Source of the DNA: Erythrobacter aurantius
Lineage (GTDB): Bacteria; Pseudomonadota; Alphaproteobacteria; Sphingomonadales; Sphingomonadaceae
Assembly: GCF_023823125.1 (NCBI RefSeq)
Contig: NZ_CP090949.1
Location: 2,814,001 to 2,878,000, forward strand
DNA length: 64,000 bases
Reading direction: 5' to 3'
Shown: positions 1 through 64,000 of the stretch, one piece after another
Numbering within the stretch: position 1 is the first letter of the stretch
How the letters are laid out: each line of letters begins with the position of its first letter
Made by a program: the position numbers and the translations under genes
Notes under the pieces: model-generated
The model's database searches: none
What the model saw: the letters and a program-made list of their open reading frames with translations, nothing else
What the model was told of the DNA's origin: nothing

Positions 1-328
1 TCGCCTCGTTGGCGTTGTCGGCGCAGTGATGGATCACGGTCTCGATCGGGCGGGAGCGCGGCTTCGCCTTCTTCGCCAGCGCAGCCTCGCGTTTCTCGAT
101 CATCTTGAGGATCTTGCGGATCGCCATACGCTTGCCCGCGAGCGCATCCTTCAATGTCTGCTGCTGCAGCACCTCCTCAACCGTCAGTTCGCGCTCCTTG
201 CCACCGACCGTTGTGGTAAGCCGCTTGTCGAGCACGATTTCGAACGCGGAGATGTTGGGTCGGCGCGGCTTGGGTGGCCGGCCTTTCGGATTGCCGGACT
301 GACCCTTCTGGAACCGTGTGTCGCTCAT
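1..328 (-). CDS. DUF5681 domain protein (partial, C-terminus outside window)
   Basis: The reading frame starts at the ATG whose complement ends at 328 and runs off the left edge, so about 109 residues are visible. The N-terminus carries the FQKGQSGNPKGRP signature of the DUF5681 family, which is found in prophages and genomic islands of alphaproteobacteria; its function is unknown. The rest is basic and helical. Its start overlaps the stop of the upstream methyltransferase in an ATGA arrangement, so the two are co-translated. The family and the neighbouring recombinase suggest that this is cargo of an integrated element. I infer no enzymatic role. Confidence 0.8.
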   Translation of the reverse strand, partial: MSDTRFQKGQSGNPKGRPPKPRRPNISAFEIVLDKRLTTTVGGKERELTVEEVLQQQTLKDALAGKRMAIRKILKMIEKREAALAKKAKPRSRPIETVIHHCADNANEA

Positions 329-1632
329 GCCGCTGCCTCCGCTTCGTTTTCGCGGTGGATCAGCTCGGGCTCCTTGCCGGTGAGATCGCTCCAGCGCTGC
401 ATGGCGAGATCAACATAGGCCGGATCGATGTCGAGCCCGCGGAACCGTCTCCCCACCCGCTCGGCCGCGATCAGGCTGGTGCCCGAGCCAAGAAAGATGT
501 CGAGCACGAGTTCGCCCTGCCTGGTCACGTCACAATATGCGTCAGCCACCATCGCCACCGGCTTGACGGTCGGGTGCAGTGCCAGGTCCTCGCGGCGCGA
601 GCCCTTCATCGAGTTGACGCTCGGATAGTCCCAGACGTTGGTGCGGTTGCGACCGTGCTTGCCGAGCTCGACATTGTTGGTGTGCGCTGCACTACCCACG
701 CGGTAGACGAACACCATCTCGTGCTTGGAACGATAGAGCGAGCCCATCCCGGCATTGCTCTTGTTCCACACACAGATGTTGAGGAGGTCATCGTAGATCC
801 CGGAGACCGATGCAGTGACATCGTCCATGTGCCGCCAGTCCATGCACACGAAGTGGACCGCACCAGCGCGAGAGACCTTGGCGCAGGCACCGAGCGTGTC
901 TGTGAGGAAGGTGCGGAACTCGCCCTCGCTCATCTCGCCCGAAGCCATCGCGAACTCACGGTGACGACCCTTGGCATTGGCATGGCCATTGATCTTCACG
1001 TTGTAAGGCGGATCGAGGAACGCGCAGTCGATCTCCTCGCCCTCGCCAACCAGACGCTTGAGGAACACGACATCGCGCCCATCGCCGCAAGCGACCCGAT
1101 GCTCGCCAAGCTGCCAGATGTCGCCAGTCTGCACGCGCGGGTTCTCCGGCACCGCAGGGATCACCTCGTCATCGGGATCATCGCTCTCGGCCAACACCAC
1201 ATCGATCTCACCGGGGCTGAAGCCCGTCAGCCCAAGGTCTATGTCGATCTCGGGTAGCGATAGCTCAGCCAGTTCCAGCTTGAGTATCTCGGTGTCCCAG
1301 CCCGCATTTAGCGCGATCTTGTTGTCGGCAAGCCTGAGCGCCCGCTTTTGCGGCTCGCTCAACCCATCGAGCGCGATGACGGGGACCGCCGCCAGACCCA
1401 TCTCCTTCGCTGCGCGCAATCGGCCGTGCCCCGCGATGAGGTGGCCATCCGGATCGGCGAGTATCGGGTTGGTGAACCCAAACGCGCGGATCGACTGCGC
1501 GATCTGTTCGATCTGCCTTTTCGAGTGCGTGCGCGCATTGCGCGGGTCGGGGACGAGCTCGCCTGGGGCCTTGTAGACCACTTCGAGCGTGCGATCGGCA
1601 GAGGGGGCTGCCGCCGGGGAGAGGTTGCTCAT
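325..1632 (-). CDS. ParB-domain DNA modification methyltransferase
   Basis: A 435-aa fusion protein. Residues about 20-120 form a ParB/Srx-type nuclease-like domain (LVPDPRNARTHSKRQ, then AGHGRLRAA). Residues about 190-425 form an N6-adenine or N4-cytosine DNA methyltransferase with the catalytic DPPY motif (FLDPPYNV) and the AdoMet-binding motif (DIFLGSGTS). This architecture is common in phages and islands as an orphan methylase, and no restriction endonuclease is visible here. It is divergent from the DUF3489 gene across a 189-bp gap that must hold both promoters. The target sequence cannot be told from the protein. The base modified (A or C) is uncertain. Confidence 0.9.
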   Translation of the reverse strand: MSNLSPAAAPSADRTLEVVYKAPGELVPDPRNARTHSKRQIEQIAQSIRAFGFTNPILADPDGHLIAGHGRLRAAKEMGLAAVPVIALDGLSEPQKRALRLADNKIALNAGWDTEILKLELAELSLPEIDIDLGLTGFSPGEIDVVLAESDDPDDEVIPAVPENPRVQTGDIWQLGEHRVACGDGRDVVFLKRLVGEGEEIDCAFLDPPYNVKINGHANAKGRHREFAMASGEMSEGEFRTFLTDTLGACAKVSRAGAVHFVCMDWRHMDDVTASVSGIYDDLLNICVWNKSNAGMGSLYRSKHEMVFVYRVGSAAHTNNVELGKHGRNRTNVWDYPSVNSMKGSRREDLALHPTVKPVAMVADAYCDVTRQGELVLDIFLGSGTSLIAAERVGRRFRGLDIDPAYVDLAMQRWSDLTGKEPELIHRENEAEAAA

Positions 1633-1821
1633 AAGTGGAACATATCAGGATCACCTTTGGAATCGAAGATCACTACGCACGGCTTATGCACAGGCGGTGG
1701 ATAGGTGCATTTCGACTGGACTGTACCCTCATTGAGAGCATTGGTGTGACTCGCGCCCGGTGAGCCGGGCTTGTCCCGGTAGCGGCGGCCATCCCGGCCA
1801 CTGCACGAACCGGAGACAGAC

Positions 1822-2055
1822 ATGACCAGCACAACCACAACCAAGAAGCCGGCAACCAAGCTCGACACGCTTGAGAAGCTGCTCAAGCGCAGGAACGGCG
1901 CGAGCATAGCCGAGATGACAAAGGCGACCGGATGGCAGCAGCACTCGGTGCGCGGCGCACTGGCGGGCGCAATGAAGAAGCGCGGCCACACGATCGCATC
2001 GGAGAAGATCGACGGCACGCGACGTTATCGCATCGTGGAGACATCCGGTGAGTGA
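1822..2055 (+). CDS. DUF3489 domain protein
   Basis: A 77-aa protein with a Thr/Lys-rich N-terminus and a compact helix-turn-helix-like core (LLKRRNGASIAEMTKATGWQ, then SVRGALAGAMKKRG) typical of DUF3489. Members are small putative DNA-binding proteins that nearly always precede DUF2924 and a serine recombinase, as here. A ccggag ribosome-binding site precedes the ATG. Its last codons overlap the GTG start of the DUF2924 gene. A regulatory or recombination-directionality role is inference from context only. Confidence 0.85.
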   Translation: MTSTTTTKKPATKLDTLEKLLKRRNGASIAEMTKATGWQQHSVRGALAGAMKKRGHTIASEKIDGTRRYRIVETSGE

Positions 2056-2452
2056 TCGGGTTGAGATGCTCGTCGCCGAGATTGAGACGCTCGACCTTGA
2101 AGGCCTGCGCATTCTCTGGAGGGAGCGCTACGGCGCCCCTCCACCGCTGCGTTCCGAACCGATCATGCGACAGATGCTGGCGTGGCGTGTTCAGGCGCAG
2201 GCATCGGGCGGACTGGATGCTGAGACCCGCAAGGCGCTTGCCCGCTCGGGCCCCGTCCAGCCCGAAGGCAAACACCTCGGTGTCGGCGCACGGCTTACTC
2301 GCATCTGGAAGGGCCGCGAGGTTACCGTGGTGGTCGAGGAGAAGGGGTTTCGCTGGAATGACCAGCTATTCCCCAGCCTCTCGGCTGCCGCTACCGCGAT
2401 TGCGGGCACACGCTGGAACGGACCGCGGTTCTTCGGGCTAAGAGACGGTTGA
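2048..2452 (+). CDS. DUF2924 domain protein
   Basis: A 134-aa protein starting at a GTG inside the end of the DUF3489 gene. The N-terminal half has the LRILWRERYG and MLAWRVQAQA segments of DUF2924. The C-terminal part (LTRIWKGREVTVVVEEKGF, then SLSAAATAIAGTRWNGPRFF) resembles the small DNA-associated fold often fused in this family. The gene is sandwiched between DUF3489 and the recombinase, with a TGATG overlap to the latter. The three genes therefore form one translationally coupled unit. Its function is unknown; an accessory role to the recombinase is inferred from conserved neighbourhood. Confidence 0.85.
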   Translation: MSDRVEMLVAEIETLDLEGLRILWRERYGAPPPLRSEPIMRQMLAWRVQAQASGGLDAETRKALARSGPVQPEGKHLGVGARLTRIWKGREVTVVVEEKGFRWNDQLFPSLSAAATAIAGTRWNGPRFFGLRDG

Positions 2453-4050
2453 TGGGCAGCAAGACAAAGCGCTGCGCGATCTACACCCGCAAGTCTTCCG
2501 AGGAAGGTCTCGACCAGTCGTTCAACAGTCTCCACGCCCAGCGCGAGGCCTGCGAAGCCTATGTCCTGAGCCAGACGAGCGAAGGCTGGGAGGCACTTGC
2601 CGACCACTACGATGACGGCGGGTTCTCTGGAGGTAACACCGATCGGCCGGGATTGCAGGCGCTACTCGCCGATATCGAGGCAGACAGGATCGACATCGTG
2701 GTCGTCTACAAGATCGACCGGCTCACCCGCAGCCTTGCCGACTTCGCCCGCATCGTCGAGATTTTCGAGAAGCACGAGTGCAGCTTCGTCTCGGTCACCC
2801 AGTCGTTCAACACCACCGGCTCGATGGGCAAGCTGATGCTCAACGTGCTGCTGTCTTTCGCGCAGTTCGAGCGTGAGGTCACAGGCGAGCGCATCCGCGA
2901 CAAGATCGCCGCATCCAAGGCCAAGGGCATGTGGATGGGCGGTGTTCCGCCGCTGGGCTATGATCCACCGACAGACGGATCGAGGACGCTCAAGGTCAAT
3001 GCAGGCGAAGCAGAGCGCGTGCGCCACATCTTCGCTCGTTATCTTGAACTGGGCTCGGTTCATGCGCTGCAGCGCGACCTCGAGGCGAACGGCATTCATT
3101 CCAAGCTCCATGTCACCGCCAAGGGGCGCAGGATGGGCGGGCTGCCGTTCAGTCGCGGCGCGCTGTTCCACCTGCTGCGCAACCGGGTCTATCTGGGCCA
3201 GATCACCCACAAAGGTGAGGTCTACGAAGGCGAGCATGACGTGATCGTAGACACTCATCTGTTCGATCAGGCGCAGGCCAAACTCGATGCGCAGGTGAGG
3301 CGGCATCGCACCAAGGCCACCAGCCGCAGCATCAAGGCACCGCTCACCGGCAAGCTGTTCGATGCCGCTGGCGAGCCGATGAGCCCAACCACCTCGCGAG
3401 GGAAGTCGGGTCGGACGTACCGCTACTACGTATCGGCCTCACTCCAGCAAGGCTCGCGACCAACTGATGCCGAACTCGTGCAGCGCGTGTCGGCGCCAGA
3501 GATCGAACGGATTGTTGCAGGCGCGATGCTGCGATGGGTCCCTCAGACTGGCGATCCGTTGGCGAACCTCAACTCTGTCTGCATCAGTAAGCGAGGGTTG
3601 CAGGTCAGCATTGGCAATGTGTCTGCTGCCAAACTCTCCGCGCGGCTAGGCGATGAGGAGACCATCATTGATCGCACCTCCGACTTGATCACCATCCTGT
3701 TGCCGATCCGGTTTGCAACGCGCGGCAGCAAGCAGAAGATCGTGCCAGCTGCATCGAGGCCGCCACAACCCGATCCAGTGCTGATCGCTGCTCTCAGAAA
3801 AGCGCACGCCATGCTGCGCACTGAACGGAGCTTTCCGGTCTTGGATGCGTCGCCAGGCTCACCCTACGATCGCAACATCCTGCGGCTCGCCTTCCTCGCG
3901 CCTGACATCCAGCGCGCAATCCTCGAAGGGCGCCAGCCGCTTCATCTCAACCTCGAGACGATCAAGAAAACAGCGATCCCGCTGGCCTGGTCCGAGCAGC
4001 GCAAGGCGCTGGGATTTGGCGAAGCGAACACTGCCTGTTCTGCTGAGTAA
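2452..4050 (+). CDS. Large serine recombinase (resolvase/integrase family)
   Basis: A 532-aa protein. Residues about 5-150 are the resolvase catalytic domain: AIYTRKSSEEG carries the nucleophilic Ser and catalytic Arg region, followed by YDDGGFSGGNTDRPGLQ, VVYKIDRLTR and FAQFERE. A recombinase domain follows (PPLGYD, then LRNRVYLGQITHKGEVYEGEH), with a basic C-terminal region. I prefer the ATG at 2452, which forms TGATG with the DUF2924 stop; a TTG lies one codon upstream. Such proteins integrate, excise or invert DNA at short att sites. The C-terminus lacks an obvious zinc-ribbon cysteine set and long coiled coil, so it is nearer to the island-type recombinases than to phiC31-type integrases. 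Confidence 0.93.
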   Translation: MGSKTKRCAIYTRKSSEEGLDQSFNSLHAQREACEAYVLSQTSEGWEALADHYDDGGFSGGNTDRPGLQALLADIEADRIDIVVVYKIDRLTRSLADFARIVEIFEKHECSFVSVTQSFNTTGSMGKLMLNVLLSFAQFEREVTGERIRDKIAASKAKGMWMGGVPPLGYDPPTDGSRTLKVNAGEAERVRHIFARYLELGSVHALQRDLEANGIHSKLHVTAKGRRMGGLPFSRGALFHLLRNRVYLGQITHKGEVYEGEHDVIVDTHLFDQAQAKLDAQVRRHRTKATSRSIKAPLTGKLFDAAGEPMSPTTSRGKSGRTYRYYVSASLQQGSRPTDAELVQRVSAPEIERIVAGAMLRWVPQTGDPLANLNSVCISKRGLQVSIGNVSAAKLSARLGDEETIIDRTSDLITILLPIRFATRGSKQKIVPAASRPPQPDPVLIAALRKAHAMLRTERSFPVLDASPGSPYDRNILRLAFLAPDIQRAILEGRQPLHLNLETIKKTAIPLAWSEQRKALGFGEANTACSAE

Positions 4051-4255
4051 ACACCCTGATACCGGCCATTAAAGCCCCTGTTACAGGCGATTAAATTCCC
4101 TGTTCCGTCGAAGAACAGGGAAACCCCGATTCTGGGCGCGTAAGACACGGAAAAGTCGTGGGTTTATCTTGGCAACGCACTCAGGATTCGCCCGAAATCG
4201 CCTGTTTTGGGCCTCAAATTTGCAAAATTCCCTGTTCTTCCCCTGCTAAACAGGG
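4034..4255. repeat. Cluster of CCTGTT/AACAGG repeats with hairpins downstream of the recombinase
   Basis: The hexamer CCTGTT occurs at 4034, 4077, 4099, 4201 and 4231, and its complement AACAGG at 4114 and 4249. Two copies sit in the longer repeat AAATTCCCTGTTC (4093-4105 and 4225-4237). Copies at 4096-4105 and 4113-4122 form a perfect 10-bp inverted repeat around a 7-nt loop. Those at 4230-4236 and 4249-4255 form a second 7-bp hairpin. CCTGTTACAGG at 4077-4087 is a palindrome. The first hairpin may also terminate recombinase transcription. From 4051 to 4434 there is no credible gene. A recombinase-binding or att role is inference. Confidence 0.6.
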
Positions 4256-4288
4256 CAATCCGCCCAAACCGAACCGATGTTCGCAAGG

Positions 4289-4418
4289 CCAGAGACGGTG
4301 CCTCGAAATGGTCCCTGATACGGCTCCAGAGACAGCTCGAATGATGCGGGTGTTAAGGATTAGGACGCGAAAACCCTCCTGTTTCCGGCGGTTTGCGAAG
4401 GTCCCTGAAACCAGAGAC
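4289..4418. repeat. Repeated GGTCCCTGA ... CCAGAGAC unit before tRNA-Ser
   Basis: GGTCCCTGA occurs at 4310-4318 and 4400-4408, and CCAGAGAC at 4289-4296, 4326-4333 and 4411-4418. The last two pairs have the same order with spacers of 7 and 2 bases. The block ends 16 bases before the tRNA-Ser gene. It may be a remnant of duplicated integration-site sequence at the right end of the element. I see no protein-coding signal here. Confidence 0.5.
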
Positions 4419-4434
4419 TAGTGCTGGGGGTGGG

Positions 4435-4524
4435 TGGCGGAGAGGGAGGGATTCGAACCCTCGATACGGTTACCCGTATACCGCATTTCGAGTGCGGCGC
4501 ATTCGACCTCTCTGCCACCTCTCC
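4435..4524 (-). tRNA. tRNA-Ser(CGA)
   Basis: A 90-nt gene including an encoded CCA. The acceptor stem is GGAGAGG paired with CCTCTCC. The discriminator is G. The anticodon loop ACTCGAAATG carries CGA. There is a long class II variable arm (stem around TACGGGTAACCGTA), and the T arm is GAGGG-TTCGAAT-CCCTC. It lies directly beyond the element that carries the serine recombinase, so it may mark the element's boundary, but no duplicated tRNA 3' end is visible in the window. Confidence 0.97.
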
Positions 4525-4700
4525 GCGTAGATGAAGCGCAATAGCGGGTAGCAAGGCCACCCCGGTCGGATTGCGAGCGCGCCCGTTAGCCTAGTGCCCG
4601 GCGCTTGCCAAGACCTCTCTTGGGACAAAATGCGTGCATATCTCGCAGCCTGCATGCCAATTCCCTTGTTTTGGCGGCCAGCACGTCCATATTTCGACGT

Positions 4701-5081
4701 ATGGAACGCGCTCACTTTTTCTCCAATCAAGCCGGACGCACCATCAACGCACCCCGCCTCTCGCGGAGCCGCTTCGGGATTGGTGATGTTGTGCGGCACA
4801 AATATTTCGATTTCCGCGGTGTGGTCTTCGATATCGACCCGGTCTTCGCCAATAGCGAGGAATGGTATCAGTCGATCCCGGAGGAAATCCGCCCGCCGCG
4901 CGATCAGCCGTTTTACCACCTGCTCGCGGAAAACGACGATTCGAGCTACGTCGCCTATGTCAGTCAGGGCAATCTGATCGCTGATGCGAGCGGTGGGCCG
5001 GTGGATCATCCCAGAGTGGCCCAGCTGTTCGAGCAATTCAGGGACGGGCGCTATCGCATGCGCCGGTCGTTGACGCACTAG
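4701..5081 (+). CDS. hspQ: Heat shock protein HspQ / hemimethylated-DNA-binding YccV-like
   Basis: A 126-aa protein with the HspQ/YccV core: RFGIGDVVRHKYFDFRGVVF, WYQSIPEEIRPPRDQPFYH and YVAYVSQGNL. HspQ in E. coli is a Lon specificity-enhancing factor, and the domain was first described as binding hemimethylated oriC DNA. An upstream in-frame extension of 32 codons exists, but the ATG at 4701 gives the normal family length and begins where similarity begins. It stands alone between tRNA-Ser and a membrane protein gene read in the same direction. Confidence 0.88.
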   Translation: MERAHFFSNQAGRTINAPRLSRSRFGIGDVVRHKYFDFRGVVFDIDPVFANSEEWYQSIPEEIRPPRDQPFYHLLAENDDSSYVAYVSQGNLIADASGGPVDHPRVAQLFEQFRDGRYRMRRSLTH

Positions 5082-5114
5082 GTCAAGCGAACTGCGCTTG
5101 GGGGAGCGCAATCC

Positions 5115-5702
5115 ATGTCCAGCAATCCGCAATTCACCCATGGCTCCGTCCGCCAGCGCCTTGAACTCGCGCTGACACATGAAATGCGCGATGGCGAGGA
5201 AGTCGCCTGGCAGGCAATGAAGCTGGCCCGGATTGAGCCGAAAGGTTTTGCAATCTGGCTGTTTGCGATTCCCTGGACGGCATTCTCACTGTTCTGGACC
5301 GCGATGGCATCGCTGGCGACAGTCGCCACGGACGATTCCGTCGGGATCCTCGGTTGGGCTTTCCCGCTGTTCGGCACACCCTTCATCCTGATCGGGCTCG
5401 GCATGCTGGCAATGCCTTTCGTACCCTATTTCCAGCGCGGAAGAATCCTGTTCGCGGTGACCAACCAGCGTGTGCTGCAACTGGAAATGGGCCGCGATCT
5501 GACGGTCAAATCGATCCCTGCCAGCCGGATTGGCGATATCGTGCGAAGGGAAAGCGGCGACGGCACCGGATCCGTCGAAATCGCGCTGTCCGGGGCGATC
5601 ATGGGCGTAAATGGTCGCCGTACCACCGAGATGACCCTTGGCCGGGTTGACGACATTCGAGGCGCCTATGCGGCGGTACTCGAATTGAGCCAGCGCGATT
5701 AG
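5115..5702 (+). CDS. Membrane protein with PH-like domain
   Basis: A 195-aa protein. After a charged N-terminus (EMRDGEEVAWQAMK) there are two hydrophobic segments, at about residues 43-75 and 78-103. A soluble C-terminal region (FAVTNQRVLQLEMG, then SIPASRIGDI) resembles bacterial pleckstrin-homology domains that follow membrane anchors. The function is unknown. A ggggagcgca ribosome-binding site precedes the ATG. Its TAG stop overlaps by four bases the TAA stop of the convergent ABC permease. Confidence 0.65.
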   Translation: MSSNPQFTHGSVRQRLELALTHEMRDGEEVAWQAMKLARIEPKGFAIWLFAIPWTAFSLFWTAMASLATVATDDSVGILGWAFPLFGTPFILIGLGMLAMPFVPYFQRGRILFAVTNQRVLQLEMGRDLTVKSIPASRIGDIVRRESGDGTGSVEIALSGAIMGVNGRRTTEMTLGRVDDIRGAYAAVLELSQRD

Positions 5703-6574
5703 CTTTTCAGCTTCCAACCCGATTTAAGCACCGCGTAAACCGCAATTGCGATCGCAATATTGAGCGCGCCCAGTCCTGCGGCGGCAATCACAACGTCACC
5801 GTGCGATCCGATGTCGCTTTCGCCAAGGAAGCCATAGCGAAAGCCCGAAATCACATAGAAGAACGGATTGGCGCGGCTCACCGCCTGGAACGCCGGCGCG
5901 AGGTTTTCGATCACGTAAAACGTGCCGGACAACAGCGACAGCGGGGCGATGACGAAATTGGTGATCGCCGCGTTGTGATCGAATTTTTCCGACCACACCG
6001 ATGTCGCAAGGCCGAGCAGCGCCAGCAGGATTGATCCCATCAGTCCAAACCAGATGATCGCCCAGAGATGTTCGATTGCGAGGCTGACGCCGGGCCACAA
6101 AACCATCGCCAGCCCCACGGTGCAGCCCACGGCAATGGCGCGGGTCACGGCTGCGGCGACGATGCCTGCCATCAATTCGCCCGACGACAGCGGCGGCATC
6201 AGCAAGTCGATGATTGTCCCCTGGATCTTGCCCGAGAGCAGCGAAAAGGACGAATTGGCAAAGGCATTCTGCATCATTCCCATGACGATCAGGCCCGGCG
6301 CAACAAAGCTGGCGAACGGGACGCCCAGCACTTCGCGCCCTTCACGGCCCAGCGCGACAGTGAAGATGACCAGAAACAGCAGCGTCGTTACTGCCGGCGC
6401 CCAGATCGTCTGCGTCTGCACCTTGAGAAACCGCCGCACCTCCTTCATATAGAGGGCGAACAACCCGATGCGGTTGACGCCGGTGATGATTGGCTGTCCG
6501 CGCGGGGAAAAACGGGTGTTCCCCCCGGTGTCTTTCTGTATGGGAACAGGGTTTGCTGAAATCTCTTCTGCCAT
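5699..6574 (-). CDS. ABC-2 type transporter permease
   Basis: A 291-aa protein with six predicted membrane segments and the ABC-2 (drug/lipid exporter) pattern: a cytoplasmic N-terminus, GLIVMGMMQNAF, an IDLLMPPLSSGEL cytoplasmic loop, SLLSGTFYVIENL and ANPFFYVISGFRYG near the end. The start at 6574 (MAEEIS) is chosen over a longer frame because it gives family length. No ATPase gene lies next to it here, so its partner must be elsewhere. The substrate is not predictable. It is convergent with the PH-like gene and divergent from gcrA. Confidence 0.88.
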   Translation of the reverse strand: MAEEISANPVPIQKDTGGNTRFSPRGQPIITGVNRIGLFALYMKEVRRFLKVQTQTIWAPAVTTLLFLVIFTVALGREGREVLGVPFASFVAPGLIVMGMMQNAFANSSFSLLSGKIQGTIIDLLMPPLSSGELMAGIVAAAVTRAIAVGCTVGLAMVLWPGVSLAIEHLWAIIWFGLMGSILLALLGLATSVWSEKFDHNAAITNFVIAPLSLLSGTFYVIENLAPAFQAVSRANPFFYVISGFRYGFLGESDIGSHGDVVIAAAGLGALNIAIAIAVYAVLKSGWKLKS

Positions 6575-6661
6575 GATTGGGCGCGTAAGCCCTCTGGCAT
6601 GATGTGACAAGCTGCCTATCTTGGGGCAGACGGTCGTTGGCCGAACGGAGAACGGATTAAC

Positions 6662-7363
6662 ATGAGTTGGACTGATGAGCGGATCGCTACGCTCAAGAAG
6701 ATGTGGGAAGGCGGCGCGACTGCCAGCCAGATCGCCGAGGAACTGGGCGGGGTCAGCCGCAACGCGGTGATCGGCAAAGCTCACCGGCTGGGCCTGAAAT
6801 CACGCCCTTCACCGGTCAAGGCGAACGACAAGAAGAAGCCGGCGAAGAAACCGGCGGCCAAGCCTGCGCCCGCTGCGAAGAAAGCGGCACCACCCGCGCC
6901 CAAGCCGTCGCCAAAGCCTGCTGCTGCCGAAAACGAAAGCGCGCCGGAAGCACCTGTGGCCAAGGCGGATACGGCACCGGCGAAGGACGGCAATTCGCAG
7001 CCCATGCCCAACCCCACGCCAGATCTTCCAAAGATCGTTTCGGTCGGCCCCGGCGGGTTCCTGCGCCAAGGCCCGGGCGACCAGCAGGCACCGATTCCCC
7101 CTGCTCCGCCGCGGCGGCTGGTTCCGGCCAAGCCAAGCCCTGAAATCGCCGACAAGACAAGCCTGCTCGATCTGTCGGACAAGGTTTGCCGCTGGCCGAT
7201 GGGCCATCCGGGCGAACCCGATTTCCATTTCTGCGGAGAAACGGTGAACCCCGGTTTCCCCTATTGCGTCGAACATTGCGGCCGGGCCTATCAGGCACAG
7301 CTTCCGCGTGGTGCGCGCCGTCCCCCACCGCCGCTTCCTTTCGGCGGGCCGCGCGTCCGCTGA
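6662..7363 (+). CDS. gcrA: GcrA cell-cycle regulator
   Basis: A 233-aa protein with the GcrA N-terminal DNA-binding domain (MSWTDERIATLKKMWEGGAT, then GGVSRNAVIGKAHRLGL). A long Lys/Ala/Pro-rich low-complexity linker spans about residues 55-165. A conserved C-terminal sigma-70-interacting region follows (DKVCRWPMGHPGEPDFHFCG, then PYCVEHCGRAY). In Caulobacter GcrA binds sigma70 holoenzyme and activates promoters carrying methylated GANTC sites written by CcrM. The linker is longer than in Caulobacter. The gene is apparently monocistronic, with a short promoter region shared with the divergent permease. Confidence 0.96.
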   Translation: MSWTDERIATLKKMWEGGATASQIAEELGGVSRNAVIGKAHRLGLKSRPSPVKANDKKKPAKKPAAKPAPAAKKAAPPAPKPSPKPAAAENESAPEAPVAKADTAPAKDGNSQPMPNPTPDLPKIVSVGPGGFLRQGPGDQQAPIPPAPPRRLVPAKPSPEIADKTSLLDLSDKVCRWPMGHPGEPDFHFCGETVNPGFPYCVEHCGRAYQAQLPRGARRPPPPLPFGGPRVR

Positions 7364-7459
7364 CCTATTGAATGACCGTTCCCGCCCGGCCAGCGCCCGC
7401 GATGGCGCAGCCGGGTGGTTTTCTGTTTCCAGGAACCAGAGACACGCAGGAGTTCACTC

Positions 7460-8413
7460 ATGCGCATCACCCCTTTCTTTGTCGTTTCGACTGCCCTGGG
7501 ACTCTCATTGCCCTCGGCAGCAAATGCCGCCCTGCCCGAACCGGTTCGCGACCTGATCGACGCGGCTGTCGCCACCGGCGACGAAGCAAAGGTGCAAACG
7601 GTGATCGACCTTGCGCTGACGACCAACCCTGACGACGCGGTGGAGCTCGAGACGATCCGCGCCTTTGTCCTGGCGGAGCTGGCCGCGGCAAAGGCCGCCG
7701 AAGAGCAGGAGAAGCAGGAAGAAATCAGGGCCGCCGGACTGTTCGAAAACTGGTCTGGCAAGGGCGAATTCGGTGCATTTCAGGCTACCGGAAACTCCTC
7801 CAACACGGGGGTCACCGCCGGGCTGACGGTTCAGCGCGACGGGATCAACTGGCGTCATAATCTGACCGCGAGGGTCGATTACCAGCGCGCAAACGGGGTG
7901 ACCACGCGCGAGCAATTCCTCGCCCGCTACGAACCCAACATCAATATCTCCGACGATTTCTACGTCTACGCACTGGCGCAATATGAGCGCGATCGGTTTC
8001 AGGGGTTCTCGGGCCGATATGCGGTTTCAGGCGGCATCGGCTATCAGGTGCTGGACGAAGAGGACATCCAGCTTTCGGTGAAAGCCGGCCCCGCGTACCG
8101 CGTCACCGAATTCGTCGACGGTCGCAGCGAAAGCCGGATCGCCGGACTGGTGGGGGTCGATTTCGACTGGAGCATCACCGATCGGCTCAAGCTTACGCAT
8201 GACACCAATGCTGTCGCCGAAACCGGCGGGTCGGCGACAGTCATCATCGATTCGAGCAACACCAGTCTCGATCTCGTCACCGGGCTGAACGCCAAGATCA
8301 ACAGCAGCCTTTCGGCGCGGCTGTCCTATGCGATCGAATACGACAGCAACCCGCCTCCGGGCGCGGTGCAGACCGACACGCTAAGCCGCATCACGCTGAT
8401 CTACGATTTCTAG
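7460..8413 (+). CDS. DUF481 outer-membrane-type protein
   Basis: A 317-aa protein with a Sec signal peptide (MRITPFFVVSTALGLSLPSA, cleavage after ANA). A helical, Glu/Ala-rich segment lies at about residues 40-100. A DUF481 beta-barrel-like domain follows, with alternating aromatic strands (ENWSGKGEFGAFQATGNSS, WRHNLTARVDYQRANG), and ends in a terminal aromatic residue (LIYDF) typical of outer-membrane barrels. A caggag site precedes the ATG at 7460. DUF481 proteins are salt- or stress-inducible in some bacteria, but the function here is unknown. The stop overlaps the convergent gene by four bases. Confidence 0.85.
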   Translation: MRITPFFVVSTALGLSLPSAANAALPEPVRDLIDAAVATGDEAKVQTVIDLALTTNPDDAVELETIRAFVLAELAAAKAAEEQEKQEEIRAAGLFENWSGKGEFGAFQATGNSSNTGVTAGLTVQRDGINWRHNLTARVDYQRANGVTTREQFLARYEPNINISDDFYVYALAQYERDRFQGFSGRYAVSGGIGYQVLDEEDIQLSVKAGPAYRVTEFVDGRSESRIAGLVGVDFDWSITDRLKLTHDTNAVAETGGSATVIIDSSNTSLDLVTGLNAKINSSLSARLSYAIEYDSNPPPGAVQTDTLSRITLIYDF

Positions 8414-9093
8414 GCGGATTTTGCCGCGAACCAGATGGTGTGACGCGGCCCCTTGTTGTTGGGGCGCGCCCGCACTTCCTGCACGTCCACGTCAAAGCCC
8501 GCCTCTTTTACGCGGCGGGTAAATTTGTGATCGGGCGCGGCTGACCAGATCGCAAGGATTCCGCCCGGCTTCAACGCTTCGCGAGCCTTGGCAAGACCGG
8601 TGCGGGTATAGAGACGGTCGTTGGCATCGCGCACCACGCCATCGGGGCCATTGTCGACATCGAGCAGGATCGCGTCGAACTTGTTGCAGGTGCCGTCATT
8701 TGCATCGTCGATCAGCGCCGCGACATCGCACAGGATGATTTCGCCTTTGGGATCGTCGAGAGTGTCGCCGGTCAGATGCGCCAGCGGACCTTTCGCCCAA
8801 TCGAGGATTTCCGGCACAATTTCCGCGACGATGACCTGCCCCCGCTCAGGCAGTCGTTCCAGCGCAGCGCGATAGGTGAAGCCCATGCCATAACCGCCGA
8901 TCAGGATGCGCGGCGCGGGCTTCGACAGCCGGGCAAGCGTCAGATGCGCAAGCTGTTCCTCGGAAAAGCGCATGCGCGTACCCATCAGCTCATCCCGGCC
9001 CAGCATGATGATGAAATCGCTGCCGTGGCTGACGAGGGTCAGTTCCTCTCCTTGAGGGATCTGCGCTGTGGCGATGGTTTCGCGGGGAAGCAT
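8410..9093 (-). CDS. Spermidine-synthase-like AdoMet-dependent protein
   Basis: A 227-aa protein with a Rossmann methyltransferase fold: RILIGGYGMGFTYRAAL as the glycine loop, QVIVAEIVPEI, DAILLDVDNGPDG and LKPGGILAIWSA. It resembles the spermidine synthase superfamily. The spermine/spermidine gatekeeper loop is not obvious, so it may be a methyltransferase or aminopropyltransferase of unknown substrate. The ATG at 9093 has a GGAG site nine bases upstream; a TTG lies six codons further up. It is separated from pnp by a terminator hairpin. Confidence 0.75.
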   Translation of the reverse strand: MLPRETIATAQIPQGEELTLVSHGSDFIIMLGRDELMGTRMRFSEEQLAHLTLARLSKPAPRILIGGYGMGFTYRAALERLPERGQVIVAEIVPEILDWAKGPLAHLTGDTLDDPKGEIILCDVAALIDDANDGTCNKFDAILLDVDNGPDGVVRDANDRLYTRTGLAKAREALKPGGILAIWSAAPDHKFTRRVKEAGFDVDVQEVRARPNNKGPRHTIWFAAKSA

Positions 9094-9112
9094 GGCGGGT
9101 TCTCCAAACAAT

Positions 9113-9142
9113 CAGGCCGCCCGGATCGCTCCAGGCGGCCTG
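9113..9142 (-). terminator. Hairpin terminator of pnp
   Basis: CAGGCCGCC (9113-9121) pairs perfectly with GGCGGCCTG (9134-9142) around a 12-nt loop, just past the pnp stop on the minus strand. The sequence after the stem on that strand is ATTGTTTGG, a weak U tract, so termination may be incomplete and the following gene could be read through. Confidence 0.6.
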
Positions 9143-9166
9143 CTGAGTTCCATTACGAAGGAAGGA

Positions 9167-11443
9167 TTAGTCCTTCAGGAAGTCGGGCATCGCTGCGGGG
9201 CCGTCATTGCCGCCATCGCGATTGCCACCGCGACCACGACCGCCACCACGCGGGCCACGGCGATCGCCGCCACGGCCACCGCGATCACCACGATCGCCGC
9301 GCGGCTTGTCACCACGCGGTTCGCGCGGCGGACGGGTGTCTTCCAGCTCTTCGCCGGTTTCCTGGTCAACCACACGCATCGACAGGCGGACCTTGCCGCG
9401 GTTGTCGATTTCGAGAACCTTGACCTTCACTTCCATGCCTTCGGAGACGACATCGGTCGGCTTTTCGACGCGCTCGTTCTTCATTTCCGACACGTGGACG
9501 AGACCGTCCTTGCCGCCCATGAAGTTCACGAATGCGCCGAAATCGACGATGTTCACGACCTTGCCGTTGTAGATCTTGCCCACTTCCGGCTCTTCGACGA
9601 TGCCGAGGATCCAGTTCTTGGCCGCTTCGATCTCGTCAAGGTTCGAGGACGAGATCTTGATCACGCCTTCGTCATCGATGTCCACCTTGGCGCCGGTTTC
9701 GGCGACGATCTCGCGGATCACCTTGCCGCCCGTGCCGATGACGTCGCGGATCTTCGATTTGTCGATCTGGATCGTCTCGATGCGCGGAGCATGCTTGGAA
9801 ACCTCGGTGCGGGCACCGGTCAGCGCCTTGGCCATTTCGCCAAGGATGTGCGCACGACCGGCCTTTGCCTGCTCCAGCGCCTTCGCCATGATTTCCTTGG
9901 TGATGCCGGCAACCTTGATGTCCATCTGCATCGTGGTGATGCCGTTTTCGGTACCGGCGACCTTGAAGTCCATGTCGCCAAGGTGATCTTCGTCACCGAG
10001 GATGTCCGACAGGACGGCAAATTCATCGCCTTCAAGGATCAGGCCCATAGCGATGCCGGACACCGGACGCTCGATCGGAACGCCTGCGTCCATCATCGAC
10101 AGACAGCCACCGCACACGGTCGCCATCGAGGACGAGCCGTTGGATTCGGTGATGTCCGACAGGATGCGGATCGTGTAGGGGAAATCCTCATGCGTCGGCA
10201 GCACCGGGTGCAGCGCGCGCCATGCCAGCTTGCCGTGGCCGATTTCACGACGGCCCGGCGCGCCAAAGCGGCCCACTTCACCAACCGAATAGGGCGGGAA
10301 GTTGTAGTGCAGCATGAAGTTCGAATACGACAGGCCTTCAAGACCGTCGATCATCTGCTCAGCGTCCTTGGTGCCCAGCGTGGTGGTGCAGATCGCCTGC
10401 GTTTCACCGCGGGTGAACAGCGCCGAACCGTGTGCGCGCGGCAGGAAGCCGACGATGCTTTCGATCGGGCGGACCTGATCGAGCTTACGCCCGTCGATGC
10501 GCTGGCCGTCCTTAAGGATGGCGGTGCGCACGATGTCGGCTTCGAGCTTCTTGACCAGCTTGTTGGCGACCATCGCGGTCTGGCCGTCGGCATCGGCATA
10601 ATGCGCCTTCGCCTTGGCACGCGCTTCGTTGAGCGCGTCCGAACGCGCCGACTTGTCGGTCAGCTTGTAAGCGGCGGCAATATCGTCACCGATCAGGCCC
10701 ATCAGTTCGGCCTTCATCGCGGACTTGTCGTCCGAAGTGTCGATTTCCCACGGGTCCTTGGCAGCCTGTTCGGCCAGCTCAATGATCGCGCCCACGACGT
10801 TCTTGATCTCGTCATGCGCGAACATGACAGCGCCGAGCATTTCTTCCTCGGTCAGTTCCTTGGCTTCGGATTCGACCATCATCACCGCGTCATGCGTTGC
10901 GGCAACGACGAGATCGAGGCGGCCTTCTTCGAGAGCCTTGTCCTGCTTCGGGTTGAGAACGTATTCGCCGTCGATGAAGCCGACGCGGGCAGCGCCGATC
11001 GGGCCCATGAAGGGAACGCCCGAAATGGTCAGCGCGGCAGAAGCCGCAACCATTGCAACGATGTCGGCTTCGGTTTCGCCGTCAAACGACAGGACCTGGC
11101 AGATAACGTTGATTTCGTTGTAGAAACCTTCAGGGAACAGCGGACGGATCGGACGGTCGATCAGGCGGCTGGTGAGCGTTTCCTTTTCGGTCGCGCCGCG
11201 TTCGCGCTTGAAGAAGCCACCCGGAATACGGCCAGCTGCGGAGAATTTTTCCTGATAGTGGACGGTGAGCGGGAAAAAGTCCTGCCCGTCCTTCACGCTC
11301 TTTGCAGCGGTGACCGCGCAAAGAACAACAGTTTCGCCATAAGTGGCGAGGACCGCGCCGTCAGCCTGACGGGCAATACGGCCGGTTTCCAGAGTGAGGG
11401 TTTTTCCGCCCCACTCCAGCGATACGGTTTTCGTGTCGAACAT
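9167..11443 (-). CDS. pnp: Polynucleotide phosphorylase
   Basis: A 758-aa protein with two RNase PH domains (about residues 10-220 and 310-545; [20 protein letters not shown] and [11 protein letters not shown] are recognisable), a KH domain ([16 protein letters not shown]) and an S1 domain ([20 protein letters not shown]). A Gly/Arg/Asp-rich tail closes the protein. It degrades RNA 3'-5' by phosphorolysis and is a degradosome partner. The ATG at 11443 matches the usual N-terminus ([11 protein letters not shown]). It is the last gene of the truB-rpsO-pnp block, separated from rpsO by a terminator-like hairpin. Confidence 0.98.
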
Positions 11444-11615
11444 GAATATTCCTTCTGAACCCGCGCGGCCACATTGCCGGGCGGGGCCTGCAATTTCCGG
11501 GGATACCGTCCCGGTCCGGTGCGGGGCCATTGTGCCCCTAGGCCCCTTCACCGAATTGCGAAGGATGCCGATCTGATTGCGGCGCTCTAGCAGAATGCGA
11601 ACGCCAGATAAACGA

Positions 11616-11635
11616 AGCGGCCCGATCAAGGGCCG
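11616..11635 (-). terminator. Hairpin between rpsO and pnp
   Basis: GCGGCCC (11616-11622) and GGGCCGC (11629-11635) form a 7-bp stem with a 6-nt loop just after the rpsO stop, followed on the minus strand by TTCGTTTATC. This is a plausible attenuating terminator. It could also be a processing site in the rpsO-pnp intergenic region, as is known in E. coli. Confidence 0.6.
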
Positions 11636-11649
11636 CCCCGGTGAAATTC

Positions 11650-11919
11650 TTACTTACGCAGACCCAGCTTCTGGATCAGGGCGTTGTACCGCTCCACATC
11701 CTTCTTCTTGAGGTATGCGAGCAGATTGCGACGCTTGTTGACCATCATCAGCAGGCCGCGACGCGAATGGTTGTCCTTGTGGTTGGACTTGAAGTGCTCG
11801 GTGAGGTTGCGGATGCGCTCGGTGAGGATCGCGACCTGGACTTCCGGGCTGCCCGTGTCGCCTTCGATGCGGGCGTTGTCCTTGATGATCTCTTGCTTCT
11901 TTTCGGCGGTAACCGACAT
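11650..11919 (-). CDS. rpsO: 30S ribosomal protein S15
   Basis: An 89-aa protein of exact family length, with the typical [20 protein letters not shown] start, [20 protein letters not shown] and [20 protein letters not shown]. It binds the central domain of 16S rRNA in early 30S assembly. It lies 12 bases downstream of truB and is transcribed with it; a hairpin separates it from pnp. Confidence 0.99.
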
Positions 11920-11931
11920 GACTTTTCTCTC

Positions 11932-12876
11932 TTACTCTGCGACATCGGGAAGGTTGAAACCCCTGACGACTTTGGCCGTCCCATCCATGATCTCCACCAG
12001 CGCGACCGGGACATTGCCCAGTTTCGCAAAGTAAAGCCCGGATGATTGGGGCAATCCAGACAAGACCCGGCCCTGGCGGACCGCCTGCGCGTCTGTCTGG
12101 GAGAGGGAAAGGGCCGGGATGTCGTCCAGCCCTGCCTCCAACGGCAGGAGTAGGTCAGATAGTTGCGCGCCATTAGCGATTTCGTTCAACTTGTCCAGCG
12201 AAATCGCCTGTGCCTCGGTGAAAGGACCGGCCTTTGTGCGACGTAGATAGGTGACATGACCGACAGTTCCAAGGGCGCGCGCGATATCCCGTGCAAGAGA
12301 GCGGATGTAGGTGCCCTTGGAGACTCGCACAGAGAGCGTCGCATATTGCTCGCTTGCGTCAAACTCGCCGACAAACCCCTCTTCGATGTAGCGCCAAGGC
12401 CCTACCGTGACGCGACGTGTCGGCAAATCGACATTCTCACCCGCTCTTGCACGAGCATAGGATCGTTTTCCATTAACCTTGAGGGCAGAAAAGGCTGGTG
12501 GAACTTGATCGATCGTACCTGTGAATTGCTGCTCGACAACAGTTTCTACCGGGCCAAACCCAGGTTGCACATCAGAAGTCGCGACAACCTCGCCCTCGGT
12601 ATCCAGCGTATCAGTCTCCCGGCCAAACTGGATCGTGAACTCATAAATCTTGCTCGCATCGAGCATCCGCCCGGCAAGCTTTGTCGCCTCTCCGAGCGCG
12701 ATCGGCAGCACCCCTTCAGCCAGCGGGTCGAGAGTGCCGCCATGGCCGACCTTGGCTTTGGCATAGCCACCTTCGCGCAAGACCCGCTTGACCGCGCCGA
12801 CGGCCTGCGTCGAACCGAGGCCGCGCGGCTTGTCGAGGATGATCCATCCGTTCGGGGCGGGTTTCTTTTCGCTCAT
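11932..12876 (-). CDS. truB: tRNA pseudouridine-55 synthase
   Basis: A 314-aa protein with the TruB catalytic motif GGTLDPLAEGVLPIALGEAT, whose Asp is the catalytic residue. An N-terminal GWIILDKPRGLGSTQAV is present, as are KVNGKRSYARARAGE and VRVSKGTYIRSLARDIA. It makes pseudouridine 55 in the T loop of tRNAs. It is upstream of rpsO and divergent from glpD across 53 bases. In many proteobacteria rbfA directly precedes it, but here the rbfA gene is 5.3 kb away. Confidence 0.98.
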   Translation of the reverse strand: MSEKKPAPNGWIILDKPRGLGSTQAVGAVKRVLREGGYAKAKVGHGGTLDPLAEGVLPIALGEATKLAGRMLDASKIYEFTIQFGRETDTLDTEGEVVATSDVQPGFGPVETVVEQQFTGTIDQVPPAFSALKVNGKRSYARARAGENVDLPTRRVTVGPWRYIEEGFVGEFDASEQYATLSVRVSKGTYIRSLARDIARALGTVGHVTYLRRTKAGPFTEAQAISLDKLNEIANGAQLSDLLLPLEAGLDDIPALSLSQTDAQAVRQGRVLSGLPQSSGLYFAKLGNVPVALVEIMDGTAKVVRGFNLPDVAE

Positions 12877-12929
12877 ATCCCCTGCCCCCTAGCCAAACCG
12901 CCGCGCTTTCGCCAATTGCTTATGCTGCG

Positions 12930-14402
12930 ATGCAAAAACATTACGATCTGCTCATCATCGGCGGCGGCATCAATGGCGCCGGGATCGCTCGCGATGCGGC
13001 GGGGCGCGGCCTGTCGGTGTGCCTTGTCGAGAAGGACGATCTCGCCAGCGCCACCTCCAGCGCCTCGACCAAGCTGGTGCACGGCGGGCTGCGGTATCTG
13101 GAGCACTACGAATTCCGCCTGGTGCGCGAAAGCCTTATCGAACGCGAGCGGCTGCTCGGCATCGCGCCGCACATCATCTGGCCGCTGCGCTTCGTCCTGC
13201 CGCATGACAAGGGGTTGCGGCCCAAATGGATGCTGCGGCTGGGTCTGTTCCTCTATGACCATATCGGCGGTCGCAAACTCCTGCCGCCGACCGAGACGGT
13301 GGACCTTCGCGCGGCGCCGCACGAGCAGGTGCTGGAAGACAGGTTAGTCACCGGCTTCGAATATTCGGATTGCTGGGTCGAGGATTCGCGTCTCGTCGTG
13401 CTCAACTGCATGGATGCTAAGGAGCGCGGGGCGGACATCCTCACTCGCACCGAATGCGTCAGGCTGGATCGCTCAGTCGATCATTGGACCGCAAGTCTCC
13501 GGGGCGATGACGGCGAATGGCAGATCACCGCCAACACAGTGATCAACGCCGCCGGGCCGTGGGTCGATACCGTGCTGGGCCGCGCCTTGCCGGATGAGCG
13601 ACACGAGAACCTGCGGCTGGTCAAAGGCAGCCACCTGATCTTCCCGCGCCTGTTCGATCATGATCGCTGCTACATCTTCCAGAACCGCGACAATCGTATC
13701 GTCTTTGCAATACCTTACGAACGAGATTTCACACTGGTTGGCACCACCGATGTGCTGTTCGAAGGTGATCCTGCGGGGATCGACATATCGGATGCCGAAG
13801 CGCGCTATATCTGCGATGCGGTGAACGAATATCTGCGGGTGGACGTGTCTCCCGATCAGGCCGTTGCCAGCTACGCCGGGGTGCGTCCCCTGTACGAAGA
13901 CAAGGCCGCATCGAATTCCACCGTCACCCGCGATTACCAGTTCGAACTGGATCGTGACGGCCCGCCAATCCTCTCGATCTTTGGCGGCAAGCTCACGACC
14001 TATCGCAAGCTTGCCGAGCATGCGCTTGAAAAGCTTGACCTGGCGGGTTCCTCATGGACTGCGGACCAGCCTCTCCCCGGCGGCGATATCGCCCCGGACG
14101 GCTTCGATGATTTCGTGACCCGGCAATGCGCGGCATACCCGTGGCTTCCAGAAAAAGCAGTCCTGCGGCTCGCCCGCGCCTATGGCACACGGATGAACGC
14201 CATTCTGAACGGGGCGCAGGGTACAAATGATCTCGGCGCGCATCTGGGCGGCGATGTCTATGCGGCAGAGCTGGAATATCTCGCAGCGCAGGAATTCGCC
14301 CGCACGGCAGAAGACGTGCTCAAACGCCGATCAAAACTGTATTTGCACCTGACTGATGACGAACAGGCGCGTATCGAAGACTGGTTTGATCGCGCGGACT
14401 AG
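12930..14402 (+). CDS. glpD: Aerobic glycerol-3-phosphate dehydrogenase
   Basis: A 490-aa flavoprotein. An N-terminal FAD-binding motif (DLLIIGGGINGAGIARDAAG) is followed by the GlpD signature TSSASTKLVHGGLRYLEHYE, and a C-terminal domain contains GGKLTTYRKLAE. It oxidises sn-glycerol-3-phosphate to dihydroxyacetone phosphate and feeds electrons to quinone at the inner membrane. There is no glpK or glpF nearby, so it stands apart from a glycerol operon. It sits inside the interrupted translation supercluster. Its stop overlaps the convergent M50 protease gene by four bases. Confidence 0.97.
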   Translation: MQKHYDLLIIGGGINGAGIARDAAGRGLSVCLVEKDDLASATSSASTKLVHGGLRYLEHYEFRLVRESLIERERLLGIAPHIIWPLRFVLPHDKGLRPKWMLRLGLFLYDHIGGRKLLPPTETVDLRAAPHEQVLEDRLVTGFEYSDCWVEDSRLVVLNCMDAKERGADILTRTECVRLDRSVDHWTASLRGDDGEWQITANTVINAAGPWVDTVLGRALPDERHENLRLVKGSHLIFPRLFDHDRCYIFQNRDNRIVFAIPYERDFTLVGTTDVLFEGDPAGIDISDAEARYICDAVNEYLRVDVSPDQAVASYAGVRPLYEDKAASNSTVTRDYQFELDRDGPPILSIFGGKLTTYRKLAEHALEKLDLAGSSWTADQPLPGGDIAPDGFDDFVTRQCAAYPWLPEKAVLRLARAYGTRMNAILNGAQGTNDLGAHLGGDVYAAELEYLAAQEFARTAEDVLKRRSKLYLHLTDDEQARIEDWFDRAD

Positions 14403-15091
14403 CCCCTGATGAAGGGCGAGGCGATCGCGTCGGCGATCCCGATGTAAAAGCGCATGGCCCATTCGAGTACCGGCAGCACCGTCACCTCAAGCCAGCCGGT
14501 TCCGAACATCCAGCTGTATCCGATCACCGCGAAGATCAGCACGATCCCGTATCGCTGCAATCGTTCCCACTGGAACCGCAGCCGCGCCGGCAACAGCCCT
14601 CCGACGAGGTGCGACCCGTCAAACGGCGGGATCGGCAACAGGTTGAACAGGCCAAGGAAGATGTTGATCAAGAGGAACATCGTCAGCGCCACACCGACGG
14701 TGTTGTCATCGGCAAGGATACTCTGGCCCGCAAAGATGCTGAGGACGCCGATCAACACCGCGCCCAGCCCTGCGAGGATGAAGTTGATGCCTGGCCCCGC
14801 CGCTGCCACCGCCATCATGCCGAAACGCGGATTGTTCAGGCGGTACTTGTTCACCGGCACCGGCTTGGCCCAGCCAAAAGCGGGCGCTCCTGCCAGCAAC
14901 AGCACGCCCGGAACCAGCAGGGTTCCTACCGGATCGACATGGCGCAGCGGGTTCAGCGTCAGCCGCCCGCGCTCGCTGGCGGTGGGATCGCCCAGCGCCT
15001 TTGCCATCATCCCGTGCGCGACCTCGTGAAACACGATGGCCACGATCAGGCACGGGATCAGCAGGATGATGAGCAGCGCGGTGTCGGTCAT
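14399..15091 (-). CDS. Site-2 protease family (M50) membrane metalloprotease
   Basis: A 230-aa multi-pass protein with the zinc motif HEVAHG (HExxH) in the first membrane helix and the second ligand motif NLLPIPPFDGSHL. The ATG at 15091 (MTDTALLI) is preferred to a GTG four codons upstream. The family includes short rhomboid-like S2P homologues (YdiL/Rv-type) that cut within membranes, but the substrate is unknown. No PDZ domain is present, unlike RseP. It is convergent with glpD and downstream of tdk. Confidence 0.88.
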   Translation of the reverse strand: MTDTALLIILLIPCLIVAIVFHEVAHGMMAKALGDPTASERGRLTLNPLRHVDPVGTLLVPGVLLLAGAPAFGWAKPVPVNKYRLNNPRFGMMAVAAAGPGINFILAGLGAVLIGVLSIFAGQSILADDNTVGVALTMFLLINIFLGLFNLLPIPPFDGSHLVGGLLPARLRFQWERLQRYGIVLIFAVIGYSWMFGTGWLEVTVLPVLEWAMRFYIGIADAIASPFIRG

Positions 15092-15132
15092 ATGCGGTTG
15101 CACATAGGAAGCGCTGGGGCGCTAAACCAGTG

Positions 15133-15708
15133 TCACGCCTTCAATGCCGCGCTGAAATGCTTGCGGCAGAGCGCGACATAGCGATCATTGCCGCCGATTT
15201 CGGTCTGCGCGCCCTGCTTCACCGCGCTTCCATCCTCGGTCACGCGCAGGTTCATCGTCGCCTTGCGACCGCAGTGGCATACTGCCTTCAACTCGACGAG
15301 CGTATCGGCAATGCCAAGCAGCACCGCCGATCCGGGGAATAGCGCGCCCTGGAAATCGGTGCGCAGACCATAACACAGCACAGGGACACCCAATTCATCG
15401 GCCACCGCAGCCAATTGCCAGACCTGTTCGGGGGTGAGGAACTGCGCTTCGTCCAGCAGCACACAATCGAGCGGCCCCTGCGCCTTGGCGGCGCTGATTT
15501 CTACGAGCAGATCGGTATCCGGGCGATAGAGATGCGCCCCCGCCTCCAGCCCGATCCGGCTGCGCACCATTCCCTGAGAGCGGGTGTCGAGCTCTGCCGT
15601 CCACAGCATCGTCGCCATGCCGCGCTCGCGATAGTTGAAATCGGCTTGCAGCATGGTGGTCGATTTGCCCGCGTTCATGCTGGAAAAATAGAAATACAGC
15701 TTGGCCAT
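15133..15708 (-). CDS. tdk: Thymidine kinase
   Basis: A 191-aa type II thymidine kinase. It has a P-loop (FYFSSMNAGKSTTML), the CVLLDEAQFL Walker B/lasso region, and zinc-binding cysteines in VCHCGRKATMNLR with a further Cys near the C-terminus (ALCRKHF). It phosphorylates thymidine for the salvage pathway. Length matches the family. It is read in the same direction as the downstream M50 gene with a 41-base gap. Confidence 0.97.
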   Translation of the reverse strand: MAKLYFYFSSMNAGKSTTMLQADFNYRERGMATMLWTAELDTRSQGMVRSRIGLEAGAHLYRPDTDLLVEISAAKAQGPLDCVLLDEAQFLTPEQVWQLAAVADELGVPVLCYGLRTDFQGALFPGSAVLLGIADTLVELKAVCHCGRKATMNLRVTEDGSAVKQGAQTEIGGNDRYVALCRKHFSAALKA

Positions 15709-15830
15709 CTGCGATGCCTAACCGCCCCGGATGAAACGCGCCAGATGCCTGTTGATTAATCGGTGTGACAGGCAAGCTGCGCGATGCTAGCCATTCGCAT
15801 TATTGATTTGAGCAATCGGGGATCAGACAT

Positions 15831-17453
15831 ATGGCATCGGCCGCAGACGCGACCAAATCGAACGAAGGCATGACCGGCTTTCTCGGCTGGATCGAACGCC
15901 ACGGAAACAAGCTGCCTGATCCGGTCTTTCTGTTTTTCTGGCTGATCTTCATTCTGGTCGCGATTTCGGTGATTGCGGACGTGGCCGGGCTTTCGGCGCT
16001 CCACCCGACCGAGATTGATCCCGATACCGGGGCGGCGAAAGTGATTGCCGCAAAGAGCCTGCTGTCACCCGAAAACATCCAGAAACTCTGGGTGGAAATG
16101 CCCAAGACCTTCACCCATTTCCACCCGCTCGGCTATGTTCTGGTGGTGATGCTGGGCGCAGGCGTGGCGGAGCGTTCGGGCCTGTTCGGAACTGCGATGC
16201 GCGCCGGTGTGCGCGATGCGCCAAAGGCTTTGCTCACCCCGATCATCGTGCTGGTGGGGATGATGGGCAACCTTGCGGCCGATGCGGCCTATGTGGTGCT
16301 GATCCCACTCGCAGGCATCATATTCCACGCAGCCGGTCGCCACCCGATTGCCGGGATTGCCGCGGCCTTTGCGGGGGTTTCCGGCGGGTTTTCGGCCAAT
16401 TTGCTGCCCGGCCAGCTTGATGCCCTGCTGTTCGGTATCACCGAAGCGGCGGTGGAGACCGTGTTTGGCGATTTCACTGCCAACATCGCGGGCAATTGGT
16501 ACTTCATTGCCGGGATGACCTTTGTCTTCTTGCCGGTGATCTGGTTCGTGACCGACAAGATTATCGAACCCAAGCTGGGCAAATGGAATCCTGAGCGGGC
16601 CGGAAACATGGCCAGCGACGAAGACGGCGATCGCCCCCTGAGTGACGCCGAAAAGCGCGGCCTTGCCTATGCCGGCCTCGCTGTCGTGTCCGTGGTCGCA
16701 CTGTGGATCTTGATGACCTGGGGGCCGGGTACGCCGCTGATCAATGAGGAGGCGGAACTGGAAAGCGCGCGTCTGACGCCGTTTTACCAGAGCCTTGTCG
16801 CAGGGTTCTTCGTACTCTTCCTGCTGGCAGGCTGGGCCTATGGCAAAGGCGCCGGGACCATCGGCGATCACCGCGATCTGGTGAAGATGATGTCGGGCGC
16901 GATGGAGGATCTCGCGTATTACCTCGTGCTTGCCTTTGCCGCCGCGCATTTCGTGGCGATGTTCGCATGGTCGGAACTGGGCTTGATCCTTGCGGTGAAT
17001 GGCGCGGATTTCCTTGGCAGCACCAATATGCCCGCATGGGCGCTGCTGGCTTCGATCATCCTCGTCTCCGCGCTGCTCAACCTGTTTGTCGGATCGGCCA
17101 GCGCGAAATGGGCGCTGATTTCGCCAGTGATGGTGCCGATGCTGATGTTGCTCGGCATTTCGCCTGAAATGGGGACGGCGGCCTATCGCGTGGGCGATGG
17201 GGCGACCAACATCATCACGCCGCTGATGGTGTATTTCCCGCTGATCCTGATCTTCTGCCAGCGCTGGGACAAGGATTTCGGCCTCGGTTCGCTGGCCGCA
17301 GTCATGCTGCCGTTCTCGATCGGCCTGCTGGTTTCCGGCTTGGCGCTCACGATCGGCTGGGTCGTGCTCGACCTGCCGCTGGGGCCGGGGGCGAGCGTGT
17401 TCATGGAGGTGCCGACAGCAACCGCCCCGCCCGCAATCCAGCCCGCAAACTGA
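15831..17453 (+). CDS. abgT: AbgT family transporter
   Basis: A 540-aa multi-pass protein with AbgT family segments: FLGWIERHGNKLPDPVFLFF, AGVAERSGLFGTAMRAGVR, GVSGGFSANLLPGQLDALL, LNLFVGSASAKWALISPVM and VGDGATNIITPLMVYFPLI. AbgT in E. coli imports p-aminobenzoyl-glutamate; other members such as MtrF export antimetabolites including sulfonamides. The true substrate cannot be assigned here, since no abgA or abgB hydrolase is nearby. It is divergent from tdk. Confidence 0.93.
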   Translation: MASAADATKSNEGMTGFLGWIERHGNKLPDPVFLFFWLIFILVAISVIADVAGLSALHPTEIDPDTGAAKVIAAKSLLSPENIQKLWVEMPKTFTHFHPLGYVLVVMLGAGVAERSGLFGTAMRAGVRDAPKALLTPIIVLVGMMGNLAADAAYVVLIPLAGIIFHAAGRHPIAGIAAAFAGVSGGFSANLLPGQLDALLFGITEAAVETVFGDFTANIAGNWYFIAGMTFVFLPVIWFVTDKIIEPKLGKWNPERAGNMASDEDGDRPLSDAEKRGLAYAGLAVVSVVALWILMTWGPGTPLINEEAELESARLTPFYQSLVAGFFVLFLLAGWAYGKGAGTIGDHRDLVKMMSGAMEDLAYYLVLAFAAAHFVAMFAWSELGLILAVNGADFLGSTNMPAWALLASIILVSALLNLFVGSASAKWALISPVMVPMLMLLGISPEMGTAAYRVGDGATNIITPLMVYFPLILIFCQRWDKDFGLGSLAAVMLPFSIGLLVSGLALTIGWVVLDLPLGPGASVFMEVPTATAPPAIQPAN

Positions 17454-17528
17454 ACCGTTCGGCGGGAGATTGCAGAAATTCGGAAACCTGTTGCGCTGGA
17501 TACAGGTTGTATGTGGTAAGGAGTGCCG

Positions 17529-18149
17529 ATGAAAAGCTGGTTGCGCCCGATACTGCTGTCCATTCTGGCGGTTTCGCTGCCGGTGGGTACGACTGCGCAA
17601 TCAACCGCTTCGGCGACGGCTCCGGCACCCGCACAAACCGCAGCGACAATCAACTATCGGCTCGACGCGAGCGCCAGCAATGTGTCGGCTCGGGTGCCGT
17701 TCTTCGGCCTCGCCAGCAAGACGGCACGCTTTCCCCGGATGCAGGGCGCTGTCAGCATCGTCCCCGGCGCGCCCGAACGCGCGGTGATCGACGTGACTTT
17801 CGATGCCGTCGCAATCGAGGCACCCGACGAAACCACACTCCAACGTCTTCGCGGCGAGCGGTTCTTCTGGGTTGAACGCTATCCCACGATCCGGTTCGTC
17901 GGAAGGTCGCTGCGGATGACTTCGGCGACGAAGGGCACCGTCCGGGGCGAATTGACCGCGCGCGGCGTGACTCGGCCCGAAACGCTGAGTGTCGAGTTCG
18001 AGACCGATCCGGCCAAGGCAAGCGGGGTTGCCATCACCTTTACCGGAGAGATGGAGATTGACCGGCGCAATTACGGGATGAAAAGCTATCAGCTCATCGT
18101 CGGCAACAATGTCGATATCAGGCTGAGGGCGCGCATGGTGCCGCGTTGA
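17529..18149 (+). CDS. YceI family periplasmic protein
   Basis: A 206-aa protein with a signal peptide (MKSWLRPILLSILAVSLPVG) and a YceI lipocalin-like barrel (INYRLDASASNVSARVPFFG, VDVTFDAVAIEAPD-like strands, TVRGELTARGVTRPETLSVE, MEIDRRNYGMKSYQLIVGN). YceI proteins bind isoprenoid-type lipids in the periplasm. The AAGGAG site at 17518 fits the ATG at 17529 better than the GTG at 17523. It lies just after abgT and may be co-transcribed. Confidence 0.9.
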   Translation: MKSWLRPILLSILAVSLPVGTTAQSTASATAPAPAQTAATINYRLDASASNVSARVPFFGLASKTARFPRMQGAVSIVPGAPERAVIDVTFDAVAIEAPDETTLQRLRGERFFWVERYPTIRFVGRSLRMTSATKGTVRGELTARGVTRPETLSVEFETDPAKASGVAITFTGEMEIDRRNYGMKSYQLIVGNNVDIRLRARMVPR

Positions 18150-18167
18150 GCCTGACCTGACGGGGAA

Positions 18168-18575
18168 CTATTCTTCCTCGTCACTGCCCAGATCGCGGGC
18201 AACCTTGGGATCGCGCAGCAGCGCCTCGATCCGGTCGGCTTCGGCAAAGCTTTCATCCTTGCGGAACTTCAGCTTGGGCGCGAATTTCAGGCCGAGACGC
18301 TTGGCCACTTCGCGCTGAAGAAAGGCGGTGTTCTGCCGCAAGGCATGGACGACCTCATCATCCCCCGCACCCAGCAGCGGCTTCACATAGGCCGTCGCAT
18401 GCCGCAGATCGGGCGTCATCCGCACCTCGGTGACGGAGATGTTCGACGCGCTCACCACCTCGTCGTGAACTTCCTGACGGGCGAGCAATTCGGACAGGAT
18501 ATGGCGCACCCGTTCGCCCACCTTGAGCACGCGAACCGAAGCCTGTTCTGCGGTGAATTCTTGTCGCTTTGCCAT
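18168..18575 (-). CDS. rbfA: Ribosome-binding factor A
   Basis: A 135-aa protein with RbfA features: [50 protein letters not shown] and [20 protein letters not shown]. It helps late 30S maturation and cold adaptation. The ATG at 18575 has an AGAGG site upstream. In the ancestral order it should follow infB and precede truB. Here it is separated from infB by a thioesterase and a small secreted-protein gene, and from truB by five unrelated genes. Confidence 0.96.
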
Positions 18576-18712
18576 GTCGTTCAAACCTCTTTGCCCGCCC
18601 CTATCAGGCTTGCGAGCTTCTTGCCAATCCGCCCTGCACATCCTTGACATTAAGTCGCAATTGCATAGATACGCCATCTCCTAGTTACCAATGCAACCAG
18701 ATGGTGATCCCT

Positions 18713-18973
18713 ATGAAAACCTTCACTTCCATCCTTGTTGCGGCAGCTCTCATCGCCCCTTCGATGGCAGCTGCGCAGCGCCACACCACCCCCGGCACCG
18801 CTGAGCGCCACGCCCAGAACCTGGCCGCAGCCAAGGGCGAAACCAAAGGTGAACGTGATGCTTCACAGATCGCCCGTGACGATCAGGATGACCGCGAACG
18901 CCGCGTTCCTGCAGCCAAGGCAGGCAAGGTCAACACTGCGGCCCCGGCAGCCCGCGACGGTGCAACCGGCTAA
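18713..18973 (+). CDS. Small secreted protein of unknown function
   Basis: An 86-aa product with a clear signal peptide (MKTFTSILVAAALIAPSMAA, cleavage after AAAQ). A highly polar mature part follows, rich in Ala, Arg, Asp and Lys (GETKGERDASQIARDDQDDR). No family is recognised. It reads against the surrounding translation genes and is followed by a strong 12-bp terminator hairpin, which supports its being a real, independently transcribed gene. An alternative ATG lies four codons upstream at 18701. Confidence 0.65.
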   Translation: MKTFTSILVAAALIAPSMAAAQRHTTPGTAERHAQNLAAAKGETKGERDASQIARDDQDDRERRVPAAKAGKVNTAAPAARDGATG

Positions 18974-19005
18974 TCTGACGCAAATTGTCGGAAACCAAAT
19001 GGAGC

Positions 19006-19040
19006 GGCAGGCGATGGGCAGACCATCGCCTGCCCTTTTC
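19006..19040 (+). terminator. Rho-independent terminator of the small secreted-protein gene
   Basis: GGCAGGCGATGG (19006-19017), a GCAGA loop, and CCATCGCCTGCC (19023-19034) form a perfect 12-bp stem followed by CTTTTC. It terminates the plus-strand gene ending at 18973. It may also act on the minus-strand thioesterase gene, which begins its stop just beyond it. Confidence 0.85.
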
Positions 19041-19058
19041 ATTTCGGCCTTGCCGGCT

Positions 19059-19502
19059 TCAGCCCATTCCGGTTTCGGTAGGCGACGGGCGCGGAGTGGG
19101 GATCGCGGTTGAGGTTGAGCGGGCGTAAACCGTGCCATCCTCTGCCAGCAATTCGCCTTCGAGGAATACGACCCGGCGACCGGCCTTCACCACCCGGCCC
19201 TTGCCGATCACGGTCGCCCCTTCTGGGATCAGGCGGATCAGCGTCATCGAGATTTCGAGATTGAGCGGTGCCATCTCGCCCCCGGTGGCGGCGACAAAGG
19301 CATAGCCCATCACATCGTCGAGATAACCCGCGATCAGGCCACCTTGCACCCCGCCCCGCCAGGTGCACATCTCGCGCTTGACGGTGAAACGCATGGTCGC
19401 GGTTTGCGTGGCTTCATCAAACGAGACGAATTGCGAACCGAGTAGCGCCGTGTGGGGCGAACCGCTCGCGTCATCGGGGAAATATGCAGCCATGTCAGCC
19501 AT
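19059..19502 (-). CDS. PaaI-family hotdog thioesterase
   Basis: A 147-aa protein with hotdog-fold features of the PaaI/YbaW type: PHTALLGSQFVSFDEATQTA, MRFTVKREMCTWRGGVQGGL and GYLDDVMGYAFVAATGG. These enzymes hydrolyse acyl-CoA thioesters; the substrate is not predictable. An ATG three codons further inside (19493) is also possible. It lies in line after infB, and could be carried on the end of the nusA-infB transcript. Confidence 0.85.
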   Translation of the reverse strand: MADMAAYFPDDASGSPHTALLGSQFVSFDEATQTATMRFTVKREMCTWRGGVQGGLIAGYLDDVMGYAFVAATGGEMAPLNLEISMTLIRLIPEGATVIGKGRVVKAGRRVVFLEGELLAEDGTVYARSTSTAIPTPRPSPTETGMG

Positions 19503-19520
19503 GATCACCAGTCAGTTTGG

Positions 19521-19560
19521 GGACCCGAAGGGCGGGAATCGAACCCGCCAGACCTCGACC
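19521..19560 (-). other. tRNA-like T-arm hairpin downstream of infB
   Basis: On the minus strand GGCGGG-TTCGATT-CCCGCC is a perfect T-arm-like stem and loop (19531-19549), followed by CTTCGGGTCCCCA, which looks like an acceptor 3' strand. I cannot find a matching 5' acceptor strand, D arm or anticodon arm in the 60 bases before it. It is therefore not a functional tRNA as seen. It may be a tRNA remnant or a stabilising 3' hairpin of the infB mRNA. Confidence 0.35.
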
Positions 19561-19600
19561 TGTCGATCAAAGCCCCCGCCGACCGGGACTGGGCCAGAAT

Positions 19601-22147
19601 TCAACCTACCTCCAGCGTCCGCTCACGCAGTTCGACTTCGAAGATTTCGAGGTTGTCGCCTGCCTTGATGTCGTTGGTGTCTTCCAGAACCACACCGCAT
19701 TCCAGGCCCGCGCGGACTTCGTCCACGTCGTCCTTGAACCGCCGCAGCGAAGCGATGGTGGTGGCCGACACGATGACATCGTCGCGGGTGAGACGCGCGT
19801 GGAGCCCCTTGCGGATGACCCCGTCGAGCACCAGCAGACCGGCTGCCTTGTCCTTCTTGCCAGCGGGGAAAACCTGCTTGACTTCGGCACGGCCAACAAC
19901 CGTCTCGATCCGTTCGGGGCCAAGCTCGCCCGCCATCTCCTTCGCCACCTCTTCGGTGAGGTGATAGATGACATCGTAATACATCATCCGAACGTTATCG
20001 CGCTTCACCAGATCGCGCGCCTTGGCATTGGGACGCACGTTGAAGCCGATGATCGGTGCGTTCGATGCCGCGGCAAGGTTCACGTCGGTTTCGGTAATCG
20101 CGCCGACACCGGCATTCAGCACGCGCACCTTGATCTCGTCAGTCGAGATGTTGTGCAGCGCATTGACGATGGCTTCGACCGAACCTTGGACGTCGGCCTT
20201 CACCACCACCGGCCATTCGATCACGTTCGACTTCAGATTGCTGAACATCGTGTCAAAGCTGGTGGGTGCAAGCGCAGTGCGCTTCTCGGTCGCCTTCTGC
20301 TGGCGGAACGAGGCGACTTCGCGGGCGCGCTGTTCGTTTTCGACCACGGTCAGCTGATCCCCGGCTGACGGCACGCCACCAAGGCCCAGAACCTCGACCG
20401 GCATCGACGGCCCGGCTTCCTTGATCTGCTTGCCGCTGTCATCGACGATGGCGCGGACACGGCCCGACTGGGTGCCGACCACAAAGGTATCGCCACGCTT
20501 CAGCGTGCCGCGCGTGACCAGCACCGTCGCGACCGGGCCACGGCCCTTGTCAAGCTGCGCTTCGATCACGGTTGCTTCGGCATCGCGGTCAGGGCGCGCC
20601 TTGAGTTCGAGCAGTTCGGCCTGGAGCGAGATCGCTTCGAGCAGCTTGTCGAGGCCCTGGCCGGTCTTGGCCGAAATCTCGACATCCTGCACATCGCCCG
20701 ACATCTGTTCCACAATCACTTCGTGTTCGAGCAGACGGTTGCGCACATTGGCCGGATCGGCCTCCGGCTTGTCCATCTTGTTGATCGCCACGATCATCGG
20801 GACGCCAGCGGCCTTGGTGTGATTGATGGCCTCGATCGTCTGCGGCATGATGCCGTCGTCAGCAGCCACCACCAGCACCACGATATCGGTCACGTTTGCA
20901 CCGCGCGCGCGCATTTCGGTGAATGCAGCGTGGCCCGGCGTGTCGAGGAAGGTGATCTTCTGCTTGTCCTTCGTTGTGACCTGATAGCTGCCGATGTGCT
21001 GGGTGATGCCGCCGGCTTCGCCCTTGGTCACATTGGTGCCGCGCAATGCGTCGAGCAGCGAGGTCTTGCCGTGATCGACATGGCCCATGATCGTGACGAC
21101 CGGCGGGCGCGGACGCAGCGTTTCTTCGGGATCGACATCCTCTTCGGTCTGGATGTCGACATCGCTTTCGGAAACCTTGGTGATGTTGTGGCCGAATTGT
21201 TCGACCAGCAGTTCCGCCGTGTCCTGATCGATCGTCTGGTTGACGGTGACCATCATGTCGAGGTTGAACAGTTCCTTCACCAGATCGGCGCCCTTTTCGC
21301 CCATCCGCTTGGCCAGTTCGCCCACGGTGATTGCTTCGGGCACGACCACGTCGCGCACCTGCTTTTCGCGCGGCTTGGACGAACCACCGCCCTGCATCCG
21401 CCGTTCTTTCTCGCGCGCACGCTTCAGTGCGGCGAGGCTGCGCGCACGGCGGCCTTCATCCTCGTTCAGCGCCTTGGTGACGGTCAGCTTGCCCGAACGG
21501 CGCTTGTCCTTGCCGCCGCCGGTTTCTTCCTTGGGCGCGCGCTTGTCGTCCTTCTTCTTCTTTTCCGGACGCTTGGGTTCAGGCCGGGCAACCGGGGTGA
21601 ACTTGCGCGGAGCGGGCGCAGGGCCGTCGCCGCTGGAGCTGTCCGCTTCTTCGGTCTCAGGCTCTTCCGCCGGAGCTTCGGCTGCGGCCTTGGCTTCTTC
21701 TGCCGCGCGCTTTTCAGCTTCTTCGCGGGCTTTGCGATTGTCCTCTTCGCGGCGCTTGGCCTCCTCGGCCTCCTTGCGGGCGCGTTCTTCGTCACGCTTG
21801 CGCGCTTCCTCGGCGAGCCGCAGGCGCTCTTCCTCAGCCTCGCGCTGAAGCCGCGCGACGCGTTCTTGAGGGGTTTCGCCAGCCGGAGCCCGCGCGGGCG
21901 CCTTGGCCGCGGCGGGTTTCTTGGCAACGGGAGCCGGTGCCGGTTCGGGCGCAGGGGCCGGGGTGGGTGCAGGCGCAGCCTCGGGTGCAGGCGTTTCGCC
22001 TGGTTTTACGAGCTTGCGGCGCCGCTTCACCTCGACCGCAACCTTGTTGGTGCGGCCATGGCTGAAGGTCTGCTTGACCTCACCAGCATCGACCGCCCTC
22101 TTCAGGCCCAGCGGTTTACGGGTGCGCTTTTCTGTGTCGTCGCTCAT
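19601..22147 (-). CDS. infB: Translation initiation factor IF-2
   Basis: An 848-aa protein. It has a small N-terminal domain ([20 protein letters not shown]) and a long Ala/Pro/Lys/Glu low-complexity and coiled region (about residues 60-260). The IF2_N domain ([20 protein letters not shown]) and the GTPase domain follow, the latter with [23 protein letters not shown] and NKMDKPEA. Domains II-IV end in the fMet-tRNA-binding barrel. The ATG at 22147 is preferred to a TTG seven codons upstream. It is the last gene of rimP-nusA-rnpM-infB. Confidence 0.98.
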
Positions 22148-22229
22148 GCTTGCTCGTTTGTCCTTCAAAATCTTCTATCGTCACACGCAGGAAGCCCTGC
22201 GCATATGCTGGTTGGTCAGTGGCCGCCGG

Positions 22230-22958
22230 TCATGGGGGATCGCTCCCCACGAAACGCGACACGCGCGTGGCCGCCTGCCCTACCCGGATCGAAGCGCGCG
22301 ACGCGTCATCGCGCCCGTCCTTCACACCCGAAACGCCCAGATGGACGACATTTTCGCGGCCCAATGCCACAGACAGCGCATCGCGGTCCAGAGGCAAGAC
22401 GGTTCCGCGCAATCCCGATCCTTCGGCGTCCAGCCCGACCCGCCATGCTTGGTCAAGCTTCTTGCGCCCATCTTCGCTGCTGTCGCTTGCGTGGAGCAGC
22501 AGCGTGATCCTGCCCGAGCGGGCCTGTTCGGCGATGCGGGACGAACCCAGCACGATGTTGCCACCGCGCAGTTCCAGCCCCAGCCGATCGAGCAGATTGC
22601 GAGTCAGCGCCATTTCGATCGCTTGCGGCAAATCGTCGCTGTAGGAAAGCGAACCGCCTGCTCCGTCACCCTTGGCCGGCCCGCCCTTGAATGCGCGCAT
22701 CAACGCCCGCTTGAAATGGCCATCGGCTATCGCGGTTTCAAGCGCGGCGCGATCAGGCATGATCCAAGCGCCCCGGCCCGGTGCCTTGCCAGCCGGATCG
22801 GGCAGCACTTCGCCCGCGGGCGAAATGGCCAGCCGGATCATCTGATCGCGCGGGCCAACCTCGCCCGAAAGCAGGCAGCGACGCTCGCTCCCCGAAACGG
22901 GGGAGTCCGCGTCTTCAGCGATGTCTGAACCTACGCGCTCATTGGGTGGAGTCCGCAT
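22230..22958 (-). CDS. rnpM: RNA-binding YlxR/DUF448 plus L7Ae-like fusion protein
   Basis: A 242-aa protein. The N-terminal YlxR/DUF448 domain (RRCLLSGEVGPRDQMIRLAI, then GKAPGRGAWIMPDRAALETA) is joined to a C-terminal L7Ae-like domain (LGLELRGGNIVLGSSRIAEQ, then ITLLLHASDSSEDG). YlxR/RnpM in Firmicutes binds RNase P RNA and modulates its activity; the fused form between nusA and infB is normal in alphaproteobacteria. Its ATG lies 20 bases inside the end of nusA, so translation is coupled. The gene symbol is by family analogy. Confidence 0.85.
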   Translation of the reverse strand: MRTPPNERVGSDIAEDADSPVSGSERRCLLSGEVGPRDQMIRLAISPAGEVLPDPAGKAPGRGAWIMPDRAALETAIADGHFKRALMRAFKGGPAKGDGAGGSLSYSDDLPQAIEMALTRNLLDRLGLELRGGNIVLGSSRIAEQARSGRITLLLHASDSSEDGRKKLDQAWRVGLDAEGSGLRGTVLPLDRDALSVALGRENVVHLGVSGVKDGRDDASRASIRVGQAATRVSRFVGSDPP

Positions 22959-24597
22959 CGGCGGCCTCCTGACTTTCCGGCGAACCGGAAGTTTCCTGAG
23001 CGGGCTCTTCGTCTTCGAACCAGTGTGCGCGGGCAGCCATGATGATCTCGTTGCCCTGCTCTTCACTGAGGCCGTATTCGCCCAGCACGCCGCCCTTGTC
23101 GCCTTCACGCTGCGAACGACGCTGCGGCGGACCGTCGGCATTGCCACGGCGACGCGGTGCTTCGCGCTTCTTGGCGATCAGTTCGTCGGTGGCCAAATCG
23201 GCCAGATCGTCGAGCGTCTTGATCCCCGCCTTGCCGAGTGTGACCAGCATCGCTTCGGTCAGGTGCGGCATTTCGGCCAGCGCGTCTTCGACGCCCAGTT
23301 CGCGACGAACCTGGCGGTGCGCTTCTTCCTGACGCTCGATCGCCTCGATCGCGCGGCTTTGAAGTTCTTCGGCGAGCTCTTCGTCAAAGCCTTCGATCGC
23401 GGCCAGTTCGGACATTTCGACATAGGCGACTTCTTCGAGCATCGCGAAGCCTTCGGCTACAAGCAGCTGCGACAGGGTTTCGTCGACGTCGAGCTCTTCC
23501 TCGAACATCTTGGAGCGTTCGGCGAATTCCTTCGAACGCTTCTCCGAAGCTTCTTCCTCGGTCATGATGTCGATCTGGTGGCCGGTCAGCTGGCTGGCCA
23601 GACGCACGTTCTGGCCGCGACGCCCGATGGCGAGCGAAAGCTGATCGTCAGGCACGACGACTTCGATGCGGCCGTCTTCCTCGTCCAGCACCACGCGCGC
23701 GACGGTTGCCGGCTGCAACGCGTTGACGACGAAGGTGGCGGTGTCTTCCGACCACGGAATGATGTCGATCTTTTCGCCCTGCAGTTCCTGCACGACAGCC
23801 TGCACGCGGCTGCCCTTCATGCCGACGCATGCGCCGACCGGGTCAATGCTCGAATCCCGGCTGATCACGCCGATCTTGGCGCGGCTGCCCGGATCGCGGG
23901 CGGCGGCCTTGATCTCGATGATGCCGTCGTAGATCTCGGGCACTTCCTGCGCGAACAGCTTCTTCATGAAGTCAGGATGCGCACGGGACAGGAAGATCTG
24001 CGGCCCACGGTTGTTGCGTTCGACCTTGGTGATCAGCGCGCGCACGCGCTCGCCGACACGGGCGGCTTCGCGCGGGATCTGCTGGTCGCGACGGATAACA
24101 CCTTCGGCACGGCCAAGGTTCACGATCACATGGCCGAATTCGACCGACTTGATCACGCCGGTGATGATTTCGCCCGCGCGATCCTTGAATTCTTCGTACT
24201 GACGCTCGCGCTCGGCATCGCGGACCTTCTGGAAGATCACCTGCTTGGCCGACTGTGCGTCGATACGGCCCAGATCGACCGGCGGCAGCGGATCGACGAT
24301 GAAATCGCCGACGGCAGCGCCCGGCTGAAGCTTCTCGGCCTGCTTGAGATCGACCTGCTTGAAGTAGTCGTCCACTTCCTCGACCACCTCGACCACACGC
24401 CACAGCGTCAGATCACCGGTCTGCGGGTCCAGCTTGGCGCGGATATCGTTTTCGGCACCATAGCGGTTGCGCGCCGATTTCTGGATCGCTTCTTCCATCG
24501 CTTCGATGACGATCGACTTGTCGATCATCTTTTCCGATGCAACGGCGTTCGCAATCGCGAGCAGTTCAGCCTTGTTGGCGGAAATGGCACTGGCCAT
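22939..24597 (-). CDS. nusA: Transcription termination/antitermination factor NusA
   Basis: A 552-aa protein with an N-terminal RNA-polymerase-binding domain (MIDKSIVIEAMEEAIQKSAR), an S1 domain, two KH domains (DPVGACVGMKGSRVQAVVQE; LSLAIGRRGQNVRLASQLTG) and an acidic C-terminus with helix-hairpin-helix repeats (LVAEGFAMLEEVAYV; GIKTLDDLADL). It controls pausing, termination and antitermination. Its start codon overlaps the rimP stop in a TGATG. It is core to the minus-strand operon. Confidence 0.98.
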   Translation of the reverse strand: MASAISANKAELLAIANAVASEKMIDKSIVIEAMEEAIQKSARNRYGAENDIRAKLDPQTGDLTLWRVVEVVEEVDDYFKQVDLKQAEKLQPGAAVGDFIVDPLPPVDLGRIDAQSAKQVIFQKVRDAERERQYEEFKDRAGEIITGVIKSVEFGHVIVNLGRAEGVIRRDQQIPREAARVGERVRALITKVERNNRGPQIFLSRAHPDFMKKLFAQEVPEIYDGIIEIKAAARDPGSRAKIGVISRDSSIDPVGACVGMKGSRVQAVVQELQGEKIDIIPWSEDTATFVVNALQPATVARVVLDEEDGRIEVVVPDDQLSLAIGRRGQNVRLASQLTGHQIDIMTEEEASEKRSKEFAERSKMFEEELDVDETLSQLLVAEGFAMLEEVAYVEMSELAAIEGFDEELAEELQSRAIEAIERQEEAHRQVRRELGVEDALAEMPHLTEAMLVTLGKAGIKTLDDLADLATDELIAKKREAPRRRGNADGPPQRRSQREGDKGGVLGEYGLSEEQGNEIIMAARAHWFEDEEPAQETSGSPESQEAADADSTQ

Positions 24598-25163
24598 CAG
24601 TCGTCTGCCTTTTCTTCTGTTTCTTCGACAATATCCTCGGCACCAGTGGTGTCGATGGGTCTGGTAGCAGCGATCAACGCGTCCGTCAGGACGAGCTTGG
24701 CGCTGTGAATTTCATCGCGGGGAAGCGTGACTTCACCCGCCTTGGCATCGGTGATCGTCACCATGCCGCCTGTGATCCCGCCCAGTTCGCCCTTGTAAGT
24801 GCGCTGGCCGTCAAATCCCTTGCGCATCACGATGCGCGCCTCGTGTCCGGCCCAGTTGGCGAAATCCTTTTCGCGGGTGAGCGGACGGTCAATGCCGGGC
24901 GACGACACTTCGAGGTGATAGGCCCCTTCGACCAGGACCTCGCCCGCTTCCTCGCGCGCATCGATCATTTCCGAAACACGGCGCGACAAGGCGGCGCATT
25001 GCTCGATGATCAATTGCCCGGTTGCCGGGTCTTCAGCCATGATCTGAAGCGCCTCGCCGCCGTCGCCGGCTTCGGATTGCATCATCTGCACGCGCACGAG
25101 CTCGAACCCCAGGGCATTTGCCTCCGGTTCGATGAGCTCGATCAGGCGCGCGATATCGGTCAT
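24597..25163 (-). CDS. rimP: Ribosome maturation factor RimP
   Basis: A 188-aa protein with the RimP pattern: IELIEPEANALGFELVRVQM, CAALSRRVSEMIDAREEAGE and YHLEVSSPGIDRPLTREKDF, plus an SH3-like C-terminal domain with an acidic tail. It acts in 30S subunit maturation. The ATG at 25163 has an AAGGA site and gives the usual N-terminus; a longer frame begins at 25193. It is the first gene of rimP-nusA-rnpM-infB, so the operon promoter lies in the 175 bases up to the PilZ gene. Confidence 0.96.
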   Translation of the reverse strand: MTDIARLIELIEPEANALGFELVRVQMMQSEAGDGGEALQIMAEDPATGQLIIEQCAALSRRVSEMIDAREEAGEVLVEGAYHLEVSSPGIDRPLTREKDFANWAGHEARIVMRKGFDGQRTYKGELGGITGGMVTITDAKAGEVTLPRDEIHSAKLVLTDALIAATRPIDTTGAEDIVEETEEKADD

Positions 25164-25338
25164 GCAATCCTTTATAGCAGCTTTGAGTGACAAGGTTTAT
25201 GACAATGGCCTTTGGTGCCGGCCCCCAGTGGCGCCAGCCCCTTCAAAGTCACGACGATGTCGGGATGTCAGCGCAGATAGGCGCAGCGCACGGGTTTGGC
25301 AAGCCTTCTGCGCAGCCGACGCAAAGATAGAGGGGCGG

Positions 25339-25752
25339 CTAGATCTTGCCTTCGACCCAGGCTTCAGCTTGGCGGCGCAGACGCGCCTCCAAATATCTTT
25401 CCAGACCCTCGGCGTATTGCCGCATGGCCAGGACTTCCGCATCGCTCAGAGGATCTTCGAATTCGAAACCGTTCGAACCGCCATTCGGGCCGATGTCGCA
25501 GCGCGTCACAAAACCGAAACTGTCGATGCCATCAACCTGCAGGATCGCTCTTGCACCAGCAGCCAGAGGTTGCTTGAGGCCGATGTGAGCGCCTGTACGC
25601 GACAAGTTGACGAGGATGCAGCGCGAAGCTCCGTCAAGGGTCAACAGTCGCGCAGGGATCGACAAACGCAAACGAGGCGCATGGCGACGACCCACGATCT
25701 GTTCGGGGTCATTGTCGATTAAAGTCGGCCCAGGGACACGGTCAAACTGCAT
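25339..25752 (-). CDS. PilZ domain protein (first of a tandem pair)
   Basis: A 137-aa protein built of one PilZ domain: RRHAPRLRLSIPARLL carries the RxxxR c-di-GMP motif and VNLSRTGAHIGL the (D/N)xSxxG motif. A short C-terminal helix follows (YLEARLRRQAEAWVEG). It should bind c-di-GMP and act as a stand-alone effector; its target is unknown. The ATG at 25752 is chosen over a GTG nine codons upstream. A paralogue lies directly upstream in the same direction. Confidence 0.88.
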   Translation of the reverse strand: MQFDRVPGPTLIDNDPEQIVGRRHAPRLRLSIPARLLTLDGASRCILVNLSRTGAHIGLKQPLAAGARAILQVDGIDSFGFVTRCDIGPNGGSNGFEFEDPLSDAEVLAMRQYAEGLERYLEARLRRQAEAWVEGKI

Positions 25753-25821
25753 GATCGTGCCAACTTGAACCGGAGGCACGAAAAATGGGTTCAGGCCCGG
25801 ATAGGGATTAACACCGTAGTT

Positions 25822-26193
25822 TTAGCGGAGGCCCTTGCCTGACGTCCAGGCCATCACCGCTTCGATCATTTCTTCCTGTTCGCGTTCGGCCTGCCCTTCC
25901 TGATACTGGCGGATCCCGAAAACGAAATGATCGTCCACCGGTATGTCGAAAGACAGCGCGTTCATGCCCGTTTGCTTGCGGGTGACGACCATGAAATGAT
26001 CGATCGGGCCGCAACGCAGATAGCCCTCCGCCCCCAACTTCAAAGGTTCGGGCAGCGCGATCAGCACACCGGTGCGCGACAGGTTCACGAGAATGCAGTT
26101 CTGGTTGCCGGTCACGGCCAAAAGCGTTCCGGGCAGGGACAAGGGCAGGCGCGGAGCGGCGCGTTCTGCTGTCTCGAGTCGTTGCTGTTCCAT
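25822..26193 (-). CDS. PilZ domain protein (second of a tandem pair)
   Basis: A 123-aa single-domain PilZ protein. RAAPRLPLSLPGTLL keeps the RxxxR pattern and VNLSRTGVLIALPEPL the (D/N)xSxxG motif. The C-terminal helix (YQEGQAEREQEEMIEAVMAW) parallels that of its neighbour. The two are clearly paralogous and probably arose by tandem duplication. The ATG at 26193 is used; the frame extends upstream to a TTG with no support. It lies between the first PilZ gene and pspF. Confidence 0.87.
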   Translation of the reverse strand: MEQQRLETAERAAPRLPLSLPGTLLAVTGNQNCILVNLSRTGVLIALPEPLKLGAEGYLRCGPIDHFMVVTRKQTGMNALSFDIPVDDHFVFGIRQYQEGQAEREQEEMIEAVMAWTSGKGLR

Positions 26194-26318
26194 CGAACCA
26201 CCTGAGCTTCTGGCGACATATTGGCCGAAGGTGGTAAAGGAATGGTAAGCTCGGGGGCAAAATTGCCGTGTTTCCAATACGCTATTGGCTCACGCCCGAT
26301 CAGCCTTGCGAGCTGTAA

Positions 26319-27374
<1,056 letters not shown>

Positions 27375-27490
27375 CCCCGAACTCCTTTCCAGCCAAGATA
27401 TAGTGAAAAATCCCAAGGGTTGGCAATAGCCGCCAAGTCGTTCATCGGATTGTCACGCATTTTGGCCGGATTTCCGCGGTTTTTCGGTTT

Positions 27491-27506
27491 TGGCACGGCG
27501 GTTGCA
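27491..27506 (+). promoter_or_regulatory. Sigma-54 promoter of the psp operon
   Basis: TGGCAC (27491-27496), five bases, then TTGCA (27502-27506) is an exact match to the sigma-54 -24/-12 consensus. It lies 48 bases upstream of the first ATG of the operon and 117 bases from the divergent pspF start, leaving room for PspF-binding enhancer sites in 27375-27490. Transcription should start near 27517-27519. Confidence 0.92.
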
Positions 27507-27553
27507 AAGTTTGGAGCAACAGTTTCAGTCACACTCTTTCGGAGGCCAAGACC

Positions 27554-27721
27554 ATGTACAACCGCGCTTTCTTCAACACCAAGCTGGGCCAGGCTTCGCT
27601 TGCCAGCGTGTTCGCGATGACCGCGATGATCGCGCTCACCACCCAGATGACGCTGACTTCGCAGGATGCGCAGATCGCGCAGCCGCAAGGCGACAGCATC
27701 ATGCTGGTTGAGCTGGCTTGA
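27554..27721 (+). CDS. 55-aa membrane peptide opening the psp operon
   Basis: An ATG with a GGAGG site eight bases upstream begins a 55-aa product with one hydrophobic segment (residues about 15-33, SLASVFAMTAMIALTTQM) and a polar C-terminal tail (TSQDAQIAQPQGDSIMLVEL). No family is recognised. It is the first reading frame after the sigma-54 promoter, so it should be induced together with pspA. Its stop at 27719-27721 falls at the start of a coding-like stretch that leads into pspA. Confidence 0.75.
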   Translation: MYNRAFFNTKLGQASLASVFAMTAMIALTTQMTLTSQDAQIAQPQGDSIMLVELA

Positions 27722-28014
27722 GACTTGCCTTGAGCAAGCGAGACGACATCCCCTTCGGGCCGGAGCGCACCACTCCCCCCGCGAATGCCGCCAAGGCGAG
27801 CGACGCGCTTTCCCCGACGCGCGACGGCTCTGGCGGCAGCGCTCCGGCCCAATCCTCTGCCAAAGCCGTCGCCAAGGGCGCGCTGTCGCGGCTCGATGCC
27901 GAAATCGAAGCCTTGCGCCGCAGCCCCACTCCGACGCAGAATTACGGCCGAGGCGACAAGGGTGAAGACTCGCAGCGCCAAAGCACCAACCCGTTCCTAG
28001 ATGGAGTAGCCTTT
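27722..28014 (+). other. Coding-like leader in frame with pspA
   Basis: This 293-base interval has no stop codon in the pspA frame and shows the GC-rich third-position pattern of real genes. The virtual product is Ala/Ser/Pro-rich and contains RLDAEIEALRRSP, which echoes the EIEALRD tail of the downstream paralogues. A possible TTG start lies at 27730 without a clear ribosome-binding site. It may encode an N-terminal extension of PspA or be a decayed or fused paralogue. It could also be an untranslated leader. Confidence 0.45.
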
Positions 28015-28698
28015 ATGGGCATTTTCAGCCGCACCCGTGACATCATTGCCGCGAACTTCAACGATCTGCTGGATAATGCGGACGACCCTTCGAAGATGAT
28101 CCGCATGATCATCCTCGAAATGGAGGAGACGCTGGTTGAAGTCCGGGCAAGCGCGGCACGCACGATTGCCGACCAGAAGGAAATGCGCCGCCATGTCATG
28201 AAGCTCGACAAGCTTCAGGCCGACTGGGCCGACAAGGCGCAGCTCGCGCTGTCGAAAGACCGCGAAGACCTGGCCCGCGCCGCTCTGGTCGAAAAGAAGA
28301 AGGCCGGCGACATGGGCGATCAGCTCAAGCAGGAAATCGCCGTGCTCGACGACGCGTTGCGCGCCTATGAGGATGACATCGCGAAATTGCAGCACCGCCT
28401 GCGCGAAGCCCGCAGCCGCCAGACGCAGATCGCCGCCCGCCTCGAAAGCGCGGAAAACCGCGTCAAGCTGCGCACGCTGATGAGCACCGAACGCACTGAC
28501 GAGGCGCTCGCCCGTTTCGACCAGCTCGAACGCCGCGTCGATTACGCCGAAGGCCGCGCCGACGCGATTTCGATCGGTGAAAAGGGCACACCTTCGCTCG
28601 CCGACGAAATCGCCGCGCTCGAAGGGCAGGACGCGATCGACGATGAACTTGCAGCAATGAAGAAAGCGCTCGGCAAGCCCGACGCGAAAGAGGGGTAA
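28015..28698 (+). CDS. pspA: Phage shock protein A
   Basis: A 227-aa ESCRT-III-like coiled-coil protein. It has the amphipathic N-terminus (MGIFSRTRDIIAANFNDLLD), EDPSKMIR-type (here DDPSKMIRMIILEMEETLVE), and long helices up to residue about 180. A short C-terminal segment follows (PSLADEIAALEGQDAIDDEL). It binds stressed membranes and inhibits PspF in known systems. The ATG at 28015 has a GGAG site eight bases upstream and gives the normal family length, but the frame stays open for about 99 codons further upstream. Confidence 0.96.
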   Translation: MGIFSRTRDIIAANFNDLLDNADDPSKMIRMIILEMEETLVEVRASAARTIADQKEMRRHVMKLDKLQADWADKAQLALSKDREDLARAALVEKKKAGDMGDQLKQEIAVLDDALRAYEDDIAKLQHRLREARSRQTQIAARLESAENRVKLRTLMSTERTDEALARFDQLERRVDYAEGRADAISIGEKGTPSLADEIAALEGQDAIDDELAAMKKALGKPDAKEG

Positions 28699-28704
28699 GA
28701 CGCC

Positions 28705-29004
28705 ATGGAAGAGATCATCATCATTCCCGCCGTACTCATCGGCCTGCCGTGGCTCATCCTCCACTATGTCACCAAGTGGAAGACCGCCGCGACCATCACC
28801 ACCGATGACGAAGTGCTGCTCGAGGAACTCTACAACCTCGCCAAGCGGCTGGATGAACGGATGGACACGGTCGAGCGGCTCGTCGCCACCGACGATCCCG
28901 ATTTCCACCCGGTCAAGCGCCTGCAGGCCGACCAGGAAACCGACAACCAGCAGCTGCGTGAACTCGAACAGCTGATCGCCGAAAAGAAAGGAACCCGCGC
29001 ATGA
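28705..29004 (+). CDS. pspB: Phage shock protein B
   Basis: A 99-aa inner-membrane protein with one N-terminal membrane helix (residues about 4-22). A cytoplasmic helix carries the PspB signature RLDERMDTVERLVATDDPDF. The tail is longer than in E. coli PspB (74 aa). With PspC it senses envelope stress and relieves PspA inhibition of PspF in enterobacteria. A GAGGGG site lies within the end of pspA, and the stop overlaps pspC in an ATGA. Confidence 0.92.
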   Translation: MEEIIIIPAVLIGLPWLILHYVTKWKTAATITTDDEVLLEELYNLAKRLDERMDTVERLVATDDPDFHPVKRLQADQETDNQQLRELEQLIAEKKGTRA

Positions 29005-29381
29005 ACAGCCCCCGCACGACGCTTTACCGCGACAGCCACAATGCCAAGCTGATGGGCGTGTGTTCGGGTATCTCCGAATACACCGGAGTGGATACGTTCT
29101 GGATCCGTCTTGGCGCCATCGGCTTGACGATTTTTGCACTCGGCCCAGTAGCCATACTTGCCTATCTGATCGCCGGTTTCGTTCTCAAGAAGAAGCCGCC
29201 GCACCTCTACCGCGATACGCAGGAAGAGCAGTACTGGCAGCGCGTCCGGCAGAGCCCGAAGCGCACGGCCCGCGAAATCCGCGCGCGCTTCCGCGATATC
29301 GACCGCCGCCTTGCCGACGTTGAAACCTATTACGTCAGCAACAATCCGCGCCTGACGGCAGAAATCGAACAGCTGCGCTGA
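29001..29381 (+). CDS. pspC: Phage shock protein C
   Basis: A 126-aa protein with a PspC domain: TLYRDSHNAKLMGVCSGISE and GVDTFWIRLGAIGLTIFALG, with two membrane passes between residues about 33 and 63. A basic cytoplasmic tail ends in DIDRRLADVETYYVSNNP and EIEQLR. That tail has the same layout as the tails of PspB and of the next paralogous genes. PspC is the partner of PspB in signalling membrane stress. ATGA overlap with pspB. Confidence 0.95.
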   Translation: MNSPRTTLYRDSHNAKLMGVCSGISEYTGVDTFWIRLGAIGLTIFALGPVAILAYLIAGFVLKKKPPHLYRDTQEEQYWQRVRQSPKRTAREIRARFRDIDRRLADVETYYVSNNPRLTAEIEQLR

Positions 29382-29409
29382 ACGGCGCGAAAGTAGGAGG
29401 GACTTTTCA

Positions 29410-29718
29410 ATGTGGGACTGGGCTTATCTGATACCGATCCTTGGCGTGTCGATCCCGATCGTCGCGATCTGGACGACCCACCAGCGCAAGCTGGCTGAAA
29501 TGCAGGTCAGCACCACCGCCGACGCCACAGCCGAAAAGGCAGCGCAATACGCAGCGCAGGTCCAGCGGCTCGAAGACAGGGTGCAGGTGCTCGAACGGAT
29601 CGTCACCGATCGCGGATACGACATCGCCACCCAGATCGAGGCTCTGCGCGACACCCGCAAGGTTGAAGATCCGGACAGCGGCGTGCCGCTCAACATCGCC
29701 AGAAGGGAGCAGGCGTAA
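29410..29718 (+). CDS. PspB-like membrane protein, tandem paralogue A
   Basis: A 102-aa product with an N-terminal membrane helix (residues about 4-21), an Ala-rich linker, and a coiled-coil tail with RVQVLERIVTDRGYDI (57-72) and QIEALRD (75-81). The tail ends in SGVPLNI. The LERIVTD motif matches the PspB signature region. An AGGAGG site nine bases before the ATG suggests strong translation. It forms a TAATG junction with the next gene. Family membership is inferred from the shared motif; function unknown. Confidence 0.85.
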   Translation: MWDWAYLIPILGVSIPIVAIWTTHQRKLAEMQVSTTADATAEKAAQYAAQVQRLEDRVQVLERIVTDRGYDIATQIEALRDTRKVEDPDSGVPLNIARREQA

Positions 29719-30065
29719 TGGACTGGGGCGGGCCGCAATTCATTATCGCGATCATCGCTGTATCCTATGGCGCATGGATCCTGAACAACTGGATCCGCGC
29801 CAAGCATGGCTACGCGCTGGAAGATGAATTCGGCGGTTTCACCGAGAAACCCGACACTGCCGAAGCCCAGCGGTTGAAGGCCGAAAACCGCGAACTGCAC
29901 GACAAGATCGACGCAATGCAGGATCGCATGATCGTGCTCGAAAAGATCGTCACCGATCGCGGCTATTCGCTGGCCGAGGAAATCGAATCGCTCAGAGATA
30001 CCCCCACACGGTCAGCCGACACCGGCGTGCCCCTCAACCTTGGAAAGAAGGAAAACCAGTCGTGA
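29718..30065 (+). CDS. PspB-like membrane protein, tandem paralogue B
   Basis: A 115-aa product with one N-terminal membrane helix (residues about 7-24), followed by RAKHGYALEDE. A predicted coiled coil (residues 50-75) and the motif LEKIVTDRGYSL (74-85), EEIESLRD (87-94) come next. The end, TGVPLNLGKKE, is nearly the same as in paralogue A, and HGYALED resembles paralogue C. Start and stop overlap both neighbours (TAATG before, GTGA after). The function is unknown. Confidence 0.85.
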   Translation: MDWGGPQFIIAIIAVSYGAWILNNWIRAKHGYALEDEFGGFTEKPDTAEAQRLKAENRELHDKIDAMQDRMIVLEKIVTDRGYSLAEEIESLRDTPTRSADTGVPLNLGKKENQS

Positions 30066-30427
30066 GCCCCGATGCAGCAGCCATCATCGTCCCCCATCTG
30101 CCCTGGATCATCGGCGGCGCTCTCGCCATCGGCGGGGCCGGCATCTTCGGCTGGGTTTACACCACCCGCCTGCGCATCCAGCACGGATACCCGCTGGATG
30201 GTGCATGGGGCCAGGCCCTGAAGCCTTCGACAGATCACGAAGCAAAGCAGCGCATCAGCCTTTTGACCCAGGAAAACGCCGAACTGCGGGCCGAACTGGG
30301 ATCGGTGAAGGATCGCCTGATCAATGTCGAACGCATCGTCACCGACAGCGGGTTCCATCTCACATCGGAGATCGATGCTCTCCGCGACCGCGCGCTGCAA
30401 CACCGCAAGGATGAAGGAACCGCGTAA
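30062..30427 (+). CDS. PspB-like membrane protein, tandem paralogue C
   Basis: A 121-aa product starting at a GTG that overlaps the stop of paralogue B. It has one Gly/Ala/Ile-rich membrane helix (residues about 13-33), then RIQHGYPLDG and a coiled coil (ISLLTQENAELRAELG). The conserved tail is VERIVTDSGFHLTSEIDALR (89-108). The order of modules is the same as in paralogue B. A TAATG junction joins it to paralogue D. The function is unknown; a cytoplasmic helical tail facing the inner leaflet is inferred from topology. Confidence 0.85.
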   Translation: MSPDAAAIIVPHLPWIIGGALAIGGAGIFGWVYTTRLRIQHGYPLDGAWGQALKPSTDHEAKQRISLLTQENAELRAELGSVKDRLINVERIVTDSGFHLTSEIDALRDRALQHRKDEGTA

Positions 30428-30720
30428 TGGACCCCGATTTCCTGCTTGTGGTGATCATGATCATCACCATTACCGGCATCAGCTTCATCGGGATCAACGC
30501 GATCGTGGCCAAGGTGCTCGATTACAAGCGCGAACAGCGTGCGCACCTTGCCGGTGGCAGCCCGCGATCGGGCGACATCGCCGACCGCACCGATCTGATC
30601 GAAGACCGGCTGCGGGTGCTTGAACGGCTCGCCACCGATCGCGGCGCCTTGCTGGCCGACGAGATCGAAGCGCTGCGCGACGAACGCGCAACCCGCACGA
30701 AGGAACAGGAGCACGGCTGA
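30427..30720 (+). CDS. PspB-like membrane protein, tandem paralogue D
   Basis: A 97-aa product with a very hydrophobic N-terminal helix (residues about 5-28, rich in Ile), a short basic stretch, and the tail EDRLRVLERLATDRGALLAD (59-78) followed by EIEALRDERA. It is shorter than B and C because the coiled coil before the motif is reduced. It joins paralogue E by TGATG. The function is unknown. Confidence 0.84.
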   Translation: MDPDFLLVVIMIITITGISFIGINAIVAKVLDYKREQRAHLAGGSPRSGDIADRTDLIEDRLRVLERLATDRGALLADEIEALRDERATRTKEQEHG

Positions 30721-31058
30721 TGAACTGGACCGTTATCGCCATCGTCGCCATCGTCGTCTGGGGTGTGGTGCAGCTTTCCAAAGCGCGCGCCGGGATCATC
30801 ACCGACGAATCCGGCAATGAAAGCTATATCGGCCACCGCGATGATGCCGCCTCGCGCGCCGAGATCGAGGAAACCCGGCGCGAGATCGAACAATTGCGCG
30901 AGCGCCTGCACGTGCTCGAACGCATCGCCACCGACAACAACACCCCCGATGCCCGCGAACGCGCCCGCATCGCCGCCGAAATCGAAGCGCTGAGAGGCCC
31001 GGAAGAACCCTCTATCGGGCAATCTCTTGCATCTCCGGATAAGGAGCAGAGCCAATGA
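30720..31058 (+). CDS. PspB-like membrane protein, tandem paralogue E
   Basis: A 112-aa product with a short N-terminal membrane helix (residues about 4-19) and a polar loop. A coiled coil (AEIEETRREIEQLRERLHVL) leads into LERIATDNNTP. The DRG part is replaced by DNN and a nine-residue insertion precedes AAEIEALRG, so this member is diverged. It overlaps paralogue F in an ATGA. The function is unknown. Confidence 0.83.
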   Translation: MNWTVIAIVAIVVWGVVQLSKARAGIITDESGNESYIGHRDDAASRAEIEETRREIEQLRERLHVLERIATDNNTPDARERARIAAEIEALRGPEEPSIGQSLASPDKEQSQ

Positions 31059-31303
31059 TGATGGACCCCACTCTTGTTATTGCCGCCACCTGCCTTTTCG
31101 CCGTGTGCGTGGTTGCCTATGTCCTGCTGCAGGCGTGGCAGGGCTGGCTAGAACTCAAGCGGCAGGAGCTTGAGCGTGTCGGACGCAGCGGCAACGCCGA
31201 AATCGAAGGCGGCGCGGGCGTTGGCGCGGCCCGGATCGAACTGGCCGACATGAAAGAGCGGATCAAGAAGCTCGAAGCGATCGCCGCCGGGGTGGAGCTG
31301 TAG
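31055..31303 (+). CDS. PspB-like membrane protein, tandem paralogue F (degenerate tail)
   Basis: The last member of the array: 82 aa, with an N-terminal membrane helix (residues about 7-27) and a shortened tail IELADMKERIKKLEAIAAG. The ERIKKLEAI segment still resembles the PspB signature, but the TDRG and EIEALRD parts are gone. It ends 55 bases before sufE. It may be a minimal or decaying copy. The function is unknown. Confidence 0.78.
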   Translation: MMMDPTLVIAATCLFAVCVVAYVLLQAWQGWLELKRQELERVGRSGNAEIEGGAGVGAARIELADMKERIKKLEAIAAGVEL

Positions 31304-31358
31304 GGCGCAATCCCCAGCCCCCTTCCCTTCGGCCCGCCCTGCCCCTACATGCGCGGCC

Positions 31359-31778
31359 ATGCGAACCCTCGATGACATCCTTGAAGAATACGAATTTCTC
31401 GAAGGCGACGAACGCTATTCGCTGCTGATCGAACTGGGCCGGGAACTGGAACCCATGCCCGATGCGCTGAAAACCGATGCCACTCTGGTGCGCGGGTGTT
31501 CGGCGGCGGTGTGGGTCTATCCCACCGAACAGAGCGCAGAGGACGAACAGCGCCTGCATTTCCTCGCCGACAGCAACGCCGCCATCACCAAGGGTATCGT
31601 CGCGCTGGTGATCGCCGCGGTTCAGGACAAGCCCGCCGGCGAAGTCGCGGCGATGGATGTGACGGGCGCGCTTGCTCCGTTCGACCTCAAGAACCAGTTG
31701 TCGAGCAATCGCACGCAGGGCGTCCCCAATATGATCGCGCTGGTGCAGGAACACGCCGCCCGGATAGCGGGGAACTGA
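31359..31778 (+). CDS. sufE: SufE family Fe-S assembly sulfur-acceptor protein
   Basis: A 139-aa protein with the SufE core: ERYSLLIELGRELEPMPDAL and LVRGCSAAVWVYPTE, where the Cys is the persulfide acceptor. The latter half (LHFLADSNAAITKGIVALVI) is also typical. SufE takes sulfur from the cysteine desulfurase SufS. No suf operon is present in this window. It follows the psp array in the same direction but has its own spacing, so co-transcription is uncertain. Confidence 0.94.
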   Translation: MRTLDDILEEYEFLEGDERYSLLIELGRELEPMPDALKTDATLVRGCSAAVWVYPTEQSAEDEQRLHFLADSNAAITKGIVALVIAAVQDKPAGEVAAMDVTGALAPFDLKNQLSSNRTQGVPNMIALVQEHAARIAGN

Positions 31779-31782
31779 TCCC

Positions 31783-32130
31783 ATGCGGCGGCTCTATCTT
31801 GCCGCCGGGATCCTGTTTGTCGCCTTGGGCGCGGTGGGCGCGGTGCTGCCGCTGTTGCCGACTGTCCCCTTCCTGCTGCTGGCCGCATTCTGCTTCGCAC
31901 GCAGCAATCCCGAATGGGAGCGCCGCATTCTCGAACATCCCGTTTGGGGGCCGCAGGTGCGCGAATGGCACGAACGCCGCGCAATCCCGCGCCGCGCCAA
32001 AGTCGCCGCGATCGCGACGTTGGTGGCGGGCGTCGGCTTTACCTGGGTGACTTTGGGCCATCCCTGGGTGTGGATTTCGGTGACGGTGCTGGTGGTGATC
32101 GGCGGCTGGATCGCGACACGCAACGGATAG
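31783..32130 (+). CDS. DUF454 (YbaN-like) inner-membrane protein
   Basis: A 115-aa protein with DUF454 features: GAVGAVLPLLPTVPFLLLAA, FCFARSNPEWERRILEHPVWG and a second membrane pair near the C-terminus (ISVTVLVVIGGWIA). The function of this family is unknown. It starts five bases after the sufE stop, so both are probably one transcript. A 215-base stretch with no clear gene separates it from the convergent crtZ. Confidence 0.88.
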   Translation: MRRLYLAAGILFVALGAVGAVLPLLPTVPFLLLAAFCFARSNPEWERRILEHPVWGPQVREWHERRAIPRRAKVAAIATLVAGVGFTWVTLGHPWVWISVTVLVVIGGWIATRNG

Positions 32131-32345
32131 AGCGTTTTCCTACTCGCAGCCGGGCGAGCTATGATCGCACCGGCTCTTTCCAATCGTCGTCTTTCTTCCA
32201 GCGCGCCGGCAGCATCAGTCTCCGGCTTGCGGAAAGTCACACCTTGGCGTGCGCTTTCCCGCACAAGTCATTGCGTTAATTCGATTTTCGGGATGGCCGG
32301 ATATTTTCAAAACACCCGTTTCGGTGTTCCATCGGACTTGGCAAA

Positions 32346-32846
32346 TCAGGCCCCGGCGCTATCTCGCACCTTGGCCACACCGGTCTTGGCCTGTTCACGC
32401 AGCTCGGCCTTCAGCACTTGCGGATCGCGTGCGAAGACAAATCCGAAGCTGACCCCGCCTTCCTTGCCGATAGTGGCGTGATGCAGCTTGTGCGCCTGCA
32501 CCAGCCGCTTGGCATAGCCTTTCTTGGGCACCCAGCGGAAATAGCGCTGATGCACCAACCCGTCGTGGATCAGCGTGTAGATCACGCCGTAGATCGACAC
32601 GCCGACAGCGGCCCACCACAGCCATTCCCAATAGAGCGAGCCGAAGATGTACATGGCCGTGCAGATCAGGCCGAACACAACGGCGAACAGGTCGTTCTTC
32701 TCGAAAGTGTTGTCGTGCGGTTCGTGATGGTCGCGGTGCCAGCCCCAGCCCCAGCCGTGCATGATGTATTTGTGCGCATACCACGCCCACAGCTCCATCC
32801 CGATCACGGCGGCAAGGACGATCGCTCCCGCTTCAAGCCAGCTCAT
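32346..32846 (-). CDS. crtZ: Beta-carotene 3-hydroxylase
   Basis: A 166-aa di-iron membrane hydroxylase with the histidine boxes HKYIMHG, HRDHHEPH, HDGLVHQR and HKLHH. It hydroxylates the beta-ionone rings of carotenoids at C3 (and C3'). A GGGAGGA site precedes the ATG at 32846. It overlaps the end of crtW in an ATGA, so the pair is translated together. With CrtW it makes hydroxy-keto carotenoids of the astaxanthin type. Confidence 0.95.
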   Translation of the reverse strand: MSWLEAGAIVLAAVIGMELWAWYAHKYIMHGWGWGWHRDHHEPHDNTFEKNDLFAVVFGLICTAMYIFGSLYWEWLWWAAVGVSIYGVIYTLIHDGLVHQRYFRWVPKKGYAKRLVQAHKLHHATIGKEGGVSFGFVFARDPQVLKAELREQAKTGVAKVRDSAGA

Positions 32847-33634
32847 GCAACGATCCTCCCTTCCGTATCGATCAGGCCACTTTGCTCGGCAATCCCGGCG
32901 CGCTTGGCAGCGGGCAGCGCCCACCACGGCACATCGGGCCGCCGATGATGCTCAAGGTGATAGCCGAAATGGAAGCAGGTTGCGAGGCTTGCAATAGAAC
33001 CAAAGCCGTTGGTGCGGGCATTGTGATCGTCCGGAAACGGCTCCCCAGGCGCATGATGATGCGGACGGTAGGTGCCGAAGTAGAACAGCTGGAGCGAAGA
33101 CAGCAGCGCGGGCGCTCCGTACAGCAGCACGATCTGGACCATCGGAATGCCGAGGATCAGCCAATAGACCCCGACCACGGCATGCACGAACACCAGCGAC
33201 TGCCAGCCGAAATAGCGTTTGAAGAAGGTCCAGTACCACTGCCGGAAATTCGCGGGGTGATCCTCGTCAAAATCGGGATCGCCGGGCCTGCCCGCCAGCC
33301 GGTGATGCGTATGATGGGCATCGCGCAGGACGCTCCAGCGGAAGCCCGCGTAGAGGAACAACAGCGGCGCGGCGATGGCGGCGTTGAGCCGCGGCTTTCC
33401 CGGCACCAGCGTCCCGTGCATCGCATCATGGCAGACGATAAACACGCCGACGGAAAGCCAGCACTGCACCGCCGCCATCGCGACCGCCAACGGCAGGTTC
33501 GACCATGACAGCTCGAACACGAACATGGCATAGGCATGGATGCCCAGCCAGCTTCCCGCGATCGCCGCAGCCAGCGCCAGACCGATTGCGCCCTGTACGG
33601 GCGCGGATGGAAGGATAAGCCGGTTGGCAGTCAT
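32843..33634 (-). CDS. crtW: Beta-carotene 4-ketolase
   Basis: A 263-aa membrane protein of the fatty-acid-desaturase superfamily, with the CrtW histidine boxes HDAMHG, HHTHH and HLEHH and the segments RPGDPDFDEDHPANF and PHHHAPGEPFPDDHNAR. It adds keto groups at C4/C4' of beta-ring carotenoids. The ATG at 33634 (MTANRL) is my choice; another ATG nine codons upstream at 33661 is possible, and neither has a strong ribosome-binding site. It is upstream of and overlaps crtZ. Confidence 0.95.
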   Translation of the reverse strand: MTANRLILPSAPVQGAIGLALAAAIAGSWLGIHAYAMFVFELSWSNLPLAVAMAAVQCWLSVGVFIVCHDAMHGTLVPGKPRLNAAIAAPLLFLYAGFRWSVLRDAHHTHHRLAGRPGDPDFDEDHPANFRQWYWTFFKRYFGWQSLVFVHAVVGVYWLILGIPMVQIVLLYGAPALLSSLQLFYFGTYRPHHHAPGEPFPDDHNARTNGFGSIASLATCFHFGYHLEHHRRPDVPWWALPAAKRAGIAEQSGLIDTEGRIVA

Positions 33635-33714
33635 GTCAGCAGTTACGCTCGAAGGAGGCATATGGCTGCGTATATAGGCTTGTCAGGCGGTGGCAATCGC
33701 CAGCCTGCTCAATC

Positions 33715-34110
33715 CTAATCGGGGAAGAAGAACTCGCGCAAGTGTTCTCCGATGCGCGCGGGGCGCAATGTCCTCGCGTCGATGCAGCACCAGCTTGACC
33801 GGACTTCGGCCAGCACGTCCTCGCCCCGGTGGATCACCGTGTGATAGAAAGCGCGCGCGCCATTGTAGCTTTCCAGCACGGTCCGCGCGATCACATCGTC
33901 TTCGAGGAAAGCGGGTTTGCGATAGGTGATCTCGTGCTTGAGCGCGACCCACGCCTTTTGCGCCACCTCCTCGGCCGGGGCGATCTTGTTCCAGTGCGCC
34001 AACACCGCATCCTGCACCCAGTTGAGGTAGCGCGCATTGTTGACATGGCCCATGAAGTCGATGTCTTCAGGGGCAACGGTAATCGGGAAGCTGAAGGGCC
34101 TTGCTGACAT
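33715..34110 (-). CDS. Acyl-CoA thioesterase, 4HBT/YbgC type
   Basis: A 131-aa hotdog protein with the catalytic region VAPEDIDFMGHVNNARYLNW, where the Asp is the 4HBT active-site residue, and VALKHEITYRKPAFLEDDVI. It should hydrolyse acyl-CoA or 4-hydroxybenzoyl-CoA-like thioesters. The substrate is open. It is divergent from leuC and shares an intergenic region that holds a perfect FNR/FixK-type palindrome. Confidence 0.87.
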   Translation of the reverse strand: MSARPFSFPITVAPEDIDFMGHVNNARYLNWVQDAVLAHWNKIAPAEEVAQKAWVALKHEITYRKPAFLEDDVIARTVLESYNGARAFYHTVIHRGEDVLAEVRSSWCCIDARTLRPARIGEHLREFFFPD

Positions 34111-34153
34111 GAGTGTAAGTTAGCCGCAAAACTAGGCCATTTCCATCACAAAG

Positions 34154-34167
34154 TTGATCATGATCAA
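34154..34167. promoter_or_regulatory. FNR/FixK-type palindrome TTGATCATGATCAA
   Basis: A perfect 14-base palindrome that matches the CRP/FNR-family consensus TTGAT-N4-ATCAA at every position. It is 44 bases upstream of the thioesterase ATG and 67 bases upstream of the leuC ATG, in the shared divergent promoter region. Binding by an FNR/FixK/Dnr regulator is inferred from sequence alone. Confidence 0.6.
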
Positions 34168-34234
34168 CCCAAACCTTGCCAGTGTGGCGCAAGCATCGCT
34201 AATCGGACCCCCCAACCCCTAGGAAGAACGCGTC

Positions 34235-35665
34235 ATGTCGAGCCGCCCACGCACCCTTTATGAGAAAATCTGGGACGATCACGTCGTCGAAACCCGCGAT
34301 GACGGAACCGCCATCGTCTATATCGACCGGCACCTCGTCCATGAGGTGACAAGCCCGCAGGCATTCGAAGCGCTTCGACTTGCCGGCCGCAAGGTGCGTC
34401 GTCCGGAGCTCACATTGGCGGTGCCCGATCACAACCTGCCGACCACTGCCCGGCGCGATGCAGCGGGCGCTCGCATTCCGATCGACGATCCGCAAAGCGC
34501 CGCGCAGCTTGCCGCGCTCGAAAAGAACGCACCTGAATTCGGCATCCGCTACATCGGCGATGCCGACGCGGAACAGGGCATCGTCCATGTGGTCGGCCCG
34601 GAACAGGGCTTCTCCCTGCCCGGCACCACCATCGTCTGCGGGGATTCGCACACCGCCAGCCACGGCGGTCTTGGCGCTCTCGCCTTCGGGATCGGCACCA
34701 GTGAAGTCGAACACGTACTGGCAACCCAGACGCTGCTGCTCCAGCAATCGAAGTCGATGGAAGTCCGGGTCGAAGGGCAACTTGGCCCCGGCGTTACCGC
34801 GAAAGACCTGATCCTCCACATCATCGGGGTGATCGGCGCGGCTGGCGGCACCGGTCACGTAATCGAATATCGCGGCGCGGTGTTCGAAGCGATGAGCATC
34901 GAACAGCGGCTGACCGTGTGCAACATGAGCATCGAGGCAGGCGCCCGAGCAGGACTGGTCGCCCCTGATGAAACGACCTTCGCCTATCTCAAGGGTCGTC
35001 CGATGGCCCCCAAGGGCGCGGCTTGGGATCATGCGGTCGCTTACTGGAAGACGCTCCACACCGATCCGGGCGCGCAGTTCGACAAATCGGTGGTGATCGA
35101 CGCGGCCGACATCGCCCCCACAGTCACCTGGGGCACCAGCCCCGAAGACGTGGTCCCGATCAGCGGTGTCGTCCCTTCGCCCGAAAGCTTTGCCGATGAA
35201 TCGAAGCGAGCGGCGGCGGCCAAGAGCCTCGATTACATGGGCCTCGAGCCGGGCACGCCAATGACGCAGGTTCCGATCGAGAACGTATTCATCGGCAGTT
35301 GCACCAACAGCCGCATAGAGGACCTGAGAGCAGCCGCAGAGGTGCTCAAGGGGCGTTCAAAGGCGGATAACGTGCGCTGGGCGATTGTTGTGCCGGGGTC
35401 CGGCCTCGTGAAGCGCCAAGCCGAGGAAGAAGGGCTCGACAAGATCTTCATCGAAGCCGGTTTCGAATGGCGTGAACCGGGATGTTCGGCCTGCCTCGGA
35501 ATGAACCCGGACAAGGTCCCGGCCGGAGAACGCTGCGCTTCGACCAGCAACCGCAATTTCGTCGGCCGTCAGGGGCCGGGCGCGCGCACGCATCTGGTCT
35601 CTCCCGCAATGGCGGCGGCAGCGGCGGTGACAGGCCGCCTTGCCGATGTTCGCGAGCTTGCCTGA
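34235..35665 (+). CDS. leuC: 3-isopropylmalate dehydratase large subunit
   Basis: A 476-aa aconitase-family subunit. Fe-S ligands are in [20 protein letters not shown] (first Cys) and [11 protein letters not shown] (second and third). [20 protein letters not shown] and [20 protein letters not shown] are typical. It isomerises 2-isopropylmalate to 3-isopropylmalate in leucine synthesis together with LeuD. It is followed by a 68-aa gene and then leuD, an arrangement that suggests one operon. Confidence 0.98.
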
Positions 35666-35734
35666 TCCACAATTTGCCGACACGCTCAGCCCCTCGCCCT
35701 TGAAACCCCCGCCACGCAGGCGCATGAGAAATCC

Positions 35735-35941
35735 ATGACTGACAAGACCCCCGAGAAAAGCCAGAAGTCCAGCACTGCACGCAATGCCGCGATCGGCGCT
35801 GCGGCCACGATCGGTTCCGCTGCTGTCGCTGCGGCGCTGCTGTATGCAGGGAAGCGTTTCCTGAAGAAGCCCGATGACACGTCTAATGGCCCCGGCCAGT
35901 CAGGCAGTGCTCCTTCGGGCGAGCCTCCCGAAACGGATTGA
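35735..35941 (+). CDS. Small membrane protein between leuC and leuD
   Basis: A 68-aa product with a polar Lys/Ser/Thr N-terminus, one Ala-rich membrane-like helix (residues about 17-39, AAIGAAATIGSAAVAAALLY) and a polar Gly/Pro/Ser tail. No family is recognised. It lies between leuC and leuD with short spacers on both sides and codon use like its neighbours, so I regard it as a real gene. A relation to leucine synthesis is not implied by its sequence. Confidence 0.65.
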   Translation: MTDKTPEKSQKSSTARNAAIGAAATIGSAAVAAALLYAGKRFLKKPDDTSNGPGQSGSAPSGEPPETD

Positions 35942-35953
35942 GGAAACCAGACG

Positions 35954-36553
35954 ATGGAAGCAATCTCGCGGGTCACCGGCCGCGCCATCCCGTTCGGCGC
36001 CAAGAATGTCGATACCGACATCATCATCCCGGCCAAATGGCTGAAAACGATCACCCGTGAAGGTCTGGGCGAAGGCGCTTTTGAAGCGATCCGTGCTGCG
36101 CCCGACAACGTGTTTGACGATCCCGCGTATAAGGGCTCGCCGATCCTGATAGCAGGTGACAACTTCGGCTGCGGATCGAGCCGTGAGCACGCCGCCTGGG
36201 CTTTGCTCGACCTTGGCGTGCGAGCTGTCATCGCGCCCAGTTATTCCGACATCTTTTCGGGCAACGCGGTGAAGAACGGTATCCTGCCGATCGTGCTGCC
36301 GCAGGCTGCGGTTGATCGCTTGCTGGAGGTTGCCCGCGAAGGTCACGAGATCGACATCGATCTGGAGACCCAGAGCGTTACCACCCCGTTTCAGGATCGC
36401 TTCAGCTTCGACATCGATCCGTTCCGCAAGCATTGCCTGATGGGAGGGCTTGATGAAATCGCGCTGACGCTGGAGCGGCAGGAAGCGATAACACAATACG
36501 AAAGCCGTCGCAGCGCGGCGCAAAGCTGGCTGACTGCCGGCACGCAAATTTGA
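35954..36553 (+). CDS. leuD: 3-isopropylmalate dehydratase small subunit
   Basis: A 199-aa swivel-domain subunit with [40 protein letters not shown] and [20 protein letters not shown]. It completes the LeuCD isomerase. It starts 13 bases after the 68-aa gene, and its stop (TGA at 36551) lies just before the ribosome-binding site of the quinone oxidoreductase gene. Confidence 0.98.
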
Positions 36554-36564
36554 GGGAGAGAACC

Positions 36565-37563
36565 ATGAAAGCCATCCGCACGCATCAGGTCGGTGGACCC
36601 GAAACGCTGACGCTTGATGAAATCGACGCGCCTACCCCCGGAAAGGGTGAAGTGCTGGTGGCGGTGAAGGCCTGCGCGATCAATTACCCTGACACTCTGA
36701 TGATCCGCGATCTCTACCAGTTCAAACCCGAACGCCCCTATTCCCCCGGCGGTGAAATCGCTGGCGTGATCGAGGCTGTTGGCGAAGGCGTCGAAGGTTT
36801 TGCCGTTGGTGATCATGTCATGGCCGGGATCGGCAATGGCGGCCTTGTCGAAAAGGCGATCGTTCCGGCCGGCCGGATGTTCCCTGTTCCCGACGGTGTG
36901 CCGTTCGAAAAGGCGGCGTCGCTGCTGATGACCTACGGCACGACAATCCACGGCCTGAAAGATCGCGGCAATATCAAGCCTGGCGATGTCGTGCTGGTGT
37001 TGGGTGCAGCAGGCGGAGTTGGCCTGTCGGCTGTGGAGCTTGCCAAGGCGTTCGGTGCCCGCGTTGTCGCTGCGGTTTCAAGCGAGGCGAAGGGCGAAGT
37101 CGCGCGCAAGGCGGGCGCTGACGAAGTCGTTATCTACCCGCGCGAGCAGATGGACAAGGACGCATCGAAAGAGCTGGCGAACCAGTTCAAGCAAGCCTGC
37201 GGACCGACCGGCGCCAACATTGTCTACGACATCGTGGGCGGCCAGTATTCCGAACCGGCCCTGCGCGCGATCGCATGGGAGGGCCGTTTCCTGGTGGTCG
37301 GCTTCCCGGCCGGGATCGCGAAGATGCCGCTCAACCTAACCCTGCTCAAGAGCTGCGACATTTGCGGCGTGTTCTGGGGCGCGTTCACCGCCCGCGAGCC
37401 CGTCAAGTTCCGTGCTCAGGTAGAAGAGCTTTTCGACCTGATGAAGGAAGGCCAGATCGATCCGCTGGTATCGGAGACCTTCCCGCTCGAACGCGCTGGC
37501 GAAGCCATCGCCAAGCTGGAAAACCGAGAGGCTGTCGGCAAGCTTGTGGTGACGATGCAATAA
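36565..37563 (+). CDS. NADPH:quinone oxidoreductase-like zinc-type dehydrogenase
   Basis: A 332-aa medium-chain dehydrogenase/reductase. An N-terminal GroES-like domain (VKACAINYPDTLMIRDLYQF, then PYSPGGEIAGVIEAVGEGVE) is followed by a Rossmann domain with the nucleotide motif GAAGGVGLSAVELAKAFGA. No structural zinc cysteine cluster is visible, which fits the quinone oxidoreductase branch. A GGGAGAG site precedes the ATG at 36565. It probably rides on the leu transcript. The substrate is unknown. Confidence 0.88.
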   Translation: MKAIRTHQVGGPETLTLDEIDAPTPGKGEVLVAVKACAINYPDTLMIRDLYQFKPERPYSPGGEIAGVIEAVGEGVEGFAVGDHVMAGIGNGGLVEKAIVPAGRMFPVPDGVPFEKAASLLMTYGTTIHGLKDRGNIKPGDVVLVLGAAGGVGLSAVELAKAFGARVVAAVSSEAKGEVARKAGADEVVIYPREQMDKDASKELANQFKQACGPTGANIVYDIVGGQYSEPALRAIAWEGRFLVVGFPAGIAKMPLNLTLLKSCDICGVFWGAFTAREPVKFRAQVEELFDLMKEGQIDPLVSETFPLERAGEAIAKLENREAVGKLVVTMQ

Positions 37564-37658
37564 ACTCGGGGCAATAGCGTTCAGACTGCGGCATGAAGCG
37601 CTTGCCGCTAGACGGACGCAACCCTATCTCGAATAGACGTTCTCACGGAGGGATACCC

Positions 37659-37982
37659 ATGACAGATTTCAAGGATCGCGAACGCGCTGAAGAGGCAAAG
37701 TTCGCACTCGACGAAGAAACCGCGTTCAAGATCGCTGCACGCCGCAATCGCCTGCTGGGCGAATGGGCAGCAGGGGTCATGGGCCTGACTCCGGAGGAAA
37801 CCGAAGCGTACAAGAAATCGGTCGTTCAGGCGGATTTCGAAGAAGCCGGTGACGAAGACGTGATCCGCAAGCTGCTGGGTGATCTGACCGCTGCGGAAAC
37901 CAATGTTTCCGAGGCCGACATTCGCGCCAAGCTCGACGAGATGGCGGTTGAGGCCAAGCGCCAGTTCATGAGCCAGATCTGA
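37659..37982 (+). CDS. DUF1476 / ATPase inhibitor zeta subunit
   Basis: A 107-aa helical protein with the alphaproteobacterial DUF1476 pattern: TDFKDRERAEEAKFALDEET and FKIAARRNRLLGEWAAGVMG. In Paracoccus the zeta subunit inhibits F1-ATPase hydrolysis; the strength of inhibition varies among species. A GGAGGGA site lies just before the ATG at 37659. It is followed closely by bolA and grxD. Restriction to alphaproteobacteria supports the taxonomic call. Confidence 0.92.
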   Translation: MTDFKDRERAEEAKFALDEETAFKIAARRNRLLGEWAAGVMGLTPEETEAYKKSVVQADFEEAGDEDVIRKLLGDLTAAETNVSEADIRAKLDEMAVEAKRQFMSQI

Positions 37983-37994
37983 GGGAGCACGCCC

Positions 37995-38228
37995 ATGCCG
38001 ATGGCAGGAGCCGATATCGAAGCCGCCATTCGCGGGGCGTTTCCCGACGCGATTGTGGAACTGCGCGACCTTGCAGGGGATGACAATCACTGGGCCGTAA
38101 CCGTTACTTCGAGCCAGTTTGCAGGGAAAAACCGGGTGCAGCAGCACAAGATGGTTTACGCCGCCATAGGTGAGAAGATGGGCGGCGAACTTCACGCCTT
38201 GCAAGTCACAACGGTTATTCCCACGTAA
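37995..38228 (+). CDS. BolA family protein
   Basis: A 77-aa BolA-like protein (short IbaG/YrbA type) with AIRGAFPDAIVELRDLAGDD, HWAVTVTSSQFAGKNRVQQH and the conserved HKMVYAAIGEKMGGELHALQ segment. BolA proteins form complexes with monothiol glutaredoxins, holding a [2Fe-2S] cluster through a His ligand. The monothiol glutaredoxin gene follows 38 bases downstream, which supports that role. Confidence 0.93.
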   Translation: MPMAGADIEAAIRGAFPDAIVELRDLAGDDNHWAVTVTSSQFAGKNRVQQHKMVYAAIGEKMGGELHALQVTTVIPT

Positions 38229-38266
38229 CCGTCAATCTCAAGACATCCCAATCAAAGGGCCGAACC

Positions 38267-38605
38267 ATGGCTGATACCGACACCAACACCCGTATTGCGA
38301 GCCTTGTGGGCGAAAACGACGTCGTGCTGTTCATGAAAGGCACGCCGCTGTTCCCGCAGTGCGGTTTCTCGAACCTTGCGGTGAATATCCTCGATCATTG
38401 CGGCGTTGCCTATGAAAGCGTCGATGTTCTGCAGGACATGGAAATCCGCCAGGGCATCAAGGCCTATTCCGACTGGCCGACCATTCCGCAGCTGTATGTC
38501 AAAGGCGAATTCATCGGCGGAAGCGACATCATGAAAGAGATGTTCGAAGCCGGCGAGCTTCAGCAGCTGATGGAAGAAAAGCAGATCGCCCGTATCGAAA
38601 GCTGA
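38267..38605 (+). CDS. grxD: Monothiol glutaredoxin Grx4
   Basis: A 112-aa protein with the CGFS active site (KGTPLFPQCGFSNLAVNIL) and the typical WPTIPQLYVKGEFIGGSDIM. Monothiol glutaredoxins carry and deliver [2Fe-2S] clusters, with BolA partners. A strong terminator follows, so DUF1476-bolA-grxD end together here. Confidence 0.97.
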   Translation: MADTDTNTRIASLVGENDVVLFMKGTPLFPQCGFSNLAVNILDHCGVAYESVDVLQDMEIRQGIKAYSDWPTIPQLYVKGEFIGGSDIMKEMFEAGELQQLMEEKQIARIES

Positions 38606-38648
38606 TCGCGGATTCGTCTGGGCGCCAAAGCGCACTGGACAAAAAAGA

Positions 38649-38684
38649 AGCCGCCTCGCTGTACCAGGCGAGGCGGCTCTTTTT
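38649..38684 (+). terminator. Strong Rho-independent terminator after grxD
   Basis: AGCCGCCTCGC (38649-38659) pairs over 11 bases with GCGAGGCGGCT (38668-38678) around an 8-nt loop and is followed by CTTTTT. The upstream side carries AAAAAAGA, so it would also terminate transcription from the other strand. Confidence 0.92.
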
Positions 38685-38907
38685 GCACGGGGAGGTAAGA
38701 CCCAGAGACCAGGAAGGCCCCACCTCATTTCGAAGACCACTTGCTTCGCCATTCAATATGCAGCTCCCGTGCCAAAACTGCGAAGTCCAATAATTTCAGA
38801 TGGTTAGATGGTTGACGCCGATTAACCATGATCCGAAATGTAAGATATACCGACAGACATGATCGCAAGGCTTGGCAAGTCGGGGTTTGAGCGCCATCAC
38901 TCGGCGT
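38685..38907. other. Gene-free interval before the NUDIX gene
   Basis: No credible gene. It is AT-richer than its surroundings and contains an inverted repeat ATGGTT (38808-38813) / AACCAT (38824-38829), preceded by a further GGTT. This probably includes the promoter of the NUDIX gene, but no clear -35/-10 pair or known operator stands out. Confidence 0.4.
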
Positions 38908-39714
38908 ATGGGCACCGATTTCGACAAGACCGCGGGCAAATCATCCGAAGGCATTCCCGCAGCCACTATCATCATCTTTCGCAACTGCCCCGATGGCGGC
39001 GCGCCGCAGGTCTTGATGACGATCCGTTCGCGCACAATGGCTTTTGCCGGCGGGATGGCGGTGTTCCCGGGTGGCAGGGTGGACCCTTCGGACTTCGCCA
39101 TGGCTGAAGCGCTTGTGGATGCGGGGACGATTACCCTCACCGCCGAAGAGGCCGCGCACCAGATTGCCGCGATCCGTGAAACGCTTGAGGAAACCGGGCT
39201 CGCGCTGGGTTTGAAAGGCAAGATCGATGCCGCAAGCGCGGCCAAGGCGCGGACCATGCTTGAAGAACGCAACGAACTTGCCCCGGTTCTCGACGCGTTC
39301 GACTGGTCGCTTGATCTTGAACAGATCACGCCTTTTGCCCGTTGGTTCCCCAAGAACGAGAACATCCCGCGGGTTTACGACACGCGCTTCTACCTCGCCA
39401 ATCTGGGCACCGGCGCGGTGGATGTTTCGATCGACAATTCGGAAAACACCCATCTGTTCTGGACCAGTGCGCAAGGCGCGCTCGATGCGGCGGACCGGGG
39501 TGAGATCAAATTGATTTTCCCCACCCGCCGAAACCTTGAACGGCTCGCCCTGTTCGCCAGTTTCGACGAAGCCCGCGCTCAGGCGGAGGCGATCCCCGTG
39601 AAAACGATCGTGCCGCAAATCGACACCAGCAGCGGACAGCCCATGCTCACGATCATGGAAGATGCGGGCTATCCCATCACCGCCGAATTGCTGGAAACAG
39701 TCGCGCGGGGGTAA
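38908..39714 (+). CDS. NUDIX hydrolase
   Basis: A 268-aa protein. The region FAGGMAVFPGGRVDPSDFAM precedes a divergent Nudix box that keeps RETLEETGLALG (RExxEExG core). A longer C-terminal part follows. The layout resembles the NUDT19/RppH-like 'FPGG' group that acts on CoA or nucleotide diphosphates, but the substrate is not assigned. I place the start at the ATG at 38908; the TTG codons at 38872 and 38887 give slightly longer options and no start has a good ribosome-binding site. Confidence 0.85.
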   Translation: MGTDFDKTAGKSSEGIPAATIIIFRNCPDGGAPQVLMTIRSRTMAFAGGMAVFPGGRVDPSDFAMAEALVDAGTITLTAEEAAHQIAAIRETLEETGLALGLKGKIDAASAAKARTMLEERNELAPVLDAFDWSLDLEQITPFARWFPKNENIPRVYDTRFYLANLGTGAVDVSIDNSENTHLFWTSAQGALDAADRGEIKLIFPTRRNLERLALFASFDEARAQAEAIPVKTIVPQIDTSSGQPMLTIMEDAGYPITAELLETVARG

Positions 39715-39730
39715 TTGGCGAGAAGGTTGT

Positions 39731-39807
39731 TGGCGCGCCCTGTAGGAGTCGAACCTACGACCTCAGGATTAGAAGTCCCGTGCTCTATCCAGCTGAGCTA
39801 AGGGCGC
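39731..39807 (-). tRNA. tRNA-Arg(TCT)
   Basis: A 77-nt gene with encoded CCA. The acceptor stem is GCGCCCT paired with AGGGCGC, discriminator G. The anticodon loop CTTCTAA reads TCT. The D arm is GCTCAGCTGGATAGAGC and the T arm GTAGG-TTCGACT-CCTAC. It is read against the NUDIX gene and the transporter that flank it. Confidence 0.97.
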
Positions 39808-39867
39808 GCGCCGTTGCCGCCAATAGCGCGCTTTGCCCGGCAATCAAATCGCGCTAGGCAAGCGTCG

Positions 39868-40740
39868 ATGGAAAACCTCGACAAAGCCGCCGCTTTCGAC
39901 ACCGATCCTGATGACGGCATTCAGGCGACAAGCCATGCGCCCGTCACGTTCCGCTATTACGAATTCGTAATGGCGGCTTTTGTCGCGATCCTGCTGCTTT
40001 CGAACATCATCGGCGCGGCAAAGCTTACATTTGTCGAAGTCAGCTGGTGGCCAGAAGGCTGGTGGCCTGCGTCTGACGGCGTGTTCATTTACGGAGCGGG
40101 AATCCTGTTCTTCCCGCTCGGCTATGTTATCGGCGACGTGCTGACGGAAATCTACGGTTTCGCCCGTGCACGGCGCGTGATCTGGACCGGCTTTGCCGCG
40201 ATGATCTTCCTTGCCTTCATGAGCTACGTCGTCGTCAGCCTGCCAGCGTTTGATGGCTGGGCCTGTTCGGCTAGCGGGTTTGAAGGCCAAGGTCCCCTTA
40301 CCTCCACCACCGATCCCGATGGCCCCACGGGTGCAATCTGCCAGCAGACATACGAATCCGTTTTCGGCAGTACATGGCGCATTGTTGTCGCATCGATAGT
40401 CGCCTTTTGGGCGGGCGAGTTCGTCAACTCCTACGTCATGGCAAAGATGAAGGTGTGGACCCGTGGCAAGATGCTGTGGACCCGCACGATCGGCTCCACA
40501 GTGGTCGGACAGGGCGTGGATAGCCTCATCTTCTACCCCATCGCCTTTCTCGGCATCTGGACGACCGAGGCGGTGATTACCGTGATGGTGACCAACTGGC
40601 TGCTCAAGGTGCTATGGGAAGCGCTGCTGACCCCGGTGACTTACTTGGTGGTGAACCGCCTGAAGAAAGCCGAAGGCGTCGATCTGTTTGACACTGACAC
40701 CGATTTCTCGCCCTTTTCGAGCAGCGAGAGCCGATCCTAG
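39868..40740 (+). CDS. Queuosine precursor transporter (VUT/YhhQ family)
   Basis: A 290-aa protein with about six to seven membrane helices and VUT family segments: FYGAGILFFPLGYVIGDVLT-like (here FIYGAGILFFPLGYVIGDVL), EIYGFARARRVIWTGFAAMI and LWTRTIGSTVVGQGVDSLIF. YhhQ imports preQ0/preQ1 for queuosine synthesis. An extra polar loop with two Cys (about residues 130-165, CSASGFEGQG and ICQQTYESVF) lies between helices, as in other sphingomonads to my recollection. The ATG at 39868 is chosen by homologous start. Confidence 0.9.
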   Translation: MENLDKAAAFDTDPDDGIQATSHAPVTFRYYEFVMAAFVAILLLSNIIGAAKLTFVEVSWWPEGWWPASDGVFIYGAGILFFPLGYVIGDVLTEIYGFARARRVIWTGFAAMIFLAFMSYVVVSLPAFDGWACSASGFEGQGPLTSTTDPDGPTGAICQQTYESVFGSTWRIVVASIVAFWAGEFVNSYVMAKMKVWTRGKMLWTRTIGSTVVGQGVDSLIFYPIAFLGIWTTEAVITVMVTNWLLKVLWEALLTPVTYLVVNRLKKAEGVDLFDTDTDFSPFSSSESRS

Positions 40741-42296
40741 TCCGCCGCGTCAGCGTGCAAGTCCTCGTCAGGGACAATTTCGACAGTCCAATCAAGGCCG
40801 AGTTGCCCTGCCAGCAGCTTCATGTCCTTTTCGACCGGCACGCCGAACAGCGCCTCATGGCTGGTGGCGAGCCGCAAGATTAGGAATCCGTCCCTTATCA
40901 CCAGGCGGCTGACCTGAAGCGACCTTCTTGACCGCGCACCAAGCCTTCTCGCCAGTCTTACTGCAAGGCCCCAGCACACAGCTTCATCGATCGCTTCCTC
41001 GCCAGCCAGAGAGCTAAGACTGTCGGTAAGATCAATCTGGTTGCCATTCGCTGCGATTGTCGCCGCCAGCATGGCGCGCTCTGCTCCGTCCACCGCGATC
41101 CAGCGTTTGTGCAAAGCCCAGTCGATGGCTTGCGGCAGGCGGATGTTCGGCTCGATCTGCATTGATGCCAGTGCCAACATCGTCGCGGCCAGACGCAGGC
41201 GCTCATTGCCATGGCGGCGCATCGGGACAGCAGCCACCGTCCAAGCCGCAATAAGCGTGGCCAGCGTCGGAGGTGCACCGCGCTGAGTGGCGAAGACCGA
41301 TACACCGGCCAGCAGCGGATCCTGGGCTTTCCCGTGCGGCGGAAGTCGATCGTAAAGCAATCCTTCTCGCAAACCCCACGATGAAAACACGATCTTGCTT
41401 GGAGAAAGCTGCGCGACAAGCGCCTGCAACAGCACCGCCGCGTCGGGAAGCTTTTCGGCGCGCATGATGGAAATGCGTTTGCGGTCTTTCAAGCTTTCTG
41501 GCGTCTCAGCGATCAGCAGTTCGGTCAATTGCAGGACGTCTTCAACGCTCAATTCGAAGCCGTGCGGATCGGACAAGGGATGATCGCGCGTCTGCATGGC
41601 AAAAACTGCCATGGCGCGCCATGTTCCGCCGACAAGATAAAGCGGCTCTGGCTCAAGATTGCCGTGCTCGGATGATGACCAACCCGCTTCCCGTATGACC
41701 TTTTCCAGCCCCTTGCGCATTTGCGCGACGGGATTTTTTCCGCTGGGCGGCCGGAAGTCAGGGAGCCGCAACGCGCCGAGCGGCAAAGATACCGGATCAC
41801 TTGTTTCATCCCCGGCGATATGGACCAGTTCAAGGCTGCCTCCACCAAGGTCGGCAACGCTGCCACGGGCTCCGGGAAAGGCGCCTATCACTCCGCTGGC
41901 GCTGATACGGGCCTCTTCCTCACCCGAAAGGATGCGCGGCTTGAAACCCAGCGCCTCGAGCTGCTCGACGAATTCTGGACCGTTGCTGGCTTCCCGCACA
42001 GCAGCAGTCGCGAGGGTCTCGACATCGTCAATTCCAAGATCGTCCAGCAGCAGGGCAAATCGCTCCAAACCGCGAAGCGCGAAAGCGATCGCTTCATCGG
42101 CCAGTCGCCCGTCTTTGCCGATATCGCGGCCAAGCCGCGCAGTGACCTTTTCGTTCAGGATCACCATCGGTGCCCGCATCGAGCCGCCGTAGACGACCAA
42201 GCGAACCGTGTTGGAGCCGATGTCGATAATCGCCCGCTCGGGCGTGTTACCCGCGAATGTCCCGTCGCGATCACCGCGCCTGCGCTTTGTGCTCAT
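40737..42296 (-). CDS. ppx: Exopolyphosphatase, Ppx/GppA family
   Basis: A 519-aa protein with the ASKHA fold: IIDIGSNTVRLVVYGGSMRA (phosphate 1 motif) and VADLGGGSLELVHIAGD (phosphate 2 motif). A long C-terminal HD-like helical domain follows. It hydrolyses polyphosphate and/or pppGpp. Its ATG overlaps the ppk stop, so kinase and phosphatase are made from one transcript. Convergent four-base overlap with the VUT transporter gene. Confidence 0.94.
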   Translation of the reverse strand: MSTKRRRGDRDGTFAGNTPERAIIDIGSNTVRLVVYGGSMRAPMVILNEKVTARLGRDIGKDGRLADEAIAFALRGLERFALLLDDLGIDDVETLATAAVREASNGPEFVEQLEALGFKPRILSGEEEARISASGVIGAFPGARGSVADLGGGSLELVHIAGDETSDPVSLPLGALRLPDFRPPSGKNPVAQMRKGLEKVIREAGWSSSEHGNLEPEPLYLVGGTWRAMAVFAMQTRDHPLSDPHGFELSVEDVLQLTELLIAETPESLKDRKRISIMRAEKLPDAAVLLQALVAQLSPSKIVFSSWGLREGLLYDRLPPHGKAQDPLLAGVSVFATQRGAPPTLATLIAAWTVAAVPMRRHGNERLRLAATMLALASMQIEPNIRLPQAIDWALHKRWIAVDGAERAMLAATIAANGNQIDLTDSLSSLAGEEAIDEAVCWGLAVRLARRLGARSRRSLQVSRLVIRDGFLILRLATSHEALFGVPVEKDMKLLAGQLGLDWTVEIVPDEDLHADAAD

Positions 42297-44494
42297 CCCG
42301 AACGGCCCCGCCGCAGCGAAAGCTTGGGCACGCCGCCTGCCTCAAGCGCCCCGCCCCGGCCCGAAAGCGATGGGTTCGTCATGAAGTAACGGTGGCAGTT
42401 GAACGGCTTTCCGTCTGTTTCAACCCGCGAATAGCTGCCGTCTGAATGCAGCCACCAGCTTTGTTCGGTATCGAGCATGTTGGCGAGCAGCACCTGTTGG
42501 AGGATCTGGTCATGCACGGTTCGGTTGCGGATCGGGATCAGGGCTTCGACCCGGCGATCAAGATTGCGTTCCATCAGGTCGGCCGAGGAGATGTAGACCT
42601 TGGCGTTCGGGCCCGGCATCGCCCGGCCATTGGCGAAGGCGTAAATTCGGCTGTGCTCCAGGAAGCGTCCAATGATCGATTTGACATGAATATTCTCGCT
42701 CATTCCCGGAACACCGGGGCGAAGGCAGCAAATCCCCCGCACCACCAGTTCAACGGGAACGCCCGCATTACTGGCTGCATAAAGCCGATCAATCATCCCG
42801 ACATCGGTGATCTGGTTGCATTTCATCCAAATCGCGGCGGGCTTGCCCTTGGCGGCGTTGGCGATTTCGGCATCAATGCGGCGATATATCTCCTCGCGCA
42901 GGTCCAGCGGAGCGATCGAAATCATTTCCAGCCCGTGCGGTTCGACATAGCCCGTTACGAAATTCATCATCTTCGCTGCATCGCGCGCCAGCTTGTGATC
43001 GGCAGTGAAGAAGGAAAGGTCGGTGTAAATCTTGGCCGTGATCGGGTGGTAGTTGCCGGTTCCGAAATGGCAGTAAGTGCGAAACCCGTTTTCCTCGCGC
43101 CGCACCACCATCGCCACCTTGGCGTGGGTTTTCCAATCGGTGAAACCGTAGATCACCTGAACCCCGGCGCGTTCAAGCTTGGTCGCCCATTTGAGGTTCT
43201 GTTCCTCGTCAAAGCGCGCCTTCAATTCCACTACGGCAGTGACGGACTTTCCGTTCTCAGCCGCTTCGATCAGGGCATTGATCACCGCTGATTGAGAGCC
43301 GGCGCGATAAAGCGTCTGCTTGATCGCTACCACATCCGGATCGGCGGCAGCCTGTCGGATGAAATCGACCACCACTTCGAAGCTTTCGTAGGGGTGATGA
43401 ATGATGATGTCTTTTTCCCGGATCGCGGAAAAGGCATCGCCATCGTGTTCACGCACCCGTTCAGGATAGCGCGGGGAATAGGCATCGAATTTCAGGTCGG
43501 GCCGATCCTCGCCAACGATTTCCGCGAGCCCGTCGATCCCGATCATTCCATCGGTCTTGATCACGGCTGCTTGGTTGATGCCGAGCTGTTCGAGCAGGAT
43601 CGCCTCGGCGCGGGGATCGAAATCCTCTTCAAGCTCCAACTGGATCACCTGCCCCCGGCGGCGGCGCTGGATCGCGCTGCGGAAAGTCCGCACGAGATCT
43701 TCTGCCTCTTCCTCGATTTCGATATCGCTGTCGCGCAGAACCCGGAACAGGCCGTCGCCCTGAATTGTAAAGCCGGGAAACAGCTTCTTGGCATAACGCT
43801 GGATCAGGCTGGCAATCGAGATGTAGATTGCCTCTGTCGTCCCGCTCACTTCCGCAGGAACGCGGACAAACCGGGGCAGCGCCGATGGGATCAGGATCAT
43901 TTCGATAATCTGTTCCTGATCCGCGTCGCGCGTCAGCGTGAACAGCAGGCCCATCCCTTCGTTTTGAACGAAGGGAAACGGATGCGCAGGATCAAGCGCC
44001 TGCGGCGTGATGATCGGAGAGATTTCGTCGAGGAAGAAGCTTTCCAGCCATTTGTGCGCCTCAGGCTTTACCCGACGCTCATCGGCGATGTGGATGTCGG
44101 CCACCGCCAACTGGTCACGCAATTCACGCCAGATATCCTGCTGAAGGGCGGAAAGTTCAGCCAGCTTCTCCCGGATTGCCACCAACTGCTGCGTCGGCGT
44201 GCGGCCATCAATCGCCGGCTTGTCGATCCCGCGCTGCGCCTGTCCGACAAGGCCCGCGACACGGATCATCATGAATTCATCGAGATTGCTGCCCGAAATA
44301 GAAAGGAACCGCAGCCGTTCTAACAGCGGGTATTTCGCGTTGCAGGCCTCCGCCAGAACGCGCTCATTGAACGCCAGCCATGACAGTTCACGGTTGAAAT
44401 AGGCTTCCGCGCCGGGCGAAATGGCCGTCGGTGGGACGGACGGCGGGGATGCGGCCGAAACATTGGGCTGGCTGGTCTGAGTGGGACTGCTCAT
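42293..44494 (-). CDS. ppk1: Polyphosphate kinase 1
   Basis: A 733-aa protein with an N-terminal domain (YFNRELSWLAFNERVLAEA) and phospholipase-D-like C-terminal domains. The phosphorylated His is in CHFGTGNYHPITAKIYTDLS, and the second conserved His is in LEHSRIYAFANG followed by KVYISSADLMERNLDRR. It makes polyphosphate from ATP. It leads ppx in a two-gene operon. A TGTCA repeat in 11-bp phase lies about 100 bases upstream. Confidence 0.98.
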   Translation of the reverse strand: MSSPTQTSQPNVSAASPPSVPPTAISPGAEAYFNRELSWLAFNERVLAEACNAKYPLLERLRFLSISGSNLDEFMMIRVAGLVGQAQRGIDKPAIDGRTPTQQLVAIREKLAELSALQQDIWRELRDQLAVADIHIADERRVKPEAHKWLESFFLDEISPIITPQALDPAHPFPFVQNEGMGLLFTLTRDADQEQIIEMILIPSALPRFVRVPAEVSGTTEAIYISIASLIQRYAKKLFPGFTIQGDGLFRVLRDSDIEIEEEAEDLVRTFRSAIQRRRRGQVIQLELEEDFDPRAEAILLEQLGINQAAVIKTDGMIGIDGLAEIVGEDRPDLKFDAYSPRYPERVREHDGDAFSAIREKDIIIHHPYESFEVVVDFIRQAAADPDVVAIKQTLYRAGSQSAVINALIEAAENGKSVTAVVELKARFDEEQNLKWATKLERAGVQVIYGFTDWKTHAKVAMVVRREENGFRTYCHFGTGNYHPITAKIYTDLSFFTADHKLARDAAKMMNFVTGYVEPHGLEMISIAPLDLREEIYRRIDAEIANAAKGKPAAIWMKCNQITDVGMIDRLYAASNAGVPVELVVRGICCLRPGVPGMSENIHVKSIIGRFLEHSRIYAFANGRAMPGPNAKVYISSADLMERNLDRRVEALIPIRNRTVHDQILQQVLLANMLDTEQSWWLHSDGSYSRVETDGKPFNCHRYFMTNPSLSGRGGALEAGGVPKLSLRRGRSG

Positions 44495-44636
44495 TGCTTT
44501 CCTGCCGGTCTTTCCTCAGGCCAAATGCGGCCCTTGATCGAAGCCCCAATGTTAGCCAGTGCAAGACGTGTAAATCACCAAAGGGCGATGTCACACGATT
44601 GTCAATTAATCATGACGCCCACTTAGGGTGCAGCTG

Positions 44637-45698
44637 TCAAACCAGAGATCGGCTGTCGGCAATTGCGGTAATCCCGCGCTTGCCGTTGGCATCGCGACCC
44701 AATTGCACGATCACGTCGATAACGCTCGCCGCGTAGGAAATCGTGTCAGAGCGGGTAAGGCCGATCCCTGTCTGCATGACCATGAGCGCGAGTTGCTCCA
44801 ATGCGCCCCGCAGCGAATTGGCGTGAATGGTCGAAAAGCTGCCGGGATGGCCGGTGTTGATCGCGCGCAGGAAGGACACGCTTTCTGCGCCGCGCAGTTC
44901 GCCAAGGACGATGCGATCGGGCCTCAGTCGCAATGCGGCCTGAAGCAGTTCATTGGGGGTGACCTTCGCCTCACCTAGTTCGCCCTTCACCGCCACCAAT
45001 CCGACAGAGTTTTCGCCCGGGAATTTCAATTCGGGCGTATCTTCCACCAGCACGACGCGCTCCTCGCGCGGGATTTCACCCAGCATGGCATTGAGGAAAG
45101 TCGTCTTGCCGGTGCTTGTCCCGCCTGAGATGAGGATGGTGCGCCGGTGGCGGATGGCTTCACGCAGATATTCGATCGGCTGAAACTGCGGATCGGGCAT
45201 TTCGATCACAGCCTCACCGGCAAGAGGCCCGGTGTCGTAGGCGTCAAGCGGGAGGTCGAGCCGGCGGTGACGGCGAATGGCCATGACCCAATGCTTGCGG
45301 CTTGCAGGCGGACCGCAGAACTGGATACGCGCGCCGTCGGGCAAGGTAGCACCTAACAGCGGATGTTCGCGGTTGATGCCTTGATGACTGACCCGCGCAA
45401 CCTGTTCGGCAAGGCGTTGCACAAGGCGATCATCGATTTCGGGGGTGATGACCTTCTTGATTCCGGGATCTGACGCATCCTCGATCCAGACCTCGCCGGG
45501 CGCGTTGACCATGATTTCGGTAATCGTGTCGCGATCCAGCCAGCGCTTGAACGGCGCAAGATAGGCTTCGAGATAGACGCTGCGTTCCCCTCCGATAGCA
45601 GCATAGGAGGGCGTTTCGCCTGTTGGGGCGGTGCCATCATCCGCATTGCCACCAGCGGGATGCTGGCCGGTCGAAAGAGGATGAATGTCAGCCGTCAT
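44637..45698 (-). CDS. virB11: Type IV secretion ATPase VirB11
   Basis: A 353-aa hexameric ATPase with Walker A GGTSTGKTTF (residues 192-201), an Asp box (LVEDTPELKF), Walker B (IVLGELRGAE) and a His box (TIHANSLRGALEQL). The N-terminal domain is typical (EIMVNAPGEVWIED). The ATG at 45698 gives family length. It is the last gene of the minus-strand locus, 22 bases after virB10, and ends 142 bases before the ppk start. Confidence 0.96.
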   Translation of the reverse strand: MTADIHPLSTGQHPAGGNADDGTAPTGETPSYAAIGGERSVYLEAYLAPFKRWLDRDTITEIMVNAPGEVWIEDASDPGIKKVITPEIDDRLVQRLAEQVARVSHQGINREHPLLGATLPDGARIQFCGPPASRKHWVMAIRRHRRLDLPLDAYDTGPLAGEAVIEMPDPQFQPIEYLREAIRHRRTILISGGTSTGKTTFLNAMLGEIPREERVVLVEDTPELKFPGENSVGLVAVKGELGEAKVTPNELLQAALRLRPDRIVLGELRGAESVSFLRAINTGHPGSFSTIHANSLRGALEQLALMVMQTGIGLTRSDTISYAASVIDVIVQLGRDANGKRGITAIADSRSLV

Positions 45699-45720
45699 AT
45701 CCGGAAACGCCCGCCCAAAA

Positions 45721-46860
45721 TCACTGCGAAACGGTGCTGAAGTCGAGATCGCGCGCGGTGAAAACGCGGATCGGTTCGCCCATGCGCACGCGGATCGTCG
45801 GGCTGATCTGGCCGTCTTGCTCCGCTGCGACACCCGCAGCGCCCTGTCCGGCGCCGCCAAGCACAATCGAGGTGCCGCCCGAAGCCACCGCCCCGAGCCC
45901 GCCGATCACGGACAACAACATCGCGGAACCGAAGCGGCGGAAGAAGTGGCTATTCACATCGCCTTCCAGCCCGGTTGTGCCATCAAAGGCCACCGCTGGT
46001 GACGCGATATTCACCGATGCACCATCCGGCCTGATCAGACGGGTCCAGATGACATAAGCGCGCTTTTGCCCTTGCTGGACACCGGACTGGTACTGCCCGA
46101 TGAGGCGCGACGAACGCGGCACCAGCACCCGGCTGCCGTCAAAGCTGCGCACGTCCTGGCTCACAACCGCGCGAACATAGCCGGGCACGTCGGTGTTGAT
46201 CGCGGTTTCGAGGATCGCGGGGATCATCGTTCCTTCTGTTACCGTCGTTGCCGGATTGACCATAGCTCGCGCCTGGGCCGGAGCGCCGCCGACGCCGCCT
46301 ATGCGGCTTGCAAAGGCAGCTGCCGAACCTCCTGCGCCGCTGTCACCCGTGCTTGTCGCCGCGCTCGTCGACCCGCCCGTGATCGGCTGCTGCGCGACAT
46401 TCGCTCCGGCCGCCTGACTGGCATCGAACACGAGCTGAGGGCTGTTGTAAGGGTTCACAGCGGCTCCCACGGCAGGCGCGTTCGCAAGGATCGGCGCGGG
46501 TGCCGGATCGGGACGCGCCGGCAGAACTGCCGGGGGCGGCGATGGCTGCGCGTTTGGATCAACTGCTGGAGCAGCCGCCGCTTGCGCGGGCACCTGCTGG
46601 CCTTGTCCGCCAACACTGGCGGGTTCGGGAACTTGTGCCGCGTTCATCGCCCAAAAGGTCGTGGCACCAAGCAGCCCCACGATCGCGACCCCCGCCGCGA
46701 GCCCCAGCCCTTCGGTCTTGGTCTTGCGCTGCGCGACCGGAGAAAAGCCGCTGCGGCTTGCGAGATCGATGACGTCGGCGGATTCCTCGTCACGCGGATC
46801 GATCCCGCCATTGTTTCCATTGTCGCCCTTCTTGGGCGGAAGACGCATGGCAAGACGCAT
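45721..46860 (-). CDS. virB10: Type IV secretion protein VirB10 (TrbI family)
   Basis: A 379-aa inner-to-outer membrane spanning protein. It has a cytoplasmic N-terminus, a membrane helix (GLAAGVAIVGLLGATTFWAM, residues about 52-71) and a Pro/Ala-rich periplasmic stretch. The C-terminal TrbI barrel contains MIPAILETAINTDVPGYVRA, VLVPRSSRLIGQYQSGVQQG and RFGSAMLLSVIGGLG. It forms the channel core with VirB9. Confidence 0.95.
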   Translation of the reverse strand: MRLAMRLPPKKGDNGNNGGIDPRDEESADVIDLASRSGFSPVAQRKTKTEGLGLAAGVAIVGLLGATTFWAMNAAQVPEPASVGGQGQQVPAQAAAAPAVDPNAQPSPPPAVLPARPDPAPAPILANAPAVGAAVNPYNSPQLVFDASQAAGANVAQQPITGGSTSAATSTGDSGAGGSAAAFASRIGGVGGAPAQARAMVNPATTVTEGTMIPAILETAINTDVPGYVRAVVSQDVRSFDGSRVLVPRSSRLIGQYQSGVQQGQKRAYVIWTRLIRPDGASVNIASPAVAFDGTTGLEGDVNSHFFRRFGSAMLLSVIGGLGAVASGGTSIVLGGAGQGAAGVAAEQDGQISPTIRVRMGEPIRVFTARDLDFSTVSQ

Positions 46861-46897
46861 CAGTTCTTCTCCCTTTGAAACAGTTCACACGCGGCCA

Positions 46898-47725
46898 TCA
46901 TGATCCACGTCGCCCGCTGTCGCCTGCGCGGGCGCTCTGGGAACGCACCGGGCCGGTGTTGGTAAGCGTGGCGCTTTCACCGCCCGAACGCAGGATCACC
47001 TGCGCAGGCACACCGTCCAGCACAACGGTATCGCCCCGAACCGTGAAGTTGACAGGCCCGACATCGCCATCGGCATTGGTGACAAGGATCGCGGGAACCG
47101 CAGTCCCTGCAGGCCAAGTCAGGAACAGGGCATCGCCATTGTCATAGGCGCGGGACGGGAGCAATTCGCTGGCGCCTGCCCCTGCCCATTCGAAATTGAG
47201 CATCGCGGGATCGGTGACCGCATAGGGATCGTTCGCCGCAGCCAGTTCAATCGCATTGGGTTCGCCCGCAGCAGCCGCGCGTTCGGCCTCCTGCGCTGCG
47301 GCGAGTTCCGCCTCTGCCTGAGCCCGCTCCAGTTCCGGATAACGGAATTGCAGAACGTACAGCGGCGCATTGCGCGGGCTGGCAACCAGATCGAACAGAT
47401 AGGTGCGCTTGCTCGTCACTACCGTCATATTGGTGCGCGCGCTCGGTTCCAGTGGCTTCACAAACAGGATCGACTGCGCCTTGTTCGGCTGAATCTGCCA
47501 CGCATTGCTGTCGCCGACCGCGACGTTCTCAATCGTTTCGTCCGGTCCGAACTTGATCGTCGTCTGGACCAGAACCTTGCCCCGAATGGTGAAAACCTGC
47601 GCTTCGTCGAAGGTCAGCGTCTGAAGACGGGGATCGCCTTCAGCCGCGTCCTGCGCAGCTGCAGGAACCGCTAGTGCAAGGGCAAGCCCAGCAACAAAAG
47701 GCCGAATGAAGTCGGCACGGATCAT
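46898..47725 (-). CDS. virB9: Type IV secretion protein VirB9
   Basis: A 275-aa periplasmic protein with a signal peptide (MIRADFIRPFVAGLALALAV, cleavage after AAAQ). The VirB9 N-domain includes KVLVQTTIKFGPDETIENVA, GDSNAWQIQPNKAQSILFVK and TNMTVVTSKRTYLFDLVA. The C-terminal domain (DGDVGPVNFTVRGDTVVLDG) ends in a polar tail. It forms the outer-membrane core with VirB10. Normally VirB7, a small lipoprotein, precedes it, but here virB9 overlaps virB6 directly. Confidence 0.93.
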   Translation of the reverse strand: MIRADFIRPFVAGLALALAVPAAAQDAAEGDPRLQTLTFDEAQVFTIRGKVLVQTTIKFGPDETIENVAVGDSNAWQIQPNKAQSILFVKPLEPSARTNMTVVTSKRTYLFDLVASPRNAPLYVLQFRYPELERAQAEAELAAAQEAERAAAAGEPNAIELAAANDPYAVTDPAMLNFEWAGAGASELLPSRAYDNGDALFLTWPAGTAVPAILVTNADGDVGPVNFTVRGDTVVLDGVPAQVILRSGGESATLTNTGPVRSQSARAGDSGRRGS

Positions 47726-48912
47726 TTCGTTTTCTCCGATCTCGAAACATTTCTGCCCGCCTGACCTGCGGAGCGGAAGCGGTTTCCAATCCCGCGCGTG
47801 CGCGAGGTTGCTGGCGCACCTGCGGCGCTTTGGCCGGTGCCAGCACTGGTGGCAAATACCTTGGTCTCGCGGATGATCGCACTGCCCGCTGAACCCGTAT
47901 CATTGGCTGCCTGCACGACGGGGGTTGCGACATCGACGCGTCGTTGCCCACCAGTCGGAGCCGCCCTCGGCGTCAATTGCGAAGCACGATCCGGTGTCAC
48001 CGCCAGCGGTTGCGCCATCGGAGCAAGAGCAGGCTCGAACGCGCGGTTATCAGCTTTGTCCGGGGTGGCGAAGCCAAAGACTGTCCAGCCGCTGACCATT
48101 TTTGCAGAAACGATCAGAACCATCAGCATCAGCGCGCAATGGACAAACCCCACAAGGAAAAACGCCATCGCCGCCTGTTGGTCAATCTGTCCCGGAACCG
48201 CGACCAGTGCAGCAAGGATCGGCACCGCAAGCTCAAGCATGATCGACCCGCCGACAACCGCAAAAAACGGCGCGAGTGCAAGCATCACCAAACCTTTGAG
48301 CCAGCCGACAAACAGCCCGCGAGTGCCATTGAACAGCGCCATAACGACAAAGATCGGCCCAATGGCAAGCAACAAGGCAATCCCGATCCGGGCCGTCACC
48401 AGCAGACCGACAGTTCCGATCAGCAACAGCATCGCACCAAACCACATCATCCCCGGAGGCGAGAACATGTTGATATCGGTCTGGCCGGTTGACGCCTCTT
48501 GCACGGCGAGGAATACGATATCGAGCTTGGTCGCGAAGGTGGCGGTGGCAGAGCTGCCGCTGTCGGTAAGCAAGCCTGCGACGTAGTTCGGGCCACCGAC
48601 CACGAGTTCGTAGAAAATCGCCTGAAAAGCGGCAAAACTGGTCGCAAAGGTCAAGACCAGCCCGATCGTCATCATCCTGGGGATGACAGCGCGGATCGAC
48701 AGGTTCGACCTGCCAAGCATCAGGCTGATGCCGAAGAACGCCACATAAAGGGTGAGCATGATCGAAAGCGCGAGCCCGAATTGCCCCTCGGATCCGAACA
48801 GACGATTGAACGCCTGCTCGCTGACCTGCGATGCGATGCAATCAACCGCAGTCAGCGCCGCAGCGACGCCGGTGCCCATGTCCTGAGCAACGAGATCGCA
48901 GCTCGTCGTCAT
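47722..48912 (-). CDS. virB6: Type IV secretion protein VirB6
   Basis: A 396-aa polytopic protein of the TrbL/VirB6 family, with five or more membrane helices (residues about 30-270). The helices include MLTLYVAFFGISLMLGRSNL, FGAMLLLIGTVGLLVTARIG and FFLVGFVHCALMLMVLIVSA. A polar Arg/Ser/Ala-rich cytoplasmic tail follows. VirB6 builds the inner-membrane part of the channel. The start overlaps the virB4 stop and the stop overlaps the virB9 start (both ATGA). Confidence 0.9.
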   Translation of the reverse strand: MTTSCDLVAQDMGTGVAAALTAVDCIASQVSEQAFNRLFGSEGQFGLALSIMLTLYVAFFGISLMLGRSNLSIRAVIPRMMTIGLVLTFATSFAAFQAIFYELVVGGPNYVAGLLTDSGSSATATFATKLDIVFLAVQEASTGQTDINMFSPPGMMWFGAMLLLIGTVGLLVTARIGIALLLAIGPIFVVMALFNGTRGLFVGWLKGLVMLALAPFFAVVGGSIMLELAVPILAALVAVPGQIDQQAAMAFFLVGFVHCALMLMVLIVSAKMVSGWTVFGFATPDKADNRAFEPALAPMAQPLAVTPDRASQLTPRAAPTGGQRRVDVATPVVQAANDTGSAGSAIIRETKVFATSAGTGQSAAGAPATSRTRGIGNRFRSAGQAGRNVSRSEKTK

Positions 48913-51356
48913 TCCGCCGCCTGCCAGACGGGAATGCCATCCTCATCCACATCGCTGACCCCGTCGGGCCACGCGCGGTTGGTGAGCGCAGGATACCACG
49001 CGCTGGGTTCGTCACCCACGGCTTCGCGCAGGAGATCGAGGCGACGCACGGCGGCCTCCCGTCCGGAAAGGATCGTCAGCACTTCCGGCGCACCCGACAG
49101 ATCGAGCCGCACCACCACGCTTGCATCGGGCTGACGCACAAGGAAGCAGCGGCTGTGTGCCGGGAGTGAGCGGATCAGCGCGAATTCGTGTTCGGTCAGA
49201 CCGAAACCGTCGCAATAATCCTCTGGCCGGGCGCGGCTGTTCGGCATGAACACCATCGTCGCGGTCTGTTCCACCAGCGCCGTCGAAATGCGGCTTTCCA
49301 GAGCATCGCGGGCGCTCTGCGTGGCAAAGCCCACCAGCGCGTTGCGTTTGCGCAGGGTCTTGAGCCAGTCACGGATGCGGGCTGCAAATACCTCGTCATC
49401 GAGCGCCTTCCAGCCCTCGTCGATGAGGATCATGGTCGGTTCACCGTCCAGCCGTTCATCGATACGGTGGAACAGATACATCATCGTCGGCGTGCGCAGG
49501 CGCGGGTTTTCGAGCAATTGCGTCATGTCGAAACCCAGAACGCGGGCGTCGAGGTCCAGCGCATCGCGCTCGTTGTCGAACAACCACGAATGCTCGCCGC
49601 CATCACCACCGGCAGAGCCGATCCAAGCGCCCAGCCTGTCGGCAAGATCGCCAGGTTCGGGCCGGCGCGCACCGGCTAGCAGTTCCTTGAAATGGCGCAG
49701 TCGCCGCAGCGACGGATCATTCGCATAGGTCGCATCGACCGCCGCGCTGATTGTCGCGTATTCCTCCGGCCCCTCGGCCTTTAGCAGCACACCGAGCCAG
49801 TCGCGCAGAAACGCGCGGTTCGCCGGGCTATCAGGCAGGGCGAGCGGGTTGAAACCGGTCGGCTGCCCCGGATTGATCCGGTCATAACGCCCGCCGATGC
49901 CGCGAATGAACAGCTCAGCCCCGCGATCCTTGTCGAACAGGATCGTGCGCGGCTTGAACTTCTGCGCCTGCGCGGCGAGGAAATTCATCACCACGGTCTT
50001 GCCCGAACCCGACGGGCCGATGACGGAGAAGTTGCCGAGGTCGCCGTGGTGGAAATTGAAGAAGAACGGTGTCGCGCTAGTGGTTTCCAGCAGCGTCACC
50101 GCATCGCCCCAGTGATTACCGCTCGCCTGTCCCAGCGCGAAGCCGTGGAAGCTGCCAAAGCTCGCCATGTTGGCGGACGAGATCATCGCGCGGCGCACGA
50201 TGTATTCTTCATTGCCGGGAAATTGTGCCCAGAACGCGGGTTCAAGGTTCACGTCCTCGCGCACCGCTATGGCGCCGCTATCAGCAAGGGCGGCGGCACA
50301 AGCCGCGCTTGCATCATCGAGCCGATCAAGTGTGGCTTCGCGCACCAGCACGGTCAGGTGATGATCACCAAAGCCGACAGCCCCATTGCCCAGCGCATCA
50401 CGCGCAGCCATCATGTCGGCGCGCTCTGCCGCTGCCTCTTCGTCGACCGAACGCGAACGCCGCAGCGCCAAGTCGATCCGCTCCTTTGCCGTCGTCCTTT
50501 CATTGGGCGCATAGCTTTCGGTGACGATCATTTCGAACGGCAGGCGCAGCAAGCCATCGAGCAGACCCGGAGAGGTTGCCTCGGGATAATCCTTCAATCC
50601 CAGGATGGCCGAGAAGTCAGGCTGGCCCGATCCCTTCAGTTCCATCGCATCGAGACCGAAACTGGCCCGCCGATACGGCAGCATGTGGCCGATATCGGTT
50701 TCGGGCGATGGACGCCGCACAGGGCGCATCTCGCCATTGTAAAGCGCCGAGAGCAATTCGAGCATTTCCGAATTGGTCCCGCCCTTGCCTCCGGGTGCCG
50801 CATAGTCGCCCAGCACCGCCGCGCCATAGGCGGAAAGGGACGCGGTAAGTCCCGTCACCGCAGCTTTCAGGCTGCGCAGATCCTTGGGATCGGCTTCAAG
50901 CTCATCCTTGCCCTGCCGTGAAAAGAACTTGCCGATCCGTTCAGGCAAGCCCGTTTTGCCGCGCGCCGGACGGCGGATGAGGGTGACGAACTGGTCGTTG
51001 ATGAACAGCGATCCGCCCGCAAGTCGCTGTTTCCAGCGCGCATCGATGTGGCGCGAAAGCGGATCGGGAAATTCGGCGTCAAGCTCCACCTCGACCCGGC
51101 GACGGATGACGTGATGATAAAGCACGAACCGTGCATCCAGCGTCGAACGCAGCACCACTTCGCGCGTCGCTGCATGGGCATTGAGCGCGTCGGAATCCTC
51201 GGTTTCGAACAGCAGGCCGGGCACCTGGATCGCGCTCATCACCGATCCGTCACGCAGCAGCACGGTGCTTTCGTCGATCAGCCGCTCATACGGCAGGCGA
51301 TCGCCGACGCGCGCCTCCTTGGCGCTCCATGCAGCAGGTCCGATCCATTTCACCAT
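48909..51356 (-). CDS. virB4: Type IV secretion ATPase VirB4
   Basis: An 815-aa CagE/TrbE/VirB4 ATPase. The N-terminal domain has RLPYERLIDESTVLLRDGSV. Walker A is VIGPSGSGKTVVMNFLAAQ, and Walker B lies in MILIDEGWKALDDEVFAARI. A conserved C-terminal motif follows (FATQSARDALESRISTALVE). It powers pilus assembly and substrate transfer at the inner membrane. It lies between virB3 and virB6 in the usual order. Confidence 0.97.
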   Translation of the reverse strand: MVKWIGPAAWSAKEARVGDRLPYERLIDESTVLLRDGSVMSAIQVPGLLFETEDSDALNAHAATREVVLRSTLDARFVLYHHVIRRRVEVELDAEFPDPLSRHIDARWKQRLAGGSLFINDQFVTLIRRPARGKTGLPERIGKFFSRQGKDELEADPKDLRSLKAAVTGLTASLSAYGAAVLGDYAAPGGKGGTNSEMLELLSALYNGEMRPVRRPSPETDIGHMLPYRRASFGLDAMELKGSGQPDFSAILGLKDYPEATSPGLLDGLLRLPFEMIVTESYAPNERTTAKERIDLALRRSRSVDEEAAAERADMMAARDALGNGAVGFGDHHLTVLVREATLDRLDDASAACAAALADSGAIAVREDVNLEPAFWAQFPGNEEYIVRRAMISSANMASFGSFHGFALGQASGNHWGDAVTLLETTSATPFFFNFHHGDLGNFSVIGPSGSGKTVVMNFLAAQAQKFKPRTILFDKDRGAELFIRGIGGRYDRINPGQPTGFNPLALPDSPANRAFLRDWLGVLLKAEGPEEYATISAAVDATYANDPSLRRLRHFKELLAGARRPEPGDLADRLGAWIGSAGGDGGEHSWLFDNERDALDLDARVLGFDMTQLLENPRLRTPTMMYLFHRIDERLDGEPTMILIDEGWKALDDEVFAARIRDWLKTLRKRNALVGFATQSARDALESRISTALVEQTATMVFMPNSRARPEDYCDGFGLTEHEFALIRSLPAHSRCFLVRQPDASVVVRLDLSGAPEVLTILSGREAAVRRLDLLREAVGDEPSAWYPALTNRAWPDGVSDVDEDGIPVWQAAE

Positions 51357-51390
51357 ATCCGGCCCCCCTTAAAAGGCCTGTTCGTCAATT

Positions 51391-51675
51391 CTAAGGCGCG
51401 TAGCTGTTGCAGCCCCAGCGCTTGTAATTGGGTACGCGCGGGCACTTGGACACTTTCGTCACCCACAGGTCGAAAATGCGCGGTTCGCGCAGCGACGCAA
51501 AATAGCCGATCCCATGCATTACGAACGGAACCGGAATGATCCAGAAACTGTTGAGGATCAGAAACGCGATCGTCGTCACCATCATGTTGATGATGAAGAA
51601 ATTCATCGTCACGCCCATGAACATCTGCGGGCGAGTCAGCGTGCGGTGCACAGGATGGCGGACGAGATCGCTCAT
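51391..51675 (-). CDS. virB3: Type IV secretion protein VirB3
   Basis: A 94-aa inner-membrane protein with the VirB3 pattern HPVHRTLTRPQMFMGVTMNF and two adjacent membrane helices, then EPRIFDLWVTKVSKCPRVPN. The ATG at 51675 gives family length. It lies nine bases after virB2 and 34 bases before virB4. Confidence 0.93.
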   Translation of the reverse strand: MSDLVRHPVHRTLTRPQMFMGVTMNFFIINMMVTTIAFLILNSFWIIPVPFVMHGIGYFASLREPRIFDLWVTKVSKCPRVPNYKRWGCNSYAP

Positions 51676-51683
51676 GATGCGCG

Positions 51684-51992
51684 CTACACCGCCCCGCCGG
51701 AAATGGTCGCCACCAGCCGCGGCGCGCCAAAGATGATGAAGACGCCGATGATAACGGTCGCACCATAGCGCCAGTTCATCCGGCCGGTCAGCATCATGAA
51801 GCCCACCCCGGCCACGGCCATCACCGCGAGAGCGGTCGCAATCGGGCCGAGCAATATGCTCTGCATCCACAGCAATGCGCTGGTGATCGGATCACCGCCC
51901 TGATTGGTGCTCTGGGCCAAAGCCGCGCTTGGTGCTGCGAGAGCCGCGAACATGGCCATGGCGCGAGCCGGAAAGCGAAAAGTCGATGTCAT
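51684..51992 (-). CDS. virB2: Type IV secretion pilin VirB2 (TrbC family)
   Basis: A 102-aa pilin-like protein. It has a signal sequence (residues about 1-27, ending SAALAQ), then two hydrophobic helices (ILLGPIATALAVMAVAGVGF; GATVIIGVFIIFGA) separated by MLTGRMNWRYG, the classic TrbC/VirB2 hairpin. I choose the ATG at 51992 because a GGAAG site fits; an ATG at 52004 is an alternative. It is the predicted pilus subunit. Confidence 0.93.
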   Translation of the reverse strand: MTSTFRFPARAMAMFAALAAPSAALAQSTNQGGDPITSALLWMQSILLGPIATALAVMAVAGVGFMMLTGRMNWRYGATVIIGVFIIFGAPRLVATISGGAV

Positions 51993-52037
51993 TGAAGCTT
52001 CCATAGTCCTTTGAACAATTTGTCTGGTTCGAGCAGC

Positions 52038-52673
52038 CTAGCGTGCATCCGGCCGGGAATGGCTGGCGAGCCGCCCCATGATCGCCGCTACATATTGCTT
52101 GGTCTCTTGAATGTTCGGAATACCGCCTGCGCGGATCACCCGGCCCGGCCCGGCATTATAGGCGGCAAGCGCCTTTTCGAGATCGCCGTCGAACAGATCG
52201 AGCTGTTCGCGCAAGTAACGCGCGCCGCCTTCGAGATTCTGCATCGGATCGTCGGGATTGACGCCGAGATAGCGCGCGGTGCCGGGCATCAATTGCGCAA
52301 GGCCCCGCGCCCCTGCATGCGAAACCGCATTCTCACGCCAGCGGCTTTCCTGCCACACGAGTGCCTCAAGCAGGCTGGGACTCAGATCGAACCGCTGTGC
52401 CAGCTCGCTGATCTTGGCTGCATAGCGCGGCGGCACAACGGCGGAGTGCGCCAGCGGGTTGGCAATGATCGCGTCCGGAATGATCATGGCATCAAGATCG
52501 ACCTGGACATTTTCGGGCCCTGCCGGAGCAGCCGCTCCGACAAGCACGGATGAACCCCCGGCAACCCAGCGGGCGCCGCTTTCGTCCAGTTCCATGACGT
52601 CTGCTTGCGCGACTGTTCCGGCGAACGCCAGACAGACAGCCAAGCCAACACTGCTCGCACGGGCGAGAATCAT
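52038..52673 (-). CDS. virB1: Lytic transglycosylase, VirB1-like
   Basis: A 211-aa protein with a signal peptide (ending AQA). The SLT/lysozyme-like domain includes LLEALVWQESRWRENAVSHA (Glu catalytic), GARGLAQLMPGTARYLGVNP and ALAAYNAGPGRVIRAGGIP. It opens the peptidoglycan for the secretion channel. A GGAGG site precedes the ATG. It is the first gene of the locus, so the operon promoter is in the region 52674-52774. Confidence 0.9.
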   Translation of the reverse strand: MILARASSVGLAVCLAFAGTVAQADVMELDESGARWVAGGSSVLVGAAAPAGPENVQVDLDAMIIPDAIIANPLAHSAVVPPRYAAKISELAQRFDLSPSLLEALVWQESRWRENAVSHAGARGLAQLMPGTARYLGVNPDDPMQNLEGGARYLREQLDLFDGDLEKALAAYNAGPGRVIRAGGIPNIQETKQYVAAIMGRLASHSRPDAR

Positions 52674-52774
52674 TCCGGGCCCTCCAGAAACTCCCCTTTG
52701 TCTACAGTAAATGACACAAAGGTGACAGCCTCAGGATCGTTCGGCCGGGCACCTTCATGAAGGGGCACGAAAAG

Positions 52775-52805
52775 GGCGGCCTCCCCTGCCTGGGAAAGCC
52801 GCCCT
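52775..52805 (-). terminator. Rho-independent terminator after the TPR gene
   Basis: GGGCGGC (52775-52781) pairs with GCCGCCC (52799-52805). On the minus strand the stem is followed by TTTTCG, so it terminates the TPR gene and insulates the secretion locus from it. Confidence 0.75.
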
Positions 52806-52826
52806 CGTTCGTCTGAATGCTACTTT

Positions 52827-53249
52827 CTATTGGCGAAGGGTCAGACGGCTTGAGTCACCAGCCCGTTGCTGAAACTCACCCCGATCCAGCATCGCGAGCG
52901 CGCGGCGCGCGAGCCGACGCGAATCCATCGTGGCGCCATTTGCCATTTCCAGTTCGATGACTTCGCGCGATGCCATCGCCGCTTCGAAGCTTGCCCGCGC
53001 TTCGGCATCATTGCCGCCTTGCGCATAGGCGATGCCGAGATTGATCAGGAGCGCCGGATCGCCGGGCGCTTCCTCCAGCGCAGTCTTGAGCATGGCGATG
53101 GCGCGCACGCTTTCGCCTTGAGCAAGAGGTTGCACGGCCAGTTCGCGTTCCGCCGCCGGATTGGTTTGCGCCTGAACAGGCATGGCCACACTCATCGACG
53201 CAGCGAACAGGGCGGCTATTGCGGCGGGTGTCATGTTTGACAGCTTCAT
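52827..53249 (-). CDS. Secreted TPR protein
   Basis: A 140-aa protein with a signal peptide (MKLSNMTPAAIAALFAASMS, cleavage after VQAQ) and about two tetratricopeptide units (ERELAVQPLAQGESVRAIAM, then DPALLINLGIAYAQGGNDAE). A GGAGG site precedes the ATG at 53249. TPR proteins of this size usually act as periplasmic adaptors. No partner is indicated, but it is divergent from the lipoprotein gene and shares its AT-rich promoter region. Confidence 0.82.
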   Translation of the reverse strand: MKLSNMTPAAIAALFAASMSVAMPVQAQTNPAAERELAVQPLAQGESVRAIAMLKTALEEAPGDPALLINLGIAYAQGGNDAEARASFEAAMASREVIELEMANGATMDSRRLARRALAMLDRGEFQQRAGDSSRLTLRQ

Positions 53250-53565
53250 CTCTCGAACCTCCAAGTTGATAATGTGAAGGTGCGCGAGAAGGCGCGCAGA
53301 TGCAACGCAAATGTCATAATGTAATTCTTTTGTCATTTTTGAGAGATGAGTCTCGATATTTCAACAGGTTATGACTGTAACATTTCCATCATGACCCAGG
53401 TTCGCCAAATGGATTGTTTGTCATATTTGTCTTTCTTCGGTTATGTGACAGCATTTGGACCTAATCCGTAACACAGCAAAAATTCTGTCACACACGGCAC
53501 CTAGCGCAGCCCTTGCGAACCACGTCGCATCTTTTCGATTCTCGGTTTTTAGGGGACCGCTCGCT
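53250..53565. promoter_or_regulatory. AT-rich divergent promoter region with TGTCAT repeats
   Basis: The 316 bases between the TPR gene and the lipoprotein gene are far more AT-rich than their surroundings and hold no gene. TGTCAT occurs at 53312 and 53331. ATGTAAT-TCTT-TTGTCAT (53319-53336) is an 11-of-14 match to the PHO-box pattern of two 7-mers in 11-bp phase, and CTGTAAC-ATTT-CCATCAT (53375-53392) matches 10 of 14. TGTGACAG (53444-53451) and CTGTCACA (53485-53492) form an inverted repeat. PhoB-type control is inference. Confidence 0.4.
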
Positions 53566-55134
53566 GTGAAAAACATTCAACGCACTCTCGTTCTTGGCGC
53601 CAGCATCATTGCTCTTGCGGGCTGCGGCGCGGACGAAATCGTCTCGCCCGGCACCAGCGGCGACATCATCATCAACAACCCGGCTCCCACGCCGACTCCG
53701 ACGCCAACCCCCACGCCGACTCAGGCGCTGGTCACACCGGCCGCCGGCTGCCCGACGATCGCATCGTCGCCCGGCCTCACCGATGTCGGCACGATCACCG
53801 GCCCGACCGGCGAATATCGCGTCTGCCAGCTTCCGACGACCTTCAATGCTGACGACAACCTGCCCTTCATCAACGGCCTGCTTTATCAAATCTCGGGCCG
53901 CGTCAATGTCGGTACTGACCAGGGCTTCAACAGCACCGGTTCCGATGTGAACCTTTCGATCGAACCGGGCGTTATCCTGTTCGCCTCGGCTGAATCCTTC
54001 TTCGTCGTGAACCGCGGCAACACCATTTCCGCCAACGGCACCGCCGATCGCCCGATCGTCTGGACCAGCCGCGACAACGTGCTCGGCATCGCAACCGACA
54101 ACAGCCAAGCACAATGGGGCGGCGTCGTCCTGCTCGGCCGCGCTCCGGTTTCGGACTGTTCGGACCAGGTGTTCAACACCGCAGCGACCCCGAATGCCAA
54201 CCCGCAGTGCGAACAGCAGCTCGAAGGCACCACCGTTGCGACGCCTTTCGGTGGCACCAACTCGGCTGACAGCTCGGGTTCGTTCACCTTCAACCAGATC
54301 CGCTATTCCGGCTTCGAACTGCAGCAGGCCAACGAACTTCAGTCGCTGACCACCGGCGGTATCGGTTCAGGCACCACGATCAACAATCTGATGTCGTTCA
54401 ACAGCTCGGACGACGGCGTCGAATTCTTCGGCGGCTCGGTCAACATGCGCAACCTCGCCGTGATCGGCGCTTCGGACGACTCGATCGACGTGGACAGCGG
54501 CGCTCAGGCCAACCTCCAAACGGTGGTTGTCGTGCAGCGTTCGAACACCGGTGACAGCATCATCGAATTCGACTCGCCGGACGATCTTGGCGACGGCACC
54601 CCGGGCAATGCCCTGCCGCAGTCGCGCATGAACGTGAACAACTTCACCTTCGTCCAGCGTTCGTCGGCATCCTCGCAAGCCGTCCGCGCTCGCGGCGGAC
54701 CGGCTCTGGGTCTGACTAACGGCGTGATCGACGTAGACTCCGCTGACGACAGTTGCATCCGCATCGACGAACAGATCACCCTGGCTGCGATCATCGGCAT
54801 CGACTCGGTCGTTTGCGATGGCGCCAACCGTCCGGTGCGTGGTTCGTCCGGTGTTTCCGACGCAGAGGTTCAGGCTGTCGTGGATAATGGCACCAACAAC
54901 AACCTGTTGTTCACGCTCTCGCTCACCAACACTTTGGTGAACGGCGCCAATGAAAACGGCGTAACCGTGTTCGATGCGACGGCCCGTTCGTCCTTCTTCA
55001 CCGATCCGCAGCCCGGCTTCATCGGTGCTGTCCAGTCCGACCTGACACAGGCATTCGGCAACTGGACCTGCAATTCGGCAACGATGAACTTCGGCAGCGC
55101 GACCGGGGCTTGCACCTCGCTCCCGGTCTACTAA
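53566..55134 (+). CDS. Lipoprotein with Pro-Thr linker, paired with a TonB receptor
   Basis: A 522-aa protein starting at a GTG preceded by AGGGGA nine bases upstream. The lipobox is ALAGC, with Cys20 as the lipidation site. A Pro-Thr repeat linker follows (residues about 40-53). The rest is a large Asn/Asp/Ser/Gly-rich beta domain with repeats such as NNLMSFNSSDDGVEFFGGSV and LAVIGASDDSIDVDSG that resemble parallel beta-helix coils. No family can be named. It lies 124 bases upstream of a TonB-dependent receptor, which suggests a surface-exposed partner for ligand capture. Confidence 0.8.
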   Translation: MKNIQRTLVLGASIIALAGCGADEIVSPGTSGDIIINNPAPTPTPTPTPTPTQALVTPAAGCPTIASSPGLTDVGTITGPTGEYRVCQLPTTFNADDNLPFINGLLYQISGRVNVGTDQGFNSTGSDVNLSIEPGVILFASAESFFVVNRGNTISANGTADRPIVWTSRDNVLGIATDNSQAQWGGVVLLGRAPVSDCSDQVFNTAATPNANPQCEQQLEGTTVATPFGGTNSADSSGSFTFNQIRYSGFELQQANELQSLTTGGIGSGTTINNLMSFNSSDDGVEFFGGSVNMRNLAVIGASDDSIDVDSGAQANLQTVVVVQRSNTGDSIIEFDSPDDLGDGTPGNALPQSRMNVNNFTFVQRSSASSQAVRARGGPALGLTNGVIDVDSADDSCIRIDEQITLAAIIGIDSVVCDGANRPVRGSSGVSDAEVQAVVDNGTNNNLLFTLSLTNTLVNGANENGVTVFDATARSSFFTDPQPGFIGAVQSDLTQAFGNWTCNSATMNFGSATGACTSLPVY

Positions 55135-55158
55135 TCGCGCCTTTCGACCTGAACCGGG

Positions 55159-55187
55159 GGAGGCGCCGCGAAACCGCGTGCGCCTCC
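55159..55187 (+). other. Strong intercistronic hairpin between lipoprotein and TonB receptor genes
   Basis: GGAGGCGCCGCG (55159-55170), an AAAC loop, CGCG (55175-55178), a single T bulge and GCGCCTCC (55180-55187) form a 12-bp stem. No U tract follows, so it is not a classic terminator. It may protect the 3' end of the lipoprotein message or set the ratio between the two proteins. Confidence 0.55.
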
Positions 55188-55258
55188 TCTGCTCATTCAA
55201 TCGGGTCACGTTCGGCCCGGACACGTTTCAAGACCTAAACATGAAGGGGTCTCACATT

Positions 55259-57973
55259 ATGTCGACCGGCAAGCGCCTGGCAGGCCTGCTGCTTCTCACC
55301 ACGTCGCTCACCTTCCCCGCCGTCCTGCACGCGCAGGATACGGCGCAGCCCGCCCCGCAGCAGGACGAGCTGGCTCAGGACGTCGAAAGCGTCGAGGAAG
55401 ACGATTATCAGGAGCCGGAAATCTCGGTGCCCGGCGGCTCCGGGATCATCGTCACCGGGCGGCGCAACCGCAATCCGGAGCGTTCGTCCACGCAGGTGCT
55501 GAACGTCCTTTCCGAAGCGGACATCGCTCGTACCGGCGAAGGTGACATTGCCGGCGCGCTGGGCCGCGTGACCGGCCTTTCGGTGGTCGGCGACGGACGC
55601 GTGTTCGTGCGCGGCCTCGGTGATCGCTACTCGCTCGCGCTGCTGAACGGCCTTCCCTTGCCCAGCCCCGAACCGCTGAGCCGCGTCGTTCCGCTCGACA
55701 TTTTCCCGACCAACGTGATCGCCTCGTCGCTGGTGCAGAAGACCTATTCGGCCAACTACCCCGGCGAATTCGGCGGCGGCGTGATCAACCTCACGACCAA
55801 GGCCGTTCCGGTTGAGGATTTCCTCTCGGTCAGCTTCTCGATGGGCGGCGATACCGAGACGACCTTTGAAAACGGCCTGACCTATTTCGGTTCCAACTGG
55901 GATTCCTTCGGTTTCGACAACGGCAACCGTGATATCCTGTCGAACCTGCAGGCATTCTTCGACAGCGGCGAACGCATCGGCAACGTCCCGATCTCTGTCT
56001 CTGAAGGCATTGCCGGGCAGCTATTCCCGCTCAATCTCGTCACCTTGCAAAAGGTCGACAACCAGCGCCCCAATTTTTCCGGATCGATCACCGGCGGGGC
56101 CTCGTTCGAATTGGGCGAAGACACCTATCTCGGCGTGATCGCCACCGCCTCGATCAAGAACAGCCTGCGCAACCGCAGCGTTTTGAGCCAGCGTGGCAGC
56201 AATGATTTGTCCGAGGTGTTCGAACAAACCGAAACCTTCATCACTGATGAAAGCGTGCTGGTGAACGGCCTGCTGGGCCTCGGCCTCGATTTCGGCCCGC
56301 ACACGGTGCGCTGGACCAATCTCTACATCCGTGACACGCTCAAAACCGCGCGTCTTTCCGAAGGGTTCGACATCTTCCCCGGCGAAACCGGGTTCGATTT
56401 CCAGAACCAGCAGACCGCATGGTTCGAGCGTCAGCTGATGGACTCGCAACTGGTCGCGGAACTGGATTTTGACCGGTTCAGCGTCGATCTGCGCGGCGGA
56501 TACGCCCGCACCGATCGTGAAGCTCCGTTCAACACCACCTTCAGCTACACCCGCACCAACCTTTCGGGTAACCCGTTCGGCGACTTCTTCGTTGCGTATT
56601 TCAACCAGCTTTCGGACGCAGGCATCACCACCGTCTCGTTTGATGACCTGACGGAGAAGCTGTGGTTCGGCGGCGTCGATCTCGGCTACGAATTGACCGA
56701 CACTTTCGAAGTCACCGTGGGCTATGCCTATTCGGACACCGATCGCCGCTCGGAAAGCCGCGAATTCCGTCCGTTCATCGCGCCCGATGCCAGCAATCCG
56801 GATCTCGGCTCGCTTGACGAAAACGCCGCTATTGCGCTGGGTCTGCGGCGTCCGGGCGACATCATCAACGGGGCCACCCTTGCGGGCTTCAACGTCACCC
56901 TTACCGAAGCGACGCCCTTCCCGGTGTTTGACGCGGCCTTGGAAGTCAACGCGGGCTATGGCCTCTTCCGCTGGCTGCCGACCGGCAACCTCACGCTGGA
57001 AGCAGGCGTGCGTTATGAAGACGCGACGCAGGCGGTGAACCTCGACCAGACGATCTTCAACACGCCGATCGCCGGGGCCACGCCGACTTTCATCGCCAAC
57101 GACTACTTCCTGCCGAGCGGCACCGTCACCTGGGAGCCGATCGACGACCTGCAACTGCGCCTTTCGGCCTCGCAGACGATCGCCCGCCCCCAGTTCCGCG
57201 AGCTGGTCGAACAGCGTTACTTCGATCCCGAAAGCAACCGCCTGTTCCAGGGCAACCCGCTGCTGCAGGACAGCGAACTGCTGAACATCGAAGCCCGCGC
57301 CGAATATTATCTCGGCGGGTCGGATCGCGTCAGCCTTGCCGGCTTCTACAAGAAGATCGACAACCCGATCGAAAGCACGTTCAACGTCGCATCGGGGCAG
57401 GTCTTCACCAGCTTCGCCAACGCCCCTTCGGCACAGCTTTACGGTTTCGAGCTTGATGCGGTTTACGGCATCGATCTCTACAACCTTGGCGGCAGCTTCT
57501 TCGAAACGAAGCAGTTGCTGTTCATTGCCAACTACACCTTCACCCAATCCGAACTCTCGGTCGGCGCGGGTGACATTTCGCCCGTTCCGGGCAATGCCAA
57601 CCAGCTTGCCAGCCTCATCTTCGACGATGGCGCGCCGCTGGTGGGCCAGTCGGATCACATCGCCAACTTCTCGTTCGGCATCGAGGATACCGAGAAGGTC
57701 CAGCAGCTGACCGTCCTGCTCAACTACGCCAGCGAACGCGTGACCCAGCGTGCGGGGGCTCAGCCGGACTTCATCGAAGATCCGGGCCTGACGGTCGACA
57801 TCGTTGCCCGCACTGATTTGAAGCTCGGCGTGCCGCTGGAACTGAGCTTTGAAGCGCGCAATATCTTTGGCCGCGACAATTTCGAGTTCCAGGAGCTTGG
57901 CGCGAACCGGATCGAGTTCAACACCTTCCAGGTCGGCACGTCATTCTCGCTGGGAGTGACTGCCAAGTTCTGA
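55259..57973 (+). CDS. TonB-dependent outer-membrane receptor
   Basis: A 904-aa protein with a signal peptide (MSTGKRLAGLLLLTTSLTFP, cleavage after HAQ). The plug domain (residues about 60-200) has STQVLNVLSEADIARTGEGD, VFVRGLGDRYSLALLNGLPL and EFGGGVINLTTKA. A large beta-barrel follows, ending in the aromatic residue needed for insertion (LGVTAKF). The TBDR type with the GLGDRYSLALLNG plug is known in sphingomonads, but its ligand is not. The ATG at 55259 has an AAGGGG site nine bases upstream. A strong terminator follows. Confidence 0.95.
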   Translation: MSTGKRLAGLLLLTTSLTFPAVLHAQDTAQPAPQQDELAQDVESVEEDDYQEPEISVPGGSGIIVTGRRNRNPERSSTQVLNVLSEADIARTGEGDIAGALGRVTGLSVVGDGRVFVRGLGDRYSLALLNGLPLPSPEPLSRVVPLDIFPTNVIASSLVQKTYSANYPGEFGGGVINLTTKAVPVEDFLSVSFSMGGDTETTFENGLTYFGSNWDSFGFDNGNRDILSNLQAFFDSGERIGNVPISVSEGIAGQLFPLNLVTLQKVDNQRPNFSGSITGGASFELGEDTYLGVIATASIKNSLRNRSVLSQRGSNDLSEVFEQTETFITDESVLVNGLLGLGLDFGPHTVRWTNLYIRDTLKTARLSEGFDIFPGETGFDFQNQQTAWFERQLMDSQLVAELDFDRFSVDLRGGYARTDREAPFNTTFSYTRTNLSGNPFGDFFVAYFNQLSDAGITTVSFDDLTEKLWFGGVDLGYELTDTFEVTVGYAYSDTDRRSESREFRPFIAPDASNPDLGSLDENAAIALGLRRPGDIINGATLAGFNVTLTEATPFPVFDAALEVNAGYGLFRWLPTGNLTLEAGVRYEDATQAVNLDQTIFNTPIAGATPTFIANDYFLPSGTVTWEPIDDLQLRLSASQTIARPQFRELVEQRYFDPESNRLFQGNPLLQDSELLNIEARAEYYLGGSDRVSLAGFYKKIDNPIESTFNVASGQVFTSFANAPSAQLYGFELDAVYGIDLYNLGGSFFETKQLLFIANYTFTQSELSVGAGDISPVPGNANQLASLIFDDGAPLVGQSDHIANFSFGIEDTEKVQQLTVLLNYASERVTQRAGAQPDFIEDPGLTVDIVARTDLKLGVPLELSFEARNIFGRDNFEFQELGANRIEFNTFQVGTSFSLGVTAKF

Positions 57974-58000
57974 TCGCTAACAGGCGATACCGAATTAGGA

Positions 58001-58030
58001 AAGGCCGCCCTGTAACGGGGCGGCCTTTTG
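58001..58030 (+). terminator. Rho-independent terminator after the TonB receptor gene
   Basis: AAGGCCGCCC (58001-58010) pairs with GGGCGGCCTT (58018-58027) and is followed by TTG. The opposite strand also shows a T run after the stem, so it may serve the convergent response-regulator gene too. Confidence 0.9.
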
Positions 58031-58055
58031 CTTTGCCGGTCGCTTCGTTCGCGCT

Positions 58056-58730
58056 TCAGGGCAGGTCGAAGACGTAGCCCATCGATCGCACGGTGCGCAG
58101 CGGATTGCCTGCTCCGGCCGCCTTCAAGGCGCGGCGCAGACGTCCTACCCAGACATCGACGGTGCGTTCGTCAATCGGCGGCTCGCGCTTGCCCAGTCCC
58201 TGAATCATGTCCTCGCGGCTGAGCACGCGGTTGGGGTTTTCCGCGAGGAAGCGCAGCAGCCGGAACTCATTGGGCCGCAGCATGATCGGTTCGTCGTTCC
58301 AGCGCGCCTGTAGTGCAGCCATGTCGATCACCAGCGGACCCATGTCGACCCGCTGCACCGCGTGTCGTTCGGCGTGGCGCGATTGCAGCGCCAGCACCCT
58401 GTCGAGCACCGCGTTGCGCGCCAGCGGCCCGACCATGTAATCGTCCGCCCCGGCCTTCAGCGCGCGGCGGCGATCCTCGACGTCGTCTTCCTCCAGCACC
58501 ATCGTCACATGCGCTTCGCTGGTGCGCGGGTCGGCGCGCAGGCGGCGGCACATTTCGAGCCCCGCCAGATCGTCCATCACCCAATCGACAAACACCCACA
58601 CCGGGCCATCCACCAGACGGAGCGGGCCATCCGGCCCCATCCTGTCGAAGGTGAATCGCTTCCCGTCGTGGATGAAGTCTTCGAGCGTTTCGCCAAGCTC
58701 GCTGGTAAGGAAGATGTTGATGACGTCCAT
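58056..58730 (-). CDS. PhoB/OmpR-family regulator with degenerate receiver domain
   Basis: A 224-aa protein. The C-terminal winged helix (residues about 140-224) is typical: RPNEFRLLRFLAENPNRVLS, then DERTVDVWVGRLRRALKAAG and LRTVRSMGYVFDL. The N-terminal receiver is shortened and diverged. Asp49 (FVDWVM) could take the phosphoryl group, but the acidic pair at the start is absent, the switch Thr is Glu (MVLEE), and the conserved Lys in DDYMVGPL is Gly101. Phosphorylation control therefore looks weakened. No sensor kinase is nearby. It is convergent with the TonB receptor and may control it. Confidence 0.85.
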   Translation of the reverse strand: MDVINIFLTSELGETLEDFIHDGKRFTFDRMGPDGPLRLVDGPVWVFVDWVMDDLAGLEMCRRLRADPRTSEAHVTMVLEEDDVEDRRRALKAGADDYMVGPLARNAVLDRVLALQSRHAERHAVQRVDMGPLVIDMAALQARWNDEPIMLRPNEFRLLRFLAENPNRVLSREDMIQGLGKREPPIDERTVDVWVGRLRRALKAAGAGNPLRTVRSMGYVFDLP

Positions 58731-58773
58731 GCGCCGCCCCGGACTGTTGCGAGCCCCGGATTGCCGCCGCGAT

Positions 58774-58801
58774 GTGACGCATTCGTGACGTGATTGCGAC
58801 G
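58774..58801 (-). promoter_or_regulatory. Three direct repeats in 11-bp phase upstream of the regulator
   Basis: GTGACG at 58774-58779 and 58785-58790 and GCGACG at 58796-58801 are spaced exactly 11 bases apart. On the regulator's coding strand they read CGTC(A/G)C. OmpR/PhoB-type winged helices bind direct repeats in this phase, so this is a candidate autoregulatory site, about 44-71 bases upstream of the ATG at 58730. Confidence 0.55.
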
Positions 58802-58857
58802 ATCACTACACACATGTCACATTCGCGTCGATTTTGTGCGCGCATCGCTCCTTTTGC

Positions 58858-59877
58858 TCAATCCAGCACGCTCACCTGATCCATGCCCGGCAAGGCCATC
58901 GCCATGGCGGTGGGCCATTTGGGACGGTAAGGTGCCTCGATCATTGCGATTTCCTCCGCCGAAAGCTTCAGATCGAGCGCCGCCACCGCCGCCTCGATAT
59001 GCGACGGCTTGGTCGCCCCGATGATCGGCGCCGCGACCGCCGGCTTGGTGAAATGCCATGCCAGCGCGATGCTCGCCATCGCCTCCCCGCGCTGCCGCGC
59101 CAGCGTATCAAGCGCGGCGATCACGGCATTGTCGGCCTCGTCCTCGGGATAGATCACCTTGCCGAAACCGTCGGTCTTGCTGCGCACCGTCTCTTCACCC
59201 AGAGGCCGCGCCAGCCGCCCGCGCGCCAGCGGGCTCCACGGGATCACGCCGACCCCCTGATCGACGCACAGCGGCAGCATCTCGCGTTCTTCTTCGCGGT
59301 AGATCAGGTTGAGCTGGTTCTGCATCGAAATGAACCGCGTCCAGCCATTGCTGCGCGCCACTTCCTGCGCCTTGGCAAACTGCCAAGCATACATCGACGA
59401 TGCGCCGATATAGCGCGCCTTCCCCGCCTTCACGATGTCGTGCAGCGCCTCCATCGTTTCCTCGATCGGGGTCGCATCGTCCCAGCGGTGGATCTGGAAC
59501 AGGTCGACATAATCCATGCCCAGCCGCGTCAGGCTGTCGTCAATCGCCTGCATCAGCGACTTGCGTGAAAGCCCGCCGGTGTTGGGGGCATTGCGCCACG
59601 GAATGAAGGCCTTGGTCGCCACCACGATCTCGTCGCGCCGCGCCATCTGGTTCAACAGCTTGCCGGTGATCTCTTCCGACGCGCCGCCCGAATAGCCGTT
59701 GGCGGTGTCGAAGAAGTTGATCCCCGCCTCCAGCGCCTGCCGAAAGAACGGGCGACTCGCCTCTTCATCCAGCAGCCAGTCGCCGTGCCAGCCCTTGGTC
59801 GTATCGCCATAGCTCATGCAGCCCAGACACAGGCGCGAGACGGAGAGGCCGGAATTGCCGAGACGGGTGAATTTCAT
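58858..59877 (-). CDS. Aldo/keto reductase
   Basis: A 339-aa TIM-barrel oxidoreductase of the aldo/keto reductase family (YajO/Tas-like group). The catalytic tetrad region is visible: NFFDTANGYSGGASEEITG (Asp and Tyr), VVATKAF (Lys) and FQIHRWD (His). QNQLNLIYREEEREMLPLC and GVIPWSPLARGRLARPLGEE are further family marks. It uses NADPH; the substrate is unknown. It stands between the regulator gene and the SDR gene, each with its own spacing. Confidence 0.93.
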   Translation of the reverse strand: MKFTRLGNSGLSVSRLCLGCMSYGDTTKGWHGDWLLDEEASRPFFRQALEAGINFFDTANGYSGGASEEITGKLLNQMARRDEIVVATKAFIPWRNAPNTGGLSRKSLMQAIDDSLTRLGMDYVDLFQIHRWDDATPIEETMEALHDIVKAGKARYIGASSMYAWQFAKAQEVARSNGWTRFISMQNQLNLIYREEEREMLPLCVDQGVGVIPWSPLARGRLARPLGEETVRSKTDGFGKVIYPEDEADNAVIAALDTLARQRGEAMASIALAWHFTKPAVAAPIIGATKPSHIEAAVAALDLKLSAEEIAMIEAPYRPKWPTAMAMALPGMDQVSVLD

Positions 59878-60102
59878 GATTCATGCCTTTCGAAGGCTGG
59901 GATGGAACAAACAAATGGGTGTTTTGAAAATATCGGAATTGCGAACAACCCTATGAAATAATGCAGGAACTTTCCCATTTCCGGCCCGCCGGGTGTGACT
60001 TTTCGCATTTTCCACCTTTTTGCCGCCTCGCTTCGCGTCGTGATGCAGAATTAGCATTCAAGCGGCGGGTAGGAAATCGCCGCGAGGCTTGCGCCGGTCA
60101 TG

Positions 60103-60843
60103 TCACGAAAGCGTCAGCCCGCCGTCCACCACCAGCGTCTGCCCGGTCATGTAGGATGCCAGCGGAGAAGCGAGGAACAACGCCGCCCCGGCCATGTCCT
60201 CCGGCGTGCCCATCCGCCCCAGCGGGATCGCGCGCAGGCTTGCCTCGCGCCGTTCGGGATGGTCGGTGGTCACGGCGGTCAGCTTGGTCGGGACCAGCCC
60301 CGGCGCGATGCCGTTCACGCGCAAACCGTCCCTCGCCCAGGCTTCGCCCAATGTCTTCACGAGGCTCGCCGCGCCCGCTTTCGACGCGGCATAGGCGGGC
60401 GTGCCGATGGTCGATTTGAACGCCGCAACGGAAGACACCACGATCATGTTGCCGCCGCGCTCTGCCAACCCTTGGTGAAAGGCCCGCGCCACATCCATCA
60501 CCGAATTGAGGTTCACATCGACAACCGCATCCCAGCCTTCGCGGGTGAATTCGGCCCGTTTGTAACGAACCACCCCCTGCGACTGCACCAGTACATCGAC
60601 CGCACCGATTTCCGCCGCCAGCGCATCCGCCGCGTCGCGATCCGTCACGTCGAGCCGGTGATAGGTCAGCCCGCGAAGATCGCTGTCCTCGGCCTCCAGA
60701 TAGTCCCCTTCGTCGGGCCGCGTGCCGGTGACGATCACTGCCGCCCCATGCGCGCGAAACCCTTGGGCAATGCCATTGCCGATCCCGCTCGACCCGCCGA
60801 TGACGAGCACGAGCTTTCCGCTGAAATCGAGGGGCGTGTTCAA
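60103..60843 (-). CDS. Short-chain dehydrogenase/reductase
   Basis: A 246-aa SDR with the cofactor motif IGGSSGIGNGIAQGF, the NNAG-equivalent VQSQGVVRY, catalytic Ser in VVSSVAAF, and YAASKAG (YxxxK). The C-terminus GQTLVVDGGLTLS is typical of FabG-like enzymes. I choose the TTG at 60843 because AAGGAG lies seven bases upstream; the ATG options do not fit. The substrate is unknown. Confidence 0.92.
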   Translation of the reverse strand: MNTPLDFSGKLVLVIGGSSGIGNGIAQGFRAHGAAVIVTGTRPDEGDYLEAEDSDLRGLTYHRLDVTDRDAADALAAEIGAVDVLVQSQGVVRYKRAEFTREGWDAVVDVNLNSVMDVARAFHQGLAERGGNMIVVSSVAAFKSTIGTPAYAASKAGAASLVKTLGEAWARDGLRVNGIAPGLVPTKLTAVTTDHPERREASLRAIPLGRMGTPEDMAGAALFLASPLASYMTGQTLVVDGGLTLS

Positions 60844-61119
60844 TGTCGCTCTCCTTTGATGGCCATCCAAGAGCGTGTTGAGCGAATTGTAAAGCGATCG
60901 ATTCAGACGGCGATGCCGACGGCTTTCAGGCAAGCCCTCCGGCTTCGCCTGTGGCAGAGAATGGGTGGGAAGTGGACTTCCGTAGGTTAGTCGATTTGGT
61001 GTGTTCGCTTGACGAAAGCTGATAGCTGAAAGTTGGGGTGGTGGGCTTGAATGCGGGGCCGTCGGTGGTTTAGCTAAAGAGCCAAGTCTGAACTCGAAAA
61101 TTGGATCACCCGGAACATC

Positions 61120-62415
61120 ATGAAGGCCTTCTCAGCACTCGGCATCGTCAGCGCCCTTCTTTTGTCTAGCCAGACAGCCTCAGCAGAAGAAGTTTATGCT
61201 GTTTCGCCAACCGGACAGCCAGAAGCACTTTTCGCGAATGAACCTGAAGAGGTGCTCGCCAGCTTGAGCGAGCTTTGCCGAGTCAATGAAGGCAATGTCG
61301 TCGAGCGGGAGAAGTTCAGCATCACATGTGAGTTTGAAATCTACGGAGACGATCCGCTCACGGGCGTCCTCAACATCGTGACTTTGTCAGAATCCCCGAG
61401 AGCCTATTTCAGATTTGACCTAAACACCGTAGATGGGGGGACAATGGCGACCGCCTCGGGGTGGGCTGGAACGGTTTCTCTCGGGAGAGAAAGCCGTGTC
61501 GCCTATGAAGACGCACGTTTTCAGAATAATGTGACAAACTTCATGTTGAATGCCGGAGGGCAATACACCCCTGGAACCACCTTCCCGAACCATGCTCTTC
61601 TCGGTCTTAGACTGGAGCCAGTCGAACAGCCACGAAGAGGCTACGTAGTCCGTGAGGTGGTCCCGGGTGGTCAAGGAGATCAAGCCCAACTCGCTTTGGA
61701 AGACGTGATCACTCGTATCGCTGGCGAACGGGTAAGAGAGCCGCAAGACCTCTTGCCCGCGCTAGAAGAGGCGGCGGAGGAACGAAGCTTTACTGTTGAG
61801 TTTTATCGAGGTTCCGAACGTCGCTCTGTCACAGTCGAGACGGTATTCAGGGACCCTATTCCGGGAGCCCCCCTTGGAAATCTGTCGCCAACAGTTGGCG
61901 AAGGCGAACCCCAATCGATAGAACTTGACGAGCCAGACGGAACTTCAGTGACAGATAGCATCGCTGAACTGGAAAGGCTTGCCGATCTACGGGATCGCGG
62001 CGTGTTGTCGGAAGCGGAATTCACGCAAATGAAAGCGCGGATCCTCGCGAATGATCCTCCCGCCGAAGGCGCCCCAGCAACATCACCTACTTGGGTTCTG
62101 GTTAACAGTAACGGTGGAGGCTGGGATCAATACGTCGACCGCCGGTCAATCCGCATGATATCCAATGGCTATAAGCAAGCCTGGGTACGAAACGACTTCG
62201 GCAGGCCAAACAGGCATGGGGACACCAGCAGAAGGAACCTCTCAGAATTCGACTGCGCCATGGGACGATTTCGCCACCTTGAATCAGTCTACTACCAAGG
62301 GGAGGAGGTCACGACGCAAGATGATCCTTCTTCGGAATGGATAACTGCCTCCCGTATCGGGATTGGGTCCGAAAGAACACTGACCTACGTGTGCGAAGGG
62401 AGGCTGGCTGAGTAG
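61120..62415 (+). CDS. Secreted protein with PDZ, SHOCT and adhesin-E-like modules
   Basis: A 431-aa protein with a signal peptide (MKAFSALGIVSALLLSSQTA, cleavage after SAE). After an N-terminal region of unknown fold, a PDZ-like domain spans residues about 170-235 (LGLRLEPVEQPRRGYVVREV, then DVITRIAGERVREPQDLLPA). A SHOCT-type helical pair follows (ELERLADLRDRGVLSEAEF). The C-terminal part (WVLVNSNGGGWDQYVDRRSI, then EFDCAMGRFRHLESVYYQGE) resembles the surface-adhesin E family. It uses more A/T-ending codons than its neighbours, which suggests recent acquisition. The function is unknown. Confidence 0.75.
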   Translation: MKAFSALGIVSALLLSSQTASAEEVYAVSPTGQPEALFANEPEEVLASLSELCRVNEGNVVEREKFSITCEFEIYGDDPLTGVLNIVTLSESPRAYFRFDLNTVDGGTMATASGWAGTVSLGRESRVAYEDARFQNNVTNFMLNAGGQYTPGTTFPNHALLGLRLEPVEQPRRGYVVREVVPGGQGDQAQLALEDVITRIAGERVREPQDLLPALEEAAEERSFTVEFYRGSERRSVTVETVFRDPIPGAPLGNLSPTVGEGEPQSIELDEPDGTSVTDSIAELERLADLRDRGVLSEAEFTQMKARILANDPPAEGAPATSPTWVLVNSNGGGWDQYVDRRSIRMISNGYKQAWVRNDFGRPNRHGDTSRRNLSEFDCAMGRFRHLESVYYQGEEVTTQDDPSSEWITASRIGIGSERTLTYVCEGRLAE

Positions 62416-62740
62416 CCACACGCCTGACATAGCCGTGAGAGTAAAGCCTCGGTCTTTAACTCCCTTGAAGTCTAAATTCCTTCCATTTGCGACGTGAATG
62501 GCGCCCTGACCCTAAAACCATTGACGCTTCCACCACCCGTTTTCGTTGAAATCATAAATCGCCGGTCGGTGCTTGAGTCCCCCTTTCCGCTGCCAATGTT
62601 GCGAAAATTTGTTCGCCTCGTGGCAGGGTTCGTGAAGTGGAGCTAACCTAGCGTCCGCAATGGGGTCGCTAGCGGAACGATCGCCATTTGCTCGAAAGCG
62701 TCGCAAGCCCGCCACGACAGGCATCAGTCCAACCCATCGG
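62416..62740. other. Gene-free interval of lower GC content
   Basis: I see no convincing gene here. A 70-codon frame on the minus strand (62512-62724) exists but lacks a ribosome-binding site and shows no clear codon bias. The interval shares the lower GC content of the PDZ gene before it, so both may be part of a small acquired segment. Confidence 0.4.
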
Positions 62741-63883
62741 CTAGATCGAACGGCTGATCACTTCCTTCATGATCTCGCTCGTGCCGCCATAGATGCGCTG
62801 CACGCGGGCGTCGCGCCACAGTCTCGCGATGGCGTATTCATTCATGTAACCCGCGCCACCATGCAGTTGCAGGCAGGCGTCAACCATCTCCCACTGCATT
62901 TCGGTGTGCCACAGCTTTGCCGCGCTGGCTTCGCCCGTGGTCAGTTCGCCGCGCAGGTGGCGGGCAATCGCCCAGTCGAGATGCGCCCAGCCGACCTGCA
63001 ATTTCGCCGCGAGGTCCGCGAGGGTGAACTTGGTGTTCTGGAACTGGAACACGGTGCTGCCGAATGCCTTGCGTTCCTTGGTGAAGTTCACCGTTTCGTC
63101 GAATGCGCGCTGCGCCCCGCCCATGGCGGAAACGGCGATCGAGAGGCGTTCCTGCGGCAATTCTTCCATCAGGTGGATGAAGCCGCGATTTTCCCCGCCC
63201 AGAATGTTTGTCTTGGGCACGCGCACGTCCTGGAAAAACAGTTCGGACGTGTCGGCGGAATGCTGTCCGATCTTGTCGAGGTTCCGGCCCTTTTCGAAAC
63301 CGGGGGTGTCGGCATCGACGAGGATCAGCGAAGTTCCCTTGGCCCCTGCGGTGGGATCGGTTTTCGCCACCACGATCACCACATCGGCGTTCTGGCCGTT
63401 GGTGATGTAGGTTTTCGACCCGTTGATAACGAGGTGATTGCCGTCCTCAACCGCAGTGGTGCGGATGCCCTGAAGGTCGCTGCCCGCGCCCGGTTCGGTC
63501 ATGGCGATGGCGCTGATGATATCGCCGCTGATCATGCCGGGCAGGTATTTCTCCTTCTGCTCCGGGCTGCCGAGCCGCTCGAAATAGTTGACGGTGATGT
63601 CGTTCTGCAGCGTGAAGCCGGCCGAGGTGCCGATATAGGCGAGCTCTTCCGCCAGCACGCAGTTGAAGCCGAAATCGAGGCCGAGCCCGCCGTTCTCTTC
63701 CTTCACCGTGGGGCACAGCATCCCCGCCTCGCCCAGCGCCTTCCAAGCCTCGCGCGGGACGATGCCTTCTTCCTCGTGCTGGTCGAGATAGGGGACCATG
63801 TGTTCGGCGAGCACCTTTCGCACGGTGTCGCGGAATGCTTCGTGGTCTTCGTTATAGGCGGTGCGGTTTGCTGTGTTCAGCAT
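62741..63883 (-). CDS. Acyl-CoA dehydrogenase
   Basis: A 380-aa flavoprotein of the acyl-CoA dehydrogenase family: AFRDTVRKVLAEHMVPYLDQ, FAD-binding AIAMTEPGAGSDLQGIRTTA, and KTYITNGQNADVVIVVAKT. The usual C-terminal Glu of the short/medium-chain type is Gly here (YGGTSEIMKEV), whereas Glu is present in AFDETVNFTKERKAFG, as in the long-chain and isovaleryl types. It acts in beta-oxidation or branched-chain catabolism. It starts at the ATG at 63883. The 117 bases up to the window edge hold no recognisable gene. Confidence 0.95.
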   Translation of the reverse strand: MLNTANRTAYNEDHEAFRDTVRKVLAEHMVPYLDQHEEEGIVPREAWKALGEAGMLCPTVKEENGGLGLDFGFNCVLAEELAYIGTSAGFTLQNDITVNYFERLGSPEQKEKYLPGMISGDIISAIAMTEPGAGSDLQGIRTTAVEDGNHLVINGSKTYITNGQNADVVIVVAKTDPTAGAKGTSLILVDADTPGFEKGRNLDKIGQHSADTSELFFQDVRVPKTNILGGENRGFIHLMEELPQERLSIAVSAMGGAQRAFDETVNFTKERKAFGSTVFQFQNTKFTLADLAAKLQVGWAHLDWAIARHLRGELTTGEASAAKLWHTEMQWEMVDACLQLHGGAGYMNEYAIARLWRDARVQRIYGGTSEIMKEVISRSI

Positions 63884-64000
63884 GGGGGCGTCTCTCTCCG
63901 GTGAGCCGATTCAGGTTGCGGGACGCAACTGGCCTGAGAGCACCGCCGATGTAAAGTGCGAAGAATACGAGGCGCGTGGCCTTAGCCCACAAACGCCCGC

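Follow-up and report, generated by a model that had tools for sequence, protein, structure and literature searches.

An ordered array of single-helix membrane proteins with mostly PspC-like tails in the psp operon of Erythrobacter aurantius and other Sphingomonadaceae

The Psp response is a textbook membrane-stress system, yet its sensing step, namely how PspB and PspC release PspA, is unsettled. In Erythrobacter aurantius, the psp operon of the window (the whole 64,000-nucleotide stretch of DNA analyzed here) continues after pspC with six small genes, which raises the question of whether these belong to the Psp system, what their products resemble and which role they may play. The locus shares PspF, a sigma-54 promoter and the pspA-B-C order with pspABCDE plus pspG of E. 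coli and with psp of Yersinia; to our knowledge, neither of these has such an array or an extension of PspA. PspD, PspE and PspG occur in E. coli, while Yersinia lacks PspE and its PspC carries an N-terminal extension, as described in PMC9239133.

The initial annotation was aware of no precedent for such an array among described Psp systems, a statement that needs qualification, since "PspB duplicates" are in print. They appear in Ravi et al. 2024 (PMC11237479) in one-line notes, together with a "PspC fused to a divergent PspB" and the example protein AOL22920.1. Extra PspB-like genes in the operon and a relation between the PspB and PspC tails are common to that account and to the present locus, but a family-wide ordered array, a constant last gene, the leader gene and the PspA extension do not appear in the passages of it consulted here.

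The locus and its six additional genes

The pspF, pspA, pspB and pspC genes of the window all reach their NCBIfam cut-offs (Table 1), which places the locus among the PspF/sigma-54-type Psp operons. The putative promoter lies 524 bases 5' of the canonical pspA ATG. Among family loci (Sphingomonadaceae, GTDB), a strict sigma-54 pattern was present within 800 bases in 83 of 108, a count that leaves out divergent and more distant sites, and none was found between the pspB region and the end of the array in 111. The sufE-like gene is probably outside the Psp system; in many relatives, too, the array is followed by such a gene.

Table 1. Features of the psp locus, in positions of the window
Feature	Position	Strand	Evidence or remark
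pspF, sigma-54 enhancer-binding activator	26319..27416	-	divergent from operon; TIGR02974 482.7 bits, above cut-off 443.55
Putative sigma-54-type promoter TGGCACGGCGGTTGCA	27491..27506	+	consensus match in sequence
Leader gene, 55 aa	27554..27721	+	first after promoter; signal-peptide- or single-helix-like by eye
Long pspA form, 322 aa, TTG start inferred	27730..28698	+	open frame, protein-level conservation
Conserved element SRLDAEIEALRRSPTPTQ in PspA extension	27886..27939	+	conservation across loci
GGAG, likely Shine-Dalgarno of internal canonical pspA start (28015)	28003..28006	+	kept spacing
Canonical PspA, 227 aa	28015..28698	+	TIGR02977 279.2 bits, above cut-off 242.95
pspB	28705..29004	+	TIGR02976 87.6 bits, above cut-off 51.7
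pspC, end ...RLTAEIEQLR	29001..29381	+	TIGR02978 130.3 bits, above cut-off 104
Array gene 1, subfamily B	29410-29718	+	TIGR02976 25.1 bits (<51.7); TIGR02978 tail part E 0.0045, 16.9 bits
Array gene 2, subfamily A1	29718-30065	+	TIGR02976 14.5 bits (<51.7); TIGR02978 tail part 13.2 bits
Array gene 3, subfamily A2	30062-30427	+	TIGR02978 positions 77-121, E 0.0032, 17.3 bits
Array gene 4, subfamily E	30427-30720	+	subfamily profile
Array gene 5, subfamily D	30720-31058	+	subfamily profile
Array gene 6, conserved last gene, subfamily C	31055-31303	+	terminal position across family; alignment of 11
sufE-like gene, next 3' of array	31359..31778	+	PF02657 111.2 bits

The proposal of six translationally coupled genes after pspA-pspB-pspC (29410-31303) is borne out by coordinates, junctions and hydropathy. 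A 28-base gap separates pspC from array gene 1, the genes then overlap or abut one another (TAATG, GTGA, TAATG, TGATG and ATGA), and each of the six proteins has one N-terminal hydrophobic stretch. The common tail had been worded as LERIVTDRG plus EIEALRD, which is approximate: genes 1-5 have related tails (LERIVTDRG/QIEALRD, LEKIVTDRG/EIESLRD, VERIVTDSG/EIDALRD, LERLATDRG/EIEALRD and LERIATDNN/EIEALRG, respectively), and gene 6 has ERIKKLEAI. The similarity among the five tails is beyond chance. One profile, which includes the window's own gene 1, 2, 4 and 5 proteins, matched genes 1-5 in a search of the whole genome at E values of 9.5e-27 to 5.3e-21. Of the 49 candidates scored, the next at E<=10 were PspC (1.2e-4), the best match outside the array, then array gene 6 (E 0.018) and a single further site (0.2).

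None of the six genes reaches the PspB cut-off (TIGR02976, 51.7 bits), and genes 3-6 have no TIGR02976 match at E<=1; likewise, none reaches the PspC cut-off (TIGR02978, 104 bits), the tail part alone being matched in genes 1-3 and nothing in genes 4-6. The possibility that they are true PspB or PspC is thereby ruled out. A second hydrophobic stretch was found in none of 523 array proteins scanned, and the charge after the helix was more positive than that before it in 443, less positive in 31 and equal in the rest. As far as hydropathy and charge tell, the array proteins appear to have a PspB-like topology, with an N-terminal helix, the tail inside and the positive side inward. AlphaFold predicts for array gene 1 one long helix (4-86) plus a short one (96-101), with a mean pLDDT of 78, and a search of solved structures with the array proteins and PspC gave no convincing relative (best E 0.035, a potassium channel, and 0.88).

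Distribution and order of the array

The array profile matched 187 of 199 genomes and 84 of 91 genera of the same GTDB family, with the best 25 candidates at most scored per genome, and a quirk of a single genome is thus ruled out. In the 111 psp loci read within the family, 2-9 array genes stand shortly after pspC, the first of them at a distance of 10-224 bases, and PspC, PspB and PspA were identified upstream in 111, 110 and 110 loci, respectively. The array therefore belongs to the psp operon, and is neither absent from related genomes nor scattered in them. In the genus, where 4 of 37 sampled genomes had no usable locus, all 33 loci found by PspB carry the array; the remaining 78 family loci had been selected by their array matches, and its presence there follows from that selection. 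In ten of the 12 family genomes with no array match, neither PspA nor PspC was detected at E<=0.001; of the remaining two, one has a contig that ends in pspC, and in the other, genome G130, the last array gene (subfamily C) is the only extra gene seen. Within these samples, array genes thus tend to occur, and to be missing, together with psp.

Order is preserved as well. All 33 genus loci agree in it, subfamily C takes the last position in 106 of the 111 family loci, and a single subfamily takes the penultimate position in 86. The subfamilies, the profiles of which were built from the genus, are recognizable across genera, and a recent tandem duplication is ruled out by the order and subfamilies kept across genera. 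A sample of 80 named loci, the best 80 of 362 and biased toward close relatives, includes five without one or more of pspA, B and C on the fetched strand and stretch. Two loci (L084 and L085) were dropped for having no psp match, and sequence set A5 comprises 50 sequences in all, with 49 of the 120 relatives listed being used.

Outside the family, a phylum-wide draw with the best 12 candidates at most scored per genome yielded 33 genomes with 1-3 array relatives. Such single-helix proteins of other Proteobacteria (e.g. L249, L251, L252 and L254) have the same helix-plus-ERVxVLExIVTD layout, but they occur one or two per locus and psp genes do not stand beside them: in the 14 loci read, phmmer found no pspA, B or C within about 5 kb. 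Membership in the tail family therefore does not in itself imply a link to Psp. One of these proteins scored 40.7 bits (E 2e-10) against TIGR02976, and none of the six scanned reached a curated cut-off.

Relation of the tails to PspC and PspB

The tail had been said to resemble both PspB and PspC. In profile-profile comparison by hhalign, for which 120 of 416 tails were used, the pooled array tails scored 94.9% against the C-terminal tails of PspC (reversed control 13.7%) and 52.5% against PspB (reversed control 0.7%), whereas PspB and PspC compared directly gave 2.6%. The tails are thus related to both proteins, and behave as homologues of the PspC tail in standing above the reversed control, yet the closer relative is the PspC C-terminus and not PspB. 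The sixth gene is linked to PspC and PspB only through the other tails (81% for subfamily C); it is a distinct conserved last gene, and has no direct similarity to PspB (0.2%, below its own 1.3% against reversed PspB) or to PspC (0.1%). Among 41 diverse array members at E<=0.01, TIGR02978 was matched by 11 and TIGR02976 by seven, and chance families such as IS1182 transposase likewise matched three; the first of the 41 stays under both TIGR cut-offs. The tail scores are modest because the tails are short and helical.

With PspB (TIGR02976 / PF06667), the array proteins share one N-terminal membrane helix, a helical tail with an RLxxRhxxhERhh core and a place in the same operon, but five of the array tails carry an end box, [EQ]I[ED]xLR, which is not seen in aligned PspB, and a separate true pspB is present. 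The closest profile match is the C-terminal tail of PspC (TIGR02978 positions about 71-121), with the common end box EIExLR, although PF04024, the PspC domain, has no match in array members. As judged from these profiles, every array subfamily except that of the last gene has a helical tail akin to the PspC C-terminus and, to a lesser degree, to PspB.

The PspA extension and the proposed role of the array

Two features were overlooked in the initial annotation, an N-terminal extension on PspA and a leader gene linked to it. The extension (27730-28014) is in frame, conserved and placed before the internal start. A strict extension box was present in 65 of 108 readable family loci, with three more (L105, L120 and L137) counted apart for a degenerate box recognized by eye and three of the 111 (L067, L111 and L115) being unreadable; GGAG stands at the same distance from the internal start in all 65. 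Identity by codon position is 0.746/0.819/0.481 over 17 codons, and the box scored 90% against the PspC end, 92% against the array tail and 39% against reversed PspC. Database proteins of about 320 aa match the long PspA, those with names being mostly called PspA, and in the AlphaFold model the extension is disordered apart from a short helix of low confidence (54-64). The extension sits ahead of helix alpha0, which is membrane-interacting (PMC12358876). A strict pattern found the leader in 27 of 127 loci, and a profile search was used instead, which detected it in 63 of the 68 family loci whose PspA is extended, in none of the 42 others (two of these unreadable for the extension) and in none of 19 loci of other families; no Pfam family matched it. 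In some members of the family, PspA appears to have acquired an additional N-terminal part.

In the reading that we prefer, a PspF/sigma-54-type operon of the Erythrobacter/Sphingomonadaceae group has grown by the addition of single-helix inner-membrane proteins in a fixed order. In Yersinia, the PspC tail is reported to bind PspA in the "on" state (PMC5596341), and the array tails may act in the same manner, binding PspA and pulling it off PspF, while the proteins may also pair with PspB and PspC. We give about even credence to the reading in which the array provides PspA with many docking sites at the membrane, offered on different membrane helices and juxtamembrane segments, whereby more kinds of membrane disturbance would recruit PspA or recruited PspA would be held more firmly. 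This reading leans on the Yersinia view, since work on E. coli discusses a PspC tail that is periplasmic or of two topologies (PMC3068692). In the clade with long PspA, the tail-like box of the extension may bind the partners of the tails or act as a competitor of the tails, with the internal start yielding a short PspA that may serve as a plain effector. A bolder version, which we consider unlikely, is a combinatorial docking code for the ESCRT-III-like PspA, in which up to nine anchors would combine different helices with one PspA-binding tail, and two forms of PspA from one frame, the long form with a box copy that competes with or mimics the anchors, would switch between regulator and membrane effector.

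The array proteins might instead protect the membrane directly under PspF control, as a scaffold or plug of the kind discussed for PspBC against secretins, with little sensing or release of PspA. Their place downstream in the operon, where no strict sigma-54 site intervenes, the occurrence of related proteins away from psp, and the finding in Yersinia that resistance to secretin toxicity needs PspB and PspC but not PspA (PMC5596341) are consistent with such a function. However, the invariant columns of the 41-member array alignment all fall in the tail and none in the membrane helix, and the tail resembles that of PspC; a cytoplasmic partner is therefore indicated, and we view direct protection as possible, if rather improbable. 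Similarity of the tails to PspC and PspB would equally suit decoys that keep the system off and set its threshold higher by pairing with PspA or with the tails of PspB and PspC, and 2009 work cited in PMC3068692 counts in favor of such a buffer, which nonetheless appears quite doubtful to us. Neutral tandem duplicates of pspB with no distinct role are very improbable and largely refuted by the conserved order, including that of the last and penultimate genes, and by subfamilies that remain recognizable across genera despite an identity to the first protein of only 21-38% in the window, even though gene number varies and the product names given to relatives of gene 1 (120 listed of 5,846) are hypothetical protein and, for a few entries in UniRef, Phage shock protein B.

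With docking of PspA as the preferred reading, a whole family with 2-9 paralogues, most of which join a PspC-like tail to different helices, represents a natural experiment on sensor helix versus PspA-binding tail, to which one genome adds a minimal version consisting of pspABC and the last gene only. The extended N-terminus of PspA adds another peculiarity to this ESCRT-III relative.

The array and its proteins in the operon

The genome consists of one contig of 3.42 Mb, and in the window the psp operon runs on into six small genes after pspC, as laid out in the table. None of these six exceeded a curated cut-off in Pfam or NCBIfam scans, and the best Psp match among them, that of gene 1 to the PspB family TIGR02976, reached 25.1 bits (cut-off 51.7).

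Features of the psp region in the window (nucleotide positions)
Feature	Position	Strand	Basis or remark
PilZ-domain gene pair (PF07238)	25342-26277	-	adjoins pspF
pspF	26319-27416	-	sequence and family scans; over curated NCBIfam cut-off
Consensus sigma-54 site	27491-27506		sequence reading
Leader gene, 55 codons	27554-27721	+	first in operon; conserved; signal-peptide-like by eye
PspA extension	27730-28014	+	pspA frame open upstream of canonical start; encodes a conserved stretch
pspA, canonical	28015-28698		long form starts near 27730; over curated NCBIfam cut-off
pspB	28705-29004		over curated NCBIfam cut-off
pspC	29001-29381		over curated NCBIfam cut-off
Six small array genes	29410-31303		sequence and family scans
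sufE-like gene, then DUF454 gene	31359-32130	+	directly downstream of array

The initial annotation had given each array protein one N-terminal membrane helix, and hydropathy agrees: not one of the 523 array proteins from 111 family loci shows a second hydrophobic stretch, and the best stretch always lies close to the N-terminus, its mean hydropathy being at least 1.6 in 497 and lower in 26. The residues following this stretch are more positive than those preceding it in 443/523 proteins (less in 31/523), and the tail is therefore predicted to lie inside. AlphaFold modelled the gene 1 product as one helix at 4-86 plus a short one at the end (mean pLDDT 78.4, pTM 0.34).

Occurrence and order of the array

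Relatives were searched for the array with the profile A3, whose 41 diverse members exclude the last genes and include two singletons of another family. Matches were found in 187/199 genomes drawn from the family Sphingomonadaceae and in 84 of the 91 genera sampled (E<=1e-4). A class-wide draw gave matches in 10/387 genomes (6 in the family) and a phylum-wide draw in 54/397 (21 belong to the family, and each of the other 33 has 1-3 matches), at most 12 candidates per genome being scored in both. Other families of the order supplied 19 psp loci; in 17 of them no array gene follows pspC, and in two a single one comes behind a second gene, PspC-like by eye. Loci L069 and L075 (genomes G059 and G049) present a psp operon, a second PspC-like gene, again judged by eye, and then a single array-type gene, which is possibly an intermediate arrangement.

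Within the genus, 33 psp loci were fetched via pspB, and thus provide a fair test of the array; 4 of the 37 genomes yielded no usable locus. The array is present in all 33, with 3-7 genes each. Subfamilies, assigned by profiles built in this genus, follow one order in 33/33 loci (I, B, A1, A2, E or H, F, D, G, C, less the members that a locus lacks), so that the absence or scatter in related genomes which had been named as counting against the array did not occur. Another 78 loci, from other family genomes, were fetched around array matches and inform on company and gene number; they hold 2 genes in 2 loci, 3 in 12, 4 in 27, 5 in 22, 6 in 9, 7 in 4, 8 in 1 and 9 in 1. Over the 111 family loci, PspC lies upstream of the array in all, PspB in 110 and PspA in 110 (the PspA exception is L115, whose contig begins too late). 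The distance from pspC to the start of the array is 10-224 bases. The last gene is C in 106/111 and the penultimate D in 86/111. Outside the genus B frequently comes after A2, which means that the family does not share one uniform string; subfamily assignments are in part uncertain. In L035, L039, L047 and L049 gene C is succeeded by an additional overlapping ORF of 57-58 aa, which by eye resembles a membrane protein. The array end also adjoins a sufE-like gene in many relatives.

Neighbouring genes overlap or abut at 231 of the 412 within-array junctions, are 1-30 bases apart at 121 and 31-100 bases apart at 60. When 80 named loci were fetched via the last gene, 75 had pspA, pspB and pspC on the stretch, with 3-9 array genes. 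Of the 12 genomes in the family draw that A3 did not match, ten have neither PspC nor PspA at E<=0.001, and in another, G151, the contig breaks off inside pspC. The remaining one, genome G130 (L248, 5001-7424), carries a leader-like ORF, identified by eye, then pspA, pspB, pspC, a C gene alone and sufE, and this operon is a minimal version.

Relation of the tails to PspC and PspB

The claim that the tails resemble PspB and PspC held for the pooled tails and, in direct comparison, not for the C gene. Profile-profile comparison (hhalign) employed 120 of 416 pooled array tails, 111 PspC, 110 PspB and 106 C genes. The array tails matched PspC tails at 94.9% (score 39.4) against 13.7% (19.0) for reversed PspC, and PspB at 52.5% (26.5) against 0.7% (13.2) for reversed PspB, while PspB and PspC compared directly gave 2.6%. 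Tails of C genes reached 81% with array tails, 0.2% with PspB, 0.1% with PspC and 1.3% with reversed PspB. In the genome of the window, A3 found five array genes, PspC (1.2e-4), array gene 6 (0.018) and one other place (0.2). An NCBIfam scan of its 41 members gave weak matches, most commonly to the PspC family TIGR02978 (11/41) and then to TIGR02976 (7/41); an IS1182 transposase model also matched 3/41, surely by chance.

Single-helix proteins with the same tail also occur in other Proteobacteria, not beside psp (L249-L262, L163 and L164). Loci were fetched for 14 of the 33 outside-family genomes with A3 matches; these encode 16 proteins, whose open frames span 75-104 codons save for one of 139 and which occur singly or as two adjacent genes (L254, L256). 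Within about 5 kb of these 14, phmmer with the window's proteins as queries gave no match to pspA, pspB or pspC. Six psp-distant proteins were scanned and none passed a curated cut-off, although one came near that of PspB (40.7 bits against 51.7).

The PspA extension and the likely working of the array

The extension often has GPER near its start, followed by the box SRLDxEIExLRxSPTPTQ and, in most cases, GV or GA with two further residues leading into MGIFSR. The strict box occurs in 65 of the 108 family loci that could be read, 3 others show a degenerate form by eye, and a looser pattern is present in 72 of the 75 complete named loci, a sample leaning to close relatives. Over 17 codons of the box, pairwise identity at the first, second and third codon positions is 0.746, 0.819 and 0.481, as expected of translated sequence; the 9 codons just upstream of the internal ATG give 0.591, 0.650 and 0.531. 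GGAG precedes the internal start at the same place in 65/65 loci, and two forms of PspA are likely made. The extension recurs in database proteins about 320 aa long (192 matches at E<=0.001, many named PspA among the matches listed), which indicates that gene callers have chosen a long start. The box matched the array tail end at 92% (reversed 1%) and the PspC end at 90% (reversed 39%), a likeness which, given these controls, is suggestive only. AlphaFold left the extension of long PspA disordered apart from a low-confidence helix at 54-64. The leader gene is tied to extended PspA, occurring in 63/68 loci with the extension against 0/42 without (two of the 42 being unreadable for it). Array junctions overlap or abut in 78% of cases in the 68 extension loci against 9% in 40 without, and mean array size is 5.0 against 4.2.

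The initial annotation knew of no described Psp system with such an array. Ravi et al. 2024 (PMC11237479) do however record PspB duplicates within the operon, as well as the fusion of a PspB-like domain to PspC; section 17 and other passages of that paper contain neither a family-wide ordered array with a constant last gene nor a PspA extension with internal start and linked leader. The duplicates are thus already known, and the ordered array, its constant last gene, the extension and the leader are apparently new relative to those passages. No paper discussing the extension emerged from the accessible part of the literature searched.

In Yersinia the PspC tail is reported to bind PspA in the 'on' state and to draw it away from PspF (PMC5596341). 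Work in E. coli takes a different view of PspC topology and likewise finds that the PspC leucine zipper is required for interaction with PspA (PMC3068692). Since the pooled tails are related to this PspA-interacting domain of PspC and are predicted to lie inside, we infer that they dock PspA or pair with PspB or PspC. That the array proteins serve solely as effectors is less likely, and that they act as a brake is less likely again. As docking or pairing elements, the tails would offer extra sites for PspA, or partners for PspB and PspC, on varied membrane helices.
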